DNA of 64,000 nucleotides from Stenotrophomonas maltophilia. Its GTDB lineage: Bacteria; Pseudomonadota; Gammaproteobacteria; Xanthomonadales; Xanthomonadaceae. The notes beneath the pieces are model-generated. The model saw only the letters and a list, made by a program, of their open reading frames with translations, had not been told where the DNA came from and searched no databases. Positions 1 to 64,000 of this stretch are shown here, piece by piece. Where the stretch lies: assembly GCF_002799245.1 (NCBI RefSeq), contig NZ_NEQV01000001.1, forward strand, positions 861,000-924,999, written 5' to 3'. Every line of letters begins with the position of its first letter. The stretch's first letter is position 1. Position numbers and translations under genes: made by a program.

Positions 1-93
1 CCGACCGCCGGCCGGCACCCCCAGATGCCACCGGGCAACCCTTCCCGGTAAGCGTTAGACTGGCAATCTTTCTGCCTTTCTTTTCGCCGACTC

Positions 94-1842
94 ATGTCCG
101 AGCACACCCCCGCCAGCCCCGAGACCCCCGCCGACAGCCACGAAAAGCGCGATTTCATCCGCCAGATCGTGCGCGAGGACCTGGCCAGCGGAAAGCACCA
201 GGCGATCAAGACCCGCTTCCCGCCGGAGCCGAACGGCTACCTGCACATCGGCCATGCCAAGTCGATCTGCCTGAACTTCGGCATCGCCGGCGAGTTCAGC
301 GGCGTCTGCAACCTGCGCTTCGATGACACCAACCCGGCCAAGGAAGATCCGGAATACGTGGCCGCGATCCAGGACGACGTGCGCTGGCTGGGCTTCAGCT
401 GGAACGAGCTGCGCCACGCCTCGGACTATTTCCAGACCTATTACCTGGCCGCCGAGAAGCTGATCGAACAGGGCAAGGCCTATGTCTGCGACCTGTCGGC
501 CGAGGAAGTGCGCGCCTACCGCGGCACCCTGACCGAGCCGGGCCGTCCGTCGCCGTGGCGCGACCGCAGCGTCGAGGAAAACCTCGACCTGTTCCGCCGC
601 ATGCGTGCCGGTGAGTTCCCGGATGGCGCGCGCACGCTGCGTGCGAAGATCGACATGGCCAGCGGCAACATCAACCTGCGCGACCCGGCCCTGTACCGCA
701 TCAAGCACGTCGAGCACCAGAACACCGGCAACGCGTGGCCGATCTACCCGATGTACGACTTCGCCCATGCGCTGGGTGATTCGATCGAGGGCATCACCCA
801 TTCGCTGTGCACGCTGGAGTTCGAAGACCACCGCCCGCTGTACGACTGGTGCGTGGACAACGTCGATTTCGCCCATGACGATGCGCTGACCCAGCCGCTG
901 GTCGATGCCGGCCTGCCGCGCGAAGCGGCCAAGCCGCGCCAGATCGAGTTCTCGCGCCTGAACATCAACTACACGGTGATGAGCAAGCGCAAGCTGATGG
1001 CGCTGGTCACCGAACAGCTGGTGGACGGCTGGGAAGACCCGCGCATGCCGACCCTGCAGGGCCTGCGCCGCCGTGGCTACACCCCGGCCGCGATGCGCCT
1101 GTTCGCCGAGCGCGTGGGCATCAGCAAGCAGAATTCGCTGATCGACTTCAGCGTGCTGGAAGGCGCGCTGCGCGAAGACCTGGACAGCGCTGCACCGCGC
1201 CGCATGGCGGTGGTCGACCCGGTCAAGCTGGTGCTGGCCAACCTGCCGGAAGGCCACGAAGAACAGCTGACCTTCAGCAACCACCCGAAGGACGAGAGCC
1301 TCGGCAGCCGCGAAGTGCCGTTCGCACGCGAAGTGTGGATCGACCGCGAGGACTTCGCCGAAGTGCCGCCGAAGGGCTGGAAGCGCCTGGTGCCGGGTGG
1401 CGAAGTGCGCCTGCGCGGCGCCGGCATCATCCGCTGCGACGAAGTGATCAAGGATGCCGACGGCACCATCACCGAGCTGCGCGGCTGGCTGGATCCGGAA
1501 TCGCGTCCGGGCATGGAAGGCGCCAACCGCAAGGTCAAGGGCACCATCCACTGGGTCAGCGCCGTACACGGCGTGCCGGCCGAGATCCGCCTGTACGACC
1601 GCCTGTTCTCGGTACCGAACCCGGACGACGAATCGGAAGGCAAGACCTACCGCGATTACCTCAACCCGGAATCGCGCCGCACCGTCACCGGCTATGTCGA
1701 GCCGGCGGCGGCCAGCGCCGCCCCGGAGCAGTCGTTCCAGTTCGAGCGCACCGGCTACTTCGTCGCCGACCGCCGCGACCATACCGAAGCCAAGCCGGTG
1801 TTCAACCGCAGCGTGACCCTGCGCGACACCTGGTCGGCCTGA
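94..1842 (+). CDS. glnS: Glutaminyl-tRNA synthetase
   Basis: Charges tRNA-Gln with glutamine in the cytoplasm. The 582-aa protein has the class I signature [15 protein letters not shown] with HIGH at residues 51-54, and the second ATP-binding loop VMSKRK near residue 296 (the KMSKS equivalent). The C-terminal anticodon-binding beta-barrels are present, including the segment [13 protein letters not shown]. Length is normal for bacterial GlnRS. A longer N-terminal tail than in E. coli is rich in Glu, Pro and Ser. There is no clear Shine-Dalgarno before the ATG; a weak TAGACT hexamer at 55-60 could be the -10. A hairpin follows the stop. Confidence 0.97.
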
Positions 1843-1850
1843 GGACCTGC

Positions 1851-1873
1851 GCGGGCGCCGGGATGGCGCCCGC
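1851..1873. terminator. Hairpin after glnS
   Basis: A nine-base GC stem (GCGGGCGCC pairing with GGCGCCCGC) around a GGGAT loop lies 8 bases after the glnS stop and 12 before the next start. It lacks a T-tract, so it may attenuate or protect the mRNA rather than terminate fully. Confidence 0.45.
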
Positions 1874-1885
1874 ACGAACCCGACG

Positions 1886-2539
1886 ATGATCACCGCCCTG
1901 TCCGCCCTGCTCTGGTTCATCTCGCAGCATCCGCTGCTGACGTTCTTTGCAGCGATGGTGCTGGCCGGGCTGGTCTCGTGGTGGCGGCGTTCACCGGTCT
2001 ACGCCATCGTGGTGTTCCCGCTGGCGATGCTCAACATCTTCCTCGGCAGCTTCCTCAACGCCACCTTCCTCAATGCGGTGGGCGAGCGCGGTGAAGCGGT
2101 GATCGTGAAGGCCGAGGAAACCAATTCCACGCTCAACGAACAGTACATCTGGCGCTACGAAGCGGTACTGCGCACCGCCGAGGGCCGTGATGTGGAGGTG
2201 GTGTTCCATACCAACACCGCCTCGCTGTGGCCGCTGGAAAACGCCATCCGCATCCCGGCACGCGACCAGCCATTCGTGGTGAAGTACACGCCGGGCTTCC
2301 CGCGCAATTTCGTCATCCTCACCAACGAATCACCCCATGGCATCGCCCAGGCCCGGGCCAGCGCGCGCGAGCGCGTGGAGGTAGCGGCACGCAAGCTGCA
2401 TTTCAGCCCGGGCAATGCCGATTTCCGCGCCGACTATCGCCGCGAGCTGGAAGCCTGGCTGCGCGACCACGGCAACGATCCGCAGCAGCAGTCCGACGCG
2501 CAGCGATATCGCGCCGAACTCGACGCACTCGACCGCTAG
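1886..2539 (+). CDS. Membrane protein of unknown function
   Basis: I do not recognise the family. The 217-aa protein starts with two hydrophobic helices (about residues 5-30 and 37-60), followed by a soluble domain with a beta-rich stretch (ERGEAVIVKAEETNSTLNEQ) and a charged, helical C-terminus. The topology suggests an inner-membrane anchor with a periplasmic or cytoplasmic soluble half. It lies 43 bases downstream of glnS and 48 upstream of the next gene on the same strand, so co-transcription is possible. Codon use matches its neighbours. Confidence 0.8.
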   Translation: MITALSALLWFISQHPLLTFFAAMVLAGLVSWWRRSPVYAIVVFPLAMLNIFLGSFLNATFLNAVGERGEAVIVKAEETNSTLNEQYIWRYEAVLRTAEGRDVEVVFHTNTASLWPLENAIRIPARDQPFVVKYTPGFPRNFVILTNESPHGIAQARASARERVEVAARKLHFSPGNADFRADYRRELEAWLRDHGNDPQQQSDAQRYRAELDALDR

Positions 2540-2587
2540 CCCCAGGCCCCGCCTGGATGTTCCGCCCCATCCATCCACAGGCCTGAC

Positions 2588-3310
2588 ATGACCACGAGCG
2601 CCACCGCCCTCCTCCCACTGCTGCAACAGGCCCTGCAGGACGCCGGCACCGCCAGCCGCATCGACGGCAGCGCGCTGATGCTGGACAGCGGCCTGCGCCT
2701 GACCCCGCACGCGATGGCCGCGCATGCGCGCGACAATGGCGGCTGGCAGACCTCGACCGTCATCGAAAGCCAGCATCCGGTGCTGTTCGCCGATGGCCTG
2801 TTCGAGTACCAGCACGCCAACGGTGCCGATGAACAGGCATCACTGCTGTCCGGCTTCCAGGCCTGGGCACGGGTGGACCTGGTGACCTTGCAGACCGCGA
2901 TCGGTGCCGAAGGCGCACAGGGCCTGCCGATGATGGGCCTAACCTATCCGGGCGGCGACGAGGGCGAAGAACACCAGCGCACCGTGGTGCTGGGACCGTT
3001 GGCGCACTACCGCGCGCACGAGGTGGATGCGTCCACCTGCAGCGAAGACGACCATGGTTCCTGCCCCTGCTGCCTGTTCACCCGCAGCATGGAAGCCTTC
3101 GACGACCTGCTGAAGGCACGCCCGTTCCTGGCCATCCGCCTGTTCGCCTCGCGCGATGCCGATGGCCTGTGCGAAGCCGATTGCCGGGTCAATGGCCACG
3201 ACTTCGCTGCCGCCCTGCCCCTGCTGCGCGCCTATGCCGCCCGCTGGCCGCAGGCCGGGCTGGAGTTCCGCAAACAGTACGTGGTGATCCGCACCGGCGC
3301 GCCGGCCTGA
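2588..3310 (+). CDS. DUF6348-like protein with CPCC motif
   Basis: A 240-aa soluble protein without signal peptide or membrane segment. It resembles the DUF6348 group (function unknown), judged from the central motif DHGSCPCCLFTRSMEAF and from the preceding beta-rich domain; this assignment is from memory. The paired cysteines (CPCC) could bind metal or be redox active, but no role is established. The gene sits between the unknown membrane protein and the nucleoside deaminase; the 97-base gap after it, with a TACACT hexamer at 3344, may hold a new promoter. Confidence 0.75.
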   Translation: MTTSATALLPLLQQALQDAGTASRIDGSALMLDSGLRLTPHAMAAHARDNGGWQTSTVIESQHPVLFADGLFEYQHANGADEQASLLSGFQAWARVDLVTLQTAIGAEGAQGLPMMGLTYPGGDEGEEHQRTVVLGPLAHYRAHEVDASTCSEDDHGSCPCCLFTRSMEAFDDLLKARPFLAIRLFASRDADGLCEADCRVNGHDFAAALPLLRAYAARWPQAGLEFRKQYVVIRTGAPA

Positions 3311-3407
3311 TCCGCCGCCACACCCGATACAGGCCGGTGCGGCTACACTGCGCGCCGGTTTCCCTGGCAACCGCACTTTCTTCCACTCCCTACGAGGCAC
3401 CCCCGCG

Positions 3408-3968
3408 ATGCTGTACGCGCAAGTCCACCTGACCCTTCCCGCCTGGATCCACGACCAGATCGACCTGGATCGTCGATATCCGGGCGACGAGGCCAAGGTC
3501 GCGCTGGCGATCGAGCTGTCGCGGCTGAACGTCGAGCACGCCAGTGGCGGCCCGTTCGGTGCGGTGGTGTTCGGCCCGGACGACAAGGTCATCGCCGCCG
3601 GCGTGAACCGGGTGATGCCGCACGCGACCTCGCTGGCCCACGCCGAGAACATGGCCTACATGCTGGCCCAGCAGCGCCTGCAGACCCCGCGCCTGAACGC
3701 GGTGCTGTCGCCGGTCACCCTGGCCACCAGTTCGCAGCCGTGCTGCCAGTGCTACGGCGCCACCGTGTGGGCCGGCATCGACCGCCTGCTGATCGGTGCC
3801 AACTCGGCCGACGTCGAGGAACTGACCCCGTTCGACGAAGGCCCGCTGCCGGCCGACTGGGTGGGCGAACTCAACAAGCGTGGCATCGAGGTGGTGCAGG
3901 GCCTGAACCGCGACGCCGCGCGCAGCGTGCTGCGTGCCTATGGGGAAAGTGATGGCGCCCGTTACTGA
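3408..3968 (+). CDS. Zinc-dependent nucleoside/base deaminase
   Basis: A cytidine-deaminase-fold enzyme of 186 aa. The zinc site is visible: HAE at residues 78-80 (His ligand and catalytic Glu) and PCCQC, giving Cys ligands at about 112 and 115, in the usual H(A)E...PCxxC arrangement. GGPFGAVVF near residue 47 is the conserved strand preceding the active site in guanine deaminase and TadA relatives. The N-terminal 30 residues are an extension. It could act on guanine, cytosine or a modified base; the sequence does not decide. It overlaps rlmM by 17 bases. Confidence 0.85.
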   Translation: MLYAQVHLTLPAWIHDQIDLDRRYPGDEAKVALAIELSRLNVEHASGGPFGAVVFGPDDKVIAAGVNRVMPHATSLAHAENMAYMLAQQRLQTPRLNAVLSPVTLATSSQPCCQCYGATVWAGIDRLLIGANSADVEELTPFDEGPLPADWVGELNKRGIEVVQGLNRDAARSVLRAYGESDGARY

Positions 3969-5019
3969 GGCCGGCATCGGCCTGCTGTGCCTGTGCCGGC
4001 AGGGCTTCGAACCCGAGCTGGCCGGCGAGCTGCAGTTCCGTGCCGGTGAAGCCGGTTTTGCCGGCTATGCGCGCACCCAGCGCAATGACGGCTACGTGCT
4101 TTTCATGTGCGACGAGGCCGCCGCGCTGGCGCCGCGCCTGCGCTGGCGCGAGCTGATCTTCGCGCGGCAGAAGCTGGTGGTGCTGGCCGAGCTGCCGCAG
4201 CTGGATCCGAGCGACCGCATCACCCCGATGCTGGAGGTGCTGGCCGATGCGCCGCGCTTCGGCGACCTGTGGGTGGAGCACCCCGATTCGGACGCCGGGA
4301 AGCCGTTGTCCGGCCTGGCGCGTGCCTTCGGCAATGCGCTGCGCCCGGCGCTGCGCAAGGCCGGCAAGCTCAGCGACAAGCCGAACAACCGCCTGCCGCG
4401 CCTGCATGTGGTGTTCGTCGACGGCACCCATGCCTTCGTCTGCGTGGCCGACCCGGCCGACAGTGCGCCTTGGGCGCTGGGTATTCCACGCCTGAAGCTG
4501 CTGCCCGAAGCGCCTTCGCGTTCGGCGCTGAAGCTGGACGAGGCGCTGCTGACCCTGCTGACCCCGGAAGAACGCGAGGCGCTGGCTAGGCCCGGCATGC
4601 GCGCGGCCGACCTCGGCGCCGCACCCGGCGGCTGGACCTGGGTACTGACCCGCCAGCACATGCACGTGCTGAGCATCGACAATGGCCCGCTGCGCCAGCA
4701 CGTACTGGACACCGGGCTGGTCGAGCATCTGCGCGCCGATGGCTTCCACTGGCACCCGGAACAGCCGCTGGACTGGATGGTCTGCGACATGGTCGAACAG
4801 CCACGCCGCGTGGCCGAGCGGATGGCCACCTGGTTCCGCGAAGGCTGGTGCAGGCACGCGATCTTCAATCTGAAGCTGCCGATGAAGAAGCGCTGGGACG
4901 AGACCCGGCTGTGCCTGGACCTGTTCCAGGACCAGGCCGGCAAGCCGCTGGTGGTACGCGCCAAGCAGCTCTATCACGATCGTGAAGAGATCACCGTACT
5001 GGCCTCACCGCTGCGTTGA
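3952..5019 (+). CDS. rlmM: 23S rRNA (cytidine-2498-2'-O)-methyltransferase
   Basis: Transfers a methyl group from SAM to the 2'-O of C2498 in 23S rRNA. It has an N-terminal THUMP-like region (LLCLCRQGFEPELAGELQFR) and a C-terminal RrmJ-type methyltransferase domain with the SAM loop ADLGAAPGGWTWVL near residue 215 and CDMVEQP near 276. I use the ATG at 3952, which gives 355 aa and matches the family N-terminus; an ATG at 3934 would add six residues. The start lies inside the end of the deaminase gene, suggesting translational coupling. Confidence 0.93.
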   Translation: MAPVTEAGIGLLCLCRQGFEPELAGELQFRAGEAGFAGYARTQRNDGYVLFMCDEAAALAPRLRWRELIFARQKLVVLAELPQLDPSDRITPMLEVLADAPRFGDLWVEHPDSDAGKPLSGLARAFGNALRPALRKAGKLSDKPNNRLPRLHVVFVDGTHAFVCVADPADSAPWALGIPRLKLLPEAPSRSALKLDEALLTLLTPEEREALARPGMRAADLGAAPGGWTWVLTRQHMHVLSIDNGPLRQHVLDTGLVEHLRADGFHWHPEQPLDWMVCDMVEQPRRVAERMATWFREGWCRHAIFNLKLPMKKRWDETRLCLDLFQDQAGKPLVVRAKQLYHDREEITVLASPLR

Positions 5020-5042
5020 TCCGTCATCGGCGGCACAGGTTG

Positions 5043-5060
5043 CCGGGAGTACGCTCCCGG
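5043..5060. terminator. Hairpin after rlmM
   Basis: A perfect seven-base stem CCGGGAG/CTCCCGG with a TACG tetraloop, 23 bases after the rlmM stop and just before the ribosome-binding site of the next gene. No T-run follows. Confidence 0.4.
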
Positions 5061-5083
5061 TACCCTCTGGCAAGGAGCCTGCC

Positions 5084-5482
5084 ATGAACATTCCGCGTTC
5101 CGCCGTGCTGTTGGCCACCCTGCTGGCCTCGGTACCGGCCATGGCCCAGCACGGCCCGTCCACTCCGGCGCAGAGCCAGCCGCTGGGCCCGACCGGCGGC
5201 GCCATCCGCCAACAGCCGCTGGGCGCCGGCCAGGTCACCGGCAGCGTCGAGATTCCGCAGCCGGCTGGCGAAGCCGCCGTCACCGTGCGTTCGCTGGAAC
5301 CGAGCAGCGTGGTCGGCCAGTACCGCATCCGCTTCAGCGACCTCGACGTGAACGGCGATGGGTTCATCAGCCGCCAGGAAGCACAGGCCAACCCGGCGCT
5401 GGCCGATGAATTCAATTCACTGGACCGCAGGCATCGCGGCAAGCTGGACCGCGCCGACCTGGCTGGATGGCTGGTTGATTGA
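5084..5482 (+). CDS. Secreted EF-hand calcium-binding protein
   Basis: A 132-aa exported protein. The signal peptide ends about residue 22 (ASVPAMA-QHG). A low-complexity Gln/Pro/Gly region follows, then an EF-hand pair near the C-terminus. The first loop, DVNGDGFISRQE, has acidic or amide residues at positions 1, 3, 5 and 12 and Gly at 6, so it should bind calcium. The second, DRRHRGKLDRAD, has Arg at positions 3 and 5 and is probably degenerate. AAGGAG at 5072-5077 fixes this start over upstream in-frame codons. The last A of its TGA stop is the first base of the inverted repeat at 5482. Confidence 0.85.
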   Translation: MNIPRSAVLLATLLASVPAMAQHGPSTPAQSQPLGPTGGAIRQQPLGAGQVTGSVEIPQPAGEAAVTVRSLEPSSVVGQYRIRFSDLDVNGDGFISRQEAQANPALADEFNSLDRRHRGKLDRADLAGWLVD

Positions 5483-5512
5483 AAAAGGGGACGGAGGGGA
5501 TTAAGTCGTTTG
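5482..5512. repeat. Left arm of 31-bp perfect inverted repeat
   Basis: A 31-base sequence beginning AAAAAGGGGACGGAGGGGAT that recurs as an exact reverse complement at 7208-7238. Here it is followed by a short loop and the first bases of a return arm (CAAACG at 5518-5523), after which pairing stops abruptly. This looks like a broken copy of a long intergenic palindrome. Confidence 0.9.
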
Positions 5513-5551
5513 TGGCACAAACGTCGTGATTCCTGCCCCCCTTCCTGACGC

Positions 5552-7075
5552 TTACAGGATCAACGGCGCCGCCCGCAAAAGCTGCTGCGGCGAGGCGGGT
5601 ACCTCCTGCAGTCCAACAACGTATCTGCCATCGTGGCTGATCACCGAAGCGACAGTGAACAGGCAGCGATGCGTGTAGATCTTTTCCCCACGCACCCGGT
5701 CATCTACGTACCGGCTGTGCAGGGACATGCCCGAGAAGCCACTGATCCTGAACCACACAGCCTGCGATCCGGCCCCCTCAACGGCCGTGCTGTTACCGGC
5801 ATCCTCAACACTGGGCGCAGTGGAGAAGAACGCCTGCGGGCGCACCGGAGCCCCCGTCGCGATCATCGTACCCAGACGTTCCAGTTCCTCGGTCGTGCAG
5901 GTTGCCTGATAGTAGGTTGTTTCAGGTTCAACGCCTTGCGAGTAACGGATCAATGCAAGTTCACGATTGATTTCGGCGATTTCATTGACCGTGCCGGGAT
6001 GGAGCATTTCCGCATAAAGCATCAAGTTGATTCCGGCACGGATCCTCCCTTCGTCATGCCTGAATGTGTCTCTACCCTGGGTGCGCACGATCTGCTCCTT
6101 GATGGTCAGGGCCCTCGTTCTGGAGCACAGCCCCCGGCACATTCCCTGGACCGCCTCGCGCCCCCGCCGGCTCGCCCACACCATGGCGAAACTTTCCCCA
6201 TCCAGGCGCTGTTGCAGGTCCGCCTGCAGCCGATTGACGCGGCTCGAGCGACGCTCCTTGTCCTGAGGCACAAGTGCGGCCACCAAGGGCGCACGGTGCT
6301 GGACCCGCTCTTTCCGGTCCAACTCGCGCAGCGCAGCGTGTGCGTTGTCCCGCTCCACAGTCAGTTCCCGCTGGCGGATGCTCGACCAATGCTGATGGGC
6401 GTCGCTGACGTGATGGCAGAGGAGTTCAAGGCAACCCTGCACTGCCGGTGGCGATGACTGCCCAGGCCCCTCCGCCATTGAATGCGGGCTCTCTCCAATG
6501 TCCGGCATCAATGGCACGCATGCTTGATCCGGTCTGTGGCGCCTCTCCGGCGGATCAGCGAAAATCATGGCCTGCCGGACGGCTCGTCCCAGCATCCTGT
6601 CATCTTCATCAAGGCACTTCTGGATCGCGACAGCATCATCGGCCATCACGCGATCCCGTAGGGCGATCAGATCATTCCGGGTAGCCGCTCCAGCGTAACG
6701 CCGTGCCAGCGCCTCGGCCTGCGCGGTCCGCTTGGCCTCACCATGCCCCAGGAGATTCTTCCAGGCGCTGCCGCTCTGCAGTGGCTTGATCCGTTCCCCC
6801 TTCAGCCGCAACATCCTGTCGCCTTCCAGGTTCCAGATGGAATCCAGCGCCTGCGACAGTGATCGCGTATCCCGCACGAAGTCGGCACGGATGGCCGGCA
6901 GCCTGGCACCAAACTGATGGCTCGCCCGCCTGACTTCCTGCAAGGCGTGATGCAAAGCCACGCGATCGCCTCGCAATCGTTCCAGGCCCTCTTCTGCGGC
7001 AGCAGCGCTCTGCCGCCAGGCCTCGCGCGAAGCGCGTATCGGTACAACCGGATGGGATGCGGCGGCAGGAAACAT
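5552..7075 (-). CDS. Unknown protein with ADP-ribosyltransferase-like C-terminus
   Basis: A 507-aa protein I cannot assign to a named family. Residues 1-370 are mostly helical and rich in Arg, Glu, Gln and Ala, with coiled-coil-like stretches, and there is no signal peptide or membrane helix. The last 120 residues follow the order of ADP-ribosyltransferases: TTYYQAT (residues 386-392, where active enzymes usually have Arg), QAFFSTAPS (414-422, like the STS motif), then VWFRISGFSG and RGEKIY with Glu at about 464. The missing Arg makes activity uncertain. Base composition is visibly less GC-rich than in neighbours. No partner gene or immunity-like gene adjoins it. A 31-bp inverted repeat brackets the gene. 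Function is inference from motif order only. Confidence 0.7.
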   Translation of the reverse strand: MFPAAASHPVVPIRASREAWRQSAAAAEEGLERLRGDRVALHHALQEVRRASHQFGARLPAIRADFVRDTRSLSQALDSIWNLEGDRMLRLKGERIKPLQSGSAWKNLLGHGEAKRTAQAEALARRYAGAATRNDLIALRDRVMADDAVAIQKCLDEDDRMLGRAVRQAMIFADPPERRHRPDQACVPLMPDIGESPHSMAEGPGQSSPPAVQGCLELLCHHVSDAHQHWSSIRQRELTVERDNAHAALRELDRKERVQHRAPLVAALVPQDKERRSSRVNRLQADLQQRLDGESFAMVWASRRGREAVQGMCRGLCSRTRALTIKEQIVRTQGRDTFRHDEGRIRAGINLMLYAEMLHPGTVNEIAEINRELALIRYSQGVEPETTYYQATCTTEELERLGTMIATGAPVRPQAFFSTAPSVEDAGNSTAVEGAGSQAVWFRISGFSGMSLHSRYVDDRVRGEKIYTHRCLFTVASVISHDGRYVVGLQEVPASPQQLLRAAPLIL

Positions 7076-7082
7076 GGAAGGG

Positions 7083-7095
7083 TTCGCTTGGCGAA
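7083..7095. promoter_or_regulatory. TTCGC inverted repeat upstream of the 507-aa gene
   Basis: The perfect palindrome TTCGC-TTG-GCGAA lies 7 bases upstream of the start codon, in place of a Shine-Dalgarno. It could be an operator or a translation-blocking hairpin. It is not a plant-inducible-promoter box, which has two direct TTCGC copies about 15 bases apart. Confidence 0.35.
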
Positions 7096-7116
7096 GGGCA
7101 ACACACGCTATCCCTC

Positions 7117-7144
7117 AGTAGACGGCCCTACATCCATTTTTCAA
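7117..7144 (-). promoter_or_regulatory. Possible promoter of the 507-aa gene
   Basis: On the minus strand TTGAAA (7139-7144) and TCTACT (7117-7122) are 16 bases apart and resemble -35 and -10 elements. The match is partial. Confidence 0.3.
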
Positions 7145-7207
7145 TCATCCGGCGGCTGTCGCGCCCGGCGTGGCATCCGCCAGCGCAGGATGCGACAAAA
7201 GGGGCGG

Positions 7208-7238
7208 CAAACGACTTAATCCCCTCCGTCCCCTTTTT
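7208..7238. repeat. Right arm of 31-bp perfect inverted repeat
   Basis: Exact reverse complement of 5482-5512, ending in CCCCTTTTT three bases before the stop of the ubiquinone hydroxylase gene. Its inner end CAAACG (7208-7213) is also present at the inner side of the left copy (5518-5523) in direct orientation, as a target duplication would be. Confidence 0.9.
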
Positions 7239-7241
7239 GCG

Positions 7242-8423
7242 CTAGACGCCGGCGGCGCGCTTCCAGAAGGCCTGCACCAGCGGCGGCCATTTGCCGACGC
7301 AGCCCAGCGCGCGGCCGCGGGCCAGGGTCAGGTGCATTTCGTCGTTGGAGAACAGGCGGTTGATCGCATCGAAGCTGTAGGCGGCGACGTGGTTGTCGCT
7401 GCGTCGCTCGCGTGCCCAGCGCTGCAGGCGCTGCGGCGACAGCCGCGGCTGGCCACGGCGCTCTGCCGATGGCGCCAGCCACTGCTGCAGGGCGGCGACA
7501 TCGCGCAGCCCCAGGTTGACGCCCTGCCCGGCCAGCGGATGCACCACATGCGCGGCATCACCCAGCGCCAGCACGCGGCCGGCGACATAGTGACGGGCCA
7601 GCTGACGGCGCAGCGGGAATGCCGCACGCGGTGATGCCAGCCGCAGTTCACCCAGGCGCGCAGCGAAGGCGCGGGTCAGTTCCCGGTTGAACGTGGCCTC
7701 GTCCAGCGCCAGCACACGTGCCGCCTCATCCTCGGGCAGGGTCCAGACGATCGAGCTGCGGCGCTCGGCCACCGGCAGCAACGCCAGTGGCCCGCCCGGC
7801 AGGAAGCGCTGCCAGGCCGTGGCCTGGTTGGGAAGATCGCTGTCCACGTAGGCCACCACGCCACGCTGGTGGTAGTCATGGCGCTCGACCTCGATTCCGG
7901 CCAGCTGGCGCAGGGTCGATTCGGCGCCGTCGGCGGCCACCGCCAACGCCGCTTCCAGGCGACGACCGTCATCCAGGCGCAGGCGCACGCCGTCTTCGTC
8001 CTGCTCCAGCGCCTCCACCCGTGCCGGGCAGTGCAGCTGCACACCCGCCGCCGGCAATGCCGACCACAGGCGATCCTGCAGCAGGCCGTTCTCGACGATG
8101 TAGCCCAGCTCGCGCCGACCGAAGCGATCGGCGTCGAACAGCAGATCCTCGCCACCCGCCGCATCCCACACCTGCATGCGCCGGTACGGCCAGGCGCGGG
8201 CCTGCGCGATGGCCGGCCACACGCCCAGGCGGTTCAACAGCTGCACGTTGTCAGCGGCGAAGGCGAACACGCGCAGGTCCGGCTGTGCGGCCTGCCACGG
8301 CGCGGGCTCGCGGCCCTCCACCAGCGCAACCGACAGACCGGCATCGGCCAACGCCAGCGCACAGGCGGCACCGACCACGCCGCCCCCGACGATGGCCACG
8401 TCCAGACGCGCACGCCGGCTCAT
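7242..8423 (-). CDS. UbiH/UbiF/VisC-family FAD hydroxylase
   Basis: A flavin monooxygenase of ubiquinone synthesis that hydroxylates the aromatic ring of a prenylated intermediate at the inner membrane. The 393-aa protein has an N-terminal Rossmann dinucleotide fold (DVAIVGGGVVGAACALALAD) and the second FAD motif GDAAHVVHPLAGQGVNLGLRD near residue 280. The start at 8423 overlaps the upstream ubiH stop by four bases (ATGA), so the two are translationally coupled, as in the E. coli ubiH-ubiI arrangement. Which ring position it acts on (UbiI, UbiF or a broader UbiM/UbiL type) cannot be told here. Confidence 0.9.
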   Translation of the reverse strand: MSRRARLDVAIVGGGVVGAACALALADAGLSVALVEGREPAPWQAAQPDLRVFAFAADNVQLLNRLGVWPAIAQARAWPYRRMQVWDAAGGEDLLFDADRFGRRELGYIVENGLLQDRLWSALPAAGVQLHCPARVEALEQDEDGVRLRLDDGRRLEAALAVAADGAESTLRQLAGIEVERHDYHQRGVVAYVDSDLPNQATAWQRFLPGGPLALLPVAERRSSIVWTLPEDEAARVLALDEATFNRELTRAFAARLGELRLASPRAAFPLRRQLARHYVAGRVLALGDAAHVVHPLAGQGVNLGLRDVAALQQWLAPSAERRGQPRLSPQRLQRWARERRSDNHVAAYSFDAINRLFSNDEMHLTLARGRALGCVGKWPPLVQAFWKRAAGV

Positions 8424-9628
8424 GCAGCTTCTCCACGGCACAGGCGCGGCACTTCGCCGCGGAAGCCCATCGCGCCGCCGACCAGCATCGATTGCACCGA
8501 CGCGCGCTGCGCGGCAACCAGGCCGAGACTGCGCAGCGGCCGCATCAGCGGCGCCGGGTTGCTGGTCAGGCGTGCCAGCCCCCCGGAGAACGCCACCGTC
8601 TGCCGGCGGTCCTCCTCGCGGCGCGCGACATAGGCCTGCAGCAGTGCATCACTGCCGGCATCCCCGTGCGCATCTTCCAGCAGTTCGGCCAGGGTCAGCG
8701 CATCGCGCAGGCCCAGGTTGAAGCCCTGCGCGCCCAGCGGATGGATGGTCTGCGCGGCATTGCCGAGCAGCACCGTGCGTTCACCGGCCAACGCGCGCGC
8801 CAGCACCTGGATGAGCGGGTAAGCGCTGCGCGGGCCGGATTCGAGCAGGCGACCGGCACGCCAGCCGATCGCATCCTGCAGGCGTTGCAGCCAGGCCACA
8901 TCGTCCAGCGCCATCACCGCATCGGCCTGGTCCCGGGCCACGCCATGCACGGTGCCGAAGTGGCGATCACCACGCGGCAGCAGGGCGGTCGGGCCGGTAT
9001 CGGTGAAGCGCTCCCAGGCCGTGCCATCCGGCGCGCGCTGGCTGCGCACGCGGGCCACGAACAGGGTCTGCTGGAAATCATGCCGGTCGACCTCGATGCC
9101 CAACGCGCCTCGCACGCCGCTGGTCGTGCCATCGGCACCCACCACCAGCCGTGCCAGCAGCACGCGCTCGCCGGTCTCGTCGGCCACCCGCACCTGGCGG
9201 TAGCCATCGACCACCTCGCCCAGGCCCAGGAACCGCATCGGCCGGTAGCGCTGCAGCCGCGGCAGTTCCTGCAAGCGCGCCTCCAGCGCCTGGCCGAAGT
9301 CCCGCGCAACCACCACCTGGCCGAACCACGGCCGGTCGTAGTCGGACGCCTCCAGCTGCACGCGGCCGAAATCGCCGGCACGGCTGACGTGGATGCGACG
9401 GATCGGCCCCGGCGCCATCGCCAGCTTCTGCATGACCCCCAACGCGGTCAGCGCGTTGACGGTGGCAGCGGCGAAACTGAGGTTGCGCTGGTCGAACACC
9501 GCCGGCAGCTCGCCGGCCGGGCTGGCCTCGAGCAGGCCCACATCGCGGCCCAAGCGGTCCAGGGCGATGGCCAGGCTGGCACCGACCAGGCCACCACCGA
9601 CGATCAGCACGTCATGTCGTTCACTCAT
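8420..9628 (-). CDS. ubiH: 2-octaprenyl-6-methoxyphenol hydroxylase
   Basis: First gene of the ubiquinone hydroxylase pair. The 402-aa FAD enzyme begins with DVLIVGGGLVGASLAIALDR and carries the signature GNAAQTIHPLGAQGFNLGLRD near residue 285. QRNLSFAAATVNAL and FGQVVVARDFG in the N-terminal half are typical of UbiH. I choose the ATG at 9628 because a TATCAT hexamer ends exactly seven bases upstream, which would make the transcript begin at the start codon. An ATG at 9637 overlaps that hexamer and is less likely. Confidence 0.9.
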   Translation of the reverse strand: MSERHDVLIVGGGLVGASLAIALDRLGRDVGLLEASPAGELPAVFDQRNLSFAAATVNALTALGVMQKLAMAPGPIRRIHVSRAGDFGRVQLEASDYDRPWFGQVVVARDFGQALEARLQELPRLQRYRPMRFLGLGEVVDGYRQVRVADETGERVLLARLVVGADGTTSGVRGALGIEVDRHDFQQTLFVARVRSQRAPDGTAWERFTDTGPTALLPRGDRHFGTVHGVARDQADAVMALDDVAWLQRLQDAIGWRAGRLLESGPRSAYPLIQVLARALAGERTVLLGNAAQTIHPLGAQGFNLGLRDALTLAELLEDAHGDAGSDALLQAYVARREEDRRQTVAFSGGLARLTSNPAPLMRPLRSLGLVAAQRASVQSMLVGGAMGFRGEVPRLCRGEAA

Positions 9629-9635
9629 GGTGTTC

Positions 9636-9641
9636 ATGATA
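9636..9641 (-). promoter_or_regulatory. -10 element of ubiH, leaderless arrangement
   Basis: TATCAT on the minus strand, seven bases before the ATG at 9628, with no Shine-Dalgarno between. This predicts transcription starting at or next to the A of the start codon. Confidence 0.5.
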
Positions 9642-9701
9642 CGCGCTCGCTCCGCCCGATCACCCAACACCCCCCGGCCTGCGCCAACCGGCGCGGCGGG
9701 C

Positions 9702-9707
9702 TAGAAT
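9702..9707 (+). promoter_or_regulatory. Possible -10 element of the DUF6580-like gene
   Basis: TAGAAT, 30 bases upstream of the ATG at 9738, in the divergent gap with ubiH. No good -35 is seen. Confidence 0.35.
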
Positions 9708-9737
9708 GAAACCTGAATCCGCTCCGGGCCCGCTGCC

Positions 9738-10322
9738 ATGTCCGCCACCGCCAACCGTGCCTTCGTCCTGTCCGTACTCGTGCTGGTGCTGGCGACGACC
9801 CGGGTCAACCACTTCGCGGCGATCCCCGATGCCTCCTGGGCGGTGTTCTTCATCGGTGGCTTCTACCTGGCCGCCTGGACACGCTGGGCGTTCCCGCTGC
9901 TGATGGTGTTCGCGGTGCTGGTGGACTGGATCGTGATCCGCAGCAGTGGCCTGGATTTCTGGCAGCACTACTGCGTGTCGCCGGGCTACTGGCTGCTGCT
10001 GCCGGCGTATTTCTCGCTGTGGGCCGGCGGCATGCTGCTGGGCCGCAACTACCAGGCCGCGCGCTGGCCGGTGCTGGCCAAGGGTGCGCTGCTGCTGGTG
10101 GCCTCGGTGGCGGTCTGCCATCTGCTGGCGCAGGGCGGCTTCTACTGGACCAGCCGCAACGTGGCCGAGCCGACGCTGGCCGGCTGGGCACAGAACTACA
10201 CCCAGTGGTTCGGGCCATACCTGCGTACCACTGCGATCTACGTGGCACTGGCGGCGGCGCTGCAGCTGGCCGTGGAGCAGGTGCTGAAGCTCCAGCAGGC
10301 CCGCCGCGACATCCGCCACTGA
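9738..10322 (+). CDS. DUF6580-like membrane protein, possible vitamin transporter
   Basis: A 194-aa integral membrane protein with five or six hydrophobic segments. The pattern ATTRVNHFAAIPDASWAVFFIGGFYL near the start resembles DUF6580 proteins, which look like substrate-binding S components of energy-coupling transporters; I give this from memory. The next gene, 8 bases downstream, makes adenosylcobalamin, so cobalamin or a precursor is a reasonable substrate guess. No ATPase or EcfT gene is nearby, so the energy source is not evident. Likely co-transcribed with the adenosyltransferase. Confidence 0.8.
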   Translation: MSATANRAFVLSVLVLVLATTRVNHFAAIPDASWAVFFIGGFYLAAWTRWAFPLLMVFAVLVDWIVIRSSGLDFWQHYCVSPGYWLLLPAYFSLWAGGMLLGRNYQAARWPVLAKGALLLVASVAVCHLLAQGGFYWTSRNVAEPTLAGWAQNYTQWFGPYLRTTAIYVALAAALQLAVEQVLKLQQARRDIRH

Positions 10323-10330
10323 GCCGCACC

Positions 10331-10885
10331 ATGGGCCATCGCCTCTCGCGCATCTATACCCGCACCGGCGACGACGGCAGTACCGGCCTTGGCGACGGCC
10401 AGCGCGTAGCCAAGGACGATGCCCGCGTGGCGTCCTACGGCACCGTCGATGAAGCCAATGCCGCGCTCGGCCTGCTGCTGGCCACGGCGCTGCCCGAGGA
10501 TGTCCGCGCGCTGGTGGTGCATCTCCAGCACCAGCTGTTCGACCTGGGCGCCGAGCTGTGCATCCCCGGCCACGCCGCGATCCACGCCGCCGATGTCTCG
10601 GCACTGGAACAGCAGCTGGACCACTACAACGCCAGCCTGCCGATGTTGAAGGAGTTCATCCTGCCGGCCGGTGGCGAGGCCGCCGCGCGCTGCCACCTGG
10701 CCCGCACCATCGTCCGCCGCGCCGAGCGCGAGACGGTCACCCTGGCCCGCCACGAAGCCGTGCGCAGCGAGGCGCTGCAGTACCTCAACCGGCTGTCGGA
10801 CCTGTTGTTCGTGCTGGCCCGGGTACTGGCCCGCGCCGATGGCCATGGCGAAGCGCTGTGGCAGCCACAGCAGCGTCAGCGCTGA
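10331..10885 (+). CDS. Cob(I)alamin adenosyltransferase, PduO type
   Basis: Transfers the adenosyl group of ATP to cob(I)alamin to make coenzyme B12. The 184-aa helical-bundle enzyme shows the PduO N-terminal ATP loop YTRTGDDGSTGLGDGQRV, then KDDARVASYGTVDEANAALG, and the C-terminal motif ARTIVRRAERETVTL with LNRLSDLLFVLAR. All catalytic-region motifs are present and the length is normal. The ATG at 10331 gives the standard N-terminus. It is followed after 9 bases by the deacetylase-family gene. Confidence 0.93.
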   Translation: MGHRLSRIYTRTGDDGSTGLGDGQRVAKDDARVASYGTVDEANAALGLLLATALPEDVRALVVHLQHQLFDLGAELCIPGHAAIHAADVSALEQQLDHYNASLPMLKEFILPAGGEAAARCHLARTIVRRAERETVTLARHEAVRSEALQYLNRLSDLLFVLARVLARADGHGEALWQPQQRQR

Positions 10886-10894
10886 GTCGGCACG

Positions 10895-11833
10895 ATGCTG
10901 GTCTTCACCCATCCGTCCTGCCTGCTGCATGACCCCGGCCCGGGCCATCCAGAGTGCCCGCAGCGCCTGCAGTACGTACTGGACGCCCTGCACGCCGCCT
11001 TCCCCGGCCAGCTGGACTGGCGCGAGGCGCCGCCGGCCAAGTTCGGGGAACTGACCCGGGTCCACGACAGCGCCCTGCTCGACTTCGTGCTGCAGCCGCA
11101 GACCGCGCCGCTGCGCCAGCTGGACATGGACACCTGGACCTCGCCGGGCTCGGCCAGTGCCGCCGTGCATGCAGCCGGTGCCGGTGTGGCCGCTGTCGAT
11201 GCAGTGATGCTGGGCGAGGACCCGCTGGCGTTCTGCGCGGTGCGGCCACCGGGCCACCATGCCACCAGCAGCACCGCGATGGGCTTCTGCCTGCTCAACA
11301 ACATCGCCATTGCCGCAGCCTATGCCCGCGACCGCCATGGGCTGGAGCGGATCGCGGTGGTCGATTTCGATGTCCACCATGGCAACGGCACCCAGGACAT
11401 CTTCCAGCACGACGCCCGGGTCTCCTACTACAGCACCCACCAGGCCGGCCTGTTCCCCAATTCGGGCCTGCGCCGCGACCGCGGTGCGGGCAACCTGATG
11501 AACATCCTGCTGCCCCCCGGCAGTGGCGGGTTCCGCTTCCGCAATGTATGGGCCGACGAGATGCTGCCGGCCATCGACGACTTCCGCCCGCAGCTGCTGC
11601 TGATCTCGGCCGGCTTCGATGCCCACCTGCGCGACCCGCAGGCCGACCTGATGCTGGAAACCGACGATTTCGCCTGGATCACCGGTGAACTGCATGCGCT
11701 GGCGCGCCGCCATGCGGCCGGCCGGGTGGTCTCGATGCTGGAAGGCGGCTATGACCTGCAGGCCCTTGCCGAGTGCAGCGTGGCCCATGTCCGGGCCCTG
11801 ATGCCGCCCCCTCGGGACAGCATCTCCGGATGA
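10895..11833 (+). CDS. Histone deacetylase family protein
   Basis: A zinc amidohydrolase of the arginase-deacetylase fold, 312 aa, related to bacterial acetylpolyamine and acetoin-utilisation deacetylases. RPPGHHA near residue 117 holds the catalytic His pair. DFDVHHGNGTQDIF near 157 supplies Asp and His zinc ligands, and SAGFDAH near 235 the second Asp. EGGYDLQAL closes the active site. The substrate is unknown: acetylated polyamines, small amides or proteins are possible. Its stop overlaps the lptD start (ATGA), which would couple it to that operon. Confidence 0.92.
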   Translation: MLVFTHPSCLLHDPGPGHPECPQRLQYVLDALHAAFPGQLDWREAPPAKFGELTRVHDSALLDFVLQPQTAPLRQLDMDTWTSPGSASAAVHAAGAGVAAVDAVMLGEDPLAFCAVRPPGHHATSSTAMGFCLLNNIAIAAAYARDRHGLERIAVVDFDVHHGNGTQDIFQHDARVSYYSTHQAGLFPNSGLRRDRGAGNLMNILLPPGSGGFRFRNVWADEMLPAIDDFRPQLLLISAGFDAHLRDPQADLMLETDDFAWITGELHALARRHAAGRVVSMLEGGYDLQALAECSVAHVRALMPPPRDSISG

Positions 11834-14403
11834 ACCCGAACCGGCAGGATCCGACGCCCTTCATTGCCCCTATGCAAGGGATGGGGCAAGCTACCGTCCG
11901 TTTTCGCCCGAATCCGAACCGCGTGCGCCGAGCCCTCCGCCTGCTTCCCCTGCCTCTGAGCATCGCCATCTGCCTGCCGGCAATGGCCGATGAAAAGCCG
12001 CTCAACTGGGGCCTGTGCCCGGCTACCGACGTGATTCCCGCGTTCACCGATGCCCCTACCCCGGTCCCGGGGCAGGACAAGGCCGCCGCCAGCGCCGCGC
12101 GCGAGCAGCAGCCGACCGACATCGAGGGTGACCAGCTGCTGGGCACCACCACCGTGCCGCAGTACGAAGGCAACGTGGCCCTGCGCCGGGGCGACCAGTT
12201 CGTCGGCACCGACAAGCTCAGCTTCGATACCGAGACCGGCAACTACATCGCCGACGGCAATGTCCGCTACCAGGATTCCTCGATCCGCATGGTCGCCAAG
12301 CGCGCCGAGGGCAACCAGGAAAGCGACACCCACAAGATCACCGACATCCAGTACCAGCTGGTGTCGCGCCGCGGCAACGGCGATGCCGAGTCGGTCGACC
12401 TGCAGGGCGCGGTCGGCCAGATGCACCGCTCCACCTACACCACCTGCGACCCGTCGCAGCCGGTGTGGAAGCTGTCGGCACCGCAGATCGAGGTGGACAA
12501 CGACGAAGGCTTCGGCACCGCCCGCAACGCCGTGCTGCGCATCGGCAAGGTGCCGGTACTGTGGGCACCGTACTTCAAGTTCCCGATCGATGACCGGCGC
12601 AAGACCGGCCTGCTGTTCCCGCAGCTGGGCATGTCCGGGCGCAACGGCTTCGACTACACCCAGCCGATCTACCTGAACCTGGCACCGAACTACGACGACA
12701 CGCTGATGCCGCGCTACATGAGCCGGCGCGGCCTGATGCTCGACAACGAGTTCCGCTATCTCTACAACGGTGGCCGTGGCGAGCTGCTGACCGCTTACAT
12801 CCCCAACGACAAGCTGCGCGACCGCGACCGCGGCCGGGTGATGTTCAGCGGTTACCACAATGTGGACAGCCACTGGCAGGCCCGCGCCAATCTGGCCTGG
12901 GTCAGCGACGAGCGCTACGTCGAAGACTTCGCCAACCGCCTGGTCGGTGTGACCGCCTCGAACCTGCAGAGCACCGTGGGCCTGTACGGCACCGGCAAGA
13001 ACTGGACGGCCGGCATCATGGCCGACCGCTGGCAGCTGACCGACTACACGCTCAATGAAAGCGCGCTGCCGTACAACCGCCAGCCGCGCCTGTACTTCAA
13101 CTGGGACAAACCGGTCCTGCCGTGGCTGGAAACCGGCATCTACGCCGAAGCCGTGCGCTTCACCCACGACGACATCAACTACAAGTACGACGCCAGCGCC
13201 GGCCCGGACCTGCAGTACACGCGCAATGGCCAGACCCTGCGCATGTACGGCGGCTCGCGCCTGGACGTGAAGCCATACGTGTCATTGCCGATCAGCGGCG
13301 CGGCCTGGTACATCACCCCGACCCTGGCCTACCGCTACACCGGCTACGACCTGGACCAGGGCCTGGCCGACAGCGTCCGCCGCAGCGTGCTGGTATCGCA
13401 GGGCATCGACCCGGCCACGGCGACGCCGGAGCAGCTGCGCGGCAATAAATCGCCCAGCCGCAGCCTGCCGATCGGCAGCATCGACGCCGGCCTGTTCTTC
13501 GATCGCGAGACCCGCATCGGCGGCAAGTCCTTCCTGCAGACCCTGGAGCCGCGCCTGTTCTACCTGCGCACGCCCTACCGCGACCAGGACGAGCTGCCGA
13601 TCTTCGACACCCGCGACTTCACCTTCAGCTGGGGCCAGCTGTTCCGCGACTCCCGCTATACCGGCGCCGATCGCCAGAACGACGCCAACCAGCTGACCAT
13701 GGCGTTGAGCACCCGCTTCATCGACCAGACCACCGGCAAGGAACGGTTCTCGGCCTCCATCGGCCAGATCCAGTACTTCGACGAGTCGCGGGTGACCGTC
13801 ACCCCGGGCGGCGCGCCGGTGGAAAAGGGCAAGTCGGCGTGGATCGCCGACGGCAACTACATGATCAACGACCGCTGGACCCTGGGCGCCACCTACCAGT
13901 GGGACCCGAAGTACAAGCGCGAGGATCTGGCCAGCGTCCGTGCCCGCTACCTGATGCCCAACGATGGCGTGATCAACCTCAGCTATCGTTACCGCATCAA
14001 CTCCGGTGCCCCGGCCACGGCCAACAAGCATGACCGGACCCTGCTGGAGCAGGCCGACCTGTCGTTCCTGTATCCGCTGAATGCGCGCTGGAGCCTGGTC
14101 GGCCGCTACTACTACTCGCTGCAGGACAAGGAGCCGCTGGAAATCATCGCCGGCGTCCAGTGGGACAGCTGCTGCCTGGCCGTGCGCGTGGTGGGCCGCC
14201 GCTACGTCCGCAACCGCGAAGGCGAGATGAACAACGCCATCCAGCTCGAGTTCGTACTCAAGGGCCTGAGCTCCCTCGGCCAGGACACGGACCGTACCCT
14301 GCGCCGTGCTATCCTCGGCTACAACCGCGACGACCTCTATCTCGTGCCGCCGAGCAACACCGGGGCGACCCGGGATGACTACGATCCGAATCTGATCCCA
14401 TGA
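11830..14403 (+). CDS. lptD: LPS-assembly outer-membrane protein LptD
   Basis: With LptE it inserts lipopolysaccharide into the outer leaflet of the outer membrane. The 857-aa protein has an N-terminal extension, a signal-like hydrophobic stretch (about residues 36-52, ending AMA-DEK), the LptA-like beta-jellyroll domain (about 110-230: GNVALRRGDQFVGTDKLSFD) and a large C-terminal beta-barrel. Four cysteines fit the known disulfide scheme: about C63 (NWGLCPATD), one in TYTTCDPSQP, and the adjacent pair near 781-782 (WDSCCLAV). The start at 11830 overlaps the previous stop; in-frame ATGs at 11872 or 11881 could be used instead and would give a shorter signal region. SurA, which folds LptD, follows. 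Confidence 0.95.
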   Translation: MNPNRQDPTPFIAPMQGMGQATVRFRPNPNRVRRALRLLPLPLSIAICLPAMADEKPLNWGLCPATDVIPAFTDAPTPVPGQDKAAASAAREQQPTDIEGDQLLGTTTVPQYEGNVALRRGDQFVGTDKLSFDTETGNYIADGNVRYQDSSIRMVAKRAEGNQESDTHKITDIQYQLVSRRGNGDAESVDLQGAVGQMHRSTYTTCDPSQPVWKLSAPQIEVDNDEGFGTARNAVLRIGKVPVLWAPYFKFPIDDRRKTGLLFPQLGMSGRNGFDYTQPIYLNLAPNYDDTLMPRYMSRRGLMLDNEFRYLYNGGRGELLTAYIPNDKLRDRDRGRVMFSGYHNVDSHWQARANLAWVSDERYVEDFANRLVGVTASNLQSTVGLYGTGKNWTAGIMADRWQLTDYTLNESALPYNRQPRLYFNWDKPVLPWLETGIYAEAVRFTHDDINYKYDASAGPDLQYTRNGQTLRMYGGSRLDVKPYVSLPISGAAWYITPTLAYRYTGYDLDQGLADSVRRSVLVSQGIDPATATPEQLRGNKSPSRSLPIGSIDAGLFFDRETRIGGKSFLQTLEPRLFYLRTPYRDQDELPIFDTRDFTFSWGQLFRDSRYTGADRQNDANQLTMALSTRFIDQTTGKERFSASIGQIQYFDESRVTVTPGGAPVEKGKSAWIADGNYMINDRWTLGATYQWDPKYKREDLASVRARYLMPNDGVINLSYRYRINSGAPATANKHDRTLLEQADLSFLYPLNARWSLVGRYYYSLQDKEPLEIIAGVQWDSCCLAVRVVGRRYVRNREGEMNNAIQLEFVLKGLSSLGQDTDRTLRRAILGYNRDDLYLVPPSNTGATRDDYDPNLIP

Positions 14404-15749
14404 CCAAGCGCTTCCCCGTTCTTCTTGCCTCGCTGCTTGCGGTTTCCAGCGTGTCCGCCCCCCTGCAGGTGCTTGCCCAGGAGGCGCAGCCGCTTGACCG
14501 CATCGCCGCCGTCGTCGATGAGGACGTGATCCTGCAGAGCGAGCTCCAGCGTGCGATCGCCAACATCAAGGCGCAGTACGCCGGCCGCGAAAACCAGCTG
14601 CCGCCGGAAGATGTGCTCAGCCGCCAGGTGCTTGAACGCCTGGTGCTGGTCAAGCTGCAGGTGGCTCGCGCCCAGGGCAGCGGCATCCGTGTCAGCGACC
14701 AGGAACTGAACCAGGCGATGAATTCCATCGCCCAGCAGAATGGTTCAAACCTGGACGCCCTGCGCCAGCGCCTGGCCCATGACGGTATCGACTTCAACGA
14801 TTTCCGTGCCTCGGTGCGTGACGAGATCACCGTGCAACGCCTGCGCCAGAGCTTCGCGCAGAGCCGCATCAGCGTCAGCGAGGGTGAAGTCGACGCCGCG
14901 CTGAAGCAGCAGGCCACGGTGGGCAACCAGTACCATCTGGCGCACATCCTGATCGCCCTGCCCGACGGCGCCAACGCCGACCAGATCGCCACCGGCCAGA
15001 AGAAGGCCGATGGCGTGAAGACCCTGCTGGACAAGGGCGAGCTGGACTTCAACGCTGCGGCCGTGCGCTATTCGGACAGCCCGAACGCACTGGAAGGCGG
15101 CGACCTGGGCTGGCGCAGCCTGGATGAAATCCCCACCGCGTTCGCCCAGCTGATGGAAAAGATGAAGCCCGGCGAAGTGGTTGGCCCGATCCGCGGCCCG
15201 AGTGGCTTCCAGCTGCTGAAGCTGGTGGAAGTGCGTGACTCCAGCTCCGCCGCCGCCACCGGCGAGCACACGGTCACCGAGTTCCACGGCCGCCACATCC
15301 TGGTGCGCGTGGACGACCACCAGACCGACGCCGCCGCCAAGGCCAAGATCGATACCCTGCGTGCCCGCATTGCCGGTGGCGCCGAGTTCCAGACCGTTGC
15401 CAAGGAGTCCTCCGAGGACAACAACAGCAAGGGCCAGGGCGGTGATCTGGGCTGGTTCCCGGCCGACGCGTTCGGTCCGGCCTTCGGCCAGCAGGTGGAA
15501 GGTCTGCAGGACGGCGGCGTCAGCCAGCCGTTCCGCACCGACGCCGGCTGGCACATCGTGCAGCGCGTGGCGACCCGCCAGACCGACGTGACCACCGACA
15601 ACCAGCGTGCCCAGGTCCGCGAGACCATCGGCCGCCGCAAGCTGGAAGACGAGTACAACCGCTTCCTGCAGGAACTGCGTGGCGAAGCCTACGTCAGCTT
15701 CCGCAGTGGCGACCGCGCGGAAAACACCGCCACCCCACCGCAGTCCTGA
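14400..15749 (+). CDS. surA: Periplasmic chaperone/peptidyl-prolyl isomerase SurA
   Basis: Escorts outer-membrane proteins, including LptD, through the periplasm. The 449-aa protein has a signal peptide cut near residue 26 (VLAQ-EAQ), the SurA N-terminal chaperone domain (RIAAVVDEDVILQSEL), and two parvulin domains (about 178-280, YHLAHILIALPDG; and 297-395, FHGRHILVRVDDH). Each parvulin domain contains the GGDLGW motif. Its ATG overlaps the lptD stop by four bases. Gene order lptD-surA-pdxA-rsmA-apaG-apaH is the same as in E. coli. Confidence 0.97.
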   Translation: MTKRFPVLLASLLAVSSVSAPLQVLAQEAQPLDRIAAVVDEDVILQSELQRAIANIKAQYAGRENQLPPEDVLSRQVLERLVLVKLQVARAQGSGIRVSDQELNQAMNSIAQQNGSNLDALRQRLAHDGIDFNDFRASVRDEITVQRLRQSFAQSRISVSEGEVDAALKQQATVGNQYHLAHILIALPDGANADQIATGQKKADGVKTLLDKGELDFNAAAVRYSDSPNALEGGDLGWRSLDEIPTAFAQLMEKMKPGEVVGPIRGPSGFQLLKLVEVRDSSSAAATGEHTVTEFHGRHILVRVDDHQTDAAAKAKIDTLRARIAGGAEFQTVAKESSEDNNSKGQGGDLGWFPADAFGPAFGQQVEGLQDGGVSQPFRTDAGWHIVQRVATRQTDVTTDNQRAQVRETIGRRKLEDEYNRFLQELRGEAYVSFRSGDRAENTATPPQS

Positions 15750-15752
15750 CCG

Positions 15753-16733
15753 ATGCGCCCCGAGCTCGCTCTGGTACCGGGCGAGCCCGCCGGGATCGGC
15801 CCGGAACTGTGTGTCCGCCTCGTCCAGCAGCCGCGTGAAGATTGCCGGCTGCTGGCTTTTGCCGACCCGGACACCCTGTGCGCGGCCGCGGCCGCGCTGA
15901 ACCTGCCCCTGCAACTGCTGCCCGAGGACGCCGAAGCACGCGTTCCCGGCGATCTGCGCCTGCGCGACGTCCGCAATGCTGCGCCCAGCCGCTTCGGCCA
16001 GGCGGATCCAGCCAATGCCGGCGCGGTCATCGGCGCCCTGCTCGGCGCCGGCCAGGCCTGCCTGTCCGGCGAACTGCACGGCGTGGTGACCGGCCCGGTG
16101 CACAAGGCGGTCATCAACGAAGGCGGCATTGCCTACAGCGGCACCACTGAACTGCTGGCCGACCAGGCCGGAGTGAAGGTGGTGATGATGCTGGCCAACC
16201 ACATCGTGCGCGTGGCCCTGGCCACCACCCACCTGCCGCTGCGCGAGGTGGCCGATGCCATCACCGCACCCGGCCTGGAGCACACGCTGCGCACCGTGCA
16301 TGCGGCACTGCGCCGCGATTTCGGCCTGCCCGCGCCGCGCATCGCCGTGCTCGGCCTGAACCCGCACGCCGGCGAAGAGGGCCACCTGGGCCGCGAGGAA
16401 CTGGACCTGGTCATCCCGCTGCTGCAGCGCCTGCGCGCGGAGGGCATGGACCTGGTCGGGCCGCTGCCGGCCGACACCGCCTTCCTGCCAGCCAAGCTGG
16501 CCGGCTTCGACACCGTACTGGCGATGTACCACGACCAGGGCTTGCCGGTACTGAAGTATTCCGGCTTCGAGCAGGCCGTAAACCTGACCCTGGGCCTGCC
16601 CTACCCGCGCGTGGCGGTGGACCATGGCACCGCGCTGGACCTTGCCGGCCGCGGCATCGCCGATCCCTCCAGCCTGCAGGCAGCAACGGCGCTGTGTGCG
16701 CAGCTTGCGCGGCAACGTACACTGAGCGCATGA
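15753..16733 (+). CDS. pdxA: 4-hydroxythreonine-4-phosphate dehydrogenase
   Basis: NAD-dependent oxidation of 4-phosphohydroxy-L-threonine in pyridoxal phosphate synthesis. The 326-aa enzyme begins LALVPGEPAGIGPEL and has HKAVINEGG..YSGTTELLA, the metal-binding region HAGEEGHLGREE, and YHDQGLPVLKYSGF near residue 258. Three bases separate it from the surA stop, and its stop overlaps the rsmA start. Length is typical. Confidence 0.96.
   Translation: MRPELALVPGEPAGIGPELCVRLVQQPREDCRLLAFADPDTLCAAAAALNLPLQLLPEDAEARVPGDLRLRDVRNAAPSRFGQADPANAGAVIGALLGAGQACLSGELHGVVTGPVHKAVINEGGIAYSGTTELLADQAGVKVVMMLANHIVRVALATTHLPLREVADAITAPGLEHTLRTVHAALRRDFGLPAPRIAVLGLNPHAGEEGHLGREELDLVIPLLQRLRAEGMDLVGPLPADTAFLPAKLAGFDTVLAMYHDQGLPVLKYSGFEQAVNLTLGLPYPRVAVDHGTALDLAGRGIADPSSLQAATALCAQLARQRTLSA
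16718..16723 (+). promoter_or_regulatory. Internal -10 element before rsmA, leaderless arrangement
   Basis: TACACT within the last codons of pdxA, exactly six bases before the rsmA ATG. No Shine-Dalgarno intervenes. It could give a separate leaderless rsmA transcript inside the operon. Confidence 0.45.
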
Positions 16734-17533
16734 ATTCCCCGCATTCCCCCTCCGGCCCGGTGTTCACCGCCCCGGCCAAGAAGCAGCTTGGCCAGCATTT
16801 CCTGGCCGACCGCCACTACATCGACAAGATCGTGATGGCGGTCAATCCGAAAGACGGCGACCGCCTGGTCGAGATCGGCCCGGGCCAGGGCGCCATCACC
16901 CTGCCGCTGCTGCGCGTGCACCCGAAGCTGACGGTGATCGAGTTCGACCGCGACCTGATCGCACCGCTGACCGCCGCCGCCGAGCCGCTGGGCGAGCTGA
17001 CCATCGTCCATCGCGACGTGCTGCGCGTGGACTTCACCGAGCTGGCCGACGGCCAGCCGATCCGCCTGGTCGGCAACCTGCCCTACAACATCTCCTCGCC
17101 GATCCTGTTCCATGCACTGGAGCATGCTGCGGTCATCCGCGACATGCACTTCATGCTGCAGAAGGAAGTGGTCGACCGCATGGCGGCCGGCCCCGGCAGC
17201 AAGGTCTATGGCCGCCTCAGCGTGATGCTGCAGGCTTACTGCCAGGTGACCTCGCTGTTCGTGGTGCCGCCGGGCGCGTTCCGGCCGCCGCCGAAGGTGG
17301 ATTCGGCCGTGGTGCGGCTGGTGCCGCGTGACCCGGCCACGATCAACATCAACGACCACAGGCGCTTCGCCGACGTGGTCAAGGCCGCCTTCGGGCAGCG
17401 CCGCAAGACCCTGCGCAATGCCCTGAACAACGTGGTGTCCGCCGAGCAGTTCATCGCCGCCGGCGTGCGTCCCGATGCCCGCGCCGAACAGCTGGACGTG
17501 GCCGAATTCATCGCCTTGGCCAATGCCTCCTGA
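16730..17533 (+). CDS. rsmA: 16S rRNA dimethyladenosine transferase
   Basis: Dimethylates A1518 and A1519 of 16S rRNA using SAM late in 30S assembly (also called KsgA). The 267-aa protein has [11 protein letters not shown], the SAM loop [11 protein letters not shown], and the catalytic [11 protein letters not shown] near residue 119. The start at 16730 overlaps the pdxA stop (ATGA); an upstream in-frame ATG at 16694 would lie deep in pdxA. The C-terminal helical domain is complete. Confidence 0.97.
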
Positions 17534-17534
17534 T

Positions 17535-17540
17535 TACACT
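17535..17540 (+). promoter_or_regulatory. -10 element before apaG, leaderless arrangement
   Basis: TACACT exactly six bases before the apaG ATG, in the 13-base gap after rsmA, with no ribosome-binding site. Confidence 0.45.
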
Positions 17541-17546
17541 GCCGGT

Positions 17547-17930
17547 ATGGAAGACGCTGACGTATACGCCATTTCCGTCGAAGTCGCGCCGCGCTTCCTC
17601 GACGATCAATCCGCGCCGGAAGACGGTCGCTTTGCGTTCGCCTACACGATCCGCATCCACAACCAGGGGCGGGTCGCTGCACGCCTGGTCGCACGCCACT
17701 GGCGCATCACCGATGCCAATGGCCGTGTCGAGCATGTCGATGGCGACGGAGTGATCGGCGAGCAGCCGCGGCTGCGCCCCGGTGAAGACTTCCGTTACAC
17801 GTCCGGTGTCATGCTGGGGACCGATCACGGGACCATGCAGGGGCACTACGACATGGTCGCCGACGATGGCACCGAATTTGCCGCGCCGGTCGCACCGTTC
17901 GTGCTGGCCGTCCCGCGTACCCTGCACTGA
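17547..17930 (+). CDS. apaG: ApaG (Co2+/Mg2+ efflux-associated) protein
   Basis: A 127-aa single-domain beta-sandwich of the ApaG/FxLD family. [18 protein letters not shown] and the strand [10 protein letters not shown] are at the N-terminus, and the conserved [19 protein letters not shown] and [10 protein letters not shown] motifs follow. Its molecular role is not settled; in E. coli and Salmonella it is linked to cobalt and magnesium tolerance and sits in the rsmA-apaH operon, as here. It precedes apaH by 15 bases. Confidence 0.95.
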
Positions 17931-17945
17931 CACGGAGGCCGAACG

Positions 17946-18965
17946 ATGAGTGTGTGGGCGATCGGCGACCTGCAGGGCTGCTATGACGTCACCCAGCGAT
18001 TGCTGGAGAAGATCCGCTTCGACCCGGCGCAGGACACCCTGTGGTTCTGCGGCGACCTGGTCAACCGCGGCGGCCAGTCGCTGGAAACGCTGCGGCTGGT
18101 GCATTCGCTGCGCGAGCACAGCGTGGTGGTGCTGGGCAACCATGATCTTTCGCTGCTGGCCGTCGGTGCACGCACCGAAGAGGAACAGCGCAAGGTCAAC
18201 CCGGACCTGCTGCGCATCGTGCAGGCCGAGGACCGCGACGAACTGCTGGACTGGCTGCGGCTGCAGAAGCTGGTGCACGTGGACCGCGAGCTGGGCTGGA
18301 TGATGGTGCACGCCGGCCTGGCGCCGAAGTGGACCACGCAGATGGCCGAAAAGCACGCCGCCGAGGTCGAGGTGCAGCTGCACGGCGCCGGCTACCGCAA
18401 GCTGTTCCGCAACATGTATGGCGACAAGCCGAGCTGGGCCCCGAACCTGTCCGGCTACGACCGTTCGCGCGCGATCATCAACGTGCTCACCCGCATGCGC
18501 TACTGCACCCCGCGTGGGCGCATCGGCATCGAGGACAAGGGCACGCCGGGCACGCAGGAACAGGGGCTGTATCCCTGGTTCGAAGTGCCGGGCCGGGTCG
18601 AGCGCGACCTCAAGGTCGTCTGCGGCCACTGGTCGGCGCTGGGCCTGACCATCACCCAGGGCGTGCACGCCATCGACACCGGCGCGGTGTGGGGCGGCAA
18701 GCTGACCGCGATCCAGCTCGATACCGACGAACTGCGCGTGGTGCAGGTGCCGGGCCGCGATGTACCGGCACCGGTGCCCAACGCCCGCCCACCGGCGCGA
18801 CCGGCACACGAGCGCCCCGCCGCTGCGGCACAGGGCAAGGAACAGGGCGCCGGCAACGCCGCTGCTGCCAACCCGGGTAACCGGGGCCCGCGCCGACGTC
18901 GTCGTCGAGGCGGCGGTGCTGGCGGCACAGGCGGCAGCAACAACAGCACGCCGCCACAGGCATGA
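17946..18965 (+). CDS. apaH: Bis(5'-nucleosyl)-tetraphosphatase, symmetrical
   Basis: Cleaves Ap4A to two ADP; ApaH enzymes also remove Np4 caps from RNA. The calcineurin-like metal site is complete: AIGDLQGCYD, GDLVNRGGQSLETL, VVLGNHDL, MVHAGLAPKW and VCGHWSALG. The family is usually about 275-280 aa, while this is 339 aa. The extra C-terminal 60 residues are low complexity: Pro/Ala-rich, then a run of Arg (RGPRRRRRRGGG) and a Gly/Ser/Asn end. Such a tail could bind RNA. The stop overlaps the next start. Confidence 0.95.
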   Translation: MSVWAIGDLQGCYDVTQRLLEKIRFDPAQDTLWFCGDLVNRGGQSLETLRLVHSLREHSVVVLGNHDLSLLAVGARTEEEQRKVNPDLLRIVQAEDRDELLDWLRLQKLVHVDRELGWMMVHAGLAPKWTTQMAEKHAAEVEVQLHGAGYRKLFRNMYGDKPSWAPNLSGYDRSRAIINVLTRMRYCTPRGRIGIEDKGTPGTQEQGLYPWFEVPGRVERDLKVVCGHWSALGLTITQGVHAIDTGAVWGGKLTAIQLDTDELRVVQVPGRDVPAPVPNARPPARPAHERPAAAAQGKEQGAGNAAAANPGNRGPRRRRRRGGGAGGTGGSNNSTPPQA

Positions 18966-19633
18966 CGCGACGCGGCTGGGCACCATGGACGGTGCTGCTG
19001 CTGGCGCTGGCCAGCGCCAGCGGCTGCCAGCCCGGTCCGTCCCAGGCTCCCGACGCTGCCGCCGACGCCGCTCACGCGTCGGCATCCCCACAAACGCCTT
19101 CGCCGCCACTGGTGGCCGCAGCGCGCGCGCAGATCGGCGTCACCACCCGTTACGATCCGGCCTACCGGGTCCTGGCCTATCCCGGCGGCGACGTCCCGCT
19201 CGATCGCGGCGTGTGCACCGACGTGGTGGTGCGCGCACTGCGCAGCCAGGGCATTGACCTGCAGGCGCGCGTGCATGAAGACATGCGCGGCAACTTCAGC
19301 GCCTATCCCGCGATCTGGGGCCTGTCTCGGCCGGATCGCAACATCGATCATCGCCGCGTACCGAACCTGATGCGCTGGTTCGAACGGCAGGGCTGGCAGC
19401 AACCGATCTCGGCCCTCGCCACCGGCTACGCGGCCGGCGACATCGTTGCCTGGAAGCTCAACGGCAACGGCCTGCTGCATGTGGGCATCGTCTCTGACCG
19501 GCGCCTGGCCAATGGCACACCGCTGGTGCTGCACAACATCGCGCGTGGCACGCGCGAAGAGAACCTGCTGTTCCAGCACGCGATCATCGGGCATTACCGG
19601 ATGCCGTCAACGTTACAACCGCCGGTTCTGTAG
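18962..19633 (+). CDS. DUF1287 secreted protein, probable lipoprotein
   Basis: A 223-aa exported protein of the DUF1287 family, an NlpC-like cysteine-hydrolase group of unknown substrate. The N-terminal helix is followed by ASASGC, an acceptable lipobox, so Cys21 may be lipidated. The core has YDPAYRVLAYPGGDVPLDRGVCTDVVVRALR near residues 63-93, with Cys as the likely nucleophile, and LLHVGIVSD holding the His. It overlaps apaH by four bases. Its TAG stop is part of the GTAG header of the repeat that follows. Confidence 0.85.
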   Translation: MTRRGWAPWTVLLLALASASGCQPGPSQAPDAAADAAHASASPQTPSPPLVAAARAQIGVTTRYDPAYRVLAYPGGDVPLDRGVCTDVVVRALRSQGIDLQARVHEDMRGNFSAYPAIWGLSRPDRNIDHRRVPNLMRWFERQGWQQPISALATGYAAGDIVAWKLNGNGLLHVGIVSDRRLANGTPLVLHNIARGTREENLLFQHAIIGHYRMPSTLQPPVL

Positions 19634-19654
19634 CCGAGCATGGCTCGGCTCTAC
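19630..19654. repeat. GTAG-headed palindrome (SMAG type)
   Basis: GTAGCCGAGCATGGCTCGGC followed by TCTAC. The GTAG header contains the TAG stop of the DUF1287 gene. It lies between convergent genes and may act as terminator or mRNA stabiliser. Confidence 0.8.
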
Positions 19655-19666
19655 AGCAAACCGCCC

Positions 19667-20164
19667 TCAGCGGCGCGTGTAATGCACGAAGCGGAACGCG
19701 TAGGCATGGCGCGCGTCGGCCGGGTGCGGCTCGCTGCTGGCTTCCTGCCAGTCCTGCGCGTCCAGCTCGGGGAAATGGGTATCGGCGGGGACTTCGGCAT
19801 CCACCCAGGTCAGGTACAGGTCACTGGCCTGGTCGAGCAGCTGCCGGAAGATCTCGCCGCCGCCGATGATGCACAGCTCGCTGGCCCCTTCGGCTTCGGC
19901 AATCGTCTTCGCCTCGTCCAGCGACGCCACCGCACGCATGCCCTCGAACGGCACCTGGCCGCTGCGGGTCAGTACCAGGTTGGTCCGCCCCGGCAGCACG
20001 CGGCCGATCGATTCGGCGGTCTTGCGCCCCATCAGGATCGGCTTGCCCAGCGTCAGCGCCTTGAAATGCTTGAAGTCGTCCGGCAGGTGCCAGGGCATGG
20101 CATTGCCCTGGCCGATGCCACGGTTGCGGTCCAGCGCCACGATCATCGAGAGCTTCAGCATCAT
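19667..20164 (-). CDS. folA: Dihydrofolate reductase
   Basis: Reduces dihydrofolate to tetrahydrofolate with NADPH; the target of trimethoprim. The 165-aa protein has MIVALDRNRGIGQGNAMPWHLPDD with the catalytic Asp near residue 30, the NADPH motif LMGRKTAESIGRVLPGRTN, and IIGGGEIFRQLL. The 3' end carries DTHFPELD. Two adjacent ATGs (20164 and 20161) are possible. The gene overlaps the upstream secreted-protein gene and is preceded by thyA, whose reaction makes its substrate. Confidence 0.97.
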   Translation of the reverse strand: MMLKLSMIVALDRNRGIGQGNAMPWHLPDDFKHFKALTLGKPILMGRKTAESIGRVLPGRTNLVLTRSGQVPFEGMRAVASLDEAKTIAEAEGASELCIIGGGEIFRQLLDQASDLYLTWVDAEVPADTHFPELDAQDWQEASSEPHPADARHAYAFRFVHYTRR

Positions 20165-20718
20165 CCTTCCCGGGCTGCAGCGGCCGTAGCGTCAGCGCCG
20201 CACAGGATCTTCATGCCAGCGACAGCATCCAGCACCTGCGGGTCGATCGGCGTGTCCTGCGGCCGATCAAACTTGACCCAGGCAAACGACGTCGAGCCCA
20301 GGACCAGCCACTGCGTCAGCCGCGTAGCATCCCCGCGCACAGCCTCGAAGCGATAGGCCGGCAGGGAATCCAGCGTGATCCACTCGCCGGCCTTTTCGGG
20401 CTTCAGCGACTTGTCCATCTGGTTGGTTACCGCCGCCAACCGTTCCATGCCCTTCGCCGAGCCCAGCGCACCGAACACCGGCGCGCAGGTCATGGTCAGC
20501 GAAATCGGTCCGCGGGTCTCCGGCGCTGCCGGAAGCAACGTGACAACCGCACTCACCTTCAGGTTGGGATGTTCCCGGTTGGCCGGCGCCACCGATGTTT
20601 CAATCCCGTCGGGAAGCTCAAGGCTACCCGCCGGTCCCTGGACCGTGCCGGCGTGGGCGAGGCCACTGGCGGAAGCCAGCATCAGCAGCGTCGAAAAAGC
20701 GGAAAAGCGTGTTGCCAT
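20161..20718 (-). CDS. Secreted protein of unknown function
   Basis: A 185-aa exported protein I do not recognise. The signal peptide MATRFSAFSTLLMLASASGLAHA is followed by GTVQGPAGSLELPDG. The mature part is predicted as mixed alpha/beta, with two cysteines (MTCAPVF and KILCGAD). AAGGA on the minus strand before the ATG at 20718 supports this start. It is placed between thyA (20 bases) and folA (overlap), apparently a passenger in the nucleotide operon. Confidence 0.8.
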   Translation of the reverse strand: MATRFSAFSTLLMLASASGLAHAGTVQGPAGSLELPDGIETSVAPANREHPNLKVSAVVTLLPAAPETRGPISLTMTCAPVFGALGSAKGMERLAAVTNQMDKSLKPEKAGEWITLDSLPAYRFEAVRGDATRLTQWLVLGSTSFAWVKFDRPQDTPIDPQVLDAVAGMKILCGADATAAAAREG

Positions 20719-20738
20719 GAATTCGTCCTTGAGAGATC

Positions 20739-21533
20739 TCACACCGCTACCGGCGCCTTGATGGCCGGGTGCGGATCATATCCATCGATGCGGATATCGT
20801 CGAACTGGAAGCCGAACAGGTCGGTCACCTCCGGGTTCAACCACAGCTTCGGCAGCGCACGCGGCGCGCGCGACAGCTGTTCGCGCGCCTGCTCGAAGTG
20901 GTTTGAGTACAGATGCGCGTCACCCAGCGTATGCACGAAGTCGCCCACGCCCAGGCCGGTGGCCTGCGCCACCATGTGGGTCAGCAACGCGTAGCTGGCG
21001 ATGTTGAACGGCACGCCGAGGAAGATGTCGCCGCTGCGCTGGTACAGCTGGCAGCTGAGCTTGCCGTCCACCACGTAGAACTGGAACAGGTTGTGGCACG
21101 GCATCAGCGCCATCTGCGAAAGCTCGCCCACGTTCCAGGCGCTGACCACCAGCCGGCGCGAATCGGGGTTGCGCTTGATCTCGTCCACCAGCCACTGCAT
21201 CTGGTCGATCTCGCGGCCGTCGGCAGTGGCCCAGCTGCGCCACTGCTTGCCGTAGACCGGGCCGAGGTCGCCGTTCTCGTCGGCCCACTCGTCCCAGATC
21301 CGCACCTGGTTGTCTTTCAGGTAGCCGATGTTGGTATCGCCCTTCAGGAACCACAGCAGCTCATGGATGATCGAGCGCAGGTGCAGCTTCTTGGTGGTGA
21401 CCAGCGGGAAGCCGTCGGCCAGGTTGAAGCGCATCTGCCAGCCGAACACGCTGCGGGTGCCGGTGCCGGTACGGTCGCTCTTCTCGGCTCCGTGTTCGAG
21501 CACATGCGACAGCAGGTCCAGGTAGGGCTTCAT
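20739..21533 (-). CDS. thyA: Thymidylate synthase
   Basis: Converts dUMP to dTMP using methylenetetrahydrofolate, releasing dihydrofolate for FolA. The 264-aa enzyme has [19 protein letters not shown], the catalytic-cysteine segment [12 protein letters not shown] with Cys near residue 146, and [23 protein letters not shown]. It has the E. coli-type length. The start overlaps the lgt stop by four bases, as ATGA. Confidence 0.97.
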
Positions 21534-22417
21534 GCCTTGCCCTCGGCGGCCACCGGCAACTGCGGCTGCAGCACCGGTGCACGACGGGACATCACCAGCA
21601 GCACCAGGCCGAAGGCGATCAGCGGCAGGCTGAGGATCTGGCCGCGGGTCAGCCAGTCGAAGGCCACGTAGACGCCATTGTCGGGCATGCGCACGAACTC
21701 GACGGCAAAGCGGAACAGGCCGTACATCAGCGCGAACAGGCCACCGACCAGATAGCGATGACGCGGCTTGGCCGACACCGTCCACAGCACCACGAACATC
21801 ACCAGGCCTTCCAGGAACGCTTCATACAGCTGCGAGGGATGGCGGGCGAACTGGTTCAGCGCGCCCGTGGCGAACTGCGCCTGCAGCGTCGCGTGGTCGA
21901 GCTGGTTCAGCGGCGCCGGCAGACCGGACGGGAACACCACGCCCCAGGTACCGTCGGTGTACTTGCCCCACAGCTCGGCACCGATGAAGTTGCCGATTCG
22001 GCCGAAACCCAGGCCCAGCGGCACCAATGGCGCCATGAAATCCATGGTGTCGAAGAAATGCAGCTTGTGCTTGCGCGACCACCACCAGCAGGCGGCGATC
22101 ACGCCCAGCAGGCCACCGTGGAAGCTCATGCCGCCGTCCCACACCTTGAACAGCAGCAGCGGGTTGTGCAGGAAATCGCCCAGCGCGTAGAACAGCATGT
22201 AGCCGATGCGCCCGCCCAGCACCACGCCGAGCATGGCGTAGAACAGCAGGTCGGAGAAGCCGTTGGCATCGACGCCCGGCAGGCGCCCGTCGGCGATGCG
22301 CCTGCGGCCCAGCAGCCAGGCCGCAGTGAAGCCGAGCAGGTACATGATGCCGTACCAATGCACCTTGATCGGCCCCAGCGAGAGGGCGATGGGGTCGATG
22401 TCGTGGAAATAGATCAT
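21530..22417 (-). CDS. lgt: Prolipoprotein diacylglyceryl transferase
   Basis: Moves diacylglycerol from phosphatidylglycerol to the lipobox cysteine of prelipoproteins in the inner membrane. The 295-aa protein has seven hydrophobic segments. The signatures [19 protein letters not shown] and [21 protein letters not shown] include the essential His and Arg residues. The lgt-thyA order is common in proteobacteria. Candidate lipoprotein substrates encoded nearby are LemA and the DUF1287 protein. Confidence 0.97.
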
Positions 22418-22468
22418 GGAAGGTGCCTTGCGGTTGAACGCCTATTCTCGGGCCAGTGCCGCCCCGGC

Positions 22469-22966
22469 TCAACCAAGGAGCTGGGGCGTGTTGGGCAGGC
22501 CGTCATCGTCTGACCGCATCGAGGCCGGAAAGTGCCCCTCCACCAGGGTCGAGACCTCTTCGATGGCGCCGCGCAGTGCCTCGACCGGGTTCGCACCGCG
22601 CAGCCCCTCGCGCAGGTGGGTGCAGACCCGCTGCCACTGCGCCGGGCTGACCCGGCCACGCAGGCCACGGTCGGCAACGATCTCGATGGCGTGGTCGGCC
22701 AGCAGCAGATAGATCAGTACGCCGTTGTTATGGGTGGTATCCCAGGTGCGCAGGCGGGCGAAGGCATGCTCGGCGGCCTGGCGCGGGGTGACCTTGTGCC
22801 ACAGCGCAGCCAGCGGCAGGTCAGCCTCGACCGCGAACATCACCTGGCCGCCATGGCGCTGCTCACCGGTGGCGATCGCCTCGGTGATCGCCTGCAGCGT
22901 GGCCGGCGGGAACGCGCGCCGTACCGACGGCGAAAACACATGCCGACATAGACGTTGGATCATCAC
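22469..22966 (-). CDS. TPM-domain protein, cytoplasmic type
   Basis: A 165-aa protein with a TPM (TLP18.3/Psb32/MOLO-1) fold: FPPATLQAITEAIATGEQRHGGQVMFAVE, then NGVLIYLLLADHAIEIVADRGL and HLREGLRGANPVEALRGAIEEV. No signal peptide or membrane segment is seen. It overlaps the preceding TPM gene by four bases and is the last gene of a lemA-TPM-TPM set. Function is unknown; related sets are linked to envelope quality control only by association. Confidence 0.85.
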   Translation of the reverse strand: MMIQRLCRHVFSPSVRRAFPPATLQAITEAIATGEQRHGGQVMFAVEADLPLAALWHKVTPRQAAEHAFARLRTWDTTHNNGVLIYLLLADHAIEIVADRGLRGRVSPAQWQRVCTHLREGLRGANPVEALRGAIEEVSTLVEGHFPASMRSDDDGLPNTPQLLG

Positions 22967-23850
22967 CAGCCCCCCGAAGCGCCACCGCCACCGGAACGGC
23001 CACCGCCGCCGCCCCAGCCGCCACCACCGCCGAAGCCACCACCGCCGCCAAAGCCGCCTCCCCCGCCCCAGCTGCCGCCGCCCCAGCCACCACCGCCGGC
23101 AAAGCGGCCCGGATGACCGGAGAGCATCGCCACGATCAGGCCCACGATGCCGGCCAGGCCACTGGCCAGCAGTGTTGAGGTGAACAGGAACGCCGCCAGC
23201 GCGGCACCGGCGCCGCCAAGCAGGCCACGCAGCGGCCGCGGCACGCGCGAGAACACGCCGCGCAGGATGCTGCCGGCGAACACACCGATGAACAACGCCA
23301 GGAACCAGCTGTCACCGCCACCACCAGGCTCCCGCCCGCGGTGGCCGCTGACCGGTGCCGGCAGCGTTTCGCCGTCGATCAGCTTGACCAGCACCGCCGT
23401 GGCATCGGTGATGCCGCCGGCGTAGTCGCCGCTGCGGAAACGCGGGACCAGGTATTCCTGGATGACCCGGTTGGCGATGGCATCGGGGATGGCGCCTTCA
23501 AGACCGTAGCCCGGTTCAATGCGCACGCGCCGGTCGTCCTTGGCCACCACCAGCAGCACGCCGTCATCCACGCCCTTGCGGCCGATCTGCCATTGGTCGA
23601 AGACCCGCGTGGTGTACGGCGCGATGTCCTCCGGCTGGGTTGTGGGCACCACCAGCACCTGCAGCTGGCTGCCCTTGCGCTGCTGCAGCTCGACGGCCTG
23701 CTGCACCAGCGCCTGCTTCTGCGTGGCATCCAGCGTGCCGGTGGTATCGACCACCGGCGAATCCAGCGCAGGAATCGGCGCCAACTGCTGCGCGTGCGAC
23801 GCCAGCGGCAGCCACAGCAGCAGGGCCAGCAGCGCAGTGGCCAGGCGCAT
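22963..23850 (-). CDS. TPM-domain exported membrane protein (YgcG-like)
   Basis: A 295-aa protein with a signal peptide (SHAQQ), a periplasmic TPM domain (about 30-165: DSPVVDTTGTLDATQ, GVDDGVLLVVAKDDRRVRI, YGLEGAIPD), two hydrophobic helices (about 180-255) and a 40-residue tail of Gly with Trp and Phe. This is the typical architecture of the proteins paired with LemA. It starts three bases after the lemA stop. Confidence 0.88.
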   Translation of the reverse strand: MRLATALLALLLWLPLASHAQQLAPIPALDSPVVDTTGTLDATQKQALVQQAVELQQRKGSQLQVLVVPTTQPEDIAPYTTRVFDQWQIGRKGVDDGVLLVVAKDDRRVRIEPGYGLEGAIPDAIANRVIQEYLVPRFRSGDYAGGITDATAVLVKLIDGETLPAPVSGHRGREPGGGGDSWFLALFIGVFAGSILRGVFSRVPRPLRGLLGGAGAALAAFLFTSTLLASGLAGIVGLIVAMLSGHPGRFAGGGGWGGGSWGGGGGFGGGGGFGGGGGWGGGGGRSGGGGASGGW

Positions 23851-23853
23851 GGA

Positions 23854-24474
23854 TCAGTGGCCCGGCTGCGGTGCCGGCTGCTGCGGCGGCGCGTTGCCGA
23901 AATCGACCGCCGGCGCGTTGGAGATCTGCGCTTCGTTGTCGACGGTGAAGTTCGGCTTGGTCTTGTAGCCGAAGAGCTTGGCGGTGATCACCTGCGGGAA
24001 CGAGCGGATGAAGGTGTTGTAGTCCTGCACCTGCTGGATGTAGCGGCCGCGGGCGACGGTGACGCGGTTCTCGGTGCCTTCCAGCTGGGCCTGCAGGTCG
24101 CGGAAGTTCTGGTCGGACTTCAGCTGCGGATAGTTCTCGCTGACCACCAGCAGCCGCGACAGCGCACTGCCCAGTTCGCCCTGGGCCTGCTGGAACTGCT
24201 TGAGCGAGGCTTCGTCATCGGCGTTGACGTTGATCTGGCCAACCCGCGAACGGGCGTTGGTCACTTCGGTCAGCACGCGCTCTTCCTGGCTGGCGAAGCC
24301 CTTCACGGTCTGCACCAGATTGGGCACCAGGTCGGCGCGGCGCTTGTACTGGTTGATGACCTCCGACCAGCTGGCCTTGACCGCTTCATCCTTCTGCTGG
24401 ATGGCGTTGTAGCCACAGCCTGACAGCAGGGAGGCCAGCAGCATCAGGGGCAGGACACGGGTGAACAGGCGCAT
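23854..24474 (-). CDS. lemA: LemA-family lipoprotein
   Basis: A 206-aa LemA protein: a four-helix bundle displayed at the envelope. The lipobox LLSGC (Cys about 19) marks it as a lipoprotein. The core shows YNAIQQKDEAVKASWSEVINQYKRRADLVPNLV and the conserved FRDLQAQLEGTENRVTVARGRY. The ATG at 24474 gives the proper lipoprotein signal. It leads the lemA-TPM-TPM cluster, and lipidation would depend on Lgt encoded just downstream. Confidence 0.92.
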   Translation of the reverse strand: MRLFTRVLPLMLLASLLSGCGYNAIQQKDEAVKASWSEVINQYKRRADLVPNLVQTVKGFASQEERVLTEVTNARSRVGQINVNADDEASLKQFQQAQGELGSALSRLLVVSENYPQLKSDQNFRDLQAQLEGTENRVTVARGRYIQQVQDYNTFIRSFPQVITAKLFGYKTKPNFTVDNEAQISNAPAVDFGNAPPQQPAPQPGH

Positions 24475-24658
24475 GGCGGAGGTTCCGGGTGGGCTTGGCG
24501 CCGAGCATGCCATGGCCGGTGTTAATGAGCGTGTGGAAAGTGTCGGCCATCGGGCGCTGCCCCCTCCGTGGTGTGGTCCAACCAGCCAGCCTGGGCGGCC
24601 GGGAGGGTGGGTTGGCTGGGGGCCGCCGTGAATACGTCAGCCCATTCTTCAGGCATTC

Positions 24659-24682
24659 GTGTCGACCAAGGTCGACACCTAC
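24659..24682. repeat. GTAG-type palindrome
   Basis: GTGTCGACCAAGGTCGACAC followed by CTAC; on the minus strand it reads GTAG then the palindrome. SMAG-type. Confidence 0.7.
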
Positions 24683-24725
24683 CAGAGCGGGACGACGTTC
24701 TGACAGACCGCGGGAAACTGTCGAA

Positions 24726-24827
24726 GGCGGGGTGGGTCAGTTTGCGGGGGCGTGAGCGCCATGGATGGCGCGACCGAGCCTACACGGACGTACTTGCGGC
24801 GTCCCCCGCAAACTGACCCGCCCCGCC
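24726..24827. repeat. 102-base structured repeat with 25-bp stem
   Basis: The arms 24726-24750 and 24803-24827 pair over 25 bases with a single G-U type mismatch. The 52-base loop contains a second hairpin, GCGCCATGGATGGCGC (24756-24771). Both strands can fold. It may be a REP-like mobile element or a small structured RNA. Confidence 0.75.
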
Positions 24828-24873
24828 ATCCCACGGAATGCCCGCTGTTGCTGTTGCAGTGGCCTCTGCGGGT

Positions 24874-24892
24874 GCAGGGCTGCAAGCCCTGC
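24874..24892. terminator. Hairpin downstream of the MFS gene
   Basis: GCAGGGCTGCAAGCCCTGC, a palindrome 17 bases past the stop of the minus-strand exporter gene. No T-run. Confidence 0.4.
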
Positions 24893-24908
24893 CGGAACCC
24901 CTCCCCTC

Positions 24909-26069
24909 TCAGCAGGCTTCAGCCACCGGCGCACGGGCACGCCCCAGCCATGCCAGCAGCAGGCCCGACGCCGCCAGCAGGCCACCGGCCACCGGAATCG
25001 CGGCGTAGCCCAGGCCCGAACTGATCACCGCCCCGCCCAGCGCTGCACCCACCGCATTGCCCAGGTTGAATGCACCCACATTGATCGACGACGCCAGGCC
25101 CGGCGCCTCGCTGGCCACCTGCATCACCCGGATCTGCAGCGGCGGCACCAGGGCGAAGGTCGCCGCGCCGAACAGCAGTACACCGAGCGCCGCGGTGGCA
25201 TGGCTCATGAAGGCCAGCGGCAGCACGAACATCAGCACCGCCAGGACAGCCAGCAGGATGCGGGTGGCGCCATCCAGCGACCAGTCGGCCATACGCCCAC
25301 CGATGCCGTTGCCGAGGGTGAAGCCGATGCCGATCAGCGCCAGCGACATCGCGATGAAGGCGTTGGAGGCACCGGTCAGTTCAGTCAGCACCGGTGCGAC
25401 GTAGGTATAGAGGGTGAACATCGCGCCGGCACCGAGCACCGTGGTAGCCATCGCCAGCAGCACCTGCGGTTGCAGGATCGCCTTCAGTTCGCGGCGCACG
25501 TCCGGGCGCGGCCCCGGCGCGGACGCCGGCAGCGCGAAGCCCAGCGCGGTGATCGCGATCAGGCCCAGCACCGCGGTACCGGCGAAAGAGAGGCGCCAAC
25601 CCAGCTGCTGGCCCACCCAGGTCGCCAGCGGCACGCCGCCGATGTTGGCGATGGTCAGGCCCATGAACATGGTGGCCACGGCAGCAGCCTGCTTTTCCTT
25701 CGGCACCAGGCTGGCGGCGACCACGGCACCGATGCCGAAGAAGGCGCCGTGGTTGAGGCTGGTGACCAGCCGCGACAGCAGCAGCAGCCCGTAGTTGGGT
25801 GCCAGCGCGGACAACAGATTGCCGACCACGAAGATCGACATCAGCAGCATCAGCGCGGTGCGCTTGCCGAAACGGCCCATCAGCAGGGTCATCACCGGCG
25901 CACCCAGCATCACGCCCACGGCATAGGCGGTGATCAGCATGCCGGCGGTGGGGATGCCAACCCCCACGCCGTCGGCGATGACCGGCAGCAGGCCCATCGG
26001 GGCAAATTCGGTGGTTCCGATGGCGAAAGCGCCGACGGCAAGCGCCAGCAAGGCGGCTCTGGAATTCAT
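24909..26069 (-). CDS. MFS exporter, DHA1 family (AraJ/chloramphenicol-type)
   Basis: A 386-aa proton-driven exporter with 12 hydrophobic segments. The N-terminus ALAVGAFAIGTTEFAPMGLLPVIADGVGVGIPTAGMLITAYAVGV is typical of the AraJ/YdhP and CmlA-like branch. MTLLMGRFGKR is the loop 2-3 motif A region. The substrate cannot be inferred; drugs, sugars or arabinosides are exported by relatives. AGGAAACC on the minus strand is the likely ribosome-binding site. The gene stands alone between repeat-rich gaps. Confidence 0.88.
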   Translation of the reverse strand: MNSRAALLALAVGAFAIGTTEFAPMGLLPVIADGVGVGIPTAGMLITAYAVGVMLGAPVMTLLMGRFGKRTALMLLMSIFVVGNLLSALAPNYGLLLLSRLVTSLNHGAFFGIGAVVAASLVPKEKQAAAVATMFMGLTIANIGGVPLATWVGQQLGWRLSFAGTAVLGLIAITALGFALPASAPGPRPDVRRELKAILQPQVLLAMATTVLGAGAMFTLYTYVAPVLTELTGASNAFIAMSLALIGIGFTLGNGIGGRMADWSLDGATRILLAVLAVLMFVLPLAFMSHATAALGVLLFGAATFALVPPLQIRVMQVASEAPGLASSINVGAFNLGNAVGAALGGAVISSGLGYAAIPVAGGLLAASGLLLAWLGRARAPVAEAC

Positions 26070-26365
26070 GGGGGTTTCCTGGGGGCGGGAATCGGGAGTG
26101 CGTAGCCTGCGCGCTTTGCGGTGGCGGATTAAGCCTCGCCCCGGGAAAACACTGTTGACCCTGATTCACAAGTAAAGGCCGGAACGCCGCTGCAGGTGCA
26201 AAAGCCGCACTGCCGTTGCCGGACCGGGCCGAGGCCCGGCTGACCGGCAGGAAACCGCCGGGCATGAGCTCGGCTCTACAAGGCCCTCAAGGCCGACGCC
26301 TGCTCCACAACACAGAACCCCCGGCATGCCGGGGGTTCTGGGTGACGCGCTTGCCTGTGATCGGC
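26070..26365. other. Gap between the MFS gene and terC
   Basis: 296 bases without a gene. The part next to 26070 should hold the exporter promoter. It also has imperfect GC-rich inverted repeats (CGGGCCGAGGCCCG around 26226) and the terC terminator. Nothing else was seen. Confidence 0.6.
26313..26340. terminator. Terminator hairpin after terC
   Basis: A perfect palindrome CAGAACCCCCGGCATGCCGG followed by GGGTTCTG, 25 bases beyond the terC stop. Stem of 12 or more bases. Confidence 0.65.
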
Positions 26366-27115
26366 TTACCAGTTGCCGGCGCCCGGCACGTTGTGATCGC
26401 GGGCGCGGCGGCGCATCAGCAGGTTCAGCCACTCCACCAGCACCGAGAAGCCCATTGCGGCGTAGATGTAGGGCTTGGGCACGTGCACGTCCAGGCCGTC
26501 CAGGATCAGCACCGCACCAATCATCAGGATGAAGGCCAGGGCCAGCATCTTCACGGTCGGGTTGGCATCGATGAAGCGGCCCAGCGGGTTGGCGGCCAGC
26601 AGCATCACCAGCACCGACAGCAGGATGGCGGCAACCATCACCGGGATGTGGTCGGCGATGCCGACGGCAGTGATCACCGAGTCCAGCGAGAACACGATGT
26701 CGATCACCGCGATCTGGGCGATCACGTAGCCGAACACGGCCGAAGCCTTGGTGGTGCTGGGGTCTTCGTCCTCGCCACCGCTGATCAGTTCCTTGATCTC
26801 CATGCAGCCCTTGATGATCAGGAACAGGCCACCGACGATCAGCACCAGGTCGCGGATGGAAATGCCCATGCCGGCCACGGTGAACAGGTTGGCCGCCATG
26901 TGCGCCAGGTAGGCCAGCGACACCAGCAGGCCGATGCGGGTGATGCAGGCCACCGCGATGCCGAGCTTGCGTGCGAACGGGCGACGCTCTTCCGGCAGCT
27001 TGCTGACCGCGATGGAAATGAATACCAGGTTGTCGATGCCGAGCACGATTTCCAGCGCGCTGAGCGTGAACAGGGTCACCCAGGCATTGGGGTCGGCGAG
27101 GAACTCAAAGGACAT
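26366..27115 (-). CDS. TerC-family membrane protein
   Basis: A 249-aa protein with about seven hydrophobic helices. The family motif FTLSALEIVLGIDNLVFIS near residue 17 carries the conserved Glu and Asp in the membrane, repeated in the second half as VIDIVFSLDSVITAVG. TerC/Alx/YoaE proteins act in tellurite resistance and manganese export. The upstream gap of 33 bases is too short for the yybP-ykoY manganese riboswitch seen before many such genes. AAGAG precedes the ATG. Confidence 0.92.
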   Translation of the reverse strand: MSFEFLADPNAWVTLFTLSALEIVLGIDNLVFISIAVSKLPEERRPFARKLGIAVACITRIGLLVSLAYLAHMAANLFTVAGMGISIRDLVLIVGGLFLIIKGCMEIKELISGGEDEDPSTTKASAVFGYVIAQIAVIDIVFSLDSVITAVGIADHIPVMVAAILLSVLVMLLAANPLGRFIDANPTVKMLALAFILMIGAVLILDGLDVHVPKPYIYAAMGFSVLVEWLNLLMRRRARDHNVPGAGNW

Positions 27116-27148
27116 GGAAACTCTTCAAGGCAGTGGGGGAATGGGGTA

Positions 27149-27544
27149 TCAGCCGTAGCTGCCGGCCAGCGCGTGCGGAACAACGACCAGCGCCCAGCAC
27201 AGCAGCACGTTCATCATCAGCACGAACACCGCCGCCGAGCCCATGTCCTTGGCGCGGCCGGCCAGCTCATGGATCTCGCTGCCGTAGCGTTCGATCACCG
27301 CTTCAATAGCGGAGTTGGCCAGCTCCATCGCCAGCACCAGCAGCATCGAGCCGATCAGCAGCGCGCGTTCGACCGGGGTCTGGCCCAGCCAGATCGCGAC
27401 CGGCGTCAGCATCACCAGCAGGTATACCTCCAGCCGGAACGAGGACTCGTGCAGCCAGGCAGCGCGCAGGCCCTGCCAGGACCAGCGGGCGGCCTGGAAG
27501 ATGCGGCGCGGGCCGCGGGGCATGTGTCCGAACTGATCAGCCAC
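27149..27544 (-). CDS. dgkA: Diacylglycerol kinase
   Basis: Phosphorylates diacylglycerol to phosphatidic acid in the inner membrane, recycling lipid from osmoregulated glucan synthesis. It has three hydrophobic helices and the signature ELANSAIEAVIERYGSEIHE followed by LAGRAKDMGSAAV. The N-terminus aligns with E. coli DgkA (AARWSWQGLRAAW). The start is uncertain: I use GTG at 27544 (131 aa); ATG at 27523 (124 aa) or ATG at 27595 (148 aa) are possible, and none has a strong ribosome-binding site. Confidence 0.9.
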   Translation of the reverse strand: MADQFGHMPRGPRRIFQAARWSWQGLRAAWLHESSFRLEVYLLVMLTPVAIWLGQTPVERALLIGSMLLVLAMELANSAIEAVIERYGSEIHELAGRAKDMGSAAVFVLMMNVLLCWALVVVPHALAGSYG

Positions 27545-27757
27545 AGGTGGAACATCCAGCAACAGGGGCGCGGCGCAGCGACCGCTCAGACGCACGGCAG
27601 GGAATCATGGGTGCACAGGAATAGGCAGATGGCCGCCATTTTGCCACAAGGCCGCCAACCGCACCCCGCGCCGGCCCGCTGAACGGCCTGCCAGGGGCAA
27701 GCACCGGGCCGGGCCGTGCTCCTATGATGGATGCCCCCTTGCCTGCTGGAGCGCCTG

Positions 27758-28459
27758 ATGTCCCGTCGCCGTAACTGCCTGCTGATGCTGGGCCTGCTGA
27801 CTGCCGCACCGCTTGCCCAGGCCCTGGGCCCGGCCAAGCCGCCGCAGGTGCCCGGACAGGTTTCCAACGTGGCCTGGGCCGGCGACATGGCCCGCTTCGC
27901 CAGCGCCGACCAGTCCAACCCGCCGCCGCGCGGTGGCATCGAGTTCATCGGCAGTTCCTCGATCCGCATGTGGGAGAGCCTGGCGGCGGACTTCCCCGGC
28001 CAGCCGGTCTTCAACCGCGGCTTCGGTGGTTCGGAAGTGCGCGACAGCACCTGGTATGCCGACCGCATCGTGGTGCCCTATGCGCCGTGCAAGGTGTTCT
28101 TCTACGCCGGTGACAACGACCTCAACAGCGGTCGCAGCGCCGTGCAGGTGCGCGATGATGTGGTCGCCTTCGTGCAGCGCGTGCACCGCGACCTGCCGAA
28201 GACCAGGGTGGAGTACCTGTCGATCAAGCCGAGCCCGTCGCGCGCGCACCTGCTGCCGGCGATCAACGAAGCCAATACGCTGATCAAGGCCGCGCTGGCC
28301 AAGCTGCCCAACACCGGCTTCACCGACGTCCACACGCCGATGCTCGGCGCCGATGGCCAGCCGGACGCGACGCTGTTCCGCGAGGACATGCTGCACATGA
28401 CCCCGGCCGGCTACGCGATCTGGACCAGGGCGCTGGCACCGAAGGTCAACTGCAACTGA
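27758..28459 (+). CDS. Secreted SGNH/GDSL hydrolase
   Basis: A 233-aa exported esterase-like protein. The signal peptide ends near residue 23 (LAQA). Block I is GIEFIGSSSIRMW with the nucleophilic Ser, block II NRGFGGSEVRD with the oxyanion Gly, block III YAGDNDLNSGR with the oxyanion Asn, and block V EDMLHMTPAGY with Asp and His. All catalytic residues are present. The substrate is unknown. GGAG at 27747-27750 supports this start over an upstream in-frame ATG. TATGAT at 27723 may be a -10. Confidence 0.88.
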   Translation: MSRRRNCLLMLGLLTAAPLAQALGPAKPPQVPGQVSNVAWAGDMARFASADQSNPPPRGGIEFIGSSSIRMWESLAADFPGQPVFNRGFGGSEVRDSTWYADRIVVPYAPCKVFFYAGDNDLNSGRSAVQVRDDVVAFVQRVHRDLPKTRVEYLSIKPSPSRAHLLPAINEANTLIKAALAKLPNTGFTDVHTPMLGADGQPDATLFREDMLHMTPAGYAIWTRALAPKVNCN

Positions 28460-28470
28460 GGAAGGCGTGC

Positions 28471-28644
28471 GCCGACCAAGGTCGGCATCTACCCCGATAG
28501 TGCACGTGTTCCGGTAGTTGCCAACCTTGGTTGGCATGGGGCATCGGCGTGCATCGCGCACGCGCTCCGGTAGTTGCCAACCTTGGTTGGCACGGGGCAC
28601 CGGCGTGAATCCTGTTGAAAGCGCCGACCAAGGTCGGCATCTAC
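28471..28644. repeat. Cluster of four GTAG-type palindromes
   Basis: Copies at 28471-28492, 28514-28536, 28570-28592 and 28623-28644. The outer two read GCCGACCAAGGTCGGCATCT then AC; the inner two read GTAGTTGCCAACCTTGGTTG then GCA. The outer pair is on the opposite strand to the inner pair, and the two sets differ in stem bases but keep the GTAG header. It fills the gap between convergent genes. Confidence 0.85.
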
Positions 28645-28662
28645 CGGGCAGCAGGTGCCGCG

Positions 28663-29934
28663 TCAGCGGAAGATCACTGTGGCTTCGGTCCCCTGCCCCG
28701 GCTCGCTGGCCAGGCTGACCTTCCAGCCGAAACGGTCGCACAGCCGGCGCACGATCGACAGGCCCAGCCCGGTGCCCTGCGGGCGACTCGGCTCGGCGCG
28801 GTAGAACGGTTCAAACGCGCGCGACAGCGCCTCGGCGGACATGCCGATGCCGGTATCGCGCACCACCACCCGGTCATCGAGCACCTGCACGTCGATACGC
28901 CCTTCGTCGGTGTAACTGCAGGCGTTGCGCACCAGGTTGCTGACCACCACCTGCAGCACCCGCGGCGGTGCGTGCAGCTGCACCGGGCCTTCGCTGTGCA
29001 GATGCACCGATACCGGCCGGTTGCCCAGCAGCTCGTTGGCATTGTCCACCTCGTAGCGGACGATGTCGTTGACGTCGAACAGCTCGATCTGCGGTTCGAC
29101 GTCGGCCTCGCGGGCCAGGATCAGGAACGCATCGATCACCGCTTCCATGTCACGGCCGGCACGCTGGATGCGCTGCAGGCTGCGGCGCAGGCGTGGTTGC
29201 AGGGTTTCATCGCCCAGGGCCATGTCACTGGCCACGCGGATGACGGTCAACGGCGTGCGCAGCTCATGGCTGGCATCACGGGTGAAGTTGCGCTCGCGGG
29301 CCACGTGCGCGCTGACCCGGTTGGCCAGCGAATGCAGTGCGGCCGCCAGCTGCCGGGTCTCGCCCTGCATGTCCGCCGGCAGCTTGTTCGGCTCCAGATC
29401 GGCGGCCTCGGGATGGCCCGGGTCCCAGCGCGAGACGCGCCGCGCCAGCCAGTTCACCGGCGACACCAGGCGCTTGGAGGCACGGTAGGTGACCCAACTG
29501 GCGCCATACACCGCCAGCAGGGTCAGCAGCACCGGCACGATGCCGAACCAGAACGCCAGCATCTCCGCGCGCGAACGCAGGAACACCAGGTACAGGCGAC
29601 CGGCGGGGCGCACATCGACCAGCACCAGCTGGTCGTCCTTGGGCAGCTCGTGGAAGCCGGGCTCCAGGGTGCGCAGGTTGGCAGGCAATGACAGTGCCGA
29701 CTGCCCATTTTCCAGCAGGTAGCCGCGGATGTTCTGGGTGTTGGGGGGGGGCTGCACCGGCGACGCCTCGTGCAGTGTCCAGTAGTACGCCGCTTCCTCG
29801 CGCAGGGCCGCGCCGACCAGGCTGTGCTTGATCACCAGCGAGACCAGCCAGGCACCGAGCAGGATGCCCAGGCTGGCCAGAACTGCCTGCAGGATGAAGG
29901 CGATACGGATCTTGCGCGGCAGGCCGTGCGGCAT
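28663..29934 (-). CDS. Sensor histidine kinase
   Basis: A 423-aa membrane kinase paired with the regulator encoded upstream. Two transmembrane helices (about 12-35 and 127-148) flank a periplasmic sensor of about 90 residues. HAMP-like, HisKA (FTRDASHELRTPLTVIR, His about 248) and HATPase (NLVRNACSY; VRDTGIGMS; GTGLGLSIVRRL) regions follow. Nine consecutive G on the plus strand at 29743-29751 encode a Pro triplet in the sensor (SPVQPPPNTQ). A TATAAT on the minus strand at 29961-29966 could give its own promoter. The stimulus is not evident; xanthomonad VgrS/ColS-type kinases have a similarly small sensor, but I cannot assign it. Confidence 0.92.
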   Translation of the reverse strand: MPHGLPRKIRIAFILQAVLASLGILLGAWLVSLVIKHSLVGAALREEAAYYWTLHEASPVQPPPNTQNIRGYLLENGQSALSLPANLRTLEPGFHELPKDDQLVLVDVRPAGRLYLVFLRSRAEMLAFWFGIVPVLLTLLAVYGASWVTYRASKRLVSPVNWLARRVSRWDPGHPEAADLEPNKLPADMQGETRQLAAALHSLANRVSAHVARERNFTRDASHELRTPLTVIRVASDMALGDETLQPRLRRSLQRIQRAGRDMEAVIDAFLILAREADVEPQIELFDVNDIVRYEVDNANELLGNRPVSVHLHSEGPVQLHAPPRVLQVVVSNLVRNACSYTDEGRIDVQVLDDRVVVRDTGIGMSAEALSRAFEPFYRAEPSRPQGTGLGLSIVRRLCDRFGWKVSLASEPGQGTEATVIFR

Positions 29935-29960
29935 TGCGGGGTCCCGGTCAGAGCGCTGCG

Positions 29961-29966
29961 ATTATA
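29961..29966 (-). promoter_or_regulatory. Possible -10 of the sensor kinase gene
   Basis: TATAAT on the minus strand, 26 bases before the start codon. No matching -35 was found at 16-18 bases. Confidence 0.3.
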
Positions 29967-29998
29967 GGCAGCGCACTGCGCCGTAGTCGTGCACGGGC

Positions 29999-30028
29999 GA
30001 TGACCGGCGGCAACGCCGGCCGGTCATC
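29999..30028. terminator. Hairpin between response regulator and kinase genes
   Basis: GATGACCGGC pairs with GCCGGTCATC around a GC-rich loop. It lies in the 155-base gap and could reduce read-through from regulator to kinase. Confidence 0.4.
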
Positions 30029-30089
30029 CCCTGCCCTGTGCATGGCGGTTGCCCGGCCGCGCCTGCAGCTGCACCGGCACGGGCCCCGA

Positions 30090-30803
30090 TCAGGCCATCG
30101 GCTGGGCGATATCGGCAATGCGGTAGCCGGCGCTCTGCACGGTGTGCAGCAGCGGACGGTCGAACGGCTTGTCGATGATCTTGCGCAGGTTGTACAGATG
30201 ACTGCGCAGGGTGTCCGAATCCGGCAGGCCGTTGCCCCAGATCTCGCGTTCGATCTCCTGGCGGGTGACCACGCGCGGCGATTCGCGCATCAGGATGGTC
30301 AGCAGGCGCAGGCCGATCGGCGACAGCTGCAGCTCGGTGCCGGCACGGGTGGCACGCATGCTGACCGGATCGAGCACCAGGTCGGCGACCTTCAGCACTT
30401 CCGAACCGACCTGGCGGCGTTCGCGACGGATCAGCGCGCGCAGGCGGGCTTCCAGCTCCTGGATCGCGAACGGCTTGGTCAGGTAGTCATCGGCACCGAA
30501 ACCCAGGCCGGTGAGCTTGTCGTCCAGGGTGTCGCGTGCCGTGAGCATCAGCACCGGTGTGGACTTGCGCGCATCGTTGCGCAGGCGACGGCATACTTCG
30601 ATGCCATCCAGGCGCGGCAACATGAGGTCGAGCACCACGACGTCATAGCTGTTCTCCGCCGCGAGGCGGTAGCCATCCAGGCCGTCCTGTGCATAGTCGA
30701 CTTCGAAGCCGCGACCTTCCAGGTACTCCCCGATCATCTCGGAGATATTGCGGTTGTCTTCGACCACCAGCACCAAGCCGGAAGTCTCCTTCGTCTGACG
30801 CAT
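30090..30803 (-). CDS. OmpR-family response regulator
   Basis: A 237-aa DNA-binding regulator: a receiver domain (LVLVVEDNRNISEMIGEYLEG; phospho-acceptor Asp in VVVLDLMLPRLDG near residue 56; Lys in DYLTKPF) and a C-terminal winged helix (LSPIGLRLLTILMRESPRVV; LRSHLYNLRKIIDKPF; VQSAGYRIAD). AGAGGGA precedes the ATG at 30803, supporting this start over an in-frame ATG at 30836. It should be phosphorylated by the kinase encoded downstream. Confidence 0.94.
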   Translation of the reverse strand: MRQTKETSGLVLVVEDNRNISEMIGEYLEGRGFEVDYAQDGLDGYRLAAENSYDVVVLDLMLPRLDGIEVCRRLRNDARKSTPVLMLTARDTLDDKLTGLGFGADDYLTKPFAIQELEARLRALIRRERRQVGSEVLKVADLVLDPVSMRATRAGTELQLSPIGLRLLTILMRESPRVVTRQEIEREIWGNGLPDSDTLRSHLYNLRKIIDKPFDRPLLHTVQSAGYRIADIAQPMA

Positions 30804-30891
30804 GTGATTCCCTCTAACTTCAGCTTTGTGAAACATGCCGGATCGACGGTGGACGTGATGTGAAGTTCCGTCAAGAGGAAATCAAAACCGT

Positions 30892-31536
30892 TCAGAGCAG
30901 CGGCCTGAGCAGTGGCCAGACGTTGTCCAGCACCTTCGGCTGCGCCTGCGCCGTGGGGTGCAGGCCATCGGCCTGCATCATGCCCGGCTGCAGGGCCACG
31001 CCTTCCAGCAGGAACGGCAGCAGCGGCACTTTGTACTGCGTGGCCAATGCCTTGTAGGCCGCTGCCAGGCGCTGGCGGTAGGCCGGTCCGTAGTTGGGCG
31101 GAACGTCGATGCCCAGCAGCAGCACCTTGGCACCGGCCTTCTGGCTGGCCTGCACCATTTTTTCCAGATTGCCCTGCACCTGCGCCGGGGTCAGCCCGCG
31201 CAGCGCATCGTTGCCGCCCAGCGCGATCACCACCACGGTCGGCTTCTCCCGCGCCAGCAGGCCCGGCAGGCGGGTCAGTGCGCCAGCGGTGGTTTCCCCG
31301 CTCATGCTGGCGTTGACGATGCGCGCCGGGGTTTTCGACTGCTGGCTGACCCGCTGCTGCAGCAGGCTGACCCAGCCGGCGTCGGCAGGGATATTGTGGG
31401 CAGCACTGAGGCTGTCGCCGAGTACCAGCACGGTGCCGGCCGGACCTTTGGCACAGGCCAGCCCGGGCAGCAGCACCAACCCCAGCAGCAGCACCATCAT
31501 CGCGCCGGCTCGCCGGCTCCATCCCTTCTTGCGCAT
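30892..31536 (-). CDS. TesA-like lysophospholipase/arylesterase
   Basis: A 214-aa exported SGNH esterase. The signal peptide ends CAKG. LVLGDSLSAAHNIPADAGW holds the nucleophilic Ser, ALGGNDALRG the oxyanion Asn, and ADGLHPTAQAQ the Asp-His pair. Homologues (TesA/ApeA) hydrolyse acyl-CoA, lysophospholipids and aryl esters in the periplasm. AGGAG before the ATG at 31536 is clear. It is transcribed away from an ABC ATPase and permease, the same set as E. coli tesA-ybbA-ybbP. Confidence 0.92.
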   Translation of the reverse strand: MRKKGWSRRAGAMMVLLLGLVLLPGLACAKGPAGTVLVLGDSLSAAHNIPADAGWVSLLQQRVSQQSKTPARIVNASMSGETTAGALTRLPGLLAREKPTVVVIALGGNDALRGLTPAQVQGNLEKMVQASQKAGAKVLLLGIDVPPNYGPAYRQRLAAAYKALATQYKVPLLPFLLEGVALQPGMMQADGLHPTAQAQPKVLDNVWPLLRPLL

Positions 31537-31557
31537 TGGAGTCTCCTCATCGACAGC

Positions 31558-32259
31558 CTGTCCCCCCGCAGCGCGTCCGTTGCCATCGCCGTCGACCAGG
31601 TCGGCAAGTCCGTGCAGGGCCCGGAGGGTGAAGTCCACATACTGGACAACATCACCCTGACCGTCCATGAAGGCACCAGCGTGGCCATCGTCGGCGCCTC
31701 CGGTTCCGGCAAGACCACCCTGCTCGGCCTGCTGGCCGGGCTGGACCTGCCCAGCCGCGGCCGCATCGAACTGGCCGGCCAGGATCTGGGCCGCCTGGAC
31801 GAAGAAGCACGGGCCCAGCTGCGCGCGCGTGAGGTCGGCTTCGTGTTCCAGAGCTTCCACCTGCTGCCGGCGCTGACCGCTGCGGAAAATGTCGCGCTGC
31901 CGCTGGAACTGGCCGGACGCGAGGACCGCGCACGCGTCGATGAGGTGCTGGAACAGGTCGGCCTCGCTCATCGGGCCCGCCACTACCCGCGCCAGCTGTC
32001 CGGCGGCGAGCAGCAGCGCGTGGCGCTGGCACGTGCCTTCGTCACCCGCCCGCGCATCCTGTTCGCCGACGAGCCGACCGGCTCGCTGGACCATGCCACC
32101 GGCCAGCACATCAGCGACCTGCTGTTTGAACTCAATGCCGGCAGCGGCACCACCCTGGTGCTGGTCACCCACGACCTGCGGCTGGCCCAGCGCTGCCAGT
32201 ACATCCACCGCATCGACAACGGTCGCCTGCTGCCGGTCGAGCATGGGGCACAGGCATGA
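31558..32259 (+). CDS. ABC transporter ATP-binding protein (YbbA-like)
   Basis: A MacB/LolD-type ATPase. Walker A GASGSGKTT, Q-loop FVFQSFHLLPAL, signature LSGGEQQRVALARAF and Walker B RILFADEPTGSLD are intact, with the switch His in LVTHD. The N-terminal strand VAIAVDQVGKSV must be translated, yet no ATG, GTG or TTG lies before it in the short gap to tesA. The candidates are CTG at 31558 (used here), ATC at 31549 (seven bases after GGAG), or GTG at 31612, which would cut into the fold. The stop overlaps the permease start. Its function is probably envelope lipid or lipoprotein handling, by analogy. Confidence 0.88.
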   Translation: MSPRSASVAIAVDQVGKSVQGPEGEVHILDNITLTVHEGTSVAIVGASGSGKTTLLGLLAGLDLPSRGRIELAGQDLGRLDEEARAQLRAREVGFVFQSFHLLPALTAAENVALPLELAGREDRARVDEVLEQVGLAHRARHYPRQLSGGEQQRVALARAFVTRPRILFADEPTGSLDHATGQHISDLLFELNAGSGTTLVLVTHDLRLAQRCQYIHRIDNGRLLPVEHGAQA

Positions 32260-34766
32260 ACCTGCTGCGGCACGCGTGGCGCGCGCTGCGCCGCGAAGCG
32301 CTGGCCGGCGACCTGCTGACCGTGTTCGCTGCGCTGGTGCTGGGCGTGGCGGTGATGACCGCGGTGGGCACGCTGGTGAACCGGGTCAACCTGGCGTTGA
32401 CCGGCAGCGCGGCGGAAATGCTCGGTGGCGACCTCGGCATCGCCGGGCGCGATGACCCGCCGCAGGCGTTCGCCGACGAGGCACGCCGGCGTGGACTGGC
32501 ATACACCCGTATCGCCAGCTTCGGCAGCGTGCTGTTCAACGGCGATGCCAGCCAGATGGCCAGCATCAAGGCCGTGCAGGCGGGCTATCCGCTGCGCGGC
32601 GCGCTGCGGGTACGGGCCACGCCCGGCGGTGCGTTCATCACCGATGCCGGCATGCCTCCCCAGGGCCAGGCCTATGCCGACCCGCGCCTGCTGCAGGGGC
32701 TGGGGCTGAAGGCCGGCGACGACCTCGAATTCGGCGCCGGCACGCTGCGCATCGCCGGCATCATCGAGTCCGAGCCGGACGCCGGTGGCGACCTGCTAAC
32801 GCTCTCCCCCACCCTGCTGGTCAACCGCGCCGACGTGGAAGGCACGGGACTGCTCGGCCCCGGCAGCCGCATCAACTACCGGCTGATGTTCGCTGGAGCG
32901 GCAGACCAGATCGCCACGCTTCGGCAATGGCTGCTGCCACAGGTGAAAGGCCTGCGCCTGCTGAGCGTGGACGATACCCAGCGCGGCGTGCGCCAGGCGT
33001 TCGACCTGGCCGGGCGCTTCCTCGGCCTGAGCGCGCTGCTGGCGGTGCTGCTGGCCGGTGTGGCCACGGCGCTGGCGGCCAACCGCTTCGCGCTGCGCCG
33101 CATCGACCAGGTGGCGATCCTGCGCTGCCTTGGCGCGCGCCAGCGCGACATCCTGCTTGGCCTGGCGCTGCAGCTGCTGATGCTGGCGGTGCCGGCCTGT
33201 GCGCTCGGCATCGGCCTGGGCATGGCCGCGCAGGAAGGCCTGGTGCAGGTACTGGGCAGCCTGGTACCGCAGCGCCTGCCGCTGCCGGAAGCGATGCCGG
33301 CGCTGACCGGCGCCGGCATCGGCCTGTTGCTGCTGTTCGGCTTCGGCCTGCCGCCACTGCTGCGCCTGCGCGGGGTACCGCCGATGCGGGTGCTCAACCG
33401 CTCCTTCGCCGCCCTGCCGCCGGCTTCACTGCTGGCCTATGTGGCGGCGTTGGCGGCCAGTCTGCTGCTGGCGGTACAGGTCACCGGCGACCTGAAGCTG
33501 GCGCTGTGGGTGCTGGGCGGCCTGGCCGCGCTGGCGGTGGCGGCCGGCGTGGTCGGCTACGTGCTGCTGCAGCTGCTGCGCGGCCTGCAGCACCGCCTGC
33601 ACGGCCACTGGCGGCTGGGCCTGGCTGCGCTGACCCGGCGCCGGCTGCTGGCGGTGATGCAGCTTGTCGGGCTGTCGCTGTCGCTGTGCGCGCTGTTACT
33701 GCTGGCGGTGACCGGACCCGGCCTGCTGCAGCAGTGGCGCGAACGGTTGCCCGCGGACACGCCCAATTACTTCCTGATCAACATCCAGCCCGAACAGCGC
33801 GACAGCGTGCTGGCCGCGCTGCGCGGATTGGGTGCCGACGACGCCAGCATCGAACCGATGGCCACCGGCCGCCTGATCGCGATCAACGGCAAGCCGCCGC
33901 TGCGCGTGGACAGGACGGATGAGCAGGATGGCCAGCAGGCGCAGGGCCAACGCGAAGACGACGACGAGAACCGGCCGTTGAACTTCAGCTGGCGCAGCAG
34001 CTTCCCTCCGGCCAATACGCTGATCGAGGGCACGTTCTGGAAGGCGGACAGCACCGCAGCGGAAGCGTCGATCGAAACCGGCTGGGCCAGGCGCTACGGT
34101 GTGCATCCTGGCGACCACATCACGATTGCAGTGGGCGAGCAGGAACGCGCGTTCACCGTGACCAGTGTGCGCAAGGCCGACTGGAACACCTTCCGGCCGA
34201 ACTTCTTCGTGCTGCTGAACCCGAATGCGGTGGGTGACACCCCGCACAACCTGCTGTCGGCGTTCCATCTGCCGGCCGGCAAGGCGGCCGGCCTGGGCGA
34301 GCTGGTCCGCGCGCAGCCGAACCTGTCGCTGCTGGACGTGGACGCGGTGATCTCGCAGGTGCGCGATGTGATGGAACGGGTGGCACAGGCGGTACAGCTG
34401 GTGATGGTGTTCAGCCTGCTGGCCGGCGTGCTGGTGCTGCTGGCCGCGCTGCAGGCCACCGCCGGCGAGCGCCGCTACGACAGCGCGGTGCTGCGCACGC
34501 TGGGCGCGACCCGGCGCCAGCTGCGCGGCGCGGTGCTGGTCGAGTTCGGTGCGCTGGGTGCGCTGGCCGCGCTGCTGGCGGTGGGCGCAGCCGCTGCCAT
34601 CGGCGTAGCGGTCTCGCAGAAGGTGTTCGAGCTGCCGTTGCTGCCGCCGTGGCCGGGCCTGCTGATCGGCGGCGTGGTCGGCATCGGCTTGAGCCTGCTG
34701 GCCGGTTGGTGGGGCACGCGGCGCATCCTGCACACGCCGCCGGCCCTGGCGTTGCGCGAGGCCTGA
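32256..34766 (+). CDS. ABC transporter permease, FtsX-like (YbbP-like)
   Basis: An 836-aa inner-membrane protein with about ten hydrophobic helices arranged as two FtsX-type units. A periplasmic domain (about 45-250) follows the first helix; a second lies at about 495-700 and contains a charged, Gln/Asp-rich insert (DEQDGQQAQGQREDDDEN). The last three helices end with GTRRILHTPPALALREA. It overlaps the ATPase by four bases. The E. coli homologue YbbP has no proven substrate; the tesA link suggests lipid-related work. Confidence 0.92.
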   Translation: MNLLRHAWRALRREALAGDLLTVFAALVLGVAVMTAVGTLVNRVNLALTGSAAEMLGGDLGIAGRDDPPQAFADEARRRGLAYTRIASFGSVLFNGDASQMASIKAVQAGYPLRGALRVRATPGGAFITDAGMPPQGQAYADPRLLQGLGLKAGDDLEFGAGTLRIAGIIESEPDAGGDLLTLSPTLLVNRADVEGTGLLGPGSRINYRLMFAGAADQIATLRQWLLPQVKGLRLLSVDDTQRGVRQAFDLAGRFLGLSALLAVLLAGVATALAANRFALRRIDQVAILRCLGARQRDILLGLALQLLMLAVPACALGIGLGMAAQEGLVQVLGSLVPQRLPLPEAMPALTGAGIGLLLLFGFGLPPLLRLRGVPPMRVLNRSFAALPPASLLAYVAALAASLLLAVQVTGDLKLALWVLGGLAALAVAAGVVGYVLLQLLRGLQHRLHGHWRLGLAALTRRRLLAVMQLVGLSLSLCALLLLAVTGPGLLQQWRERLPADTPNYFLINIQPEQRDSVLAALRGLGADDASIEPMATGRLIAINGKPPLRVDRTDEQDGQQAQGQREDDDENRPLNFSWRSSFPPANTLIEGTFWKADSTAAEASIETGWARRYGVHPGDHITIAVGEQERAFTVTSVRKADWNTFRPNFFVLLNPNAVGDTPHNLLSAFHLPAGKAAGLGELVRAQPNLSLLDVDAVISQVRDVMERVAQAVQLVMVFSLLAGVLVLLAALQATAGERRYDSAVLRTLGATRRQLRGAVLVEFGALGALAALLAVGAAAAIGVAVSQKVFELPLLPPWPGLLIGGVVGIGLSLLAGWWGTRRILHTPPALALREA

Positions 34767-34834
34767 CACCGTTGTGAAATCGCGGGGCGGGCGCGGTTGT
34801 ATGCTGCGCGCCCCATTCCCACGAGATCGCCCGG

Positions 34835-35188
34835 ATGCCCGGCATGTCGTTCACTGCCTACCTGTACCCGGTGTTGCTGCTGCTTGGCAGCAACATCTTC
34901 ATGACCTTCGCCTGGTACGGGCACCTGAAGTACAAGAGCGCGCCGTTGATGACGGTGATCCTGGTCAGCTGGGGCATCGCGTTCTTCGAATACTGCCTGC
35001 AGGTGCCGGGCAACCGGCTGGGCAGCGCGGTGTACTCGGCGCCGCAGCTGAAGGGCATGCAGGAAGTGATCACGCTGCTGGTATTCGCGGTGTTTTCCGC
35101 GTTCTACCTGGGCCAGCCGCTGAAGTGGAACCACTATGCCGCGTTCGGGCTGATCGTCGCAGCGGCGTTCCTGATGTTCAAGGAATAG
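34835..35188 (+). CDS. DMT-superfamily small membrane protein (DUF486)
   Basis: A 117-aa protein with four hydrophobic helices. The DUF486 pattern is clear: SNIFMTFAWYGHLKY at residues 20-34, SWGIAFFEYCLQVPGNR in the middle, and FYLGQPLKWNHYAAFGLIVAAAFLMF at the end. Substrate unknown. An ATG at 34844 (MSFTAYLY) is an alternative start. The next gene begins two bases after the stop. Confidence 0.88.
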   Translation: MPGMSFTAYLYPVLLLLGSNIFMTFAWYGHLKYKSAPLMTVILVSWGIAFFEYCLQVPGNRLGSAVYSAPQLKGMQEVITLLVFAVFSAFYLGQPLKWNHYAAFGLIVAAAFLMFKE

Positions 35189-35190
35189 GA

Positions 35191-35676
35191 ATGAAGCGCG
35201 GCTTCTGCCTGCGCGTCCTTCTGGTCGGCGTGCCGCTGCTGGCGGCGATGCTGCCCGCATCTGCGCGCACTGCGCGTGGCCATGTCCCGGACCCGGTACA
35301 GGCCTTCGTGCTGGAAACCGTGCTGGGGGATGAGGTGCGCGCCTTCCACGATGGCCGCCAGACCTACCTGGTTCCGGCAGGCGTGGCGCGCACGCGCAGC
35401 GATGCCGAGGTCCTGGCCGACCTGCGTGCGGAGTTCGACCGGTTCTACCAGGGCCAACCAAGGCCGAGAAAGGAAGTGGCGCACATGGCGATCCTCGTCG
35501 CACAGACCACGCTGCTGCTGCCCGACCGGGAAGCGTGCAGCACGGATCGCGCGCGCTGCAGCGAAGCCATCATGGGCGTACGCACGCGCGATGACGAGGC
35601 AAGCCTGCAGGCTACCCTGCGTGCTTTCCAGGACGCGGGGCTGGACCTGACCCCCCTGGGTGGGCCGGCGTCCTGA
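35191..35676 (+). CDS. Secreted protein of unknown function
   Basis: A 161-aa exported protein without a recognised family. The signal peptide spans about residues 1-26 (LLAAMLPASARTA). The mature part is helical and charged, with two cysteines close together (REACSTDRARCSEA) that may form a disulfide. AATAGGA just before the ATG serves as ribosome-binding site and overlaps the previous stop. It is probably co-transcribed with the DUF486 gene. Confidence 0.75.
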   Translation: MKRGFCLRVLLVGVPLLAAMLPASARTARGHVPDPVQAFVLETVLGDEVRAFHDGRQTYLVPAGVARTRSDAEVLADLRAEFDRFYQGQPRPRKEVAHMAILVAQTTLLLPDREACSTDRARCSEAIMGVRTRDDEASLQATLRAFQDAGLDLTPLGGPAS

Positions 35677-35720
35677 GTGCAGCGCGGCCACGCATGGCGC
35701 GTGCGATCAACACCGAGAGC

Positions 35721-35740
35721 GTGCCGGGCAAGCCCGGCAC
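35721..35740. terminator. Hairpin between convergent genes
   Basis: GTGCCGGGCAAGCCCGGCAC, a 9-base stem with a two-base centre, between the ends of two convergent genes; it can serve both strands. Confidence 0.5.
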
Positions 35741-35761
35741 CTGCCAGGACCGCGGCGCCGA

Positions 35762-36697
35762 TCAACCCTCCTTCGGCGCCTTTTCCACGTACTTGGCGAA
35801 CACTTCGTCGATCTGCTTGTCCTTCACCTTCTTGCCGGACTGGATCTCTTCGGCCTGGGTGAACAGCGGAATGATCATCGCCATGCCGTCGAGCTTGGTC
35901 TTCAGGTGCACGCCCGGGGCCTGGCCGAGGAAGCCGTCCCAGCGCTGGCGCACCTTGGCCCAGTAACCCGCGGTGGCCTTCCAGTAGTCGCGGGCCGGGG
36001 TGAAGTCGATCTCGGTGGTTTTCACGTAGTCGTTGAAACCGAACTCGCGGGCGATCTCCACCTGGCTGCCGTCGGCGTTGCGCTGCACCTTGGTGTTGAA
36101 CTGCTCGTGGGTCCAGCCATTGGGCGTGAGGGTGTGGCGGTTGACCACTGCCAGCGCGTTGTAGTCGCTGCGCTTGGTGTACTCACGGCGCGGCAGCGGA
36201 CGCCAGCTGATGTCGCTGGTCCAGGTCGGCACGTTGTTGGTGTAGGTCCAGGTGCCGGTGCCGCAGTAGCGCGGTGCGTCGCTCACTTCATACACGCACT
36301 GGGTCCAGGCACCCTGGTTGGTGGCTGCGGCAATCGTGCGCACCTGCCAGGTCTGGTCGGCACTGAACTCGAAGCGGTTCGGTGCTTCATAGACCCAGTC
36401 CTGGCGCCAGTGCTTGGTGACATGACCGCTCTTCTCGTCCAGCAGCAGGTGCTGCAGCACGATACGCTTCGGGGTGTCCTCGACCACGATGACCACTTCG
36501 TTGCCGCCGCTGCGCATCGCCGGCGCGCGCTCGTAGCCGGGCTTCAGCAGCACGGTCTCATCGAAGGCGAAGTCCACCGTGTACTCGCCCTGCATGGCCA
36601 GGATGCTGGCGTGGTCGCGGGCGATGTCGGAGGGCTGCGCGCTGGCTGCGCCACTGATGGCAAGCAGCAGCATCACGCTGGCTGTCGGGTACTTCAT
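35762..36697 (-). CDS. DUF6607 exported protein of the heme operon
   Basis: A 311-aa protein with signal peptide MKYPTASVMLLLAISGAASA. It looks like DUF6607, found beside TonB-dependent heme receptors in xanthomonads; assignment from memory. It is rich in Trp and Tyr (WTSDISWRPLPRREYTKR; DYWKATAGYWAKVRQRW), which suits a ligand-binding beta-structure. It ends the hemP-receptor-HemS-like-DUF6607 series, 72 bases after the previous gene. GAAGGAAG precedes the start. A role in heme capture is inferred from context only. Confidence 0.85.
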   Translation of the reverse strand: MKYPTASVMLLLAISGAASAQPSDIARDHASILAMQGEYTVDFAFDETVLLKPGYERAPAMRSGGNEVVIVVEDTPKRIVLQHLLLDEKSGHVTKHWRQDWVYEAPNRFEFSADQTWQVRTIAAATNQGAWTQCVYEVSDAPRYCGTGTWTYTNNVPTWTSDISWRPLPRREYTKRSDYNALAVVNRHTLTPNGWTHEQFNTKVQRNADGSQVEIAREFGFNDYVKTTEIDFTPARDYWKATAGYWAKVRQRWDGFLGQAPGVHLKTKLDGMAMIIPLFTQAEEIQSGKKVKDKQIDEVFAKYVEKAPKEG

Positions 36698-36769
36698 CGG
36701 GTCTTCCTTCGGGGTTGCAGGTTCAAGGAGAGGCCATCCGTGGCCGGCAGGCGATCCATCAGGATCGGG

Positions 36770-37369
36770 TCACAGGCGCACCAACGGCAGGTCGCTGGGC
36801 GCACGCGGCGCAGGACGTCGGGCGGCGTCGGCGCAGCAGCAATCGTCGATCGCCAGCTCGCCTTCGGCACCTTCCAGCCGCGCGATGCGACGCGCGGTGG
36901 CCGCACCCAGCGAGGACAGCGTGGACAGGCTGGCGGCCAGGGTGCGGCCTTCATCGGCCGCGTGCAGGCGCAGCGCGCACAGGCGCCAGCGGTCACCACC
37001 AAGGTGCCCGGCCAGGCGCCGCCACAGGCGTTCGCCGACACTGCCGTCGCTGTCATGCTCCGGGCCCGGCGGCAACGTGGCGACCAGGCGGTCCCAGGCC
37101 AGGAAATCGCTGTCCGGCAGCAGGTACAGGCGCCACACGCAGCGGCCGCGGGCATCAAGGAAACACAGGCTTTCGCGCACGCCCTCGCTGTCCACGCCCT
37201 GGCAGGCATGCACGCGGACCGCCTGGCGCCAGCCACCGAGCTCGTTTCCGTCGGCGCGGTACAGGCACAACACGGTGCCGAGCGTGGCCAGCTGTGCCGG
37301 CGTCGGCCAGGCCGCGCGGCCCTGCGCGGCGATGGCGTCATTCCTGCGTGCGGACAAGGCTCGACTCAT
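36770..37369 (-). CDS. HemS/ChuX-like hemin utilisation protein
   Basis: A 199-aa cytoplasmic protein. The segment ESLCFLDARGRCVWRLYLLP then DSDFLAWDRLV closely follows the HemS/ChuX pattern of a strand pair with 'DA.G..V...YL..SD..A'. HemS proteins have two such halves (about 340 aa); this has one, like ChuX/HutX. The C-terminus carries an unusual CCC run (AIDDCCCAD). It starts five bases after the receptor stop. Probable role: binding or trafficking heme once imported. The assignment is by motif, moderately sure. Confidence 0.7.
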   Translation of the reverse strand: MSRALSARRNDAIAAQGRAAWPTPAQLATLGTVLCLYRADGNELGGWRQAVRVHACQGVDSEGVRESLCFLDARGRCVWRLYLLPDSDFLAWDRLVATLPPGPEHDSDGSVGERLWRRLAGHLGGDRWRLCALRLHAADEGRTLAASLSTLSSLGAATARRIARLEGAEGELAIDDCCCADAARRPAPRAPSDLPLVRL

Positions 37370-37373
37370 GAGG

Positions 37374-39566
37374 TCACCAGGAAACGGCGAGGCTGGCGGA
37401 AAGGGTGCGGCCCGGGCTGGTGTAGCGATCCAGCACGCGGCTGGTCGGCGACAGCGTCGAACCCACGTTGGACCAATCGATGTAGCGCTTGTCGCCCAGG
37501 TTGAACACGCCGACGTTGAAGGTCGCGCCCGGGGCGAAGTTCCAGTGCGCCATCAGGTCGGCCACGCCGTAGCCCGCCGGGCGGTACACGGTGGCCGCGG
37601 CGACGCGGTCCTTGCGCTTGACGAAGGTGCCGGCCAGTTCGACGCCCCAGGTATCGGTGTCGTACATCAGGCCGACGGTGCCACGCAGCGGGTCGACCGA
37701 ATCCAGCGGCGTATCCTCGGTCTTGTTGTCGCCGCGCGACCAGGCCACCGAACTGCGCAGTGCCCAGCCCTGCAGCGCCGGGCTGATCTGGCCGAAGTCG
37801 ACGCCGGCCTTCAGCTCGGCACCGTAGATGCGTGCATCGGCGATGTTGCGCGACTGGAACACCATCAGGCCCTGAGCGTTGGTACCAACCAGCGACTGCG
37901 ACTCGATGAAGTCCTTGTACTCGTTGTAGTAGCCGCTGACGCTGACGTAGGCCGCCGGCGACAGGAAGCGCAGGCCCAGCTCCATGCCGTCACTGGTCTC
38001 CGGCTTCAGGTCCGGATTGGGAATGGCGGTGTAACCGAAGGCGAAGTTGGTGAAGCCCAGGTTGACGTCGTTGTACGGCGGCGAGCGGAAGCCATGCGAA
38101 TAGCCGGCGAACAGCGACCATTCGTCGGTGAAGCGATAGACCATGCCGAGCTTGGGCGAGACGCTGGTCTTGGTCAGCTTGGACACCGCAACGCCTGGGT
38201 TGTCTTCAGCGAAGATGCTGTCCACCTCCGGCTTCAGTTCGTAGCGATCCACGCGCACGCCCGGCACCAGCGACAGCTTGCCGTTGGCCATGCGCATTTC
38301 ATCCTGTGCGTACAGGCCCAGCTCGGTGGTCTTGCTGATCGGGAAATCGCGTACCGGGAAGGCGTCGGGCAGGATGGTGGTGCTGGTCTGGCCATTGGCC
38401 AGCAACTGGTAGCCGTCGCGCTTCTGGCGGATTTCGGTGTGCGCGCCCTCGAAGCCGTAGGTCAGCGCGTGTTCCACGCTGCCGGTGCTGAACGCCTTGT
38501 TGAACTGTGCCTGCAGGCCGTACACGCGCTGGTCGAAATTGAACTCGCGGTGGCGGCGGCTGCGGTTGGCACGGTCCTCATCGGTGATCTGGGTGGTTTC
38601 GCTGTGCTGGGTGTACAGCTGCCAATGCAGGCTGTCGGCGAAGCCCTTGTCCAGCGCATCCATTTCATGGGCGAACGACACGCGGGTGCGGTTCTGCGTA
38701 TCGCGTGCCTTCATGCCGGTGGTGGTGGTGTGGTCGATCGAGGACAGCACGTTGGTATCGGTGTTGTCTTCGTTGCCTTCCACGGTCAGGCGGAAGCGTT
38801 GATCCTCGCTCGGTGCATAGACCAGCTTGGCCAGGCCACTGCGACCATCGCGGTCCTGCGGGTTGGGCGCGGTGCGGGTGTTGTCGAGGCTGCGCACATC
38901 GCCCTTGTTGCCGGTTTCCTGGCCCTGGCGATGGTTGATGTTGACCATGCCGCTCCAGTGTTCGCCGCCGAACGCGCTGGTCACGCCGCCGAGCAGGCCT
39001 TTCCACTCACCGTCGTAGCCGAACTTCAGGCCGACGTAGCTGTCCTTGCCATCCTTCAGGTAATCGGCCGGATCCTTGGTGACGAAGGCGACCACACCAC
39101 CGAGCGCGTCGGAACCGTACAGCGAGCTGGCCGGGCCGCGCACGATCTCCACGCGCTTGAGCGTATCCAGATCGGTGAAATTGCGGTTGGCGTTGGAGAA
39201 CGAGCCGATGTTGAAGCTGGTCGGCATGGCGATGCCATCGGTCTGCACCCGCACGCGGTTGCCGTCCAGGCCACGGATGCGGATGCTGCCAAGGCCGAAG
39301 CGCGCAGCGCTGCGGCTGACCGACAGGCCCGGCTCATAGCGCAGCAGATCCTTGATGTCCTGCACCAGGTGCCGGTCCATCTGCTCGCGGTCGATGACGT
39401 CGACGGTGGCCGCCACATCGCTCACCGCCCGTTCGGTGCGGGTTGCGGTGACCTGCACGCGGTCGAATTCGCGCGCATCGGGCGCGGCGGTGGCCGCGGC
39501 GGCAGCATGGGCGGACAGCGGCAGGGCCATCCAGACGGCAAGGCAAAGGGCGGTAGGGCGGGTCAT
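37374..39566 (-). CDS. TonB-dependent heme/hemoglobin receptor
   Basis: A 730-aa outer-membrane receptor. It has a signal peptide (HAAAA), a TonB box region (DRVQVTATRTERAV), a plug domain (about 40-160: GLGSIRIRGLDGNRVRVQTDG, RVEIVRGPASSLYGSDALGGVV) and a 22-strand barrel ending SLAVSW. FRSPPYND and IPNPDLKPE correspond to the FRAP and NPNL boxes of heme receptors. The His usually found between those boxes is absent here, so heme ligation may differ. Neighbours (HemP, HemS-like) and the Fur box support heme uptake. Confidence 0.92.
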   Translation of the reverse strand: MTRPTALCLAVWMALPLSAHAAAAATAAPDAREFDRVQVTATRTERAVSDVAATVDVIDREQMDRHLVQDIKDLLRYEPGLSVSRSAARFGLGSIRIRGLDGNRVRVQTDGIAMPTSFNIGSFSNANRNFTDLDTLKRVEIVRGPASSLYGSDALGGVVAFVTKDPADYLKDGKDSYVGLKFGYDGEWKGLLGGVTSAFGGEHWSGMVNINHRQGQETGNKGDVRSLDNTRTAPNPQDRDGRSGLAKLVYAPSEDQRFRLTVEGNEDNTDTNVLSSIDHTTTTGMKARDTQNRTRVSFAHEMDALDKGFADSLHWQLYTQHSETTQITDEDRANRSRRHREFNFDQRVYGLQAQFNKAFSTGSVEHALTYGFEGAHTEIRQKRDGYQLLANGQTSTTILPDAFPVRDFPISKTTELGLYAQDEMRMANGKLSLVPGVRVDRYELKPEVDSIFAEDNPGVAVSKLTKTSVSPKLGMVYRFTDEWSLFAGYSHGFRSPPYNDVNLGFTNFAFGYTAIPNPDLKPETSDGMELGLRFLSPAAYVSVSGYYNEYKDFIESQSLVGTNAQGLMVFQSRNIADARIYGAELKAGVDFGQISPALQGWALRSSVAWSRGDNKTEDTPLDSVDPLRGTVGLMYDTDTWGVELAGTFVKRKDRVAAATVYRPAGYGVADLMAHWNFAPGATFNVGVFNLGDKRYIDWSNVGSTLSPTSRVLDRYTSPGRTLSASLAVSW

Positions 39567-39659
39567 CGGGTTCGTTCGGTCAGGCAGGGGAACCCCCGGT
39601 TACCGGCACACCCGGAAGATGCACGCGGTAGACCGAGGGGGAGAGAGCGGGAGCGGACG

Positions 39660-39710
39660 GGTCGCCCACCCTGTCGGCGTTGCCGGCAGGAGGGAGGGGG
39701 GCGGGCGACC
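39660..39710 (-). promoter_or_regulatory. Nested hairpin between hemP and the heme receptor
   Basis: GGTCGCCC (39660-39667) pairs with GGGCGACC (39703-39710), enclosing a second stem-loop at 39671-39689 (CTGTCGGC/GCCGGCAG). It lies in the 153-base gap of the operon mRNA and could set the relative amount of hemP and receptor message. Confidence 0.4.
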
Positions 39711-39719
39711 AGGCCGCGA

Positions 39720-39914
39720 TTACTTGGTCAGGATCAGCTTGTCGTTGCTGGTGTGCCGCAGGCGATAGAAGCGGTCGCCGTGCTGGATCAGGATTTCACG
39801 ACGGCCCTTGAGCAGGGCTTCGCTGTCGATGACCTCTTCCGGCGGAACGACACGGACCGGACGATCGCGGAGGGTCAGCGTTTCGGGGCGCAGCAGTACA
39901 GGTTGAGCATTCAT
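39720..39914 (-). CDS. hemP: Hemin uptake protein HemP
   Basis: A 64-aa HemP/HmuP-family protein, the small leader of many heme operons. The conserved C-terminal half, SEALLKGRREILIQHGDRFYRLRHTSNDKLILTK (described here in part), contains the family RR..I.H....Y.LR.T..KLILTK pattern. In Bradyrhizobium and Burkholderia, HmuP activates heme receptor expression. ATG at 39914 gives MNAQPVLL; ATG at 39920 adds two residues. Transcription likely starts near 39940 under Fur control. Confidence 0.9.
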   Translation of the reverse strand: MNAQPVLLRPETLTLRDRPVRVVPPEEVIDSEALLKGRREILIQHGDRFYRLRHTSNDKLILTK

Positions 39915-39946
39915 GAGCATCTGGACTCGTGCGAGGGACGAGTTAA

Positions 39947-39974
39947 ATGATAATGATTCTCAGTTGACAATCAA
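39947..39974 (-). promoter_or_regulatory. Promoter of the heme operon
   Basis: On the minus strand TTGATT (39969-39974) and TATCAT (39947-39952) are 16 bases apart, about 33 bases before hemP. Confidence 0.5.
39949..39967. promoter_or_regulatory. Fur box
   Basis: GATAATGATTCTCAGTTGA matches the GATAATGATAATCATTATC consensus at 13 of 19 positions, including the whole first nine. It covers the spacer and edge of the -10, so iron-loaded Fur would block the heme operon. Confidence 0.65.
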
Positions 39975-40061
39975 CAACCATTCTCAATTTCATTGATGAG
40001 ATTAATGATCGAATTTGAGAATTCGATAGCTACCATCAATCAGAAGGGGTGCCGCGCTCTT

Positions 40062-40123
40062 GTAGAGTCGAGCCATGCTCGACTGCGCTTCTACGTCTGG
40101 CGTCGAGCAGGGCTCGACTCTAC
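40062..40123. repeat. Pair of GTAG palindromes, opposite orientation
   Basis: GTAGAGTCGAGCCATGCTCG at 40062 and CGTCGAGCAGGGCTCGAC followed by TCTAC ending at 40123. The two units face each other and differ by a few stem bases. Located just past the end of the aldo/keto reductase gene. Confidence 0.8.
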
Positions 40124-40135
40124 ACAGGGCTGTCG

Positions 40136-41107
40136 TCAGGCAAAGACGGCTTCGACCTGGGCCCAGCCGGCCGCGTCGACCTGCTCCAGCACGTCCAGTG
40201 CCTGCAGGTTCTGCAGCAGCTGGCTGACCCGGCTGGCGCCGAGGATCACGCTGGAGACGTTCGGGTTGCGCAGGCACCAGGCGATGGCCAGCGTGGCCGG
40301 GGCATGCCCCAGCGCGCGCGCCACCTCGCTGAAACGCCGCACCTGGGTCAGGCGGGCCTCGGTGTCGTCCCCCAGCACCAGCGCCTGCAGCCATTCCATG
40401 CCCTCGCGGCCCAGTCGCGCATCGGCCGGAATGCCCTGGTCGTACTTGCCGCTGAGCAGGCCCGAGGCCAGCGGCGAGAAGATGGTGGTGCCCAGGCCGG
40501 CACCGGCATACAACGGTGCGTACTCGACCTCGACACGCTCGCGGTGCAGCAGGTTGTACTGCGGCTGCTCCATCGACGGGCCCTGCAGGTTGCGCGCTTC
40601 AGCGATGTCCAGCGCCTGCTGGATCTGCAGCGCCGACCACTCCGAGGTACCCCAGTAGAGGATCTTGCCCTGCCGCACCAGGGTGTCCATGGCATGCACG
40701 GTCTCGGCGATCGGCGCGTCCGGATCCGGGCGGTGGCAGTAATAAAGGTCCAGGTAGTCCACCCGCAGGCGCTTGAGCGCAGCATGGCAGGCGTCGGTCA
40801 CATGCTTGCGCGACAGCCCGCGCTGGGTCGGCCGCGGGTCCTTGGCGCTGCCGAAGAACACCTTGCTGGACACGCAGATGCCATCGCGCGGCAGGCGCAG
40901 GTCGGCGATCACATCGCCCATCACCTGTTCGGCGCGGCCATTGGCATAGCCCTCGGCGTTGTCGAAGAAGTTGACGCCGTGGTCCCAGGCGGCAGCCACC
41001 AGATTGCGGGCCTCGTCGCGCGGGATCTGGTCACCGAAGGTCACCCAGGCGCCGAAGGACAGGGCGGAAATCGGCAGGCCGGTGGAGCCCAGGCGACGGT
41101 ATTGCAT
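40136..41107 (-). CDS. Aldo/keto reductase (K+-channel beta-subunit-like)
   Basis: A 323-aa NADPH oxidoreductase with a TIM barrel. The N-terminus MQYRRLGSTGLPISALSFGAW, the catalytic Asp-Tyr (FFDNAEGYANGRAE), Lys (ICVSSKVFFG) and His (DLYYCHRPD) residues and the cofactor region SVILGASRVSQLLQNL fit the family, nearest the Kv-beta/YghZ branch. AGGAG before the ATG at 41107 is clear. The natural aldehyde substrate is unknown. It is a single gene with its own promoter region. Confidence 0.92.
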   Translation of the reverse strand: MQYRRLGSTGLPISALSFGAWVTFGDQIPRDEARNLVAAAWDHGVNFFDNAEGYANGRAEQVMGDVIADLRLPRDGICVSSKVFFGSAKDPRPTQRGLSRKHVTDACHAALKRLRVDYLDLYYCHRPDPDAPIAETVHAMDTLVRQGKILYWGTSEWSALQIQQALDIAEARNLQGPSMEQPQYNLLHRERVEVEYAPLYAGAGLGTTIFSPLASGLLSGKYDQGIPADARLGREGMEWLQALVLGDDTEARLTQVRRFSEVARALGHAPATLAIAWCLRNPNVSSVILGASRVSQLLQNLQALDVLEQVDAAGWAQVEAVFA

Positions 41108-41300
41108 GCGAATCTCCTGCTGCGGGCCCGCATCCGGGCCGGGATCGAGCCCCATTCTACCTGCCGCCGCCGGCCGCAAGCCCTTGCCGTTGCTGGCCTG
41201 ATCGGTACAGATGGGTGCGCGCACGCTGCTTTTTCTTGCCCCGGCCCCTGCCCTGCACTAGGCTTCCCGTTTTTCGCGACGCCCCAGGGGAGTCACTCAC

Positions 41301-42599
41301 ATGGTCGAAGGTTTGGGCAGGATCGGCTTCGGCCTGTTCGGGTTGGCGGTGCTGATCGGCATCACCTGGTTGTTTTCCAACAATAAGCGTGCGGTTGACT
41401 GGAAGCTGGTTGCCACCGGTATCACCCTGCAGATCGCGTTCGCGGCGCTGGTGATCCTGGTGCCGGGCGGCCGCGACGTGTTCGATGCGCTGGGCAAGGG
41501 CTTCGTCAAGGTCCTCAGCTTCGTCAACGAGGGTTCGGGCTTCATCTTCGGCTCGTTGATGGACACCAAGAACTACGGTTTCATCTTCGCCTTCCAGGTG
41601 CTGCCGACCATCATCTTCTTCTCGGCGCTGATGGGCGTGATGTACCACCTCAACGTCATGCAGGCGATCGTGCGCGTGATGGCGTTGGCGATCACCAAGG
41701 TGATGCGCGTGTCCGGTGCGGAAACCACCAGCGTCTGCGCCAGCGTCTTCATCGGCCAGACCGAGGCGCCGCTGACCGTGCGCCCGTACATCGCCAAGAT
41801 GACCCAGTCCGAGCTGCTGACCATGATGATCGGCGGCATGGCGCACATCGCCGGTGGCGTGCTGGCCGCCTATGTCGGCATGCTCGGCGGTGGCGACCCG
41901 GCGCAGCAGGCCTTCTACGCCAAGCATCTGCTGGCGGCGAGCATCATGGCCGCACCGGCCACCCTGGTCGTGGCCAAGCTGCTGATTCCGGAAACCGGCA
42001 CCCCGCTGACCCGCGGCACGGTGAAGATGGAAGTCGAAAAGACCTCCAGCAACATCATCGACGCGGCCGCCGCCGGTGCCGGCGACGGCCTGAAGCTGGC
42101 GCTGAACATCGGCGCGATGCTGCTGGCCTTCATCGCCCTGATCGCGCTGCTGAACGCCCCGCTGACCTGGATCGGCGATGTGACCGGCCTGGCCGCTGCC
42201 ATCGGCAAGCCGACCAACCTGTCGACCATCTTCGGTTACGTGCTGGCCCCGATCGCCTGGGTGATCGGCACCCCGTGGGCCGATGCCACCACCGTCGGCT
42301 CGCTGATCGGCCAGAAGGTCGTGATCAACGAGTTCGTGGCCTACACCGAGCTGTCGCAGATCGTGAACGGCCAGGTGGCGGGCGTGAGCCTGTCCGAAGA
42401 AGGTCGCCTGATCGCCACCTACGCGCTGTGCGGCTTTGCCAACTTCAGCTCGATCGCGATCCAGATCGGCGGTATCGGCGGCCTGGCTCCGGAACGTCGC
42501 CACGATCTGGCCAAGTTCGGCCTGCGCGCGGTGTTGGGCGGTACCATTGCCACCTTCATGACGGCGACCATCGCCGGCGTGCTGACGCACTTCAGTTGA
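41301..42599 (+). CDS. Concentrative nucleoside transporter (NupC/CNT family)
   Basis: A 432-aa inner-membrane symporter. The CNT signatures are GQTEAPLTVRPYIAKM (about residue 153), QKVVINEFVAYTELS, and GFANFSSIAIQIGGIGGLAPERR at 378-400. It should import nucleosides with Na+ or H+. GGGGAG precedes the ATG. The ribokinase 25 bases downstream would use ribose released from nucleosides, so the two form a salvage pair. Confidence 0.94.
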   Translation: MVEGLGRIGFGLFGLAVLIGITWLFSNNKRAVDWKLVATGITLQIAFAALVILVPGGRDVFDALGKGFVKVLSFVNEGSGFIFGSLMDTKNYGFIFAFQVLPTIIFFSALMGVMYHLNVMQAIVRVMALAITKVMRVSGAETTSVCASVFIGQTEAPLTVRPYIAKMTQSELLTMMIGGMAHIAGGVLAAYVGMLGGGDPAQQAFYAKHLLAASIMAAPATLVVAKLLIPETGTPLTRGTVKMEVEKTSSNIIDAAAAGAGDGLKLALNIGAMLLAFIALIALLNAPLTWIGDVTGLAAAIGKPTNLSTIFGYVLAPIAWVIGTPWADATTVGSLIGQKVVINEFVAYTELSQIVNGQVAGVSLSEEGRLIATYALCGFANFSSIAIQIGGIGGLAPERRHDLAKFGLRAVLGGTIATFMTATIAGVLTHFS

Positions 42600-42624
42600 A
42601 CCCTTGGTTGAGAAAAGATTCCCT

Positions 42625-43590
42625 ATGAGCAGCAGTGTCGTTGTCGTCGGTTCCTTCAATGTCGATCACGTGTGGCGGTGCGAGTCGCTGCCGGCACCGG
42701 GTGCGACCATTGCCGGCCGCTACAGCACCGGCCCGGGTGGCAAGGGCTTCAACCAGGCCGTGGCGGCCTGCCGCGCCGGTGCCGACACCCACTTCGTGTG
42801 CGCGTTGGGCGATGACGCCGGTGGCGCCACCGCACGCGAGCTGGCTGCACAGGATGGCTTCGGGCTGATCGCCGAAGCCAGCACCGAGCCGACCGGCACC
42901 GCGGGCATCTATGTGGACGCCCGCGGCCGCAACACCATCGTGATCGGCCCGGGCGCCAATGCCGCGCTGAGCACCGATTTCCTGCAGCAGCAGCAGGCCC
43001 TGCTGACCAGCGCCAAGGTGGTGCTGGTGCAGCTGGAATCGCCGGTGCAGACCATCGAAGCGGCGCTGGCAACGGCCCGCGAAGCCGGTGTCACCACCGT
43101 GCTCAACACCGCACCGGCCGACGCGCCCTCGACCATCGGCCTGCTCAAGCTGGCCGATGTGATCACCCCGAACGAGACCGAGTTCGCCGCCCTGCTCGGC
43201 CGTCATGTCGGTGAGCGCGTGGATGCCAACGATGTCGCCGCACTGGATGGCGCCAGCCTGCACGCGCTGTGCCGCAAGCTGGTCGGCAACGGCACCGTGG
43301 TGGTGACCCTCGGTTCGGTGGGCGTGTTCGTCTCGCACGCCGACGAGAACCTGCGCGGCGACACCCAGCCGTACTACCGTGTGGGTGCCGAACAGGTGCA
43401 GGCCATCGACACCACCGGTGCCGGTGACGCCTTCAACGGTGCGCTGGCCGCGTCGCTGGCGCAGGTGGCCGATGCCCCGTTCGCCCGCCATGTGCGCTTC
43501 GCCAACCAGTTCGCCGGTCGTTCGACCGAGAAGGAAGGCGCCGCGGCGGCGATGCCGCGCTTCACCCCGGCCGACGCGGAAGCCAGGTAG
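42625..43590 (+). CDS. rbsK: Ribokinase (PfkB family)
   Basis: ATP-dependent phosphorylation of ribose or a related sugar. The 321-aa protein has the N-terminal PfkB signature GPGGKGFNQAVAACRAGADTH (seen in part), NTAPADAPS, PNETEFAALLG, and the C-terminal DTTGAGDAFNGALAAS with catalytic Asp near residue 267. An upstream TTG (42604) is in frame, but ATG at 42625 gives the family N-terminus. The TAG stop belongs to a GTAG repeat, and a strong terminator follows. Confidence 0.9.
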   Translation: MSSSVVVVGSFNVDHVWRCESLPAPGATIAGRYSTGPGGKGFNQAVAACRAGADTHFVCALGDDAGGATARELAAQDGFGLIAEASTEPTGTAGIYVDARGRNTIVIGPGANAALSTDFLQQQQALLTSAKVVLVQLESPVQTIEAALATAREAGVTTVLNTAPADAPSTIGLLKLADVITPNETEFAALLGRHVGERVDANDVAALDGASLHALCRKLVGNGTVVVTLGSVGVFVSHADENLRGDTQPYYRVGAEQVQAIDTTGAGDAFNGALAASLAQVADAPFARHVRFANQFAGRSTEKEGAAAAMPRFTPADAEAR

Positions 43591-43609
43591 TTCCACGCCA
43601 TGCGTGGAT
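43587..43609. repeat. GTAG-headed palindrome containing the rbsK stop
   Basis: GTAGTTCCACGCCATGCGTG then GAT. The TAG of the header is the stop codon of the ribokinase gene. Confidence 0.75.
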
Positions 43610-43613
43610 GAAC

Positions 43614-43645
43614 AAGCCCGGGTGTGCAGACACCCGGGCTTTTTT
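43614..43645 (+). terminator. Rho-independent terminator after rbsK
   Basis: AAGCCCGGGTG pairs with CACCCGGGCTT around TGCAGA, followed by a T-run. A textbook terminator for the transporter-kinase operon. Confidence 0.9.
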
Positions 43646-43773
43646 GTTGCCCCTCATCGCGGCGCGGCGTGGCCGGCAGCTGATCCGCCGCCAGCCCCCG
43701 CGACCGCCTGTCGCATTGCCCACACCCTGCCCCCTCGCCCACCATCCGCGCAGCTTCCTTGCACGGGCAGGAC

Positions 43774-44205
43774 ATGGACGGATTCCCCTGGTTGCTGGTC
43801 GCGGCTGCCGGCAGTGCCCTTTCGGCCCTGTTGCATATCGGCTGCATCGCCTTCGGCGCCCCCTGGTACAGGTACTTCGGTGCTGGCCAGCGCATGGTGC
43901 GGCTGGCGCAGGCGGGGCACTGGTGGCCACCGCTGCTGACCGCCGGCATCACCGCCGTGCTGGTGGCCTGGACGCTGTATGCACTGGCCGCCGCGGGCTG
44001 GCATCCGCTGCTGCCAGCCAGCCGCCTGGTACTGCCCGCCATCGCCACGTTGCTGCTGCTGCGCGCCGCGATGGGCTTCGGCCTGGCGCTGTTCCGCCCC
44101 GGCTACAACGGCACATGCTTCTGGGTGGCCAGTTCGCTGGCCTGCCTGGGCCTGGGGCTGGCCTTCGCGCTGGGTACCCACCAGGCCTGGCAGAGCCTGG
44201 GCTAG
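43774..44205 (+). CDS. Small integral membrane protein
   Basis: A 143-aa protein with four hydrophobic helices (ALSALLHIGCIAFGAPWYR; GHWWPPLLTAGITAVLVAW; LPAIATLLLLRAAMGFGLAL; FWVASSLACLGLGLAFAL). It resembles short four-helix inner-membrane proteins annotated as hypothetical in xanthomonads; I know no function. It stands alone between the rbsK terminator and dusB. Confidence 0.75.
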   Translation: MDGFPWLLVAAAGSALSALLHIGCIAFGAPWYRYFGAGQRMVRLAQAGHWWPPLLTAGITAVLVAWTLYALAAAGWHPLLPASRLVLPAIATLLLLRAAMGFGLALFRPGYNGTCFWVASSLACLGLGLAFALGTHQAWQSLG

Positions 44206-44340
44206 CCGCCCACCATCGCCCGCCCCTGGGGGCGGTGGAAGCAACCGTCAAGCATCTGCTGATGCCGGTACGGCATGAGGTCGGTGCCGATCGGCCTGAA
44301 CCGGACCGCGCCCGGCACGGCCTTGGCGCCGCCCGCGCCC

Positions 44341-44346
44341 TACAAT
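44341..44346 (+). promoter_or_regulatory. -10 element of dusB, leaderless arrangement
   Basis: TACAAT exactly six bases before the dusB ATG, with no Shine-Dalgarno. Confidence 0.55.
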
Positions 44347-44352
44347 GGGCGC

Positions 44353-45348
44353 ATGCAGATCGGCCCGTACACCATTGCCCCCAACGTCGTGCTGGCGCCC
44401 ATGGCCGGCGTCACCGACAAGCCCTTCCGCCTGCTGTGCAAACGGCTGGGTGCGGGGCTGGCCGCCTCCGAAATGACCATCAGCGACCCGCGCTTCTGGA
44501 ACACGCGCAAGTCGATCCATCGCATGGACCATGACGGCGAACCGGCCCCCATCAGCGTGCAGATCGCCGGCACCGAGCCGCAGCAGCTGGCCGAGGCCGC
44601 GCGCTACAACGTCGACCATGGCGCCCAGATCATCGACATCAACATGGGCTGCCCGGCCAAGAAGGTGTGCAACGCCTGGGCCGGTTCGGCACTGATGCGC
44701 GACGAGCAGCTGGTGGCGCGCATCCTCGAAGCCGTGGTCAACGCGGTGGACGTGCCGGTCACGCTGAAGATCCGCACCGGTTGGGACTGCGACCACCGCA
44801 ATGGCCCGGTGATCGCACGCATCGCCGAAGACAGCGGTATCGCCGCACTGGCCGTGCACGGCCGTACCCGCGACCAGCACTACACCGGCCAGGCCGAGTA
44901 CGCCACGATCGGCGAGATCAAGGCCGCGCTGCGCATTCCGGTGATCGCCAACGGCGATATCGACTCGCCACGGAAGGCCGCCTACGTTCTGCAGGAAACC
45001 GGCGTGGACGCGGTGATGATCGGGCGCTCCGCGCAGGGCCGGCCGTGGATCTTCCGTGAGGTGGCGCACTACCTGGCCACCGGCGAGGAACTTCCACCGC
45101 CTTCGCTGGCGGAAGTGCGCGACATCCTGCTCGGCCACCTGCATGCGCTGCATGCGTTCTACGGCGAGCCGCAGGGCGTGCGCATCGCGCGCAAGCACCT
45201 GGGCTGGTATGCCAAGGACCGGCCGGAGAATGCCGCCTTCCGCGCGGTGGTCAACCGCGCCGAGGACCCGCAGAGCCAGATTGCCTTGACCACCGAATAC
45301 TTCGACCGCCTGATCGCCGGCGAACCGGCGCTGCCTTCCGCCGCTTGA
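44353..45348 (+). CDS. dusB: tRNA-dihydrouridine synthase B
   Basis: Flavin enzyme that reduces a specific uridine in the tRNA D-loop. The 331-aa protein has VVLAPMAGVTDKPFRLL, the catalytic-cysteine segment NMGCPAKKVCN near residue 100, HGRTRDQHYTG and IGRSAQGRPWIF. The MGCPAKKV form is typical of DusB. In enteric bacteria dusB precedes fis; here a methyltransferase gene follows after 33 bases. The ATG at 44353 is chosen for the family N-terminus and the six-base -10 spacing. Confidence 0.94.
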   Translation: MQIGPYTIAPNVVLAPMAGVTDKPFRLLCKRLGAGLAASEMTISDPRFWNTRKSIHRMDHDGEPAPISVQIAGTEPQQLAEAARYNVDHGAQIIDINMGCPAKKVCNAWAGSALMRDEQLVARILEAVVNAVDVPVTLKIRTGWDCDHRNGPVIARIAEDSGIAALAVHGRTRDQHYTGQAEYATIGEIKAALRIPVIANGDIDSPRKAAYVLQETGVDAVMIGRSAQGRPWIFREVAHYLATGEELPPPSLAEVRDILLGHLHALHAFYGEPQGVRIARKHLGWYAKDRPENAAFRAVVNRAEDPQSQIALTTEYFDRLIAGEPALPSAA

Positions 45349-45381
45349 TCGCCCTCAAGCTCGACGCCACAAGAGTCCACC

Positions 45382-46209
45382 ATGACGCCGCCGATCTCTT
45401 CTCCGACCTATCTGCACGGTTTTTCCGGCACCGAGCAGCAGCGCCTGATGACCCAGGCCCGGCTGCTGGAATCGAGCATCTTCGGCCAGATCGACTACAG
45501 CGGCGCGCGGCGCCTGCTGGAAGTCGGCAGCGGCGTGGGCGCACAGACCGAGATCCTGCTGCGTCGCTTCCCCGAGCTGCATGTGACCGGCGTGGACCTG
45601 AGCGAAACGCAGCTGGCCACCGCACGCGAGAACCTGGCGCGTACGCCGTGGTGCAGCGACCGCTACACCCTGCAGCAGGCCGACGCGGGTGAGCTGCCAT
45701 TCGAGGCGCGCAGTTTCGATGCGGCGTTCCTGTGCTGGGTGCTGGAACACGTCCCCTCCCCTGCCCGTGTACTGAGCGAAGTACGCCGCGTGCTGGCACC
45801 GGGTTCGCCGGTCTACATCACCGAAGTGATGAATGCCTCGTTCCTGCTCGACCCGTATTCGCCGCACATCTGGCGCTACTGGATGGCCTTCAACGACTTC
45901 CAGTACGACCACGGGGGTGACCCGTTCGTCGGCGCCAAGCTGGGCAACCTGCTGCTGGCCGGTGGCTTCCGCGACGTGCATACCGAGATCAAGACCATCC
46001 ACCTGGACAACCGCGAACCGGCGCGTCGCAAGACGATGATCGCGTTCTGGGAGCAGCTGCTGCTGTCGGCGGCCGACCAGCTGCTGCAGGCGGGCTCGGT
46101 GGACGAGGAAACCGTGGAAGGCATGCGCCGCGAATTCCGCCTGGTGCAGAACGACCCGAACGCGGTGTTCTTCTATTCGTTCGTGCAGGGCCGCGCCACG
46201 GTGTATTGA
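45382..46209 (+). CDS. Class I SAM-dependent methyltransferase
   Basis: A 275-aa methyltransferase. Motif I is RRLLEVGSGVGAQTEILLRR, motif II VTGVDLSE, motif III LQQADAGELPFEARSFDAAF and post-motif LCWVLEHVPSPARVLSEVRRVLAPG, all in a Rossmann fold of the Methyltransf_11 type. The C-terminal part (DPYSPHIWRYWMAFNDFQYD) suggests a small-molecule or lipid substrate, not identified. Probably co-transcribed with dusB. Confidence 0.88.
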   Translation: MTPPISSPTYLHGFSGTEQQRLMTQARLLESSIFGQIDYSGARRLLEVGSGVGAQTEILLRRFPELHVTGVDLSETQLATARENLARTPWCSDRYTLQQADAGELPFEARSFDAAFLCWVLEHVPSPARVLSEVRRVLAPGSPVYITEVMNASFLLDPYSPHIWRYWMAFNDFQYDHGGDPFVGAKLGNLLLAGGFRDVHTEIKTIHLDNREPARRKTMIAFWEQLLLSAADQLLQAGSVDEETVEGMRREFRLVQNDPNAVFFYSFVQGRATVY

Positions 46210-46236
46210 GGCGACGCGGCGCGTCCCCTCCTGCCC

Positions 46237-46256
46237 GCGCCATCCACGCATGGCGC
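46237..46256. repeat. Palindrome between convergent genes
   Basis: GCGCCATCCACGCATGGCGC, seven-base stem, between the methyltransferase stop and the end of the YdjM-type gene; related in sequence to the CCACGC palindromes at 43587 and 59582. Confidence 0.6.
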
Positions 46257-46267
46257 GGATCCACGGA

Positions 46268-47335
46268 TCAATGCACGGCGGTGTGGTCGGCCGTACCTGG
46301 CGCCGCTGCCGGTTCCTGCCAGATCCGCTGCCACATCGCGGCCAGCCGGCGACCGGCGTCGGCGCGCGCGGCGGGACTGCTGTAATCCACCCGCACCTGC
46401 TCGGGAACGATCGCCCGCCACTGCCCGTCGGCCTGCTCGGCGACGACGAAGTTGAAGGTGTAGTCGGGTTCCAGCCCCATGCGCAGGTCGCTCAGCACCA
46501 GCCGGCCATCCACGACCTGCGTACGCATGAAGCCACGGTTGAACCACTGCAGCTGCTGCACCGCCGGGATGGCCCCCGCTTCGCGCAATGCCTGCACGTT
46601 GGACGCATGGCCTTCGAACCGCATCGGCCCATGGTCGGCCACCAGCGAGCGGTCACCCATCACATAGCCGCTGGGCGTCATCGCCACCACGCGCCACAGC
46701 AGGGTGTTGAACGGCATCGGTACCGAGAAGCGGGGGGCATCGCCCAGGCCCATCGCAGCCAGGCTCTGCTGCGCGGCACGGTCGACCTGCGCCTTGGCGA
46801 TCAGGCCCCAGCCCAGGTAGCCACTGCTGAGCAGCAGGGCCATGCCCAGCACCTTGCCCGCCCATGGCCGGGCGCGGCCGAACCAGGCCAGCACGCAGCC
46901 CAGCAGCAGCCACACCGTATAGCCCGGGTCGATGATGAACACGCTGGAGCCCATGGTCGGATGCGGGCGCAGCGGCCACCACAGCTGGGTGCCATACACG
47001 GTGAACGCATCCAGCACCGGATGGGTGAGCAGCGCCAGCTGGATCGCCCAGAACCAGCGCACCGGTAACTGTGCGACCCGACCGTTGCCGAAACGCTTGA
47101 ACAGCCACCAGATCAGCGCCGCCACCCAGGGCAGCACCAGCAGCGAGTGGCTGAAGCTGCGGTGCTCGATCATGTTCGCCACCGGATCGGCGGCGGTGAA
47201 GCCGAGCCACAGGGCATCGAGATCCGGCAGGGTACCAAGCGCGGCACCGGCCAGCAGGGCCGCGCGGCGATGGCCGGGCGGAGCGATGGCAGCAGCGACG
47301 GCGCCGCCGAGCACGATCTGGGTCAGGGAATCCAT
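46268..47335 (-). CDS. YdjM/DUF457-type membrane protein
   Basis: A 355-aa inner-membrane protein of the 'metal-dependent hydrolase' YdjM family. The N-terminus MDSLTQIVLGGAVAAAI, the acidic GTLPDLDALW and the His cluster EHRSFSHSLLVLP at residues 57-69 could bind a metal. Four hydrophobic segments cover the first half, and a soluble domain (about 190-340) follows. E. coli YdjM is SOS-regulated; no LexA box was seen here. A TAGCAT hexamer ends six bases before the ATG. Confidence 0.88.
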   Translation of the reverse strand: MDSLTQIVLGGAVAAAIAPPGHRRAALLAGAALGTLPDLDALWLGFTAADPVANMIEHRSFSHSLLVLPWVAALIWWLFKRFGNGRVAQLPVRWFWAIQLALLTHPVLDAFTVYGTQLWWPLRPHPTMGSSVFIIDPGYTVWLLLGCVLAWFGRARPWAGKVLGMALLLSSGYLGWGLIAKAQVDRAAQQSLAAMGLGDAPRFSVPMPFNTLLWRVVAMTPSGYVMGDRSLVADHGPMRFEGHASNVQALREAGAIPAVQQLQWFNRGFMRTQVVDGRLVLSDLRMGLEPDYTFNFVVAEQADGQWRAIVPEQVRVDYSSPAARADAGRRLAAMWQRIWQEPAAAPGTADHTAVH

Positions 47336-47341
47336 GGGCCG

Positions 47342-47347
47342 ATGCTA
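47342..47347 (-). promoter_or_regulatory. -10 element of the YdjM-type gene, leaderless arrangement
   Basis: TAGCAT on the minus strand, exactly six bases before the ATG at 47335, no Shine-Dalgarno. Confidence 0.4.
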
Positions 47348-47367
47348 GCGGCTTGCGCGCGGTGTAT

Positions 47368-47467
47368 GTAGAGCCGGGCCGCTCGCGCCCTTGCAGGGTC
47401 GAGCCATGCTCGACTGTTCTTCGGTCAGATCCGTCGTATACGACAGTCGAGCATGGCTCGACTCTAC
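47368..47467. repeat. GTAG palindromes, inverted pair
   Basis: A degenerate GTAG unit at 47368 precedes GGGTCGAGCCATGCTCGAC (47397-47413) and AGTCGAGCATGGCTCGAC then TCTAC (47445-47467). The latter two are inverted copies around a 31-base spacer. Confidence 0.75.
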
Positions 47468-47476
47468 AGACGCGGG

Positions 47477-48277
47477 CTATGCCGCTTGCGACAAGCGCGC
47501 GCCCGGCAGTTCCACCAGGGTCTGGCCGTTGTGGTCGAGCAGGCGCAGCGCGCCATCATGGTCTTCGGCCAGTGCGGTCAGGCTCTCCACCCAGTCGCCG
47601 TCGTTGGCGTAGACCAGGCCATCGCGTTCGACCAGCGCCGCGCGGTGGATGTGGCCGCAGACGATGCCGTCCAGGCCGCGCCGGCGCACGTCGTCCAGCC
47701 CGGCCTGCACGAAGCGCTCGATGTAGCGTTCGGCGGCGCCGCTGCGCTTCTTCAGGAACTCCGACAGCGACCAGTAGCGCATGCCCAGCCGGCGCCGCAC
47801 GGCATTCAAGGCCTGGTTGCCGGTGAGGATGCGGTAGTACAGCCAGTCGCCGAATTTCTCCTGCAGGCCGCCGAAATGGGTCACGCCGTCGTACTCGTCG
47901 CCGTGTGCGACCAGCAGCCGGCGGCCATTGGCGGTCACGTGGATGGCACGGCGGCGCACCTGCATGGCCGGCAGCATCACCCCGCACACGTGGCGCAGCG
48001 ATGCATCGTGGTTGCCGGGGATGTAGATGATCTCGGTCCCTGCACGACGCAGCGCGTGCAGGGCCTGGATGACTTCACTGTGCGACTGCCGCCAGTTGGC
48101 GCGGCGATGCGCCATCCACCACAGGTCGATGATGTCGCCCACCAGGTACAGCCGTTCGCAGCGCAGCTGCGAGAGGAACCGCGCCAGCTCGGTGGCATGG
48201 CAATGACGTGAGCCCAGGTGCACGTCGGAGACGAACACTGCGCGCCGGTGCGGCGACAGGTTCGCCAGCGTGCTCAT
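47477..48277 (-). CDS. LpxH-like metallophosphoesterase
   Basis: A 266-aa phosphoesterase related to UDP-2,3-diacylglucosamine hydrolase. The di-metal site is complete: VFVSDVHLGSRHC, VGDIIDLWW, IPGNHDASL, VAHGDEYDG and CGHIHRA. The protein is longer than LpxH (about 240 aa) and resembles the LpxH2-type paralogue group, so lipid A synthesis is not certain. It overlaps the upstream acyltransferase gene by four bases, which points to a shared membrane-lipid task. Confidence 0.85.
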   Translation of the reverse strand: MSTLANLSPHRRAVFVSDVHLGSRHCHATELARFLSQLRCERLYLVGDIIDLWWMAHRRANWRQSHSEVIQALHALRRAGTEIIYIPGNHDASLRHVCGVMLPAMQVRRRAIHVTANGRRLLVAHGDEYDGVTHFGGLQEKFGDWLYYRILTGNQALNAVRRRLGMRYWSLSEFLKKRSGAAERYIERFVQAGLDDVRRRGLDGIVCGHIHRAALVERDGLVYANDGDWVESLTALAEDHDGALRLLDHNGQTLVELPGARLSQAA

Positions 48278-49989
48278 GCCGGCGTCCCCGCGTCGCGCAG
48301 ATAGCGTTTGCGCTTGTTCGGCCGGATCGCGCACAGGTCCACTTCGATCAGGCCGTCGATCGAATCACTGAAGTCCGGGTCGACGCCGAAAGCGAGGAAA
48401 CGTGCGCCGCCGGGTTCGCACAGATCGGTGTACTGGCGGTACAGCGTCGGCACCCCGGTGCCGAGTGCGGCCAGGTTGGCCTTGAGCACATCGAAGGCTG
48501 CGCCTGCATCCAGCTCGCCGAAACTCGGCGGCGCAGCGAAGTACTGGAAGGGGCGGTTCGATTCGGCCAGGCCGGCGGTACCACTGTAGTAGCGCTGGTA
48601 GTACGCCACCAGCTGCTCGCGTGCGTCACGCGGCAGCGCCGCGCTGATCGACACGGCGCCGAACAGGTAGCGGATGCCCGGCCGGCACTGCAGGTAGGCA
48701 CCAATGCCCTGCCACAGGTAGTCCAGGCTGCGGCTGCCCCAGTAGTCGGGCACCACGAAGCTGCGGCCCAGTTCCAGGCCCTCGGCGATGTGGGTGATCG
48801 CATCGTCGGAATAGCGGAACAGCGACGCGCTGTAGAGCCCGGACAGGCCGTGCCGGGCCAGTGCCTGGGCACCGCGCATGATGCGGTAGGCACCGGCGAT
48901 GCGCTGCGCGGCCGCGTCCCAGATCACGATGTGCTCGTACCGCGGGTCGTAGTCGTCCAGGTCGCGGCTGCGACCGGTGCCCTCGCCCACCTGGCGGAAG
49001 GTCAGCTCGCGCAGGCGGCCCAGTTCCAGCAGCAGCGGTGAATCGGCCGTACAGGTCGCCAGCAGGATCTGCTTGCCATCGGCGGTCTGGCCCAGCTGGG
49101 TCGCCGCAGCAATGCCGGCGGCGACCTGCGAAGGTGGCACGGGGGCCGCCAGCGGCTCGGGGCCTGCGAAGGCAGCGCCGCTGCCGCCCGCGCCATTGCG
49201 GCCCAGCGCGTACAGCGCGCGGCGCACGGCCAGCAGCTGTGCGCCCGGGTCGCCGCCCTTGCCCAGCTGCATCGGCTCACCGATGCTCAGCCGCAGCGGG
49301 CGGCCACGACGGGTGAACATCTCGCGCGCCAGCAGTGCGGTACCGGCCGGCTTGAACAGGGTCGAGGCACCATAGAACAGCGCCGAGTTGCGTGCTTCCA
49401 CCCGCACCGGCAGCACCGGCGCGCCGGCAGCACGGGCAAAGCGGACGAATCCGCGCTGCCAGCGGCCATCGCGGATGCCCCGCAGCGACAGCCGCGAGAC
49501 CTCGCCGGCCGGGAACACGATCACGCACTGCTCGGCGGCCAACGCCTCCTCCACCGCGTGCAGGCTGCCGCGCTGCGCCTTGCCGCCCAGGATGCGTACC
49601 GGCAACAGCAGGTCCTGCAGTGGCGCGATCGCCCCCAGCAGGTCGTTGGCCACGATCCGCACATCGCGGCGGATACGGCCAACCGCGTCCAGCAGGGCCA
49701 GGGCGTCCAGTGCCCCGGACGGATGGTTGGCAACGATCAGCAGGCGGCCGGTGGCTGGGATCTTCGCCAGCGCAGCGGCGTCCACCTGGTACTGGCCGTC
49801 GATGAATTCCAGGCCGGCGGCGACGAAGCCGAAGCCACGCAGGCCTGCGCTGCGCTGCAGGAAGGCCTCGATCTGGTCCAGCCGCGACCAGCGGCCGACA
49901 CTGCGCAGCAACGGCCGCGCCAGCTGGCCGCGACGGCCATGGAACCAATCGGGGAAACGTTGCTGGAGACGCTGTTCGAGTTCCTGCAT
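48274..49989 (-). CDS. Bifunctional acyltransferase, probable ornithine-lipid synthase
   Basis: A 571-aa fusion. The N-terminal half (about 75-270) is a PlsC/OlsA-type O-acyltransferase with [10 protein letters not shown] (HPxxxxD-like, His about 90) and [10 protein letters not shown]. The C-terminal half (about 310-570) is an OlsB-like N-acyltransferase: [47 protein letters not shown] and [15 protein letters not shown]. This order matches OlsF, which makes ornithine lipids from ornithine and acyl-ACP. The ATG at 49989 is the first sensible start. It is the first gene of a pair with the LpxH-like gene. Confidence 0.82.
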
Positions 49990-50322
49990 GGCGGATCCAC
50001 TGATGCCCGGCGGCCGGTTTGGCCGACAGCCTGCGCCCGGCAGGCGGCAGCCAGATGGCGGTTTCGGGGCAGAACGATGACGACGGGGCGGCCTGGCGGG
50101 CGGCGTCGCTGCCTGCGCGGTCGGGGCCGGCAGGCGCCGTCCGTTGTCACGCTGGTGGAACACTGGGCCTCGAGGCTGGGCCCCAATCCTGCAGGGACGG
50201 CCCCTCCAGGCCTACACGGGCTTAACCACCGGCAACCGGTGCAGGTTCACAATGCACAGGCGGCGCACCCCGTGTATCATTCGCGCCCATCTTTCCATCC
50301 GAATCAAGGGATATTACGCCTG
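49990..50322. other. Gap between the acyltransferase gene and metK
   Basis: 333 bases between divergent genes. It must hold both promoters. Apart from the metK promoter candidate I see only imperfect GC-rich inverted repeats and no coding sequence with family-like features. Confidence 0.6.
50253..50280 (+). promoter_or_regulatory. Candidate metK promoter
   Basis: TGCACA (50253-50258) and TATCAT (50275-50280), 16 bases apart, 42 bases before the metK ATG. No SAM riboswitch was recognised in the leader. Confidence 0.4.
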
Positions 50323-51534
50323 ATGTCCAGCTATCTCTTCACCTCCGAGTCGGTCTCCGAAGGCCATCCGGACAAGGTTGCCGACCAGATCTCCGATGCG
50401 GTGCTGGACGCGATCCTGACCCAGGACCAGCGCGCACGCGTTGCCTGCGAGACCATGGTCAAGACCGGTGTTGCCATCGTGGCCGGTGAAATCACCACCA
50501 GCGCCTGGATCGACCTGGAAGCACTGACCCGCAAGGTCATCACGGACATCGGCTACGACAGCTCCGACGTCGGCTTCGACGGCGCCACCTGCGGCGTGCT
50601 GAACCTGATCGGCAAGCAGTCGCCGCACATCGCCCAGGGCGTGGATCGCAAGAAGCCGGAAGAAATGGGCGCTGGCGACCAGGGCCTGATGTTCGGCTAT
50701 GCCACCAACGAGACCGACAGCTACATGCCGGCCGCGATCCACCTGTCGCACCGCCTGGTCGAGCAGCAGGCCAAGATCCGCAAGAAGAAGAACTCGCCGC
50801 TGTCGTGGCTGCGCCCGGACGCCAAGAGCCAGGTCACCCTGCGCTATGAAAATGGCGTGGTCTCGGCCATCGACGCCGTGGTCCTGTCGACCCAGCACGC
50901 CCCGGGCATCAAGCAGAAGGACCTCATCGAGGCCGTCCGCGAAGAGATCATCAAGCCGGTGCTGCCGGCCAAGTGGCTGCACAAGGGCACCAAGTTCCAC
51001 ATCAACCCGACCGGCAAGTTCGAGATCGGCGGCCCGGTGGGCGATTGCGGCCTGACCGGCCGCAAGATCATCGTCGACACCTACGGCGGCTGGGCCCGTC
51101 ACGGTGGTGGCGCCTTCTCCGGCAAGGACCCGTCCAAGGTCGACCGTTCGGCAGCCTACGCGGCCCGCTACGTCGCCAAGAACGTGGTTGCCGCTGGCCT
51201 GGCCGACCGTTGCGAAGTGCAGGTCTCCTACGCCATCGGCGTGGCCGAGCCGACCTCGATCTCGGTCACCACCTTCGGCACCGGCAAGATCAGCGACGAC
51301 AAGATCGAGAAGCTGATCCGCAAGCACTTCGACCTGCGCCCGTACGGCATCATCAAGATGCTGGACCTGGTGCACCCGATGTACCAGCAGACTGCGGCCT
51401 ATGGCCACTTCGGCCGCAAGCCGAAGGAGTTCAGCTACCTCAACGGCGAAGGCGAGACCGTCAACGCCACGGCCTTCTCCTGGGAGAAGACCGATCGCGC
51501 CGCCGCCCTGCGCGCCGATGCGAAGCTGAAGTAA
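50323..51534 (+). CDS. metK: S-adenosylmethionine synthetase
   Basis: Makes SAM from methionine and ATP. The 403-aa enzyme has [31 protein letters not shown] near residue 118, and the P-loop-like [20 protein letters not shown] near 264. [16 protein letters not shown] holds conserved catalytic Asp and Lys. AAGGGA lies upstream of the ATG. SAM made here feeds RlmM, RsmA and the methyltransferase encoded in this window, and AhcY removes the product SAH. A terminator follows. Confidence 0.98.
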
Positions 51535-51541
51535 GAAACAC

Positions 51542-51572
51542 GAAGGGCCGCTCACGCGGCCCTTCTGCTTTC
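51542..51572 (+). terminator. Terminator after metK
   Basis: GAAGGGCCG pairs with CGGCCCTTC around CTCACG, followed by TGCTTTC, seven bases after the metK stop. Confidence 0.75.
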
Positions 51573-51573
51573 G

Positions 51574-51643
51574 GTAGAGCCGAGCCCATGCTCGGCTTTC
51601 TTTTGCCTGCGCCAAGAGCAGCCGAGCATGGGCTCGGCTCTAC
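51574..51643. repeat. GTAG palindrome inverted pair
   Basis: GTAGAGCCGAGCCCATGCTC at 51574 and its inverted copy GAGCATGGGCTCGGCTCTAC ending at 51643, around a 20-odd base spacer. Together they can fold as one long hairpin between metK and the thioesterase promoter. Confidence 0.85.
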
Positions 51644-51662
51644 AAGAGCTACGCCACGCCGA

Positions 51663-51668
51663 TACAAT
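51663..51668 (+). promoter_or_regulatory. -10 element of the thioesterase gene, leaderless arrangement
   Basis: TACAAT exactly six bases before the ATG at 51675, no Shine-Dalgarno. Confidence 0.55.
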
Positions 51669-51674
51669 CGCCCC

Positions 51675-52181
51675 ATGTCGACCGAACTGAAAACCCACCA
51701 GCTGTCCATGACCGTGCTGATGTCGCCGGAGATGGCCAATTTCTCCGGCAAGGTCCACGGCGGCGCGGTCCTGCGACTGCTCGACCAGGTGGCCTACGCC
51801 TGCGCCAGCCGTTACGCCGGCAGCTATGTGGTCACCCTTTCAGTGGACCAGGTGATGTTCCGCCAGCCCATCGCCGTGGGCGAGCTGGTCACCTTCCTGG
51901 CCTCGGTGAACTACACCGGTACCTCGTCGATGGAGATCGGCATCAAGGTGGTGGCCGAGGACATCCTCAAACGCAGCGTGCGCCACGCCAACAGCTGCTT
52001 CTTCACGATGGTGGCAGTGGATGAGGAAGGCCGTCCGACGCCGGTCCCGCCATTGCAGCCGGCTACGTCGGACGAGAAGCGCCGCCAGGCTGCGGCGCAG
52101 ATCCGCCGCCAGCTGCGCCAGGAAATGGAACAGCGCCATCTGGAACTGCTGGCGTCGAACCCGCCGTCGCCGGAAGAGTGA
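51675..52181 (+). CDS. Acyl-CoA thioesterase, hotdog fold
   Basis: A 168-aa YciA/BACH-type thioesterase that hydrolyses acyl-CoA. The hotdog helix FSGKVHGGAVLRLLDQVAYACASRY at residues 23-47 contains the catalytic Asp and the HGG motif, and VTLSVDQVMFRQPIAVGELV and MEIGIKVVAED follow. The C-terminal 35 residues are an Arg/Gln-rich helix. Acyl-chain preference cannot be told. Confidence 0.92.
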   Translation: MSTELKTHQLSMTVLMSPEMANFSGKVHGGAVLRLLDQVAYACASRYAGSYVVTLSVDQVMFRQPIAVGELVTFLASVNYTGTSSMEIGIKVVAEDILKRSVRHANSCFFTMVAVDEEGRPTPVPPLQPATSDEKRRQAAAQIRRQLRQEMEQRHLELLASNPPSPEE

Positions 52182-52183
52182 GG

Positions 52184-52237
52184 TTGCCGGCCAGCGGCCG
52201 GCACTACCATTTCGAATTCGCCGGGCCATGCCCGGCG
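52184..52237. repeat. Two palindromes between thioesterase gene and ppc
   Basis: TTGCCGGCCAGCGGCCGGCA then CTAC (52184-52207, a GTAG unit on the minus strand) and CGCCGGGCCATGCCCGGCG (52219-52237). They separate convergent genes. Confidence 0.7.
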
Positions 52238-52245
52238 GATGCATT

Positions 52246-54957
52246 TCACCCGGTGTTCTGCACGCCCTGCGAAACACCGTTCACGCACGCCACCAACGCC
52301 CGCAGCAGGTCCTCATCCTCGCGCCCGCTGGCCCGCCAGCGCTGCAGCAGGTCCACCTGCAGCACGCTGATCGGATCGACGTAGGGATTGCGCAGGCGGA
52401 TCGACAGCGCCAGCCGCGCATCGTGGTCCAACAGCGTCTGCTGGTCCATCAACGCCAGCAGCCAGTGCCGGGTGAGTTCCAGTTCGCGCTGCACCTGCGG
52501 GAAGAAGCGCCCGTGCAGTTCGCCGGACAACAGCGAGAACTGCTCGGCGATGGTGATGTCACCCTTGGACAGCACCATCGCGATGTCGTCCAGGAATGTG
52601 CGGAAAAACGGCCAGTCCCGCGCCATATCACGCAGGGTCTGCTCATGGCCGGCATCCACCGCCGCCTGCAGGCCACTGCCCACGCCGTACCAGCCGGGAA
52701 TGACCGCACGCGCCTGGCTCCAGGCGAACACCCAGGGAATCGCACGCAGGTTGCCCAGCGCGGCGTCCTGGCCGAGCCGGCGCGACGGCCGCGAGCCCAA
52801 CGTCATCCGTTCGATCACGTCGATCGGCGTGGCGGTGCGGAAATAGTCCATGAAACCGGCCTGGCCAACGAAGGCGCGATACACCTCGCTGCTGGCAGAT
52901 GCGACCGCGTCCATCACCGGCCGCCAGTCATCCTCGCGGGGCTCGGCGGCGCGCGGGCGCAGGCTGGCGCGCAGCACCGCACCGGTGGCCTGCTCCAGCG
53001 AACGCAGGGCCAGCGCGCGGATCCCGTACTTGCGGTGGATCACTTCGCCCTGCTCGGTCACCCGCAGGCGGCCATCAATGCTGCCGCGCGGCGATGCGTC
53101 GACCGCATGCGTGGTCTTGCCACCGCCACGGCTGATCGAGCCACCACGTCCATGGAAGAAGGTCAGCCGGATGCCTGCCTCGGCTGCTACCTCCAGCAGT
53201 TCCACCTGCGCTCGTTGCAGGCCCCAGCGCGAGGCGGCGATGCCACCGTCCTTGCTGCTGTCCGAATAGCCCAGCATCACCATCTGCACATCGGCACGCG
53301 CCTGCAGATGGGTGCGGTATACCGGGTCGGCCAGCAGGTCACGCAGGGTCGCGGTACCGCGCCTGAGGTCATCCACGGTTTCAAACAGTGGTGCGATGTC
53401 CAACGGTACCGACCCGCTCGCTTCGACCAGGCCGCCACGGCGCGCCAGCGCCAGCACTGCCAGCACGTCGCTGCGGTCGTGTGCCATCGAGATGATGTAG
53501 CTGCCCAGTGCATCACCGCCGTGGCGCGCACGGGCATCGGCCAGTGCAGCGAACACCGCGTCCAGCCGCCGGTTGCCTTCGTCATCGCCCTTCGGCAACG
53601 ACGCTTCACCGCTGGCATGCGGTGCCAGCAGGCGCGCGCGACCCAATGCATCCAGACCGTCCCACACCGCGTCGCCGCCCAGCACGGCGGCCAGCGCGCG
53701 CGCATGCACGCTTGATTCCTGCCGCACGTCCAACCGCGCCAGGTGGAAGCCGAACGTCTTCACCCGCCACAGCAGGCGCTGCACGGCGAAGCCACCGGCA
53801 TGTTCGCCGCGGTTCGCGCGCAGGCTGTCGAGGATCAGCTGCAGGTCGTCGATCAGTTCATCGGGGCCGGCATAGGCACCCTCGCCGTCTTCCAGCGTCG
53901 CCTGCAGGCGTGCGCGCATGCGGTCGTTGAGCAGGCGATAGGGCATGTCGGCATGGCGCGGGCGCGACTGCACCTGCGGCAGCAGCTGCTGGTAGTGCGC
54001 CACGCGCGCCTGCAACACATCGCTCACGCCCACCCGCTCGGTGGACTGGCTGAGCAGGCTGGCCAGCTGCAGCAACTCCTTCTGGTAGCGCGCGAGTACC
54101 GCCTGCCGCTGCGCATCCAGCGTATTGCGGATGGTATGGGCATCCACGTTCGGGTTGCCGTCCATGTCCCCGCCCACCCACGTACCAAAGCGCAGCAGGC
54201 GCGGCAGTGGCAGCTCTTCGCCGTAGGTATCGCGCAGCGCCTGCTGCAGCGATTCATACAGCACCGGTATCACCCGGTACAGCACCTGCACCAGATAGAA
54301 GCCGACGTGCTCGCGCTCGTCATCGACGGTGGGCCGCACCGGCGAGGAATCGGTGGTCTGCCACGAGGCGGTCAGCGCCATGCGGAAACGTGCGGCATCG
54401 GCGGCAGCTTCCCCCGGCGTGCGCTGCCCGTCGAGGTTGTCGACCAGGCTGGCCACCATCAGCTGCTCTTTTTCCAGCAGCGCGCGGCGCACGGCTTCGG
54501 TCGGGTGCGCGGTGAACACCGGTTCGATGTCGATGCGGGGCAGCCATTGCGCCAGCTCGTCCAGGCCCACGCCCTGCGCCTTCAGGTGCTGCAGCGCATC
54601 CTGCAGGCCGTCGGGCTGCGCCCCTGCGGTACCGGCGCGCTGGTAGTCGCGGCGGCGGCGAATGCGATGCACGCGCTCGGCGATGTTGACCACCTGGAAG
54701 TAGGTGCTGAAGGCCCGCACCATGGTCTCGGCCTGCTGGGGCGTGCGCCCGGCCAGCCCTCCAGCCAGCTCCGACAGCGGCGCCTGGTTCTCGCGGCGGG
54801 CGATGGCGCGGGTGCGCACATCCTCGACATCATCGAGGAAAGCGGCCGAGACCTGCTCGACCAGCAGGTCGCCGACCAGTGCGCCGAGCCGGCGCACGTC
54901 ATCGCGAAGCGGAAGATCGGGAGAAGCGAACTCGATGCTGCTGCGGTACTCGTTCAT
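52246..54957 (-). CDS. ppc: Phosphoenolpyruvate carboxylase
   Basis: Carboxylates phosphoenolpyruvate to oxaloacetate, refilling the citric acid cycle. The 903-aa enzyme has the catalytic His segment [14 protein letters not shown] near residue 145, [16 protein letters not shown] near 560, the Gly-rich loop [18 protein letters not shown], and the C-terminal [16 protein letters not shown] and QGVQNTG end. ATG at 54957 is used; an in-frame TTG at 54981 would add eight residues. TAGGCT on the minus strand near 55000 may be the -10. Confidence 0.97.
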
Positions 54958-55066
54958 CGGCGACGCACAGGCCTCGGTCAACGGATCCAGACCCCAAGCC
55001 TAAACCAGATTACGCACGATGCTGCGATGCGGAAATGGTTTCATCTGCACGTATCCGCAGCAGAAG

Positions 55067-55140
55067 CAGCCGAGCGTGGGCTCGGCTCTACAGCCGTCAT
55101 TGCGCGTGACACCGTGTAGCGCCCGAGCCCATGCTCGGGC
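55067..55140. repeat. Two GTAG palindromes
   Basis: AGCCGAGCGTGGGCTCGGCT then CTAC (55067-55091) and GTAGCGCCCGAGCCCATGCT then CGGGC (55116-55140), in opposite orientation, between the ppc promoter side and the end of the peptidase gene. Confidence 0.8.
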
Positions 55141-55157
55141 GGCGGCGCAGCCGCGCA

Positions 55158-55182
55158 GGCGGCCCCCGTTGCAGGGGCCGCC
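55158..55182. terminator. Hairpin after the S9 peptidase gene
   Basis: GGCGGCCCC pairs with GGGGCCGCC around a short loop, 12 bases past the stop. No strong T-run. Confidence 0.5.
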
Positions 55183-55194
55183 CTTGTGTGCGCG

Positions 55195-57711
55195 TCAGCG
55201 CTTCTTCTTCGCCTTGCCCTGATCAGCCGGGCCGATGGTCTGCTCCAGCCAGCGCTCGCTTTCGGCCAACATGGTCATGATCGATTCGCGTGCGCGGTAG
55301 GCGTGCGATTCGTTCGGCAGCATCACCAGCCGCGCGGTACCCCCCAGGCCCTTCACCGCGGCGAACATGCGCTCGCTCTGGATCGGGAAGGTACCGGAGT
55401 TGTTGTCGTCCACGCCGTGGATGAACAGGATCGGATCCTTGATCTTGTCGGCGTAGTTGAACGGCGCCATCTTCTGGTAGACGTCCTGTGCCTGCCAGTA
55501 GTTGCGCTCTTCGGCCTGGAAGCCGAACGGAGTGAGCGTGCGGTTGTAGGCACCGCTGCGCGCGATGCCGGCCTTGAACAGGCGGGTGTGTGCCAGCAGG
55601 TTGGCCGTCATGAACGCACCATAGGAGTGGCCACCGATGGCGATGTGATCGCGATCGGTCACGCCACGGCGCACCACTTCATCCACGGCCGCCTGCGCGT
55701 TGGCCACCAGCTGTTCGATATAGGTGTCGTTCGGCTCCTTGTCGCCCTCGCCGATGATCGGCATCGACGGGCTGGCCAGCACCACGTAGCCCTTGGCCAG
55801 GAACGCCTGCGGGCCCCAGTAGCTGACCGCATTGAAGCGGTAAGGCGAATCGGTCACCTGGCTGGCCGCAGCCGCGCTCTTGAACTCGCCCGGGTAGGCC
55901 CACATCAGCAGCGGGCGCGGGCCATCGCGCTTGGGGTCGTAGCCCGGCGGCAGCAGCAGGGTCGCGGTCAGGTCGACGCCGTCCTTGCGCTTGTAGCGGA
56001 TCTGCTCCTTCTGCACGCCCTTCAGCTGCGGCAGCGGATGGGCGAAGTGGGTCAATGCGCGCGGCGCGGTGGTCGCATCAGCCAGCGACTGCACGTAGAA
56101 GTTGGCCGGCTCGTCCGGACTCTCGCGACTCAGCAGCAACGAACTGCCCTGGTTGTCCAGCAATGCCACCGGCAGCGAATAGCTCGGTGCCTGCGAGTGG
56201 AACAGGCGCGTCGCCTTGCCCGTGGCGATGTCGAAGCGGTCCACGAACGGACGGTCGCCTTCCGGCGAAGCGCCGGCGCCAGCCAGGTACAGGCTGCTGC
56301 CATCGGGGCTGGTCTGCAGCAGCGCACGGCCCCGCTCGTCACTGGCCAGCATCGGCCGGCCCGGATCGGCGTAGCGGTCCTGCGCATCGCGATCCCACAG
56401 CAGGCGCGGTTCGGCGCTGGCGTTGTCCGGGGCGATCAGCCAGGTCCTGGTCTTGCGGGTCTTCCACCACGATTCAGTCAGCAGGGCCAGGTCACCACGG
56501 CCCCAGCTGATGCCGGCCAGCCGGCTGCCAAGCTGGGCCAGCGTCACCGGCGGCCTGTCGAACGGCGCGGCCTGCATCAGCACCGCGTCGCGCACCTTGG
56601 CATCCTTGTTCGGGTCGCCACCATCCTGCGCTTCGGCCCAGACCAGGGTCGCTTCGGCATCACCACGCCAGCCGATATCGCGCACGCCGGTCACTTCGGC
56701 GTCGTTGCCGGTCGGCAGGCCTTCCACCAGCGGTCGCACCGCCACGGTGTGCACCAGCTTGCCGCTGGCACGGTCGATCACTTCGATGCGGCGCGGGAAG
56801 CTGCTCACCGGCACCACGTAGGAATACGGACGCTGCACCGGTTGGCGCAGCACGAAGCGGCCGTCGGGCGACACCGAGAAGCCCATGAAGATGCCGGCCG
56901 CGCCGATCGCGCGGGTGCTGCCGTCCAGGCTGACTTCCACCGGCTGGGTGGTGGCGTAGTAGTCGAACTGGCGTGCGTCGGCTTCGTTCTTCAGCAGGTC
57001 CTGGTAGGTACGGATCGACACGACGCCGCCGCCCTGGCTGGTCTGCTGCACGGCAGGGCCGGTCGGGATGCCGTCGGCGGCCGGGGCGGCGCCGAGGTTG
57101 GCCGGGCGCGTGAACACCACCAGCCCGCGGCTGTCCGGCAGCCACTGGTAGCCACTGCCGATCACCGTGTTCAGACCGGCGACCAGGCGGCGGGCGCTGC
57201 CGCCGACCACGTCCACCAGCCACAGCTCATTGGCGCCACTGGCGGCGTCGACCTGGTTGAAGGCGAGCCACTTCTGGTCCGGCGACCACATCAGGCTGGC
57301 GATCGACAGCGTGCCCGGCAGGCCGCTGATCTGCCGCTCCTTGCCGTCGGCAACGTTCATCAGCCACAGCTTCTCGCCGAAGCTGAAGCGGCTGTCGGAG
57401 AACGTGCGCGGGTTGATGCGCAGGCCGGCCAGCTTCAGTTCCGGCTGCGCCACCACCTGGATCGACGGCAGCGACGGCATCTGCATCAACGCGGCCACAT
57501 CGCGGCGTGGCGACAGGTACAACGCCGGCGCGCGCGGCGCATCGACCACCGCCTGCAGGGCCGCCGAGGGCAGTTCGTAGCCGTTGACGCCCTGGGCCTG
57601 CGCGGCCGCAGGCTGCGCGGCCACCGCCCAGGCCAGCGGGGCCACCGCCAGCAGCCCCATCGACAGGACCAGGCCGGTCCAGCGCCGCGTACGGCGCGCG
57701 TGCATGCTCAT
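55195..57711 (-). CDS. Exported S9-family prolyl oligopeptidase
   Basis: An 838-aa secreted serine peptidase. The signal peptide spans about 1-32 (APLAWAVAAQ). A beta-propeller-like region (about 60-560: LWLMNVADGKERQISGLPG; LMWSPDQKWLAFNQ) precedes the alpha/beta-hydrolase domain. GGHSYGAFMTANLLAHT carries the Ser, HGVDDNNSGT the Asp, and ESHAYRARES the His. It most resembles S9 'glutamyl'/acylaminoacyl peptidases of xanthomonads. AGGTGG before the ATG at 57711 supports the start. It should act on periplasmic peptides. Confidence 0.92.
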   Translation of the reverse strand: MSMHARRTRRWTGLVLSMGLLAVAPLAWAVAAQPAAAQAQGVNGYELPSAALQAVVDAPRAPALYLSPRRDVAALMQMPSLPSIQVVAQPELKLAGLRINPRTFSDSRFSFGEKLWLMNVADGKERQISGLPGTLSIASLMWSPDQKWLAFNQVDAASGANELWLVDVVGGSARRLVAGLNTVIGSGYQWLPDSRGLVVFTRPANLGAAPAADGIPTGPAVQQTSQGGGVVSIRTYQDLLKNEADARQFDYYATTQPVEVSLDGSTRAIGAAGIFMGFSVSPDGRFVLRQPVQRPYSYVVPVSSFPRRIEVIDRASGKLVHTVAVRPLVEGLPTGNDAEVTGVRDIGWRGDAEATLVWAEAQDGGDPNKDAKVRDAVLMQAAPFDRPPVTLAQLGSRLAGISWGRGDLALLTESWWKTRKTRTWLIAPDNASAEPRLLWDRDAQDRYADPGRPMLASDERGRALLQTSPDGSSLYLAGAGASPEGDRPFVDRFDIATGKATRLFHSQAPSYSLPVALLDNQGSSLLLSRESPDEPANFYVQSLADATTAPRALTHFAHPLPQLKGVQKEQIRYKRKDGVDLTATLLLPPGYDPKRDGPRPLLMWAYPGEFKSAAAASQVTDSPYRFNAVSYWGPQAFLAKGYVVLASPSMPIIGEGDKEPNDTYIEQLVANAQAAVDEVVRRGVTDRDHIAIGGHSYGAFMTANLLAHTRLFKAGIARSGAYNRTLTPFGFQAEERNYWQAQDVYQKMAPFNYADKIKDPILFIHGVDDNNSGTFPIQSERMFAAVKGLGGTARLVMLPNESHAYRARESIMTMLAESERWLEQTIGPADQGKAKKKR

Positions 57712-57814
57712 CGTTCCACCTGTGTGATGCGTGAAAACACCGACCTTAACAGGCCGTGCACGCCCGCCCACCTGCCGATGGTTGGGTCATCCGGATGTCA
57801 TGCCGGGGCCGCGA

Positions 57815-57820
57815 TATAAT
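57815..57820 (+). promoter_or_regulatory. -10 element of ahcY
   Basis: A perfect TATAAT, 14 bases before the riboswitch core, so the transcript should start about 57827. The -35 is weak. Confidence 0.7.
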
Positions 57821-57833
57821 GGGGGTCTCCCCT

Positions 57834-57912
57834 GCCGAGGGGCGCTGCGACCGGATCCCAAGAGGCCCGGCCAGGCTCGGTGAGGTGGCTTTGTAACAAC
57901 GGCGCCCGGCTA
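57834..57912 (+). promoter_or_regulatory. S-adenosylhomocysteine riboswitch
   Basis: The leader matches the SAH riboswitch: GCCGAGGGGCGCTGCGACC at the 5' side, CCAGGCTCGG in the middle (CTCGG pairs with CCGAG), and AACGGCGCCC at the 3' side (GGCGCCC pairs with GGGCGC). This class is an ON switch: SAH binding raises ahcY expression. A small GCGAG/CTCGC hairpin (57916-57931) sits between it and the ribosome-binding site GGAG (57940-57943). Confidence 0.88.
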
Positions 57913-57950
57913 GATGCGAGCACCCGCTCGCCCACAACCGGAGCACACGA

Positions 57951-59396
<1,446 letters not shown>

Positions 59397-59400
59397 TGCC

Positions 59401-59524
59401 GTGCACGGGGTCGGATCCCTTTCCAGAGGAAAGGGCTCTGCCCCCAGCAACGGATGCAGACAGAACGTGCACGGGGTCGGATCCCTTTCCGCAGGGAAGG
59501 GCTCTGACCCCAGCCACGGATGCA
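59401..59524. repeat. Tandem pair of 58-base repeats
   Basis: Units 59401-59458 and 59467-59524, offset by 66 bases, begin GTGCACGGGGTCGGATCCCT and differ at only a few positions. Each contains an imperfect inverted repeat (GGATCCCTTTCC against GGAAAGGGCTCTG). Confidence 0.85.
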
Positions 59525-59530
59525 CATGGA

Positions 59531-59550
59531 CGGGCACCTTCGGGTGCCCG
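59531..59550 (+). terminator. Terminator hairpin after ahcY
   Basis: CGGGCACC-TTCG-GGTGCCCG: an eight-base stem closed by a UUCG tetraloop, then TTCTGCGTTT. It lies 134 bases after the ahcY stop, beyond the tandem repeats. Confidence 0.75.
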
Positions 59551-59581
59551 TTCTGCGTTTGCGCACGGCCGAACATCACGC

Positions 59582-59644
59582 ATCCACGCATGGCGTGGAT
59601 CTACTGATCGTCCGTCCCCCAGTAGATCCACGCCATGCGTGGAT
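59582..59644. repeat. GTAG palindromes as perfect inverted pair
   Basis: ATCCACGCATGGCGTGGATC then TAC (59582-59604) and its exact 23-base reverse complement at 59622-59644, 17 bases apart. Confidence 0.85.
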
Positions 59645-59702
59645 ATCCCCCACCAGAGCGGGGGCCAATAGTCTCGGTCAAGGCAACGCCTCCACCCCGC
59701 GC

Positions 59703-59708
59703 TACGAT
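59703..59708 (+). promoter_or_regulatory. -10 element of ybaK, leaderless arrangement
   Basis: TACGAT exactly six bases before the ATG at 59715, no Shine-Dalgarno. Confidence 0.45.
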
Positions 59709-59714
59709 GCGTCC

Positions 59715-60188
59715 ATGACCCCGGCCATCAACCTGCTCAAGCGCGAGAAGATCGCCCACACCGTGCGCAGCTATGTGCACGACACCCACGCCGAATCGTA
59801 TGGCGGCGAAGCGGTCGACAAGCTCGGCCTCGACCCGGCCCAGGTGTTCAAGACCCTGCTGGCCAGCACCGAAACGCACGAGCTGCTGGTGGCGATCGTA
59901 CCGGTGGCTGGCCAGCTGGACCTGAAGGCCCTGGCCGACGCGGCCGGCTGCAAGAAATGCGAAATGGCGGCCGCCGATGCGGCACAGCGCGCGACCGGCT
60001 ACCTGGTCGGTGGCATCAGTCCGCTGGGGCAGAAGAAGCGCCTGCGCACGTTCCTGGATGCCAGCGCGCAGGCATTGCCCACGCTGCATGTCAGCGCCGG
60101 ACGACGCGGGCTGGAAGTGGAACTGGCACCGGCCGATCTGCTGCGCCTCACCACCGGCCACTTCGCTGCCATCGGCAAGGCACGCTGA
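59715..60188 (+). CDS. ybaK: Cys-tRNA(Pro)/Cys-tRNA(Cys) deacylase YbaK
   Basis: Clears mischarged Cys from tRNA-Pro. The 157-aa YbaK/EbsC protein has TPAINLLKREKIAHTVRSYVHD, the core VFKTLLASTETHELLVAIVPV with the conserved Lys, the GYLVGGISPLGQKKRL loop, and SAGRRGLEVELAPADLL. Length is normal. Its stop overlaps the start of the next gene by one base (TGATG), so both are likely on one transcript. Confidence 0.94.
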   Translation: MTPAINLLKREKIAHTVRSYVHDTHAESYGGEAVDKLGLDPAQVFKTLLASTETHELLVAIVPVAGQLDLKALADAAGCKKCEMAAADAAQRATGYLVGGISPLGQKKRLRTFLDASAQALPTLHVSAGRRGLEVELAPADLLRLTTGHFAAIGKAR

Positions 60189-60673
60189 TGCGTTGGCCAT
60201 GGTCTGCAGCGCCATCGCCACGACTCGAGGATGCGCAGGCCGATGTCCTGCTGCAGGACCTGCTGTCGCGCGACGCGAAGCGCATTACTGATGCCGCACG
60301 CATGGTTGCCCGCCTGTTCACTCCCGCGTCGCTGGATGCATTGGCTGCACAGGTGGACCTGGTCGAACGCAGCTGCCAGCGCATCGCGCTGGGCGGCATG
60401 CTGATCAGCAACCAGGCGCACCTCAAGGCGGCCCTGCAGCGGCTGCGCTACTGGCGCGCGCGGGAGGGTTGCCTGTGCGCACTCTACGCATCCTATGTGT
60501 TCTTCAACCCCGCACCGCTGCTGGAACAGGGCCATGTGCAGCTGCTCGGACGAGGCGAGGCCGAGGATGGCTGGGGCGAGTGTTACCGGGTGACGTGCAC
60601 GTCGTGCACGCAGCCCTGGAGCGCCACCGAGCGCGAATACCACTACCCGTGGTGGGAGTGGAAGGCCGGTTGA
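60188..60673 (+). CDS. Cysteine-rich protein of unknown function
   Basis: A 161-aa cytoplasmic protein that I do not recognise. The first 90 residues are helical; the last 70 carry GCLCALY, GECYRVTCTSC and several Trp/Tyr. The cysteines, including one CxxC (CTSC), could bind zinc or iron. It is translationally coupled to ybaK, but no functional link is known. Confidence 0.75.
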   Translation: MRWPWSAAPSPRLEDAQADVLLQDLLSRDAKRITDAARMVARLFTPASLDALAAQVDLVERSCQRIALGGMLISNQAHLKAALQRLRYWRAREGCLCALYASYVFFNPAPLLEQGHVQLLGRGEAEDGWGECYRVTCTSCTQPWSATEREYHYPWWEWKAG

Positions 60674-60681
60674 TCGATGCC

Positions 60682-60698
60682 GCCACGCAGGGCGTGGC
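60682..60698. terminator. Hairpin after the cysteine-rich gene
   Basis: GCCACGCAGGGCGTGGC, a seven-base stem nine bases past the stop. A second palindrome, CCCCGCGATGCGGGG, lies at 60759-60773 near the end of the convergent DUF3228 gene. Confidence 0.5.
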
Positions 60699-60789
60699 GC
60701 CACTGCCGTGCTGCGCCGGTCCAGCTCCTGCGTGTCGGCCTGCGCACGCGGGTCAGCGCCCCGCGATGCGGGGATCCGACCCGGGCCGG

Positions 60790-61347
60790 CTACGGCCGCC
60801 AGTTGGCGTTGTTCTCCCAGAACTCGACCGAACGCCGGTAGGCCTCGCGGTCCAGCGGCACGCCCGAGCCACCCTCCTCCACGCCCAGCGCATTGCGCAT
60901 CATGGTGATCGGCGCCATCGGCACTTCCTCCGGCTCGGCGGTATAGATGCAACCCACGATGCCCCAGTCGGCCTCGATCGGCGAGCCTTCCTTCGCCAAC
61001 TGCCCGGCGCTGTACAGGATCACTACCAGGTAGTTCGCGCGCGGCGACTCCACACCCTCGAACCAGCGCACCAGCACCGGCAGTTCCTCGCGGTTGCGTG
61101 CTTCGTAGCCGCTGCGCAGCAGATGGCGGTTGGCCTCGGTGACCGGCACCGTCAGGCAACGCGTGCTGGTCCAGTTCTCATAGACGAACAACTTGCAGAA
61201 CGGGGCGTAGCCGTCGAGTACCTTAAGCGGTGCGTGCGCGTTGAGGTGCGCCTCGAACTGTTCGGCAGTGCAGTCCTGGATGGTGTTGCCGCGCGGCACG
61301 CGCGGGAACAGGCGAGGACGGGCGAAATCGGTGAGGACAATGGACAT
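60790..61347 (-). CDS. DUF3228 family protein
   Basis: A 185-aa protein of the DUF3228 family, function unknown. Conserved stretches are DGYAPFCKLFVYENWTSTR, GYEARNREELPVLVRWFEGVE, and the end segment DREAYRRSVEFWENNA. No signal peptide or membrane segment. It may bind a ligand through the invariant aromatic residues, but this is not established. It stands alone between convergent and co-directional genes, without an evident ribosome-binding site. Confidence 0.85.
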   Translation of the reverse strand: MSIVLTDFARPRLFPRVPRGNTIQDCTAEQFEAHLNAHAPLKVLDGYAPFCKLFVYENWTSTRCLTVPVTEANRHLLRSGYEARNREELPVLVRWFEGVESPRANYLVVILYSAGQLAKEGSPIEADWGIVGCIYTAEPEEVPMAPITMMRNALGVEEGGSGVPLDREAYRRSVEFWENNANWRP

Positions 61348-61397
61348 GGCGTGGCGTGATCAGGAGTTCTACCGCACAGGGTAACCGTTGGCAGCGC

Positions 61398-62129
61398 CTA
61401 CAACGCCATCCGCTCACGCAGCTCCCGCGCCTGCCGCCGCGACACTTCCACCTCGCTGCCATCATCCAGCGTCAGGTCGTAGCCGTCGCCGATGCTGGGC
61501 GATACCCCACGGATACGGCGCAGGTTGACCAGCGTGTTGCGGTTGGCGCGGAAGAAAAGATCCTGCGGCAGGCGGGCTTCCAGCGCGCTCAGGCTACGGG
61601 TCAACAGGGCGTTCTGGTCGCGGAACCACAGCCGCGTGTAGTTGCCATCCACCACCAGCCGGCGGATCTCGGAAACCGCCACGAACCAGCAGCGTTCACC
61701 CTCGCGCACGAACACCTGGTCCTGCGCGCCCAGCGTGTTTCGCAGTTCAGGCGCCCCGCTCGCCCCCCCTTCGCGCTCGCGTGCCCGCTCCAATGCTTCC
61801 AGCAGGCGCGGTGCCTCCACCGGCTTCACCAGATAGTCCAGCGCATTGGCCTGGAACGCGCGCACCGCGTAGGTGTCGTAGGCGGTAACGAACACCACCG
61901 CCGGCACCGTCTCCAGGCCGTCCAGCACATCAAAGCCACTGCCGGAAGGCATCTGCACATCCAGCAGCACCAGGTCCGGCGCCAGCGCAGCGATCGCCTC
62001 GCGCGCGGCGGGCACATCGTCTGCCTCGCCCACGCACTGCACCCAGGGCAGCGCCGACAGCAGCGTACGCAGCTCCTGCCGCGCCAGCCGCGCATCATCG
62101 ACGATCAACACGCGCAGCACGCCATTCAT
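61398..62129 (-). CDS. LytTR-family response regulator
   Basis: A 243-aa regulator of the AlgR/LytR type. The receiver domain shows VDDARLARQELRTLLSAL, the phospho-acceptor Asp in LVLLDVQMPSGSGFDVLD (about residue 57) and Lys in DYLVKPVEAPRLLEAL. The C-terminal LytTR DNA-binding domain (about 140-240) has FVAVSEIRRLVVDGNYTRLW and FFRANRNTLVNLRRIRGV. It overlaps the histidine kinase gene by four bases (ATGA) and forms a pair with it. Confidence 0.93.
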   Translation of the reverse strand: MNGVLRVLIVDDARLARQELRTLLSALPWVQCVGEADDVPAAREAIAALAPDLVLLDVQMPSGSGFDVLDGLETVPAVVFVTAYDTYAVRAFQANALDYLVKPVEAPRLLEALERAREREGGASGAPELRNTLGAQDQVFVREGERCWFVAVSEIRRLVVDGNYTRLWFRDQNALLTRSLSALEARLPQDLFFRANRNTLVNLRRIRGVSPSIGDGYDLTLDDGSEVEVSRRQARELRERMAL

Positions 62130-63172
62130 TGCGGAATCTCCAGCAGGGCCTGCATGCGGTCACCGGCCGGTTGCAGCACGAACCGGCCACGCGTGCCCAG
62201 CTGCGCGCGCAGGTAGGCCAGGCCGACGCCATGGCCGTGGGTGGGTTCGCTGCCGGCCGCAAGTGGATTGTCCACCTGCAACCGCAGCACATCATTGGTC
62301 AGCGTGGCATGGATCCGCACCTCGCCACCGCCCGGGCGACTGGCGATGCCATGCCTGATCGCATTCTCGACCAGCAGCTGCAGCGCCATCGCCGGCAGCT
62401 GCGCCTGCGAGGCCCCGTCATCGATGTGCCACCGCACCTGCAGGCGCTGTTCGAAGTGGATCGCCTCGATGGCCAGGTAGTCATCCACCATCGCCAGTTC
62501 CTCGGCCAACGTAACCCGTTCGCTGCGATTGTGCGCCAGCGCCTGGCGCAGGGTGCGCGACAGCCGCGTGACCATGTCACGCGCACGTTCGGGATCCTCC
62601 AGGATCAGCGCGCGCAGATTGTTCAGCGCATTGAACATGAAATGCGGGTTGAGCCGCGCACGCAGTGCATCACGTTCCAGCGCATTGCGTTCGGCTTCGG
62701 CACGCAGGCGGGCCAGTTCGGCCTGGCGCGCACTGCGCATGCCGTGCAGGCCGGCCCACATCGCGGTCCATAGCCCCAGCATCAGCACGGTGTTGAGCCA
62801 GTAGAGCAGGCGTGCGACCGGGCGGAAATCACCCGATCGGCCACCAAAATCCACCCATCCCAGCGCCAGCGCCGGCTGCAGCACCGCCGTCAGCAGCAGT
62901 TGCGCCAGTGCTGCGCCCAGCAGCACCGCCAGCGCCAGCCGCAGCACCAGCGCGCCCAGGTCCAGCCGCCACCAGTGGCGCCGCAAGGCCAGCGCGCGCA
63001 CGCTGCCGCTGATGCCATACAGCAGCACGCCGAGGCCGACGCTGATGAGCGCGCTTCCACTGCTGCTGCCACCACCGAACGCGCCGGTCATGGCCAGGCT
63101 GATCACGCAGAACAGCGCCCAGCCGAGGGTGTTGATCAACCAGAAGCGCAGCGTGGAGGTCGATTCGGGCAT
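62126..63172 (-). CDS. LytS-type sensor histidine kinase
   Basis: A 348-aa membrane kinase with four hydrophobic helices in the first 140 residues and a His-kinase domain of the LytS/YehU class: RARLNPHFMFNALNNLRALI carries the phospho-His, and LPAMALQLLVENAIRHGIA with GHGVGLAYLRAQLGTRG forms the ATP-binding part. The ATG at 63172 matches the family N-terminus; no clear ribosome-binding site. Signal unknown. Confidence 0.9.
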   Translation of the reverse strand: MPESTSTLRFWLINTLGWALFCVISLAMTGAFGGGSSSGSALISVGLGVLLYGISGSVRALALRRHWWRLDLGALVLRLALAVLLGAALAQLLLTAVLQPALALGWVDFGGRSGDFRPVARLLYWLNTVLMLGLWTAMWAGLHGMRSARQAELARLRAEAERNALERDALRARLNPHFMFNALNNLRALILEDPERARDMVTRLSRTLRQALAHNRSERVTLAEELAMVDDYLAIEAIHFEQRLQVRWHIDDGASQAQLPAMALQLLVENAIRHGIASRPGGGEVRIHATLTNDVLRLQVDNPLAAGSEPTHGHGVGLAYLRAQLGTRGRFVLQPAGDRMQALLEIPQ

Positions 63173-63198
63173 GGCAATGGCCGGCGGGAACGGAAGGA

Positions 63199-64000
63199 TC
63201 AGCGGTGGCTGTCGAGGAACGCCTGCACCTGCCCACGCAGCCATTGCGGATCATCCCACATCAGGAAGTGGTGGCCGGTCGCGCTCAGTTCGATGCGCAC
63301 ACCAGGCAGCGCAGCGTACTGCGCCTGGAAGATCGAACGGGCAGAGTCCTCGGTCGCGCCGAAGGCCTGATAGGACGCCCAGGCGCCCAGGACCAGCGTA
63401 GGCGAGTGGATGCCGGCCACCTCGCTGCGCAGGTCGGTCACCAGCAGCGAGTACATCGCATCGGCGGTGGTGGCACGATCGCTGTCGTGGCCCCAGCGCT
63501 TGAGTTCGGGCAGGCGCGCGGTGCTGTTGGTCAGCGGGGCCAGCGCCGCTTCGGCCTGCGCCTGGTAGCTCGCCGGGTCTGCAGCCAGCATCGCAGTGCG
63601 CATCTGTTCAGCCATCGGCTGCACGCTCTGTGCGGTGGCCTGCGGGTTCTGCATGCCGGCATAGAACGGCAACGAATCGACGATCACCAGCGGTCCCAGC
63701 GCCTGCGGTTCCTTCACCGCCATCTGCAGCGCCAGCACGCCCCCCAGGCTGTGGCCGATCACCGCCACTGGGCCCAGATGCTGGTCATGCACGTATGCCA
63801 GCAGCTGGTCGCGCATCGCCGACAGGAAATCCGCCGGGCGCGGATCGGCGGGCGCAGCACCGGCAAACCCCGGCAACTGCACCAGGTGGCACTGCACATC
63901 CTTCAGCGCCAGGCAGGTGGCGCGCCAGACCTCGGCGCTGCTGTTGAGGCCGGGGATCATCAGCAGCGGTCGACCCTTGCCGACCACCTCGACCTGCACC
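63199..64000 (-). CDS. Alpha/beta hydrolase (5' end outside window)
   Basis: At least 266 residues of an alpha/beta hydrolase, cut by the window edge; the first visible codons (GTG at 63999) may be internal. LLMIPGLNSSAEVW holds the oxyanion turn, VIGHSLGGVLAL the nucleophilic Ser, TLVLGAWASY leads to the acid position, and SATGHHFLMWDDPQWL has the catalytic His. The helical lid carries Gln/Ala-rich repeats. It ends 26 bases before the kinase start, so the three genes may share a transcript. A signal peptide upstream is likely but not visible. Confidence 0.85.
   Translation of the reverse strand, partial: VQVEVVGKGRPLLMIPGLNSSAEVWRATCLALKDVQCHLVQLPGFAGAAPADPRPADFLSAMRDQLLAYVHDQHLGPVAVIGHSLGGVLALQMAVKEPQALGPLVIVDSLPFYAGMQNPQATAQSVQPMAEQMRTAMLAADPASYQAQAEAALAPLTNSTARLPELKRWGHDSDRATTADAMYSLLVTDLRSEVAGIHSPTLVLGAWASYQAFGATEDSARSIFQAQYAALPGVRIELSATGHHFLMWDDPQWLRGQVQAFLDSHR

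Follow-up and report, generated by a model that had tools for sequence, protein, structure and literature searches.

A gene enclosed by the halves of a TIR/REPIN-like palindrome between an EF-hand gene and ubiH in Stenotrophomonas maltophilia

We analysed a 64,000-nucleotide stretch of S. maltophilia DNA (contig NZ_NEQV01000001.1 of assembly GCF_002799245.1), here called the window. Between an EF-hand protein gene and a ubiH-like gene, two halves of one palindrome enclose a segment with a single complete gene. The same junction in 15 related genomes lacks the gene and carries a closed palindrome. The repeat family of the arms is dispersed, and its candidate transposase is encoded in the genome of the window. 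We consider it fairly likely that the resident palindrome of the TIR/REPIN kind served as a landing site, and that a 1.7-kb segment carrying the complete gene entered its centre once, in this lineage. The features of the locus are as follows.

5084..5482, plus strand: EF-hand protein gene (open reading frame; PF13405, E 7.2e-7, 28.9 bits against a cut-off of 25)
5482..5512, plus strand: left arm of the split palindrome, complementary to 7208-7238 at 31 of 31 positions
5513..5523, plus strand: loop and first bases of the lost right half, ending in the first CAAACG copy (5518-5523)
5524..7207, no strand: putative inserted segment of 1684 bp, missing from the junction in 15 relatives with a closed palindrome
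5552..7075, minus strand: 507-codon gene, predicted to be type III effector-like (open reading frame; no Pfam match)
7131..7148, minus strand: ATGATTGAAAAATGGATG, upstream of the 507-codon gene, loosely resembling the junction motif of relatives
7197..7207, plus strand: AAAAGGGGCGG, candidate remnant of a second repeat arm, directly inward of the right arm (the match is suggestive)
7208..7238, minus strand: right arm of the split palindrome, starting with the second CAAACG copy (7208-7213)
7242..8441, minus strand: ubiH-like hydroxylase gene, the right anchor of the locus (open reading frame; label given by the first-pass annotation from the sequence alone)

The split palindrome and its empty sites

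An inverted-repeat search of the window returned the two arms, 31 nt long, 100% complementary and 1695 nt apart. The 19-base core of the arm occurs in the window only at the two arm sites (up to three mismatches allowed), and its absence from 100 shuffles rules out a chance origin of the repeat. The TGA codon of the EF-hand gene, for which a longer open reading frame with a GTG start is also listed, ends on the base that opens the left arm. A single long open reading frame, at 5552-7075 on the minus strand, takes up most of the interval between the arms. The left half, AAAAAGGGGACGGAGGGGATTAAGTCGTTTGTGGCACAAACG, breaks off at 5523, after the loop and CAAACG; the right half restarts at 7208, again with CAAACG. 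When 5482-5523 and 7214-7238 are joined, they form a 67-bp palindrome that is self-complementary at 66 of 67 positions. The first-pass annotation had described a perfect 31-bp inverted repeat around one gene, a fold-back that stops at the left CAAACG and resumes at the right one, and a single long palindrome restored by deletion of the insert, and all of this is borne out by the complementarity, the open reading frames, the letters and the joined flanks. It had also seen neither a transposase in the insert nor terminal repeats belonging to it; likewise, the insert was found to encode no transposase, and the inverted pairs include no ends of its own. Rfam families gave no match at the locus at gathering scores. 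Elsewhere in the window, at 57831-57914 on the plus strand, there is an SAH riboswitch (RF01057, 56.4 bits against a gathering score of 37).

The 3' end of ubiH was matched in 89 of the 90 genus genomes searched, G028 giving only a short match. The junction could be read in 83 genomes including that of the window (G000), which leaves 82 others; G009, G016, G021 and G061 were unreadable as far as the left anchor, and G028, G043, G054 and G076 were left out of the junction set. The empty site with an intact palindrome, which the first-pass annotation had proposed to look for in other Stenotrophomonas genomes, is present at 15 of these 82 loci (arms with at most three mismatches): G003, G015, G017, G024, G035, G036, G038, G039, G041, G044, G045, G048, G053, G082 and G086. 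Ten of these palindromes are of a 56-bp form and five of a 57-bp form. The remaining 67 loci have no arms at the junction. The contigs of G061 and G009 end at a right arm, and G063 retains a remnant. The empty sites share their outer boundaries with the window: the TGA of the EF-hand gene abuts the A-run, and the stop codon of ubiH lies about three bases past the T-run (compact forms and window).

The joined flanks of the window are very similar to the 57-bp palindromes at the same locus, agreeing at 64 of 67 bases in G024 and G015, 65 in G082, and 66 in G086 and G044. In the last two genomes the central base alone differs, and these palindromes are the exact reverse complement of the joined flanks. 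Four copies elsewhere in the own genome (L013, L079, L087, L091) are identical to the joined flanks. Ungapped agreement with the ten 56-bp relatives is 44-48 of 67. CAAACG is present twice at the window locus, whereas each closed 57-bp palindrome in the relatives has it once; an origin from two repeat units may also account for this. In a separate comparison (L045 with L046-L049), a palindrome of G024 stands right after the EF-hand stop codon and related genomes have none, which looks like a clean REPIN insertion.

In a tree built from 2,579 aligned columns in 28 genomes, G000 groups with G036 (SH-aLRT 90.3, bootstrap 97) and then with G053 (93.6/83), both of which have the empty site. The tree based on ubiH alone has the same G000-G036 pair with weak support (89/33). 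Since G000 is nested among empty-site genomes, the gene-bearing form is most simply the derived state, and insertion is the simplest reading. The other palindromes of G000 were also compared with G036. Twelve loci were tried; one had no match in the fetched part of G036, one was split between stretches, and one was a single arm, also kept. The nine remaining palindrome loci were readable in both genomes, and at every one of them the palindrome is retained in G036, with no gene in it. At the junction itself G036, G045, G053 and G038 have the 56-bp loop type (TATGTGCACATA or near it) and agree with the joined flanks at just 47-48 of 67 ungapped positions, whereas the window halves fit the 57-bp type. 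However, this mismatch with the sister genome is not decisive and could reflect turnover, as the loop class differs between G000 and G036 at two of the nine other loci.

The repeat family and its candidate transposase

The arms are dispersed in the own genome (4.75 Mb), with 55 forward and 56 reverse matches, 111 in all, against none for a reversed-pattern control. Among the 103 arms in the fetched copies there are 47 close inverted pairs, 40 of them measuring 56-68 bp, and nine single arms, two of which are the pair in the window. Membership in a dispersed family rules out a plain terminator hairpin as the full account of the palindrome.

A gene encoding a PF01797 (Y1) transposase on another contig (G000:C10) has the same arms on both sides. 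Its score against the REP_Tyr_transpos model NF047646 is 75.3 bits (E 4.3e-21), below the cut-off of 80. Orthologues of this RAYT with at least 62% identity, a line set after viewing the list at the gap to the next best (51%), were found in 20 of the 91 genus genomes, and in all 20 the gene has arms on both sides. A clear inner arm is present at the 3' end of RAYT in 20 of 20 genomes, with scores of 17-34 against a random 99% point of 16. Arms occur in 41 of the 91 genomes: all 20 with RAYT and 21 of the 71 without it. The 20 RAYT-less genomes for which the flank was fetched have no arms within 1.5 kb on that side. No GTAG or GTGG tetranucleotide, the tag of GTAG-tagged REPs, was seen at the arm ends when these were read by eye. 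The family does have the marks of REPIN and TIR repeats, that is, dispersed paired copies, arms around a tyrosine transposase, and arms accompanying the transposase across genomes. It fits the published TIR/REPIN repeats of TIRYT/RAYT in S. maltophilia, and the dispersed copies were presumably made by the transposase.

According to the available part of PMC3733652, S. maltophilia K279a has two TIRYT families (ORFs 1152 and 4509), with comparable ones in D457. The likeness to the TIRtrons and TIRYTs of that account lies in inverted repeats around a tyrosine transposase, repeated in the genome, many of them as dimers; the difference is that the arms in the window enclose a gene other than a transposase. 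The RAYT considered here corresponds to 4.555 Mb in D457 and so may be of the ORF 4509 type, an assignment by place and not by the letters of the repeats. The shared motif GGGGWSAS given in the same part of PMC3733652 has no exact match in GGGGACGG. A second tyrosine transposase, 43% identical to the first, is encoded at G000:C1:541716-542312; it may be of the ORF 1152 type of PMC3733652, again by place in D457 only. The REPINs of PMC3116915 are similar in that two inverted short units form a dispersed hairpin, which is taken to descend from repeats on either side of an autonomous element. However, the available part of PMC3116915 does not mention a REPIN with a 1.5-kb gene in it.

The first-pass annotation had suggested a search for other genes bracketed by halves of the palindrome. 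Among the fetched G000 copies, no gene between single arms was evident apart from RAYT itself, and among the places listed for a few genus genomes, a RAYT bracket in G011 was the only evident case within a few kb. A different kind of bracketing is seen in L071 (1057-1124 and 1868-1935; G000:C2, about 770.5-771.4 kb), where two closed palindromes of the same family stand about 0.8 kb apart. In L015 (1496-1580; G000:C1:428.7 kb) and L231 (G003) an arm has a diverged partner. This arm is probably an old copy, as it is alike in two species. A separate L015 arm family as the source of a partner for the left half of the window palindrome was considered and dropped, the own genome having yielded L015 alone. 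Tight-hairpin arms match in 28 of the 91 genus genomes, a few in each (positions only).

The enclosed gene and type III secretion at the junction

The segment between the arms (5524..7207) has a G+C content of 62.7%, against 67.7% for the window, and the third-position G+C of the gene is 71%, against 83-91% in six nearby genes. The protein has no Pfam family and nothing near the cut-off among NCBIfam models. Its family is rare. It was found in three of the 91 genus genomes, with one copy each in G000, G023 and G031, and in a family-wide draw of 395 genomes the gene was present in G000 and G023 only. No relatives were found in GTDB r220 contigs, IMG/VR or PLSDB. The G023 protein (523 aa; 28% and 40% identity over two parts) is encoded at the same junction and in the same orientation, with no arms there. 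The gene for the G031 protein (458 aa) and a type III secretin gene are separated by about 1.5 kb, and the G031 genome is free of arms.

The C-termini of the three proteins can be aligned. The C-terminal part of the G031 protein has a single match among PDB sequences, the type III effector HopU1, at E 0.36, which is a weak lead to the ADP-ribosyltransferase effectors of that type. Against this likeness, profiles built from the three proteins gave no match to PDB sequences and the window protein has no Pfam family; moreover, its residues differ at the places of what we take to be the usual ADP-ribosyltransferase motifs. The structure predicted for the whole protein is poor (mean pLDDT 40.4). 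The gene is predicted to resemble a type III secretion effector.

A TIGR02516 secretin scoring above the cut-off was found in 14 of the 91 genus genomes, including G023 and G031. In G000 the same search gave none over the cut-off, the best score being 138.9 bits against 238.45. With the secretin as the marker searched, the effector-like gene in the window is apparently an orphan. At the EF-hand/ubiH junction, nine of 13 readable secretin genomes have a long extra segment, against two of 70 genomes without the secretin (Fisher test, 1e-7, uncorrected for kinship); the lines for calling a segment long were our own, 800 bases when measured from the EF-hand gene or 1000 when measured from rlmM. 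The two secretin-less genomes are G000 and G070, the latter just 76% complete. The junction is a recurrent home for extra genes in type III-positive relatives. That the gene lies at this type III-linked site in a genome without the secretin argues for transfer from a relative by exchange at the locus, not for random insertion. The donor was presumably a relative with a type III system.

Upstream of the junction genes in L123, L130, L132, L135 and L139 there is a motif of the type GATCGAAANNTGGAAG, with looser forms in L125 and L102. The copy ATGATTGAAAAATGGATG at 7131-7148 of the window has four mismatches to the motif of the relatives. It is no evidence alone, since other places (position 46035 of the window, L103, L280-L282) match at the same tolerance. 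At the EF-hand/ubiH junction of three secretin genomes, G004, G005 and G029 (L130, L132, L306), there are open reading frames of 139-140 codons whose first residues are alike by eye; they are candidates for unnamed type III-linked proteins.

Probable entry of the gene into the palindrome

The starting point would have been a TIR/REPIN palindrome that separated the EF-hand gene from ubiH; the genome has about 50 closed copies of this kind. A 1.7-kb segment with the effector-like gene would then have entered its centre, leaving the arms outside and CAAACG on both sides. The routes we favour are that an extruded palindrome broke and captured DNA, or that a central insertion made a 6-bp duplication. 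Only slightly less likely would be recombination of the palindrome with a copy of the repeat carried by the incoming DNA. We see the palindrome as the landing site rather than the vehicle. The insertion sequences that target REPs, as described in the available part of PMC3733652, are similar in inserting into a repeated palindrome. The difference is that the insert in the window has no transposase, nor a terminal inverted repeat among the pairs found. Several observations speak against plain insertion: the other loop type in the nearest relatives, the inner-arm signals described below, the lack of a transposase and of own inverted ends in the insert, and the gene of G023 at the same junction and in the same orientation, a coincidence that random insertion leaves unexplained.

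The sequences beside the ends of the insert bear on the choice of route. On the right, AAAAGGGGCGG is one base shorter than the start of the arm itself, and scores as high as its own arose 55 times in 20000 random stretches and 978 times in 20000 shuffles. The stretch after the left CAAACG is only weakly similar to the consensus of the family: random stretches do as well in 802 of 20000 cases and shuffles in 13208 of 20000, and in register it agrees at 11 of 25 positions, a value reached by 403 of 20000. It is closer to a variant arm, picked post hoc (13 of 20000 random stretches, 495 of 20000 shuffles). When whole units were folded and compared with 200 dinucleotide shuffles, the left one outdid 197 and the right one 186, and the L015 unit was average. 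With the outer arm and the loop held fixed, the left inner stretch was equalled 359 times in 5000 random stretches and 2663 times in 5000 shuffles, and the right one 71 and 293 times, respectively. As proof of two hairpins the inner arms fall short: the dinucleotide shuffles favour the left hairpin (three of 200 as good), the fixed-arm tests do not, and the alignment on the right is suggestive. The signals may stem from a further copy of the repeat at either end.

The first-pass annotation had proposed insertion into the hairpin with duplication of CAAACG. Insertion is supported by the 15 empty sites, the match of the joined flanks at 64-66 of 67 bases and the tree. As for the duplication, CAAACG fits a 6-bp target duplication, but this is unproven, and the inner-arm signals leave room for recombination.

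One alternative is a TIRtron-like cassette, in which the gene would lie between two TIR units, each with an intact outer and a decayed inner arm, and would be moved as a unit by RAYT in trans. RAYT is present in G000, its own gene is bracketed likewise in the 20 genomes that have it, with the clear inner arm at the 3' end, and the inner-arm hints at both ends (the random-stretch counts on the right and, for the post hoc variant, on the left) and the folding of the whole units point the same way. However, the left inner arm is weak against the consensus, and the fixed-arm folding counts for the two sides also tell against the cassette. Furthermore, a mobile cassette would be expected in several copies or with the same ends elsewhere; the gene has one copy in G000, and its relatives in G023 and G031 have no such arms at their places. 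Movement by RAYT in trans may have occurred, but we do not favour it, given this single copy and outer boundaries that coincide with those of the palindrome resident in relatives. We regard the cassette as unlikely.

The other alternative of similar standing, likewise improbable in our judgement, is that incoming DNA carried the gene together with a diverged copy of the repeat, which recombined with the resident palindrome, either by a single crossover with a circle or by exchange via the short arms. It accounts for the intact outer arms, the decayed inner arms, the unchanged boundaries and the loop mismatch with the sister genome. The left inner stretch also resembles the variant arm (CGTGAT), which is found once in G011 and at a RAYT end in G089, both in a group of the ubiH-only tree that includes G023, the other carrier at this junction; however, this resemblance is short and post hoc. 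The arms are just about 30 bp, which is short for homologous exchange, and no donor molecule was found in GTDB r220 contigs, IMG/VR or PLSDB.

It is very unlikely that the gene is ancestral at the junction, with two repeat units inserted beside it and the gene later lost from relatives by CAAACG-CAAACG deletion: short direct repeats beside inverted repeats do favour deletion, and the distant homologue of G023 has the same junction and orientation, but several separate exact deletions would be required (G036, G053, G045 and others), G023 has no arms at the junction, and the 67-bp palindrome also occurs at unrelated loci and so was not made by deletion here.

The reading we prefer, with the palindrome as the landing site, would gain in scope if REPIN palindromes in general were docking sites that take up and park single genes, via RAYT/TIRYT or palindrome breakage. 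We offer this extension as a speculation that is more probably wrong than right by a wide measure. In the mainly open-access literature searched, we recognised no work on genes carried inside REPINs or TIR pairs. If true, a role in gene capture would be new for a class of repeats and transposases that the available parts of the surveyed papers (e.g. PMC3733652, PMC3116915) link solely with short repeats. The locus provides a before-and-after pair: a closed palindrome in relatives and a gene-filled one in the window, whose genome also encodes the cognate transposase. In addition, it draws attention to a junction at which extra genes are found mainly in members of the genus with a type III secretin, and to an apparent orphan effector-like gene in a genome without one.
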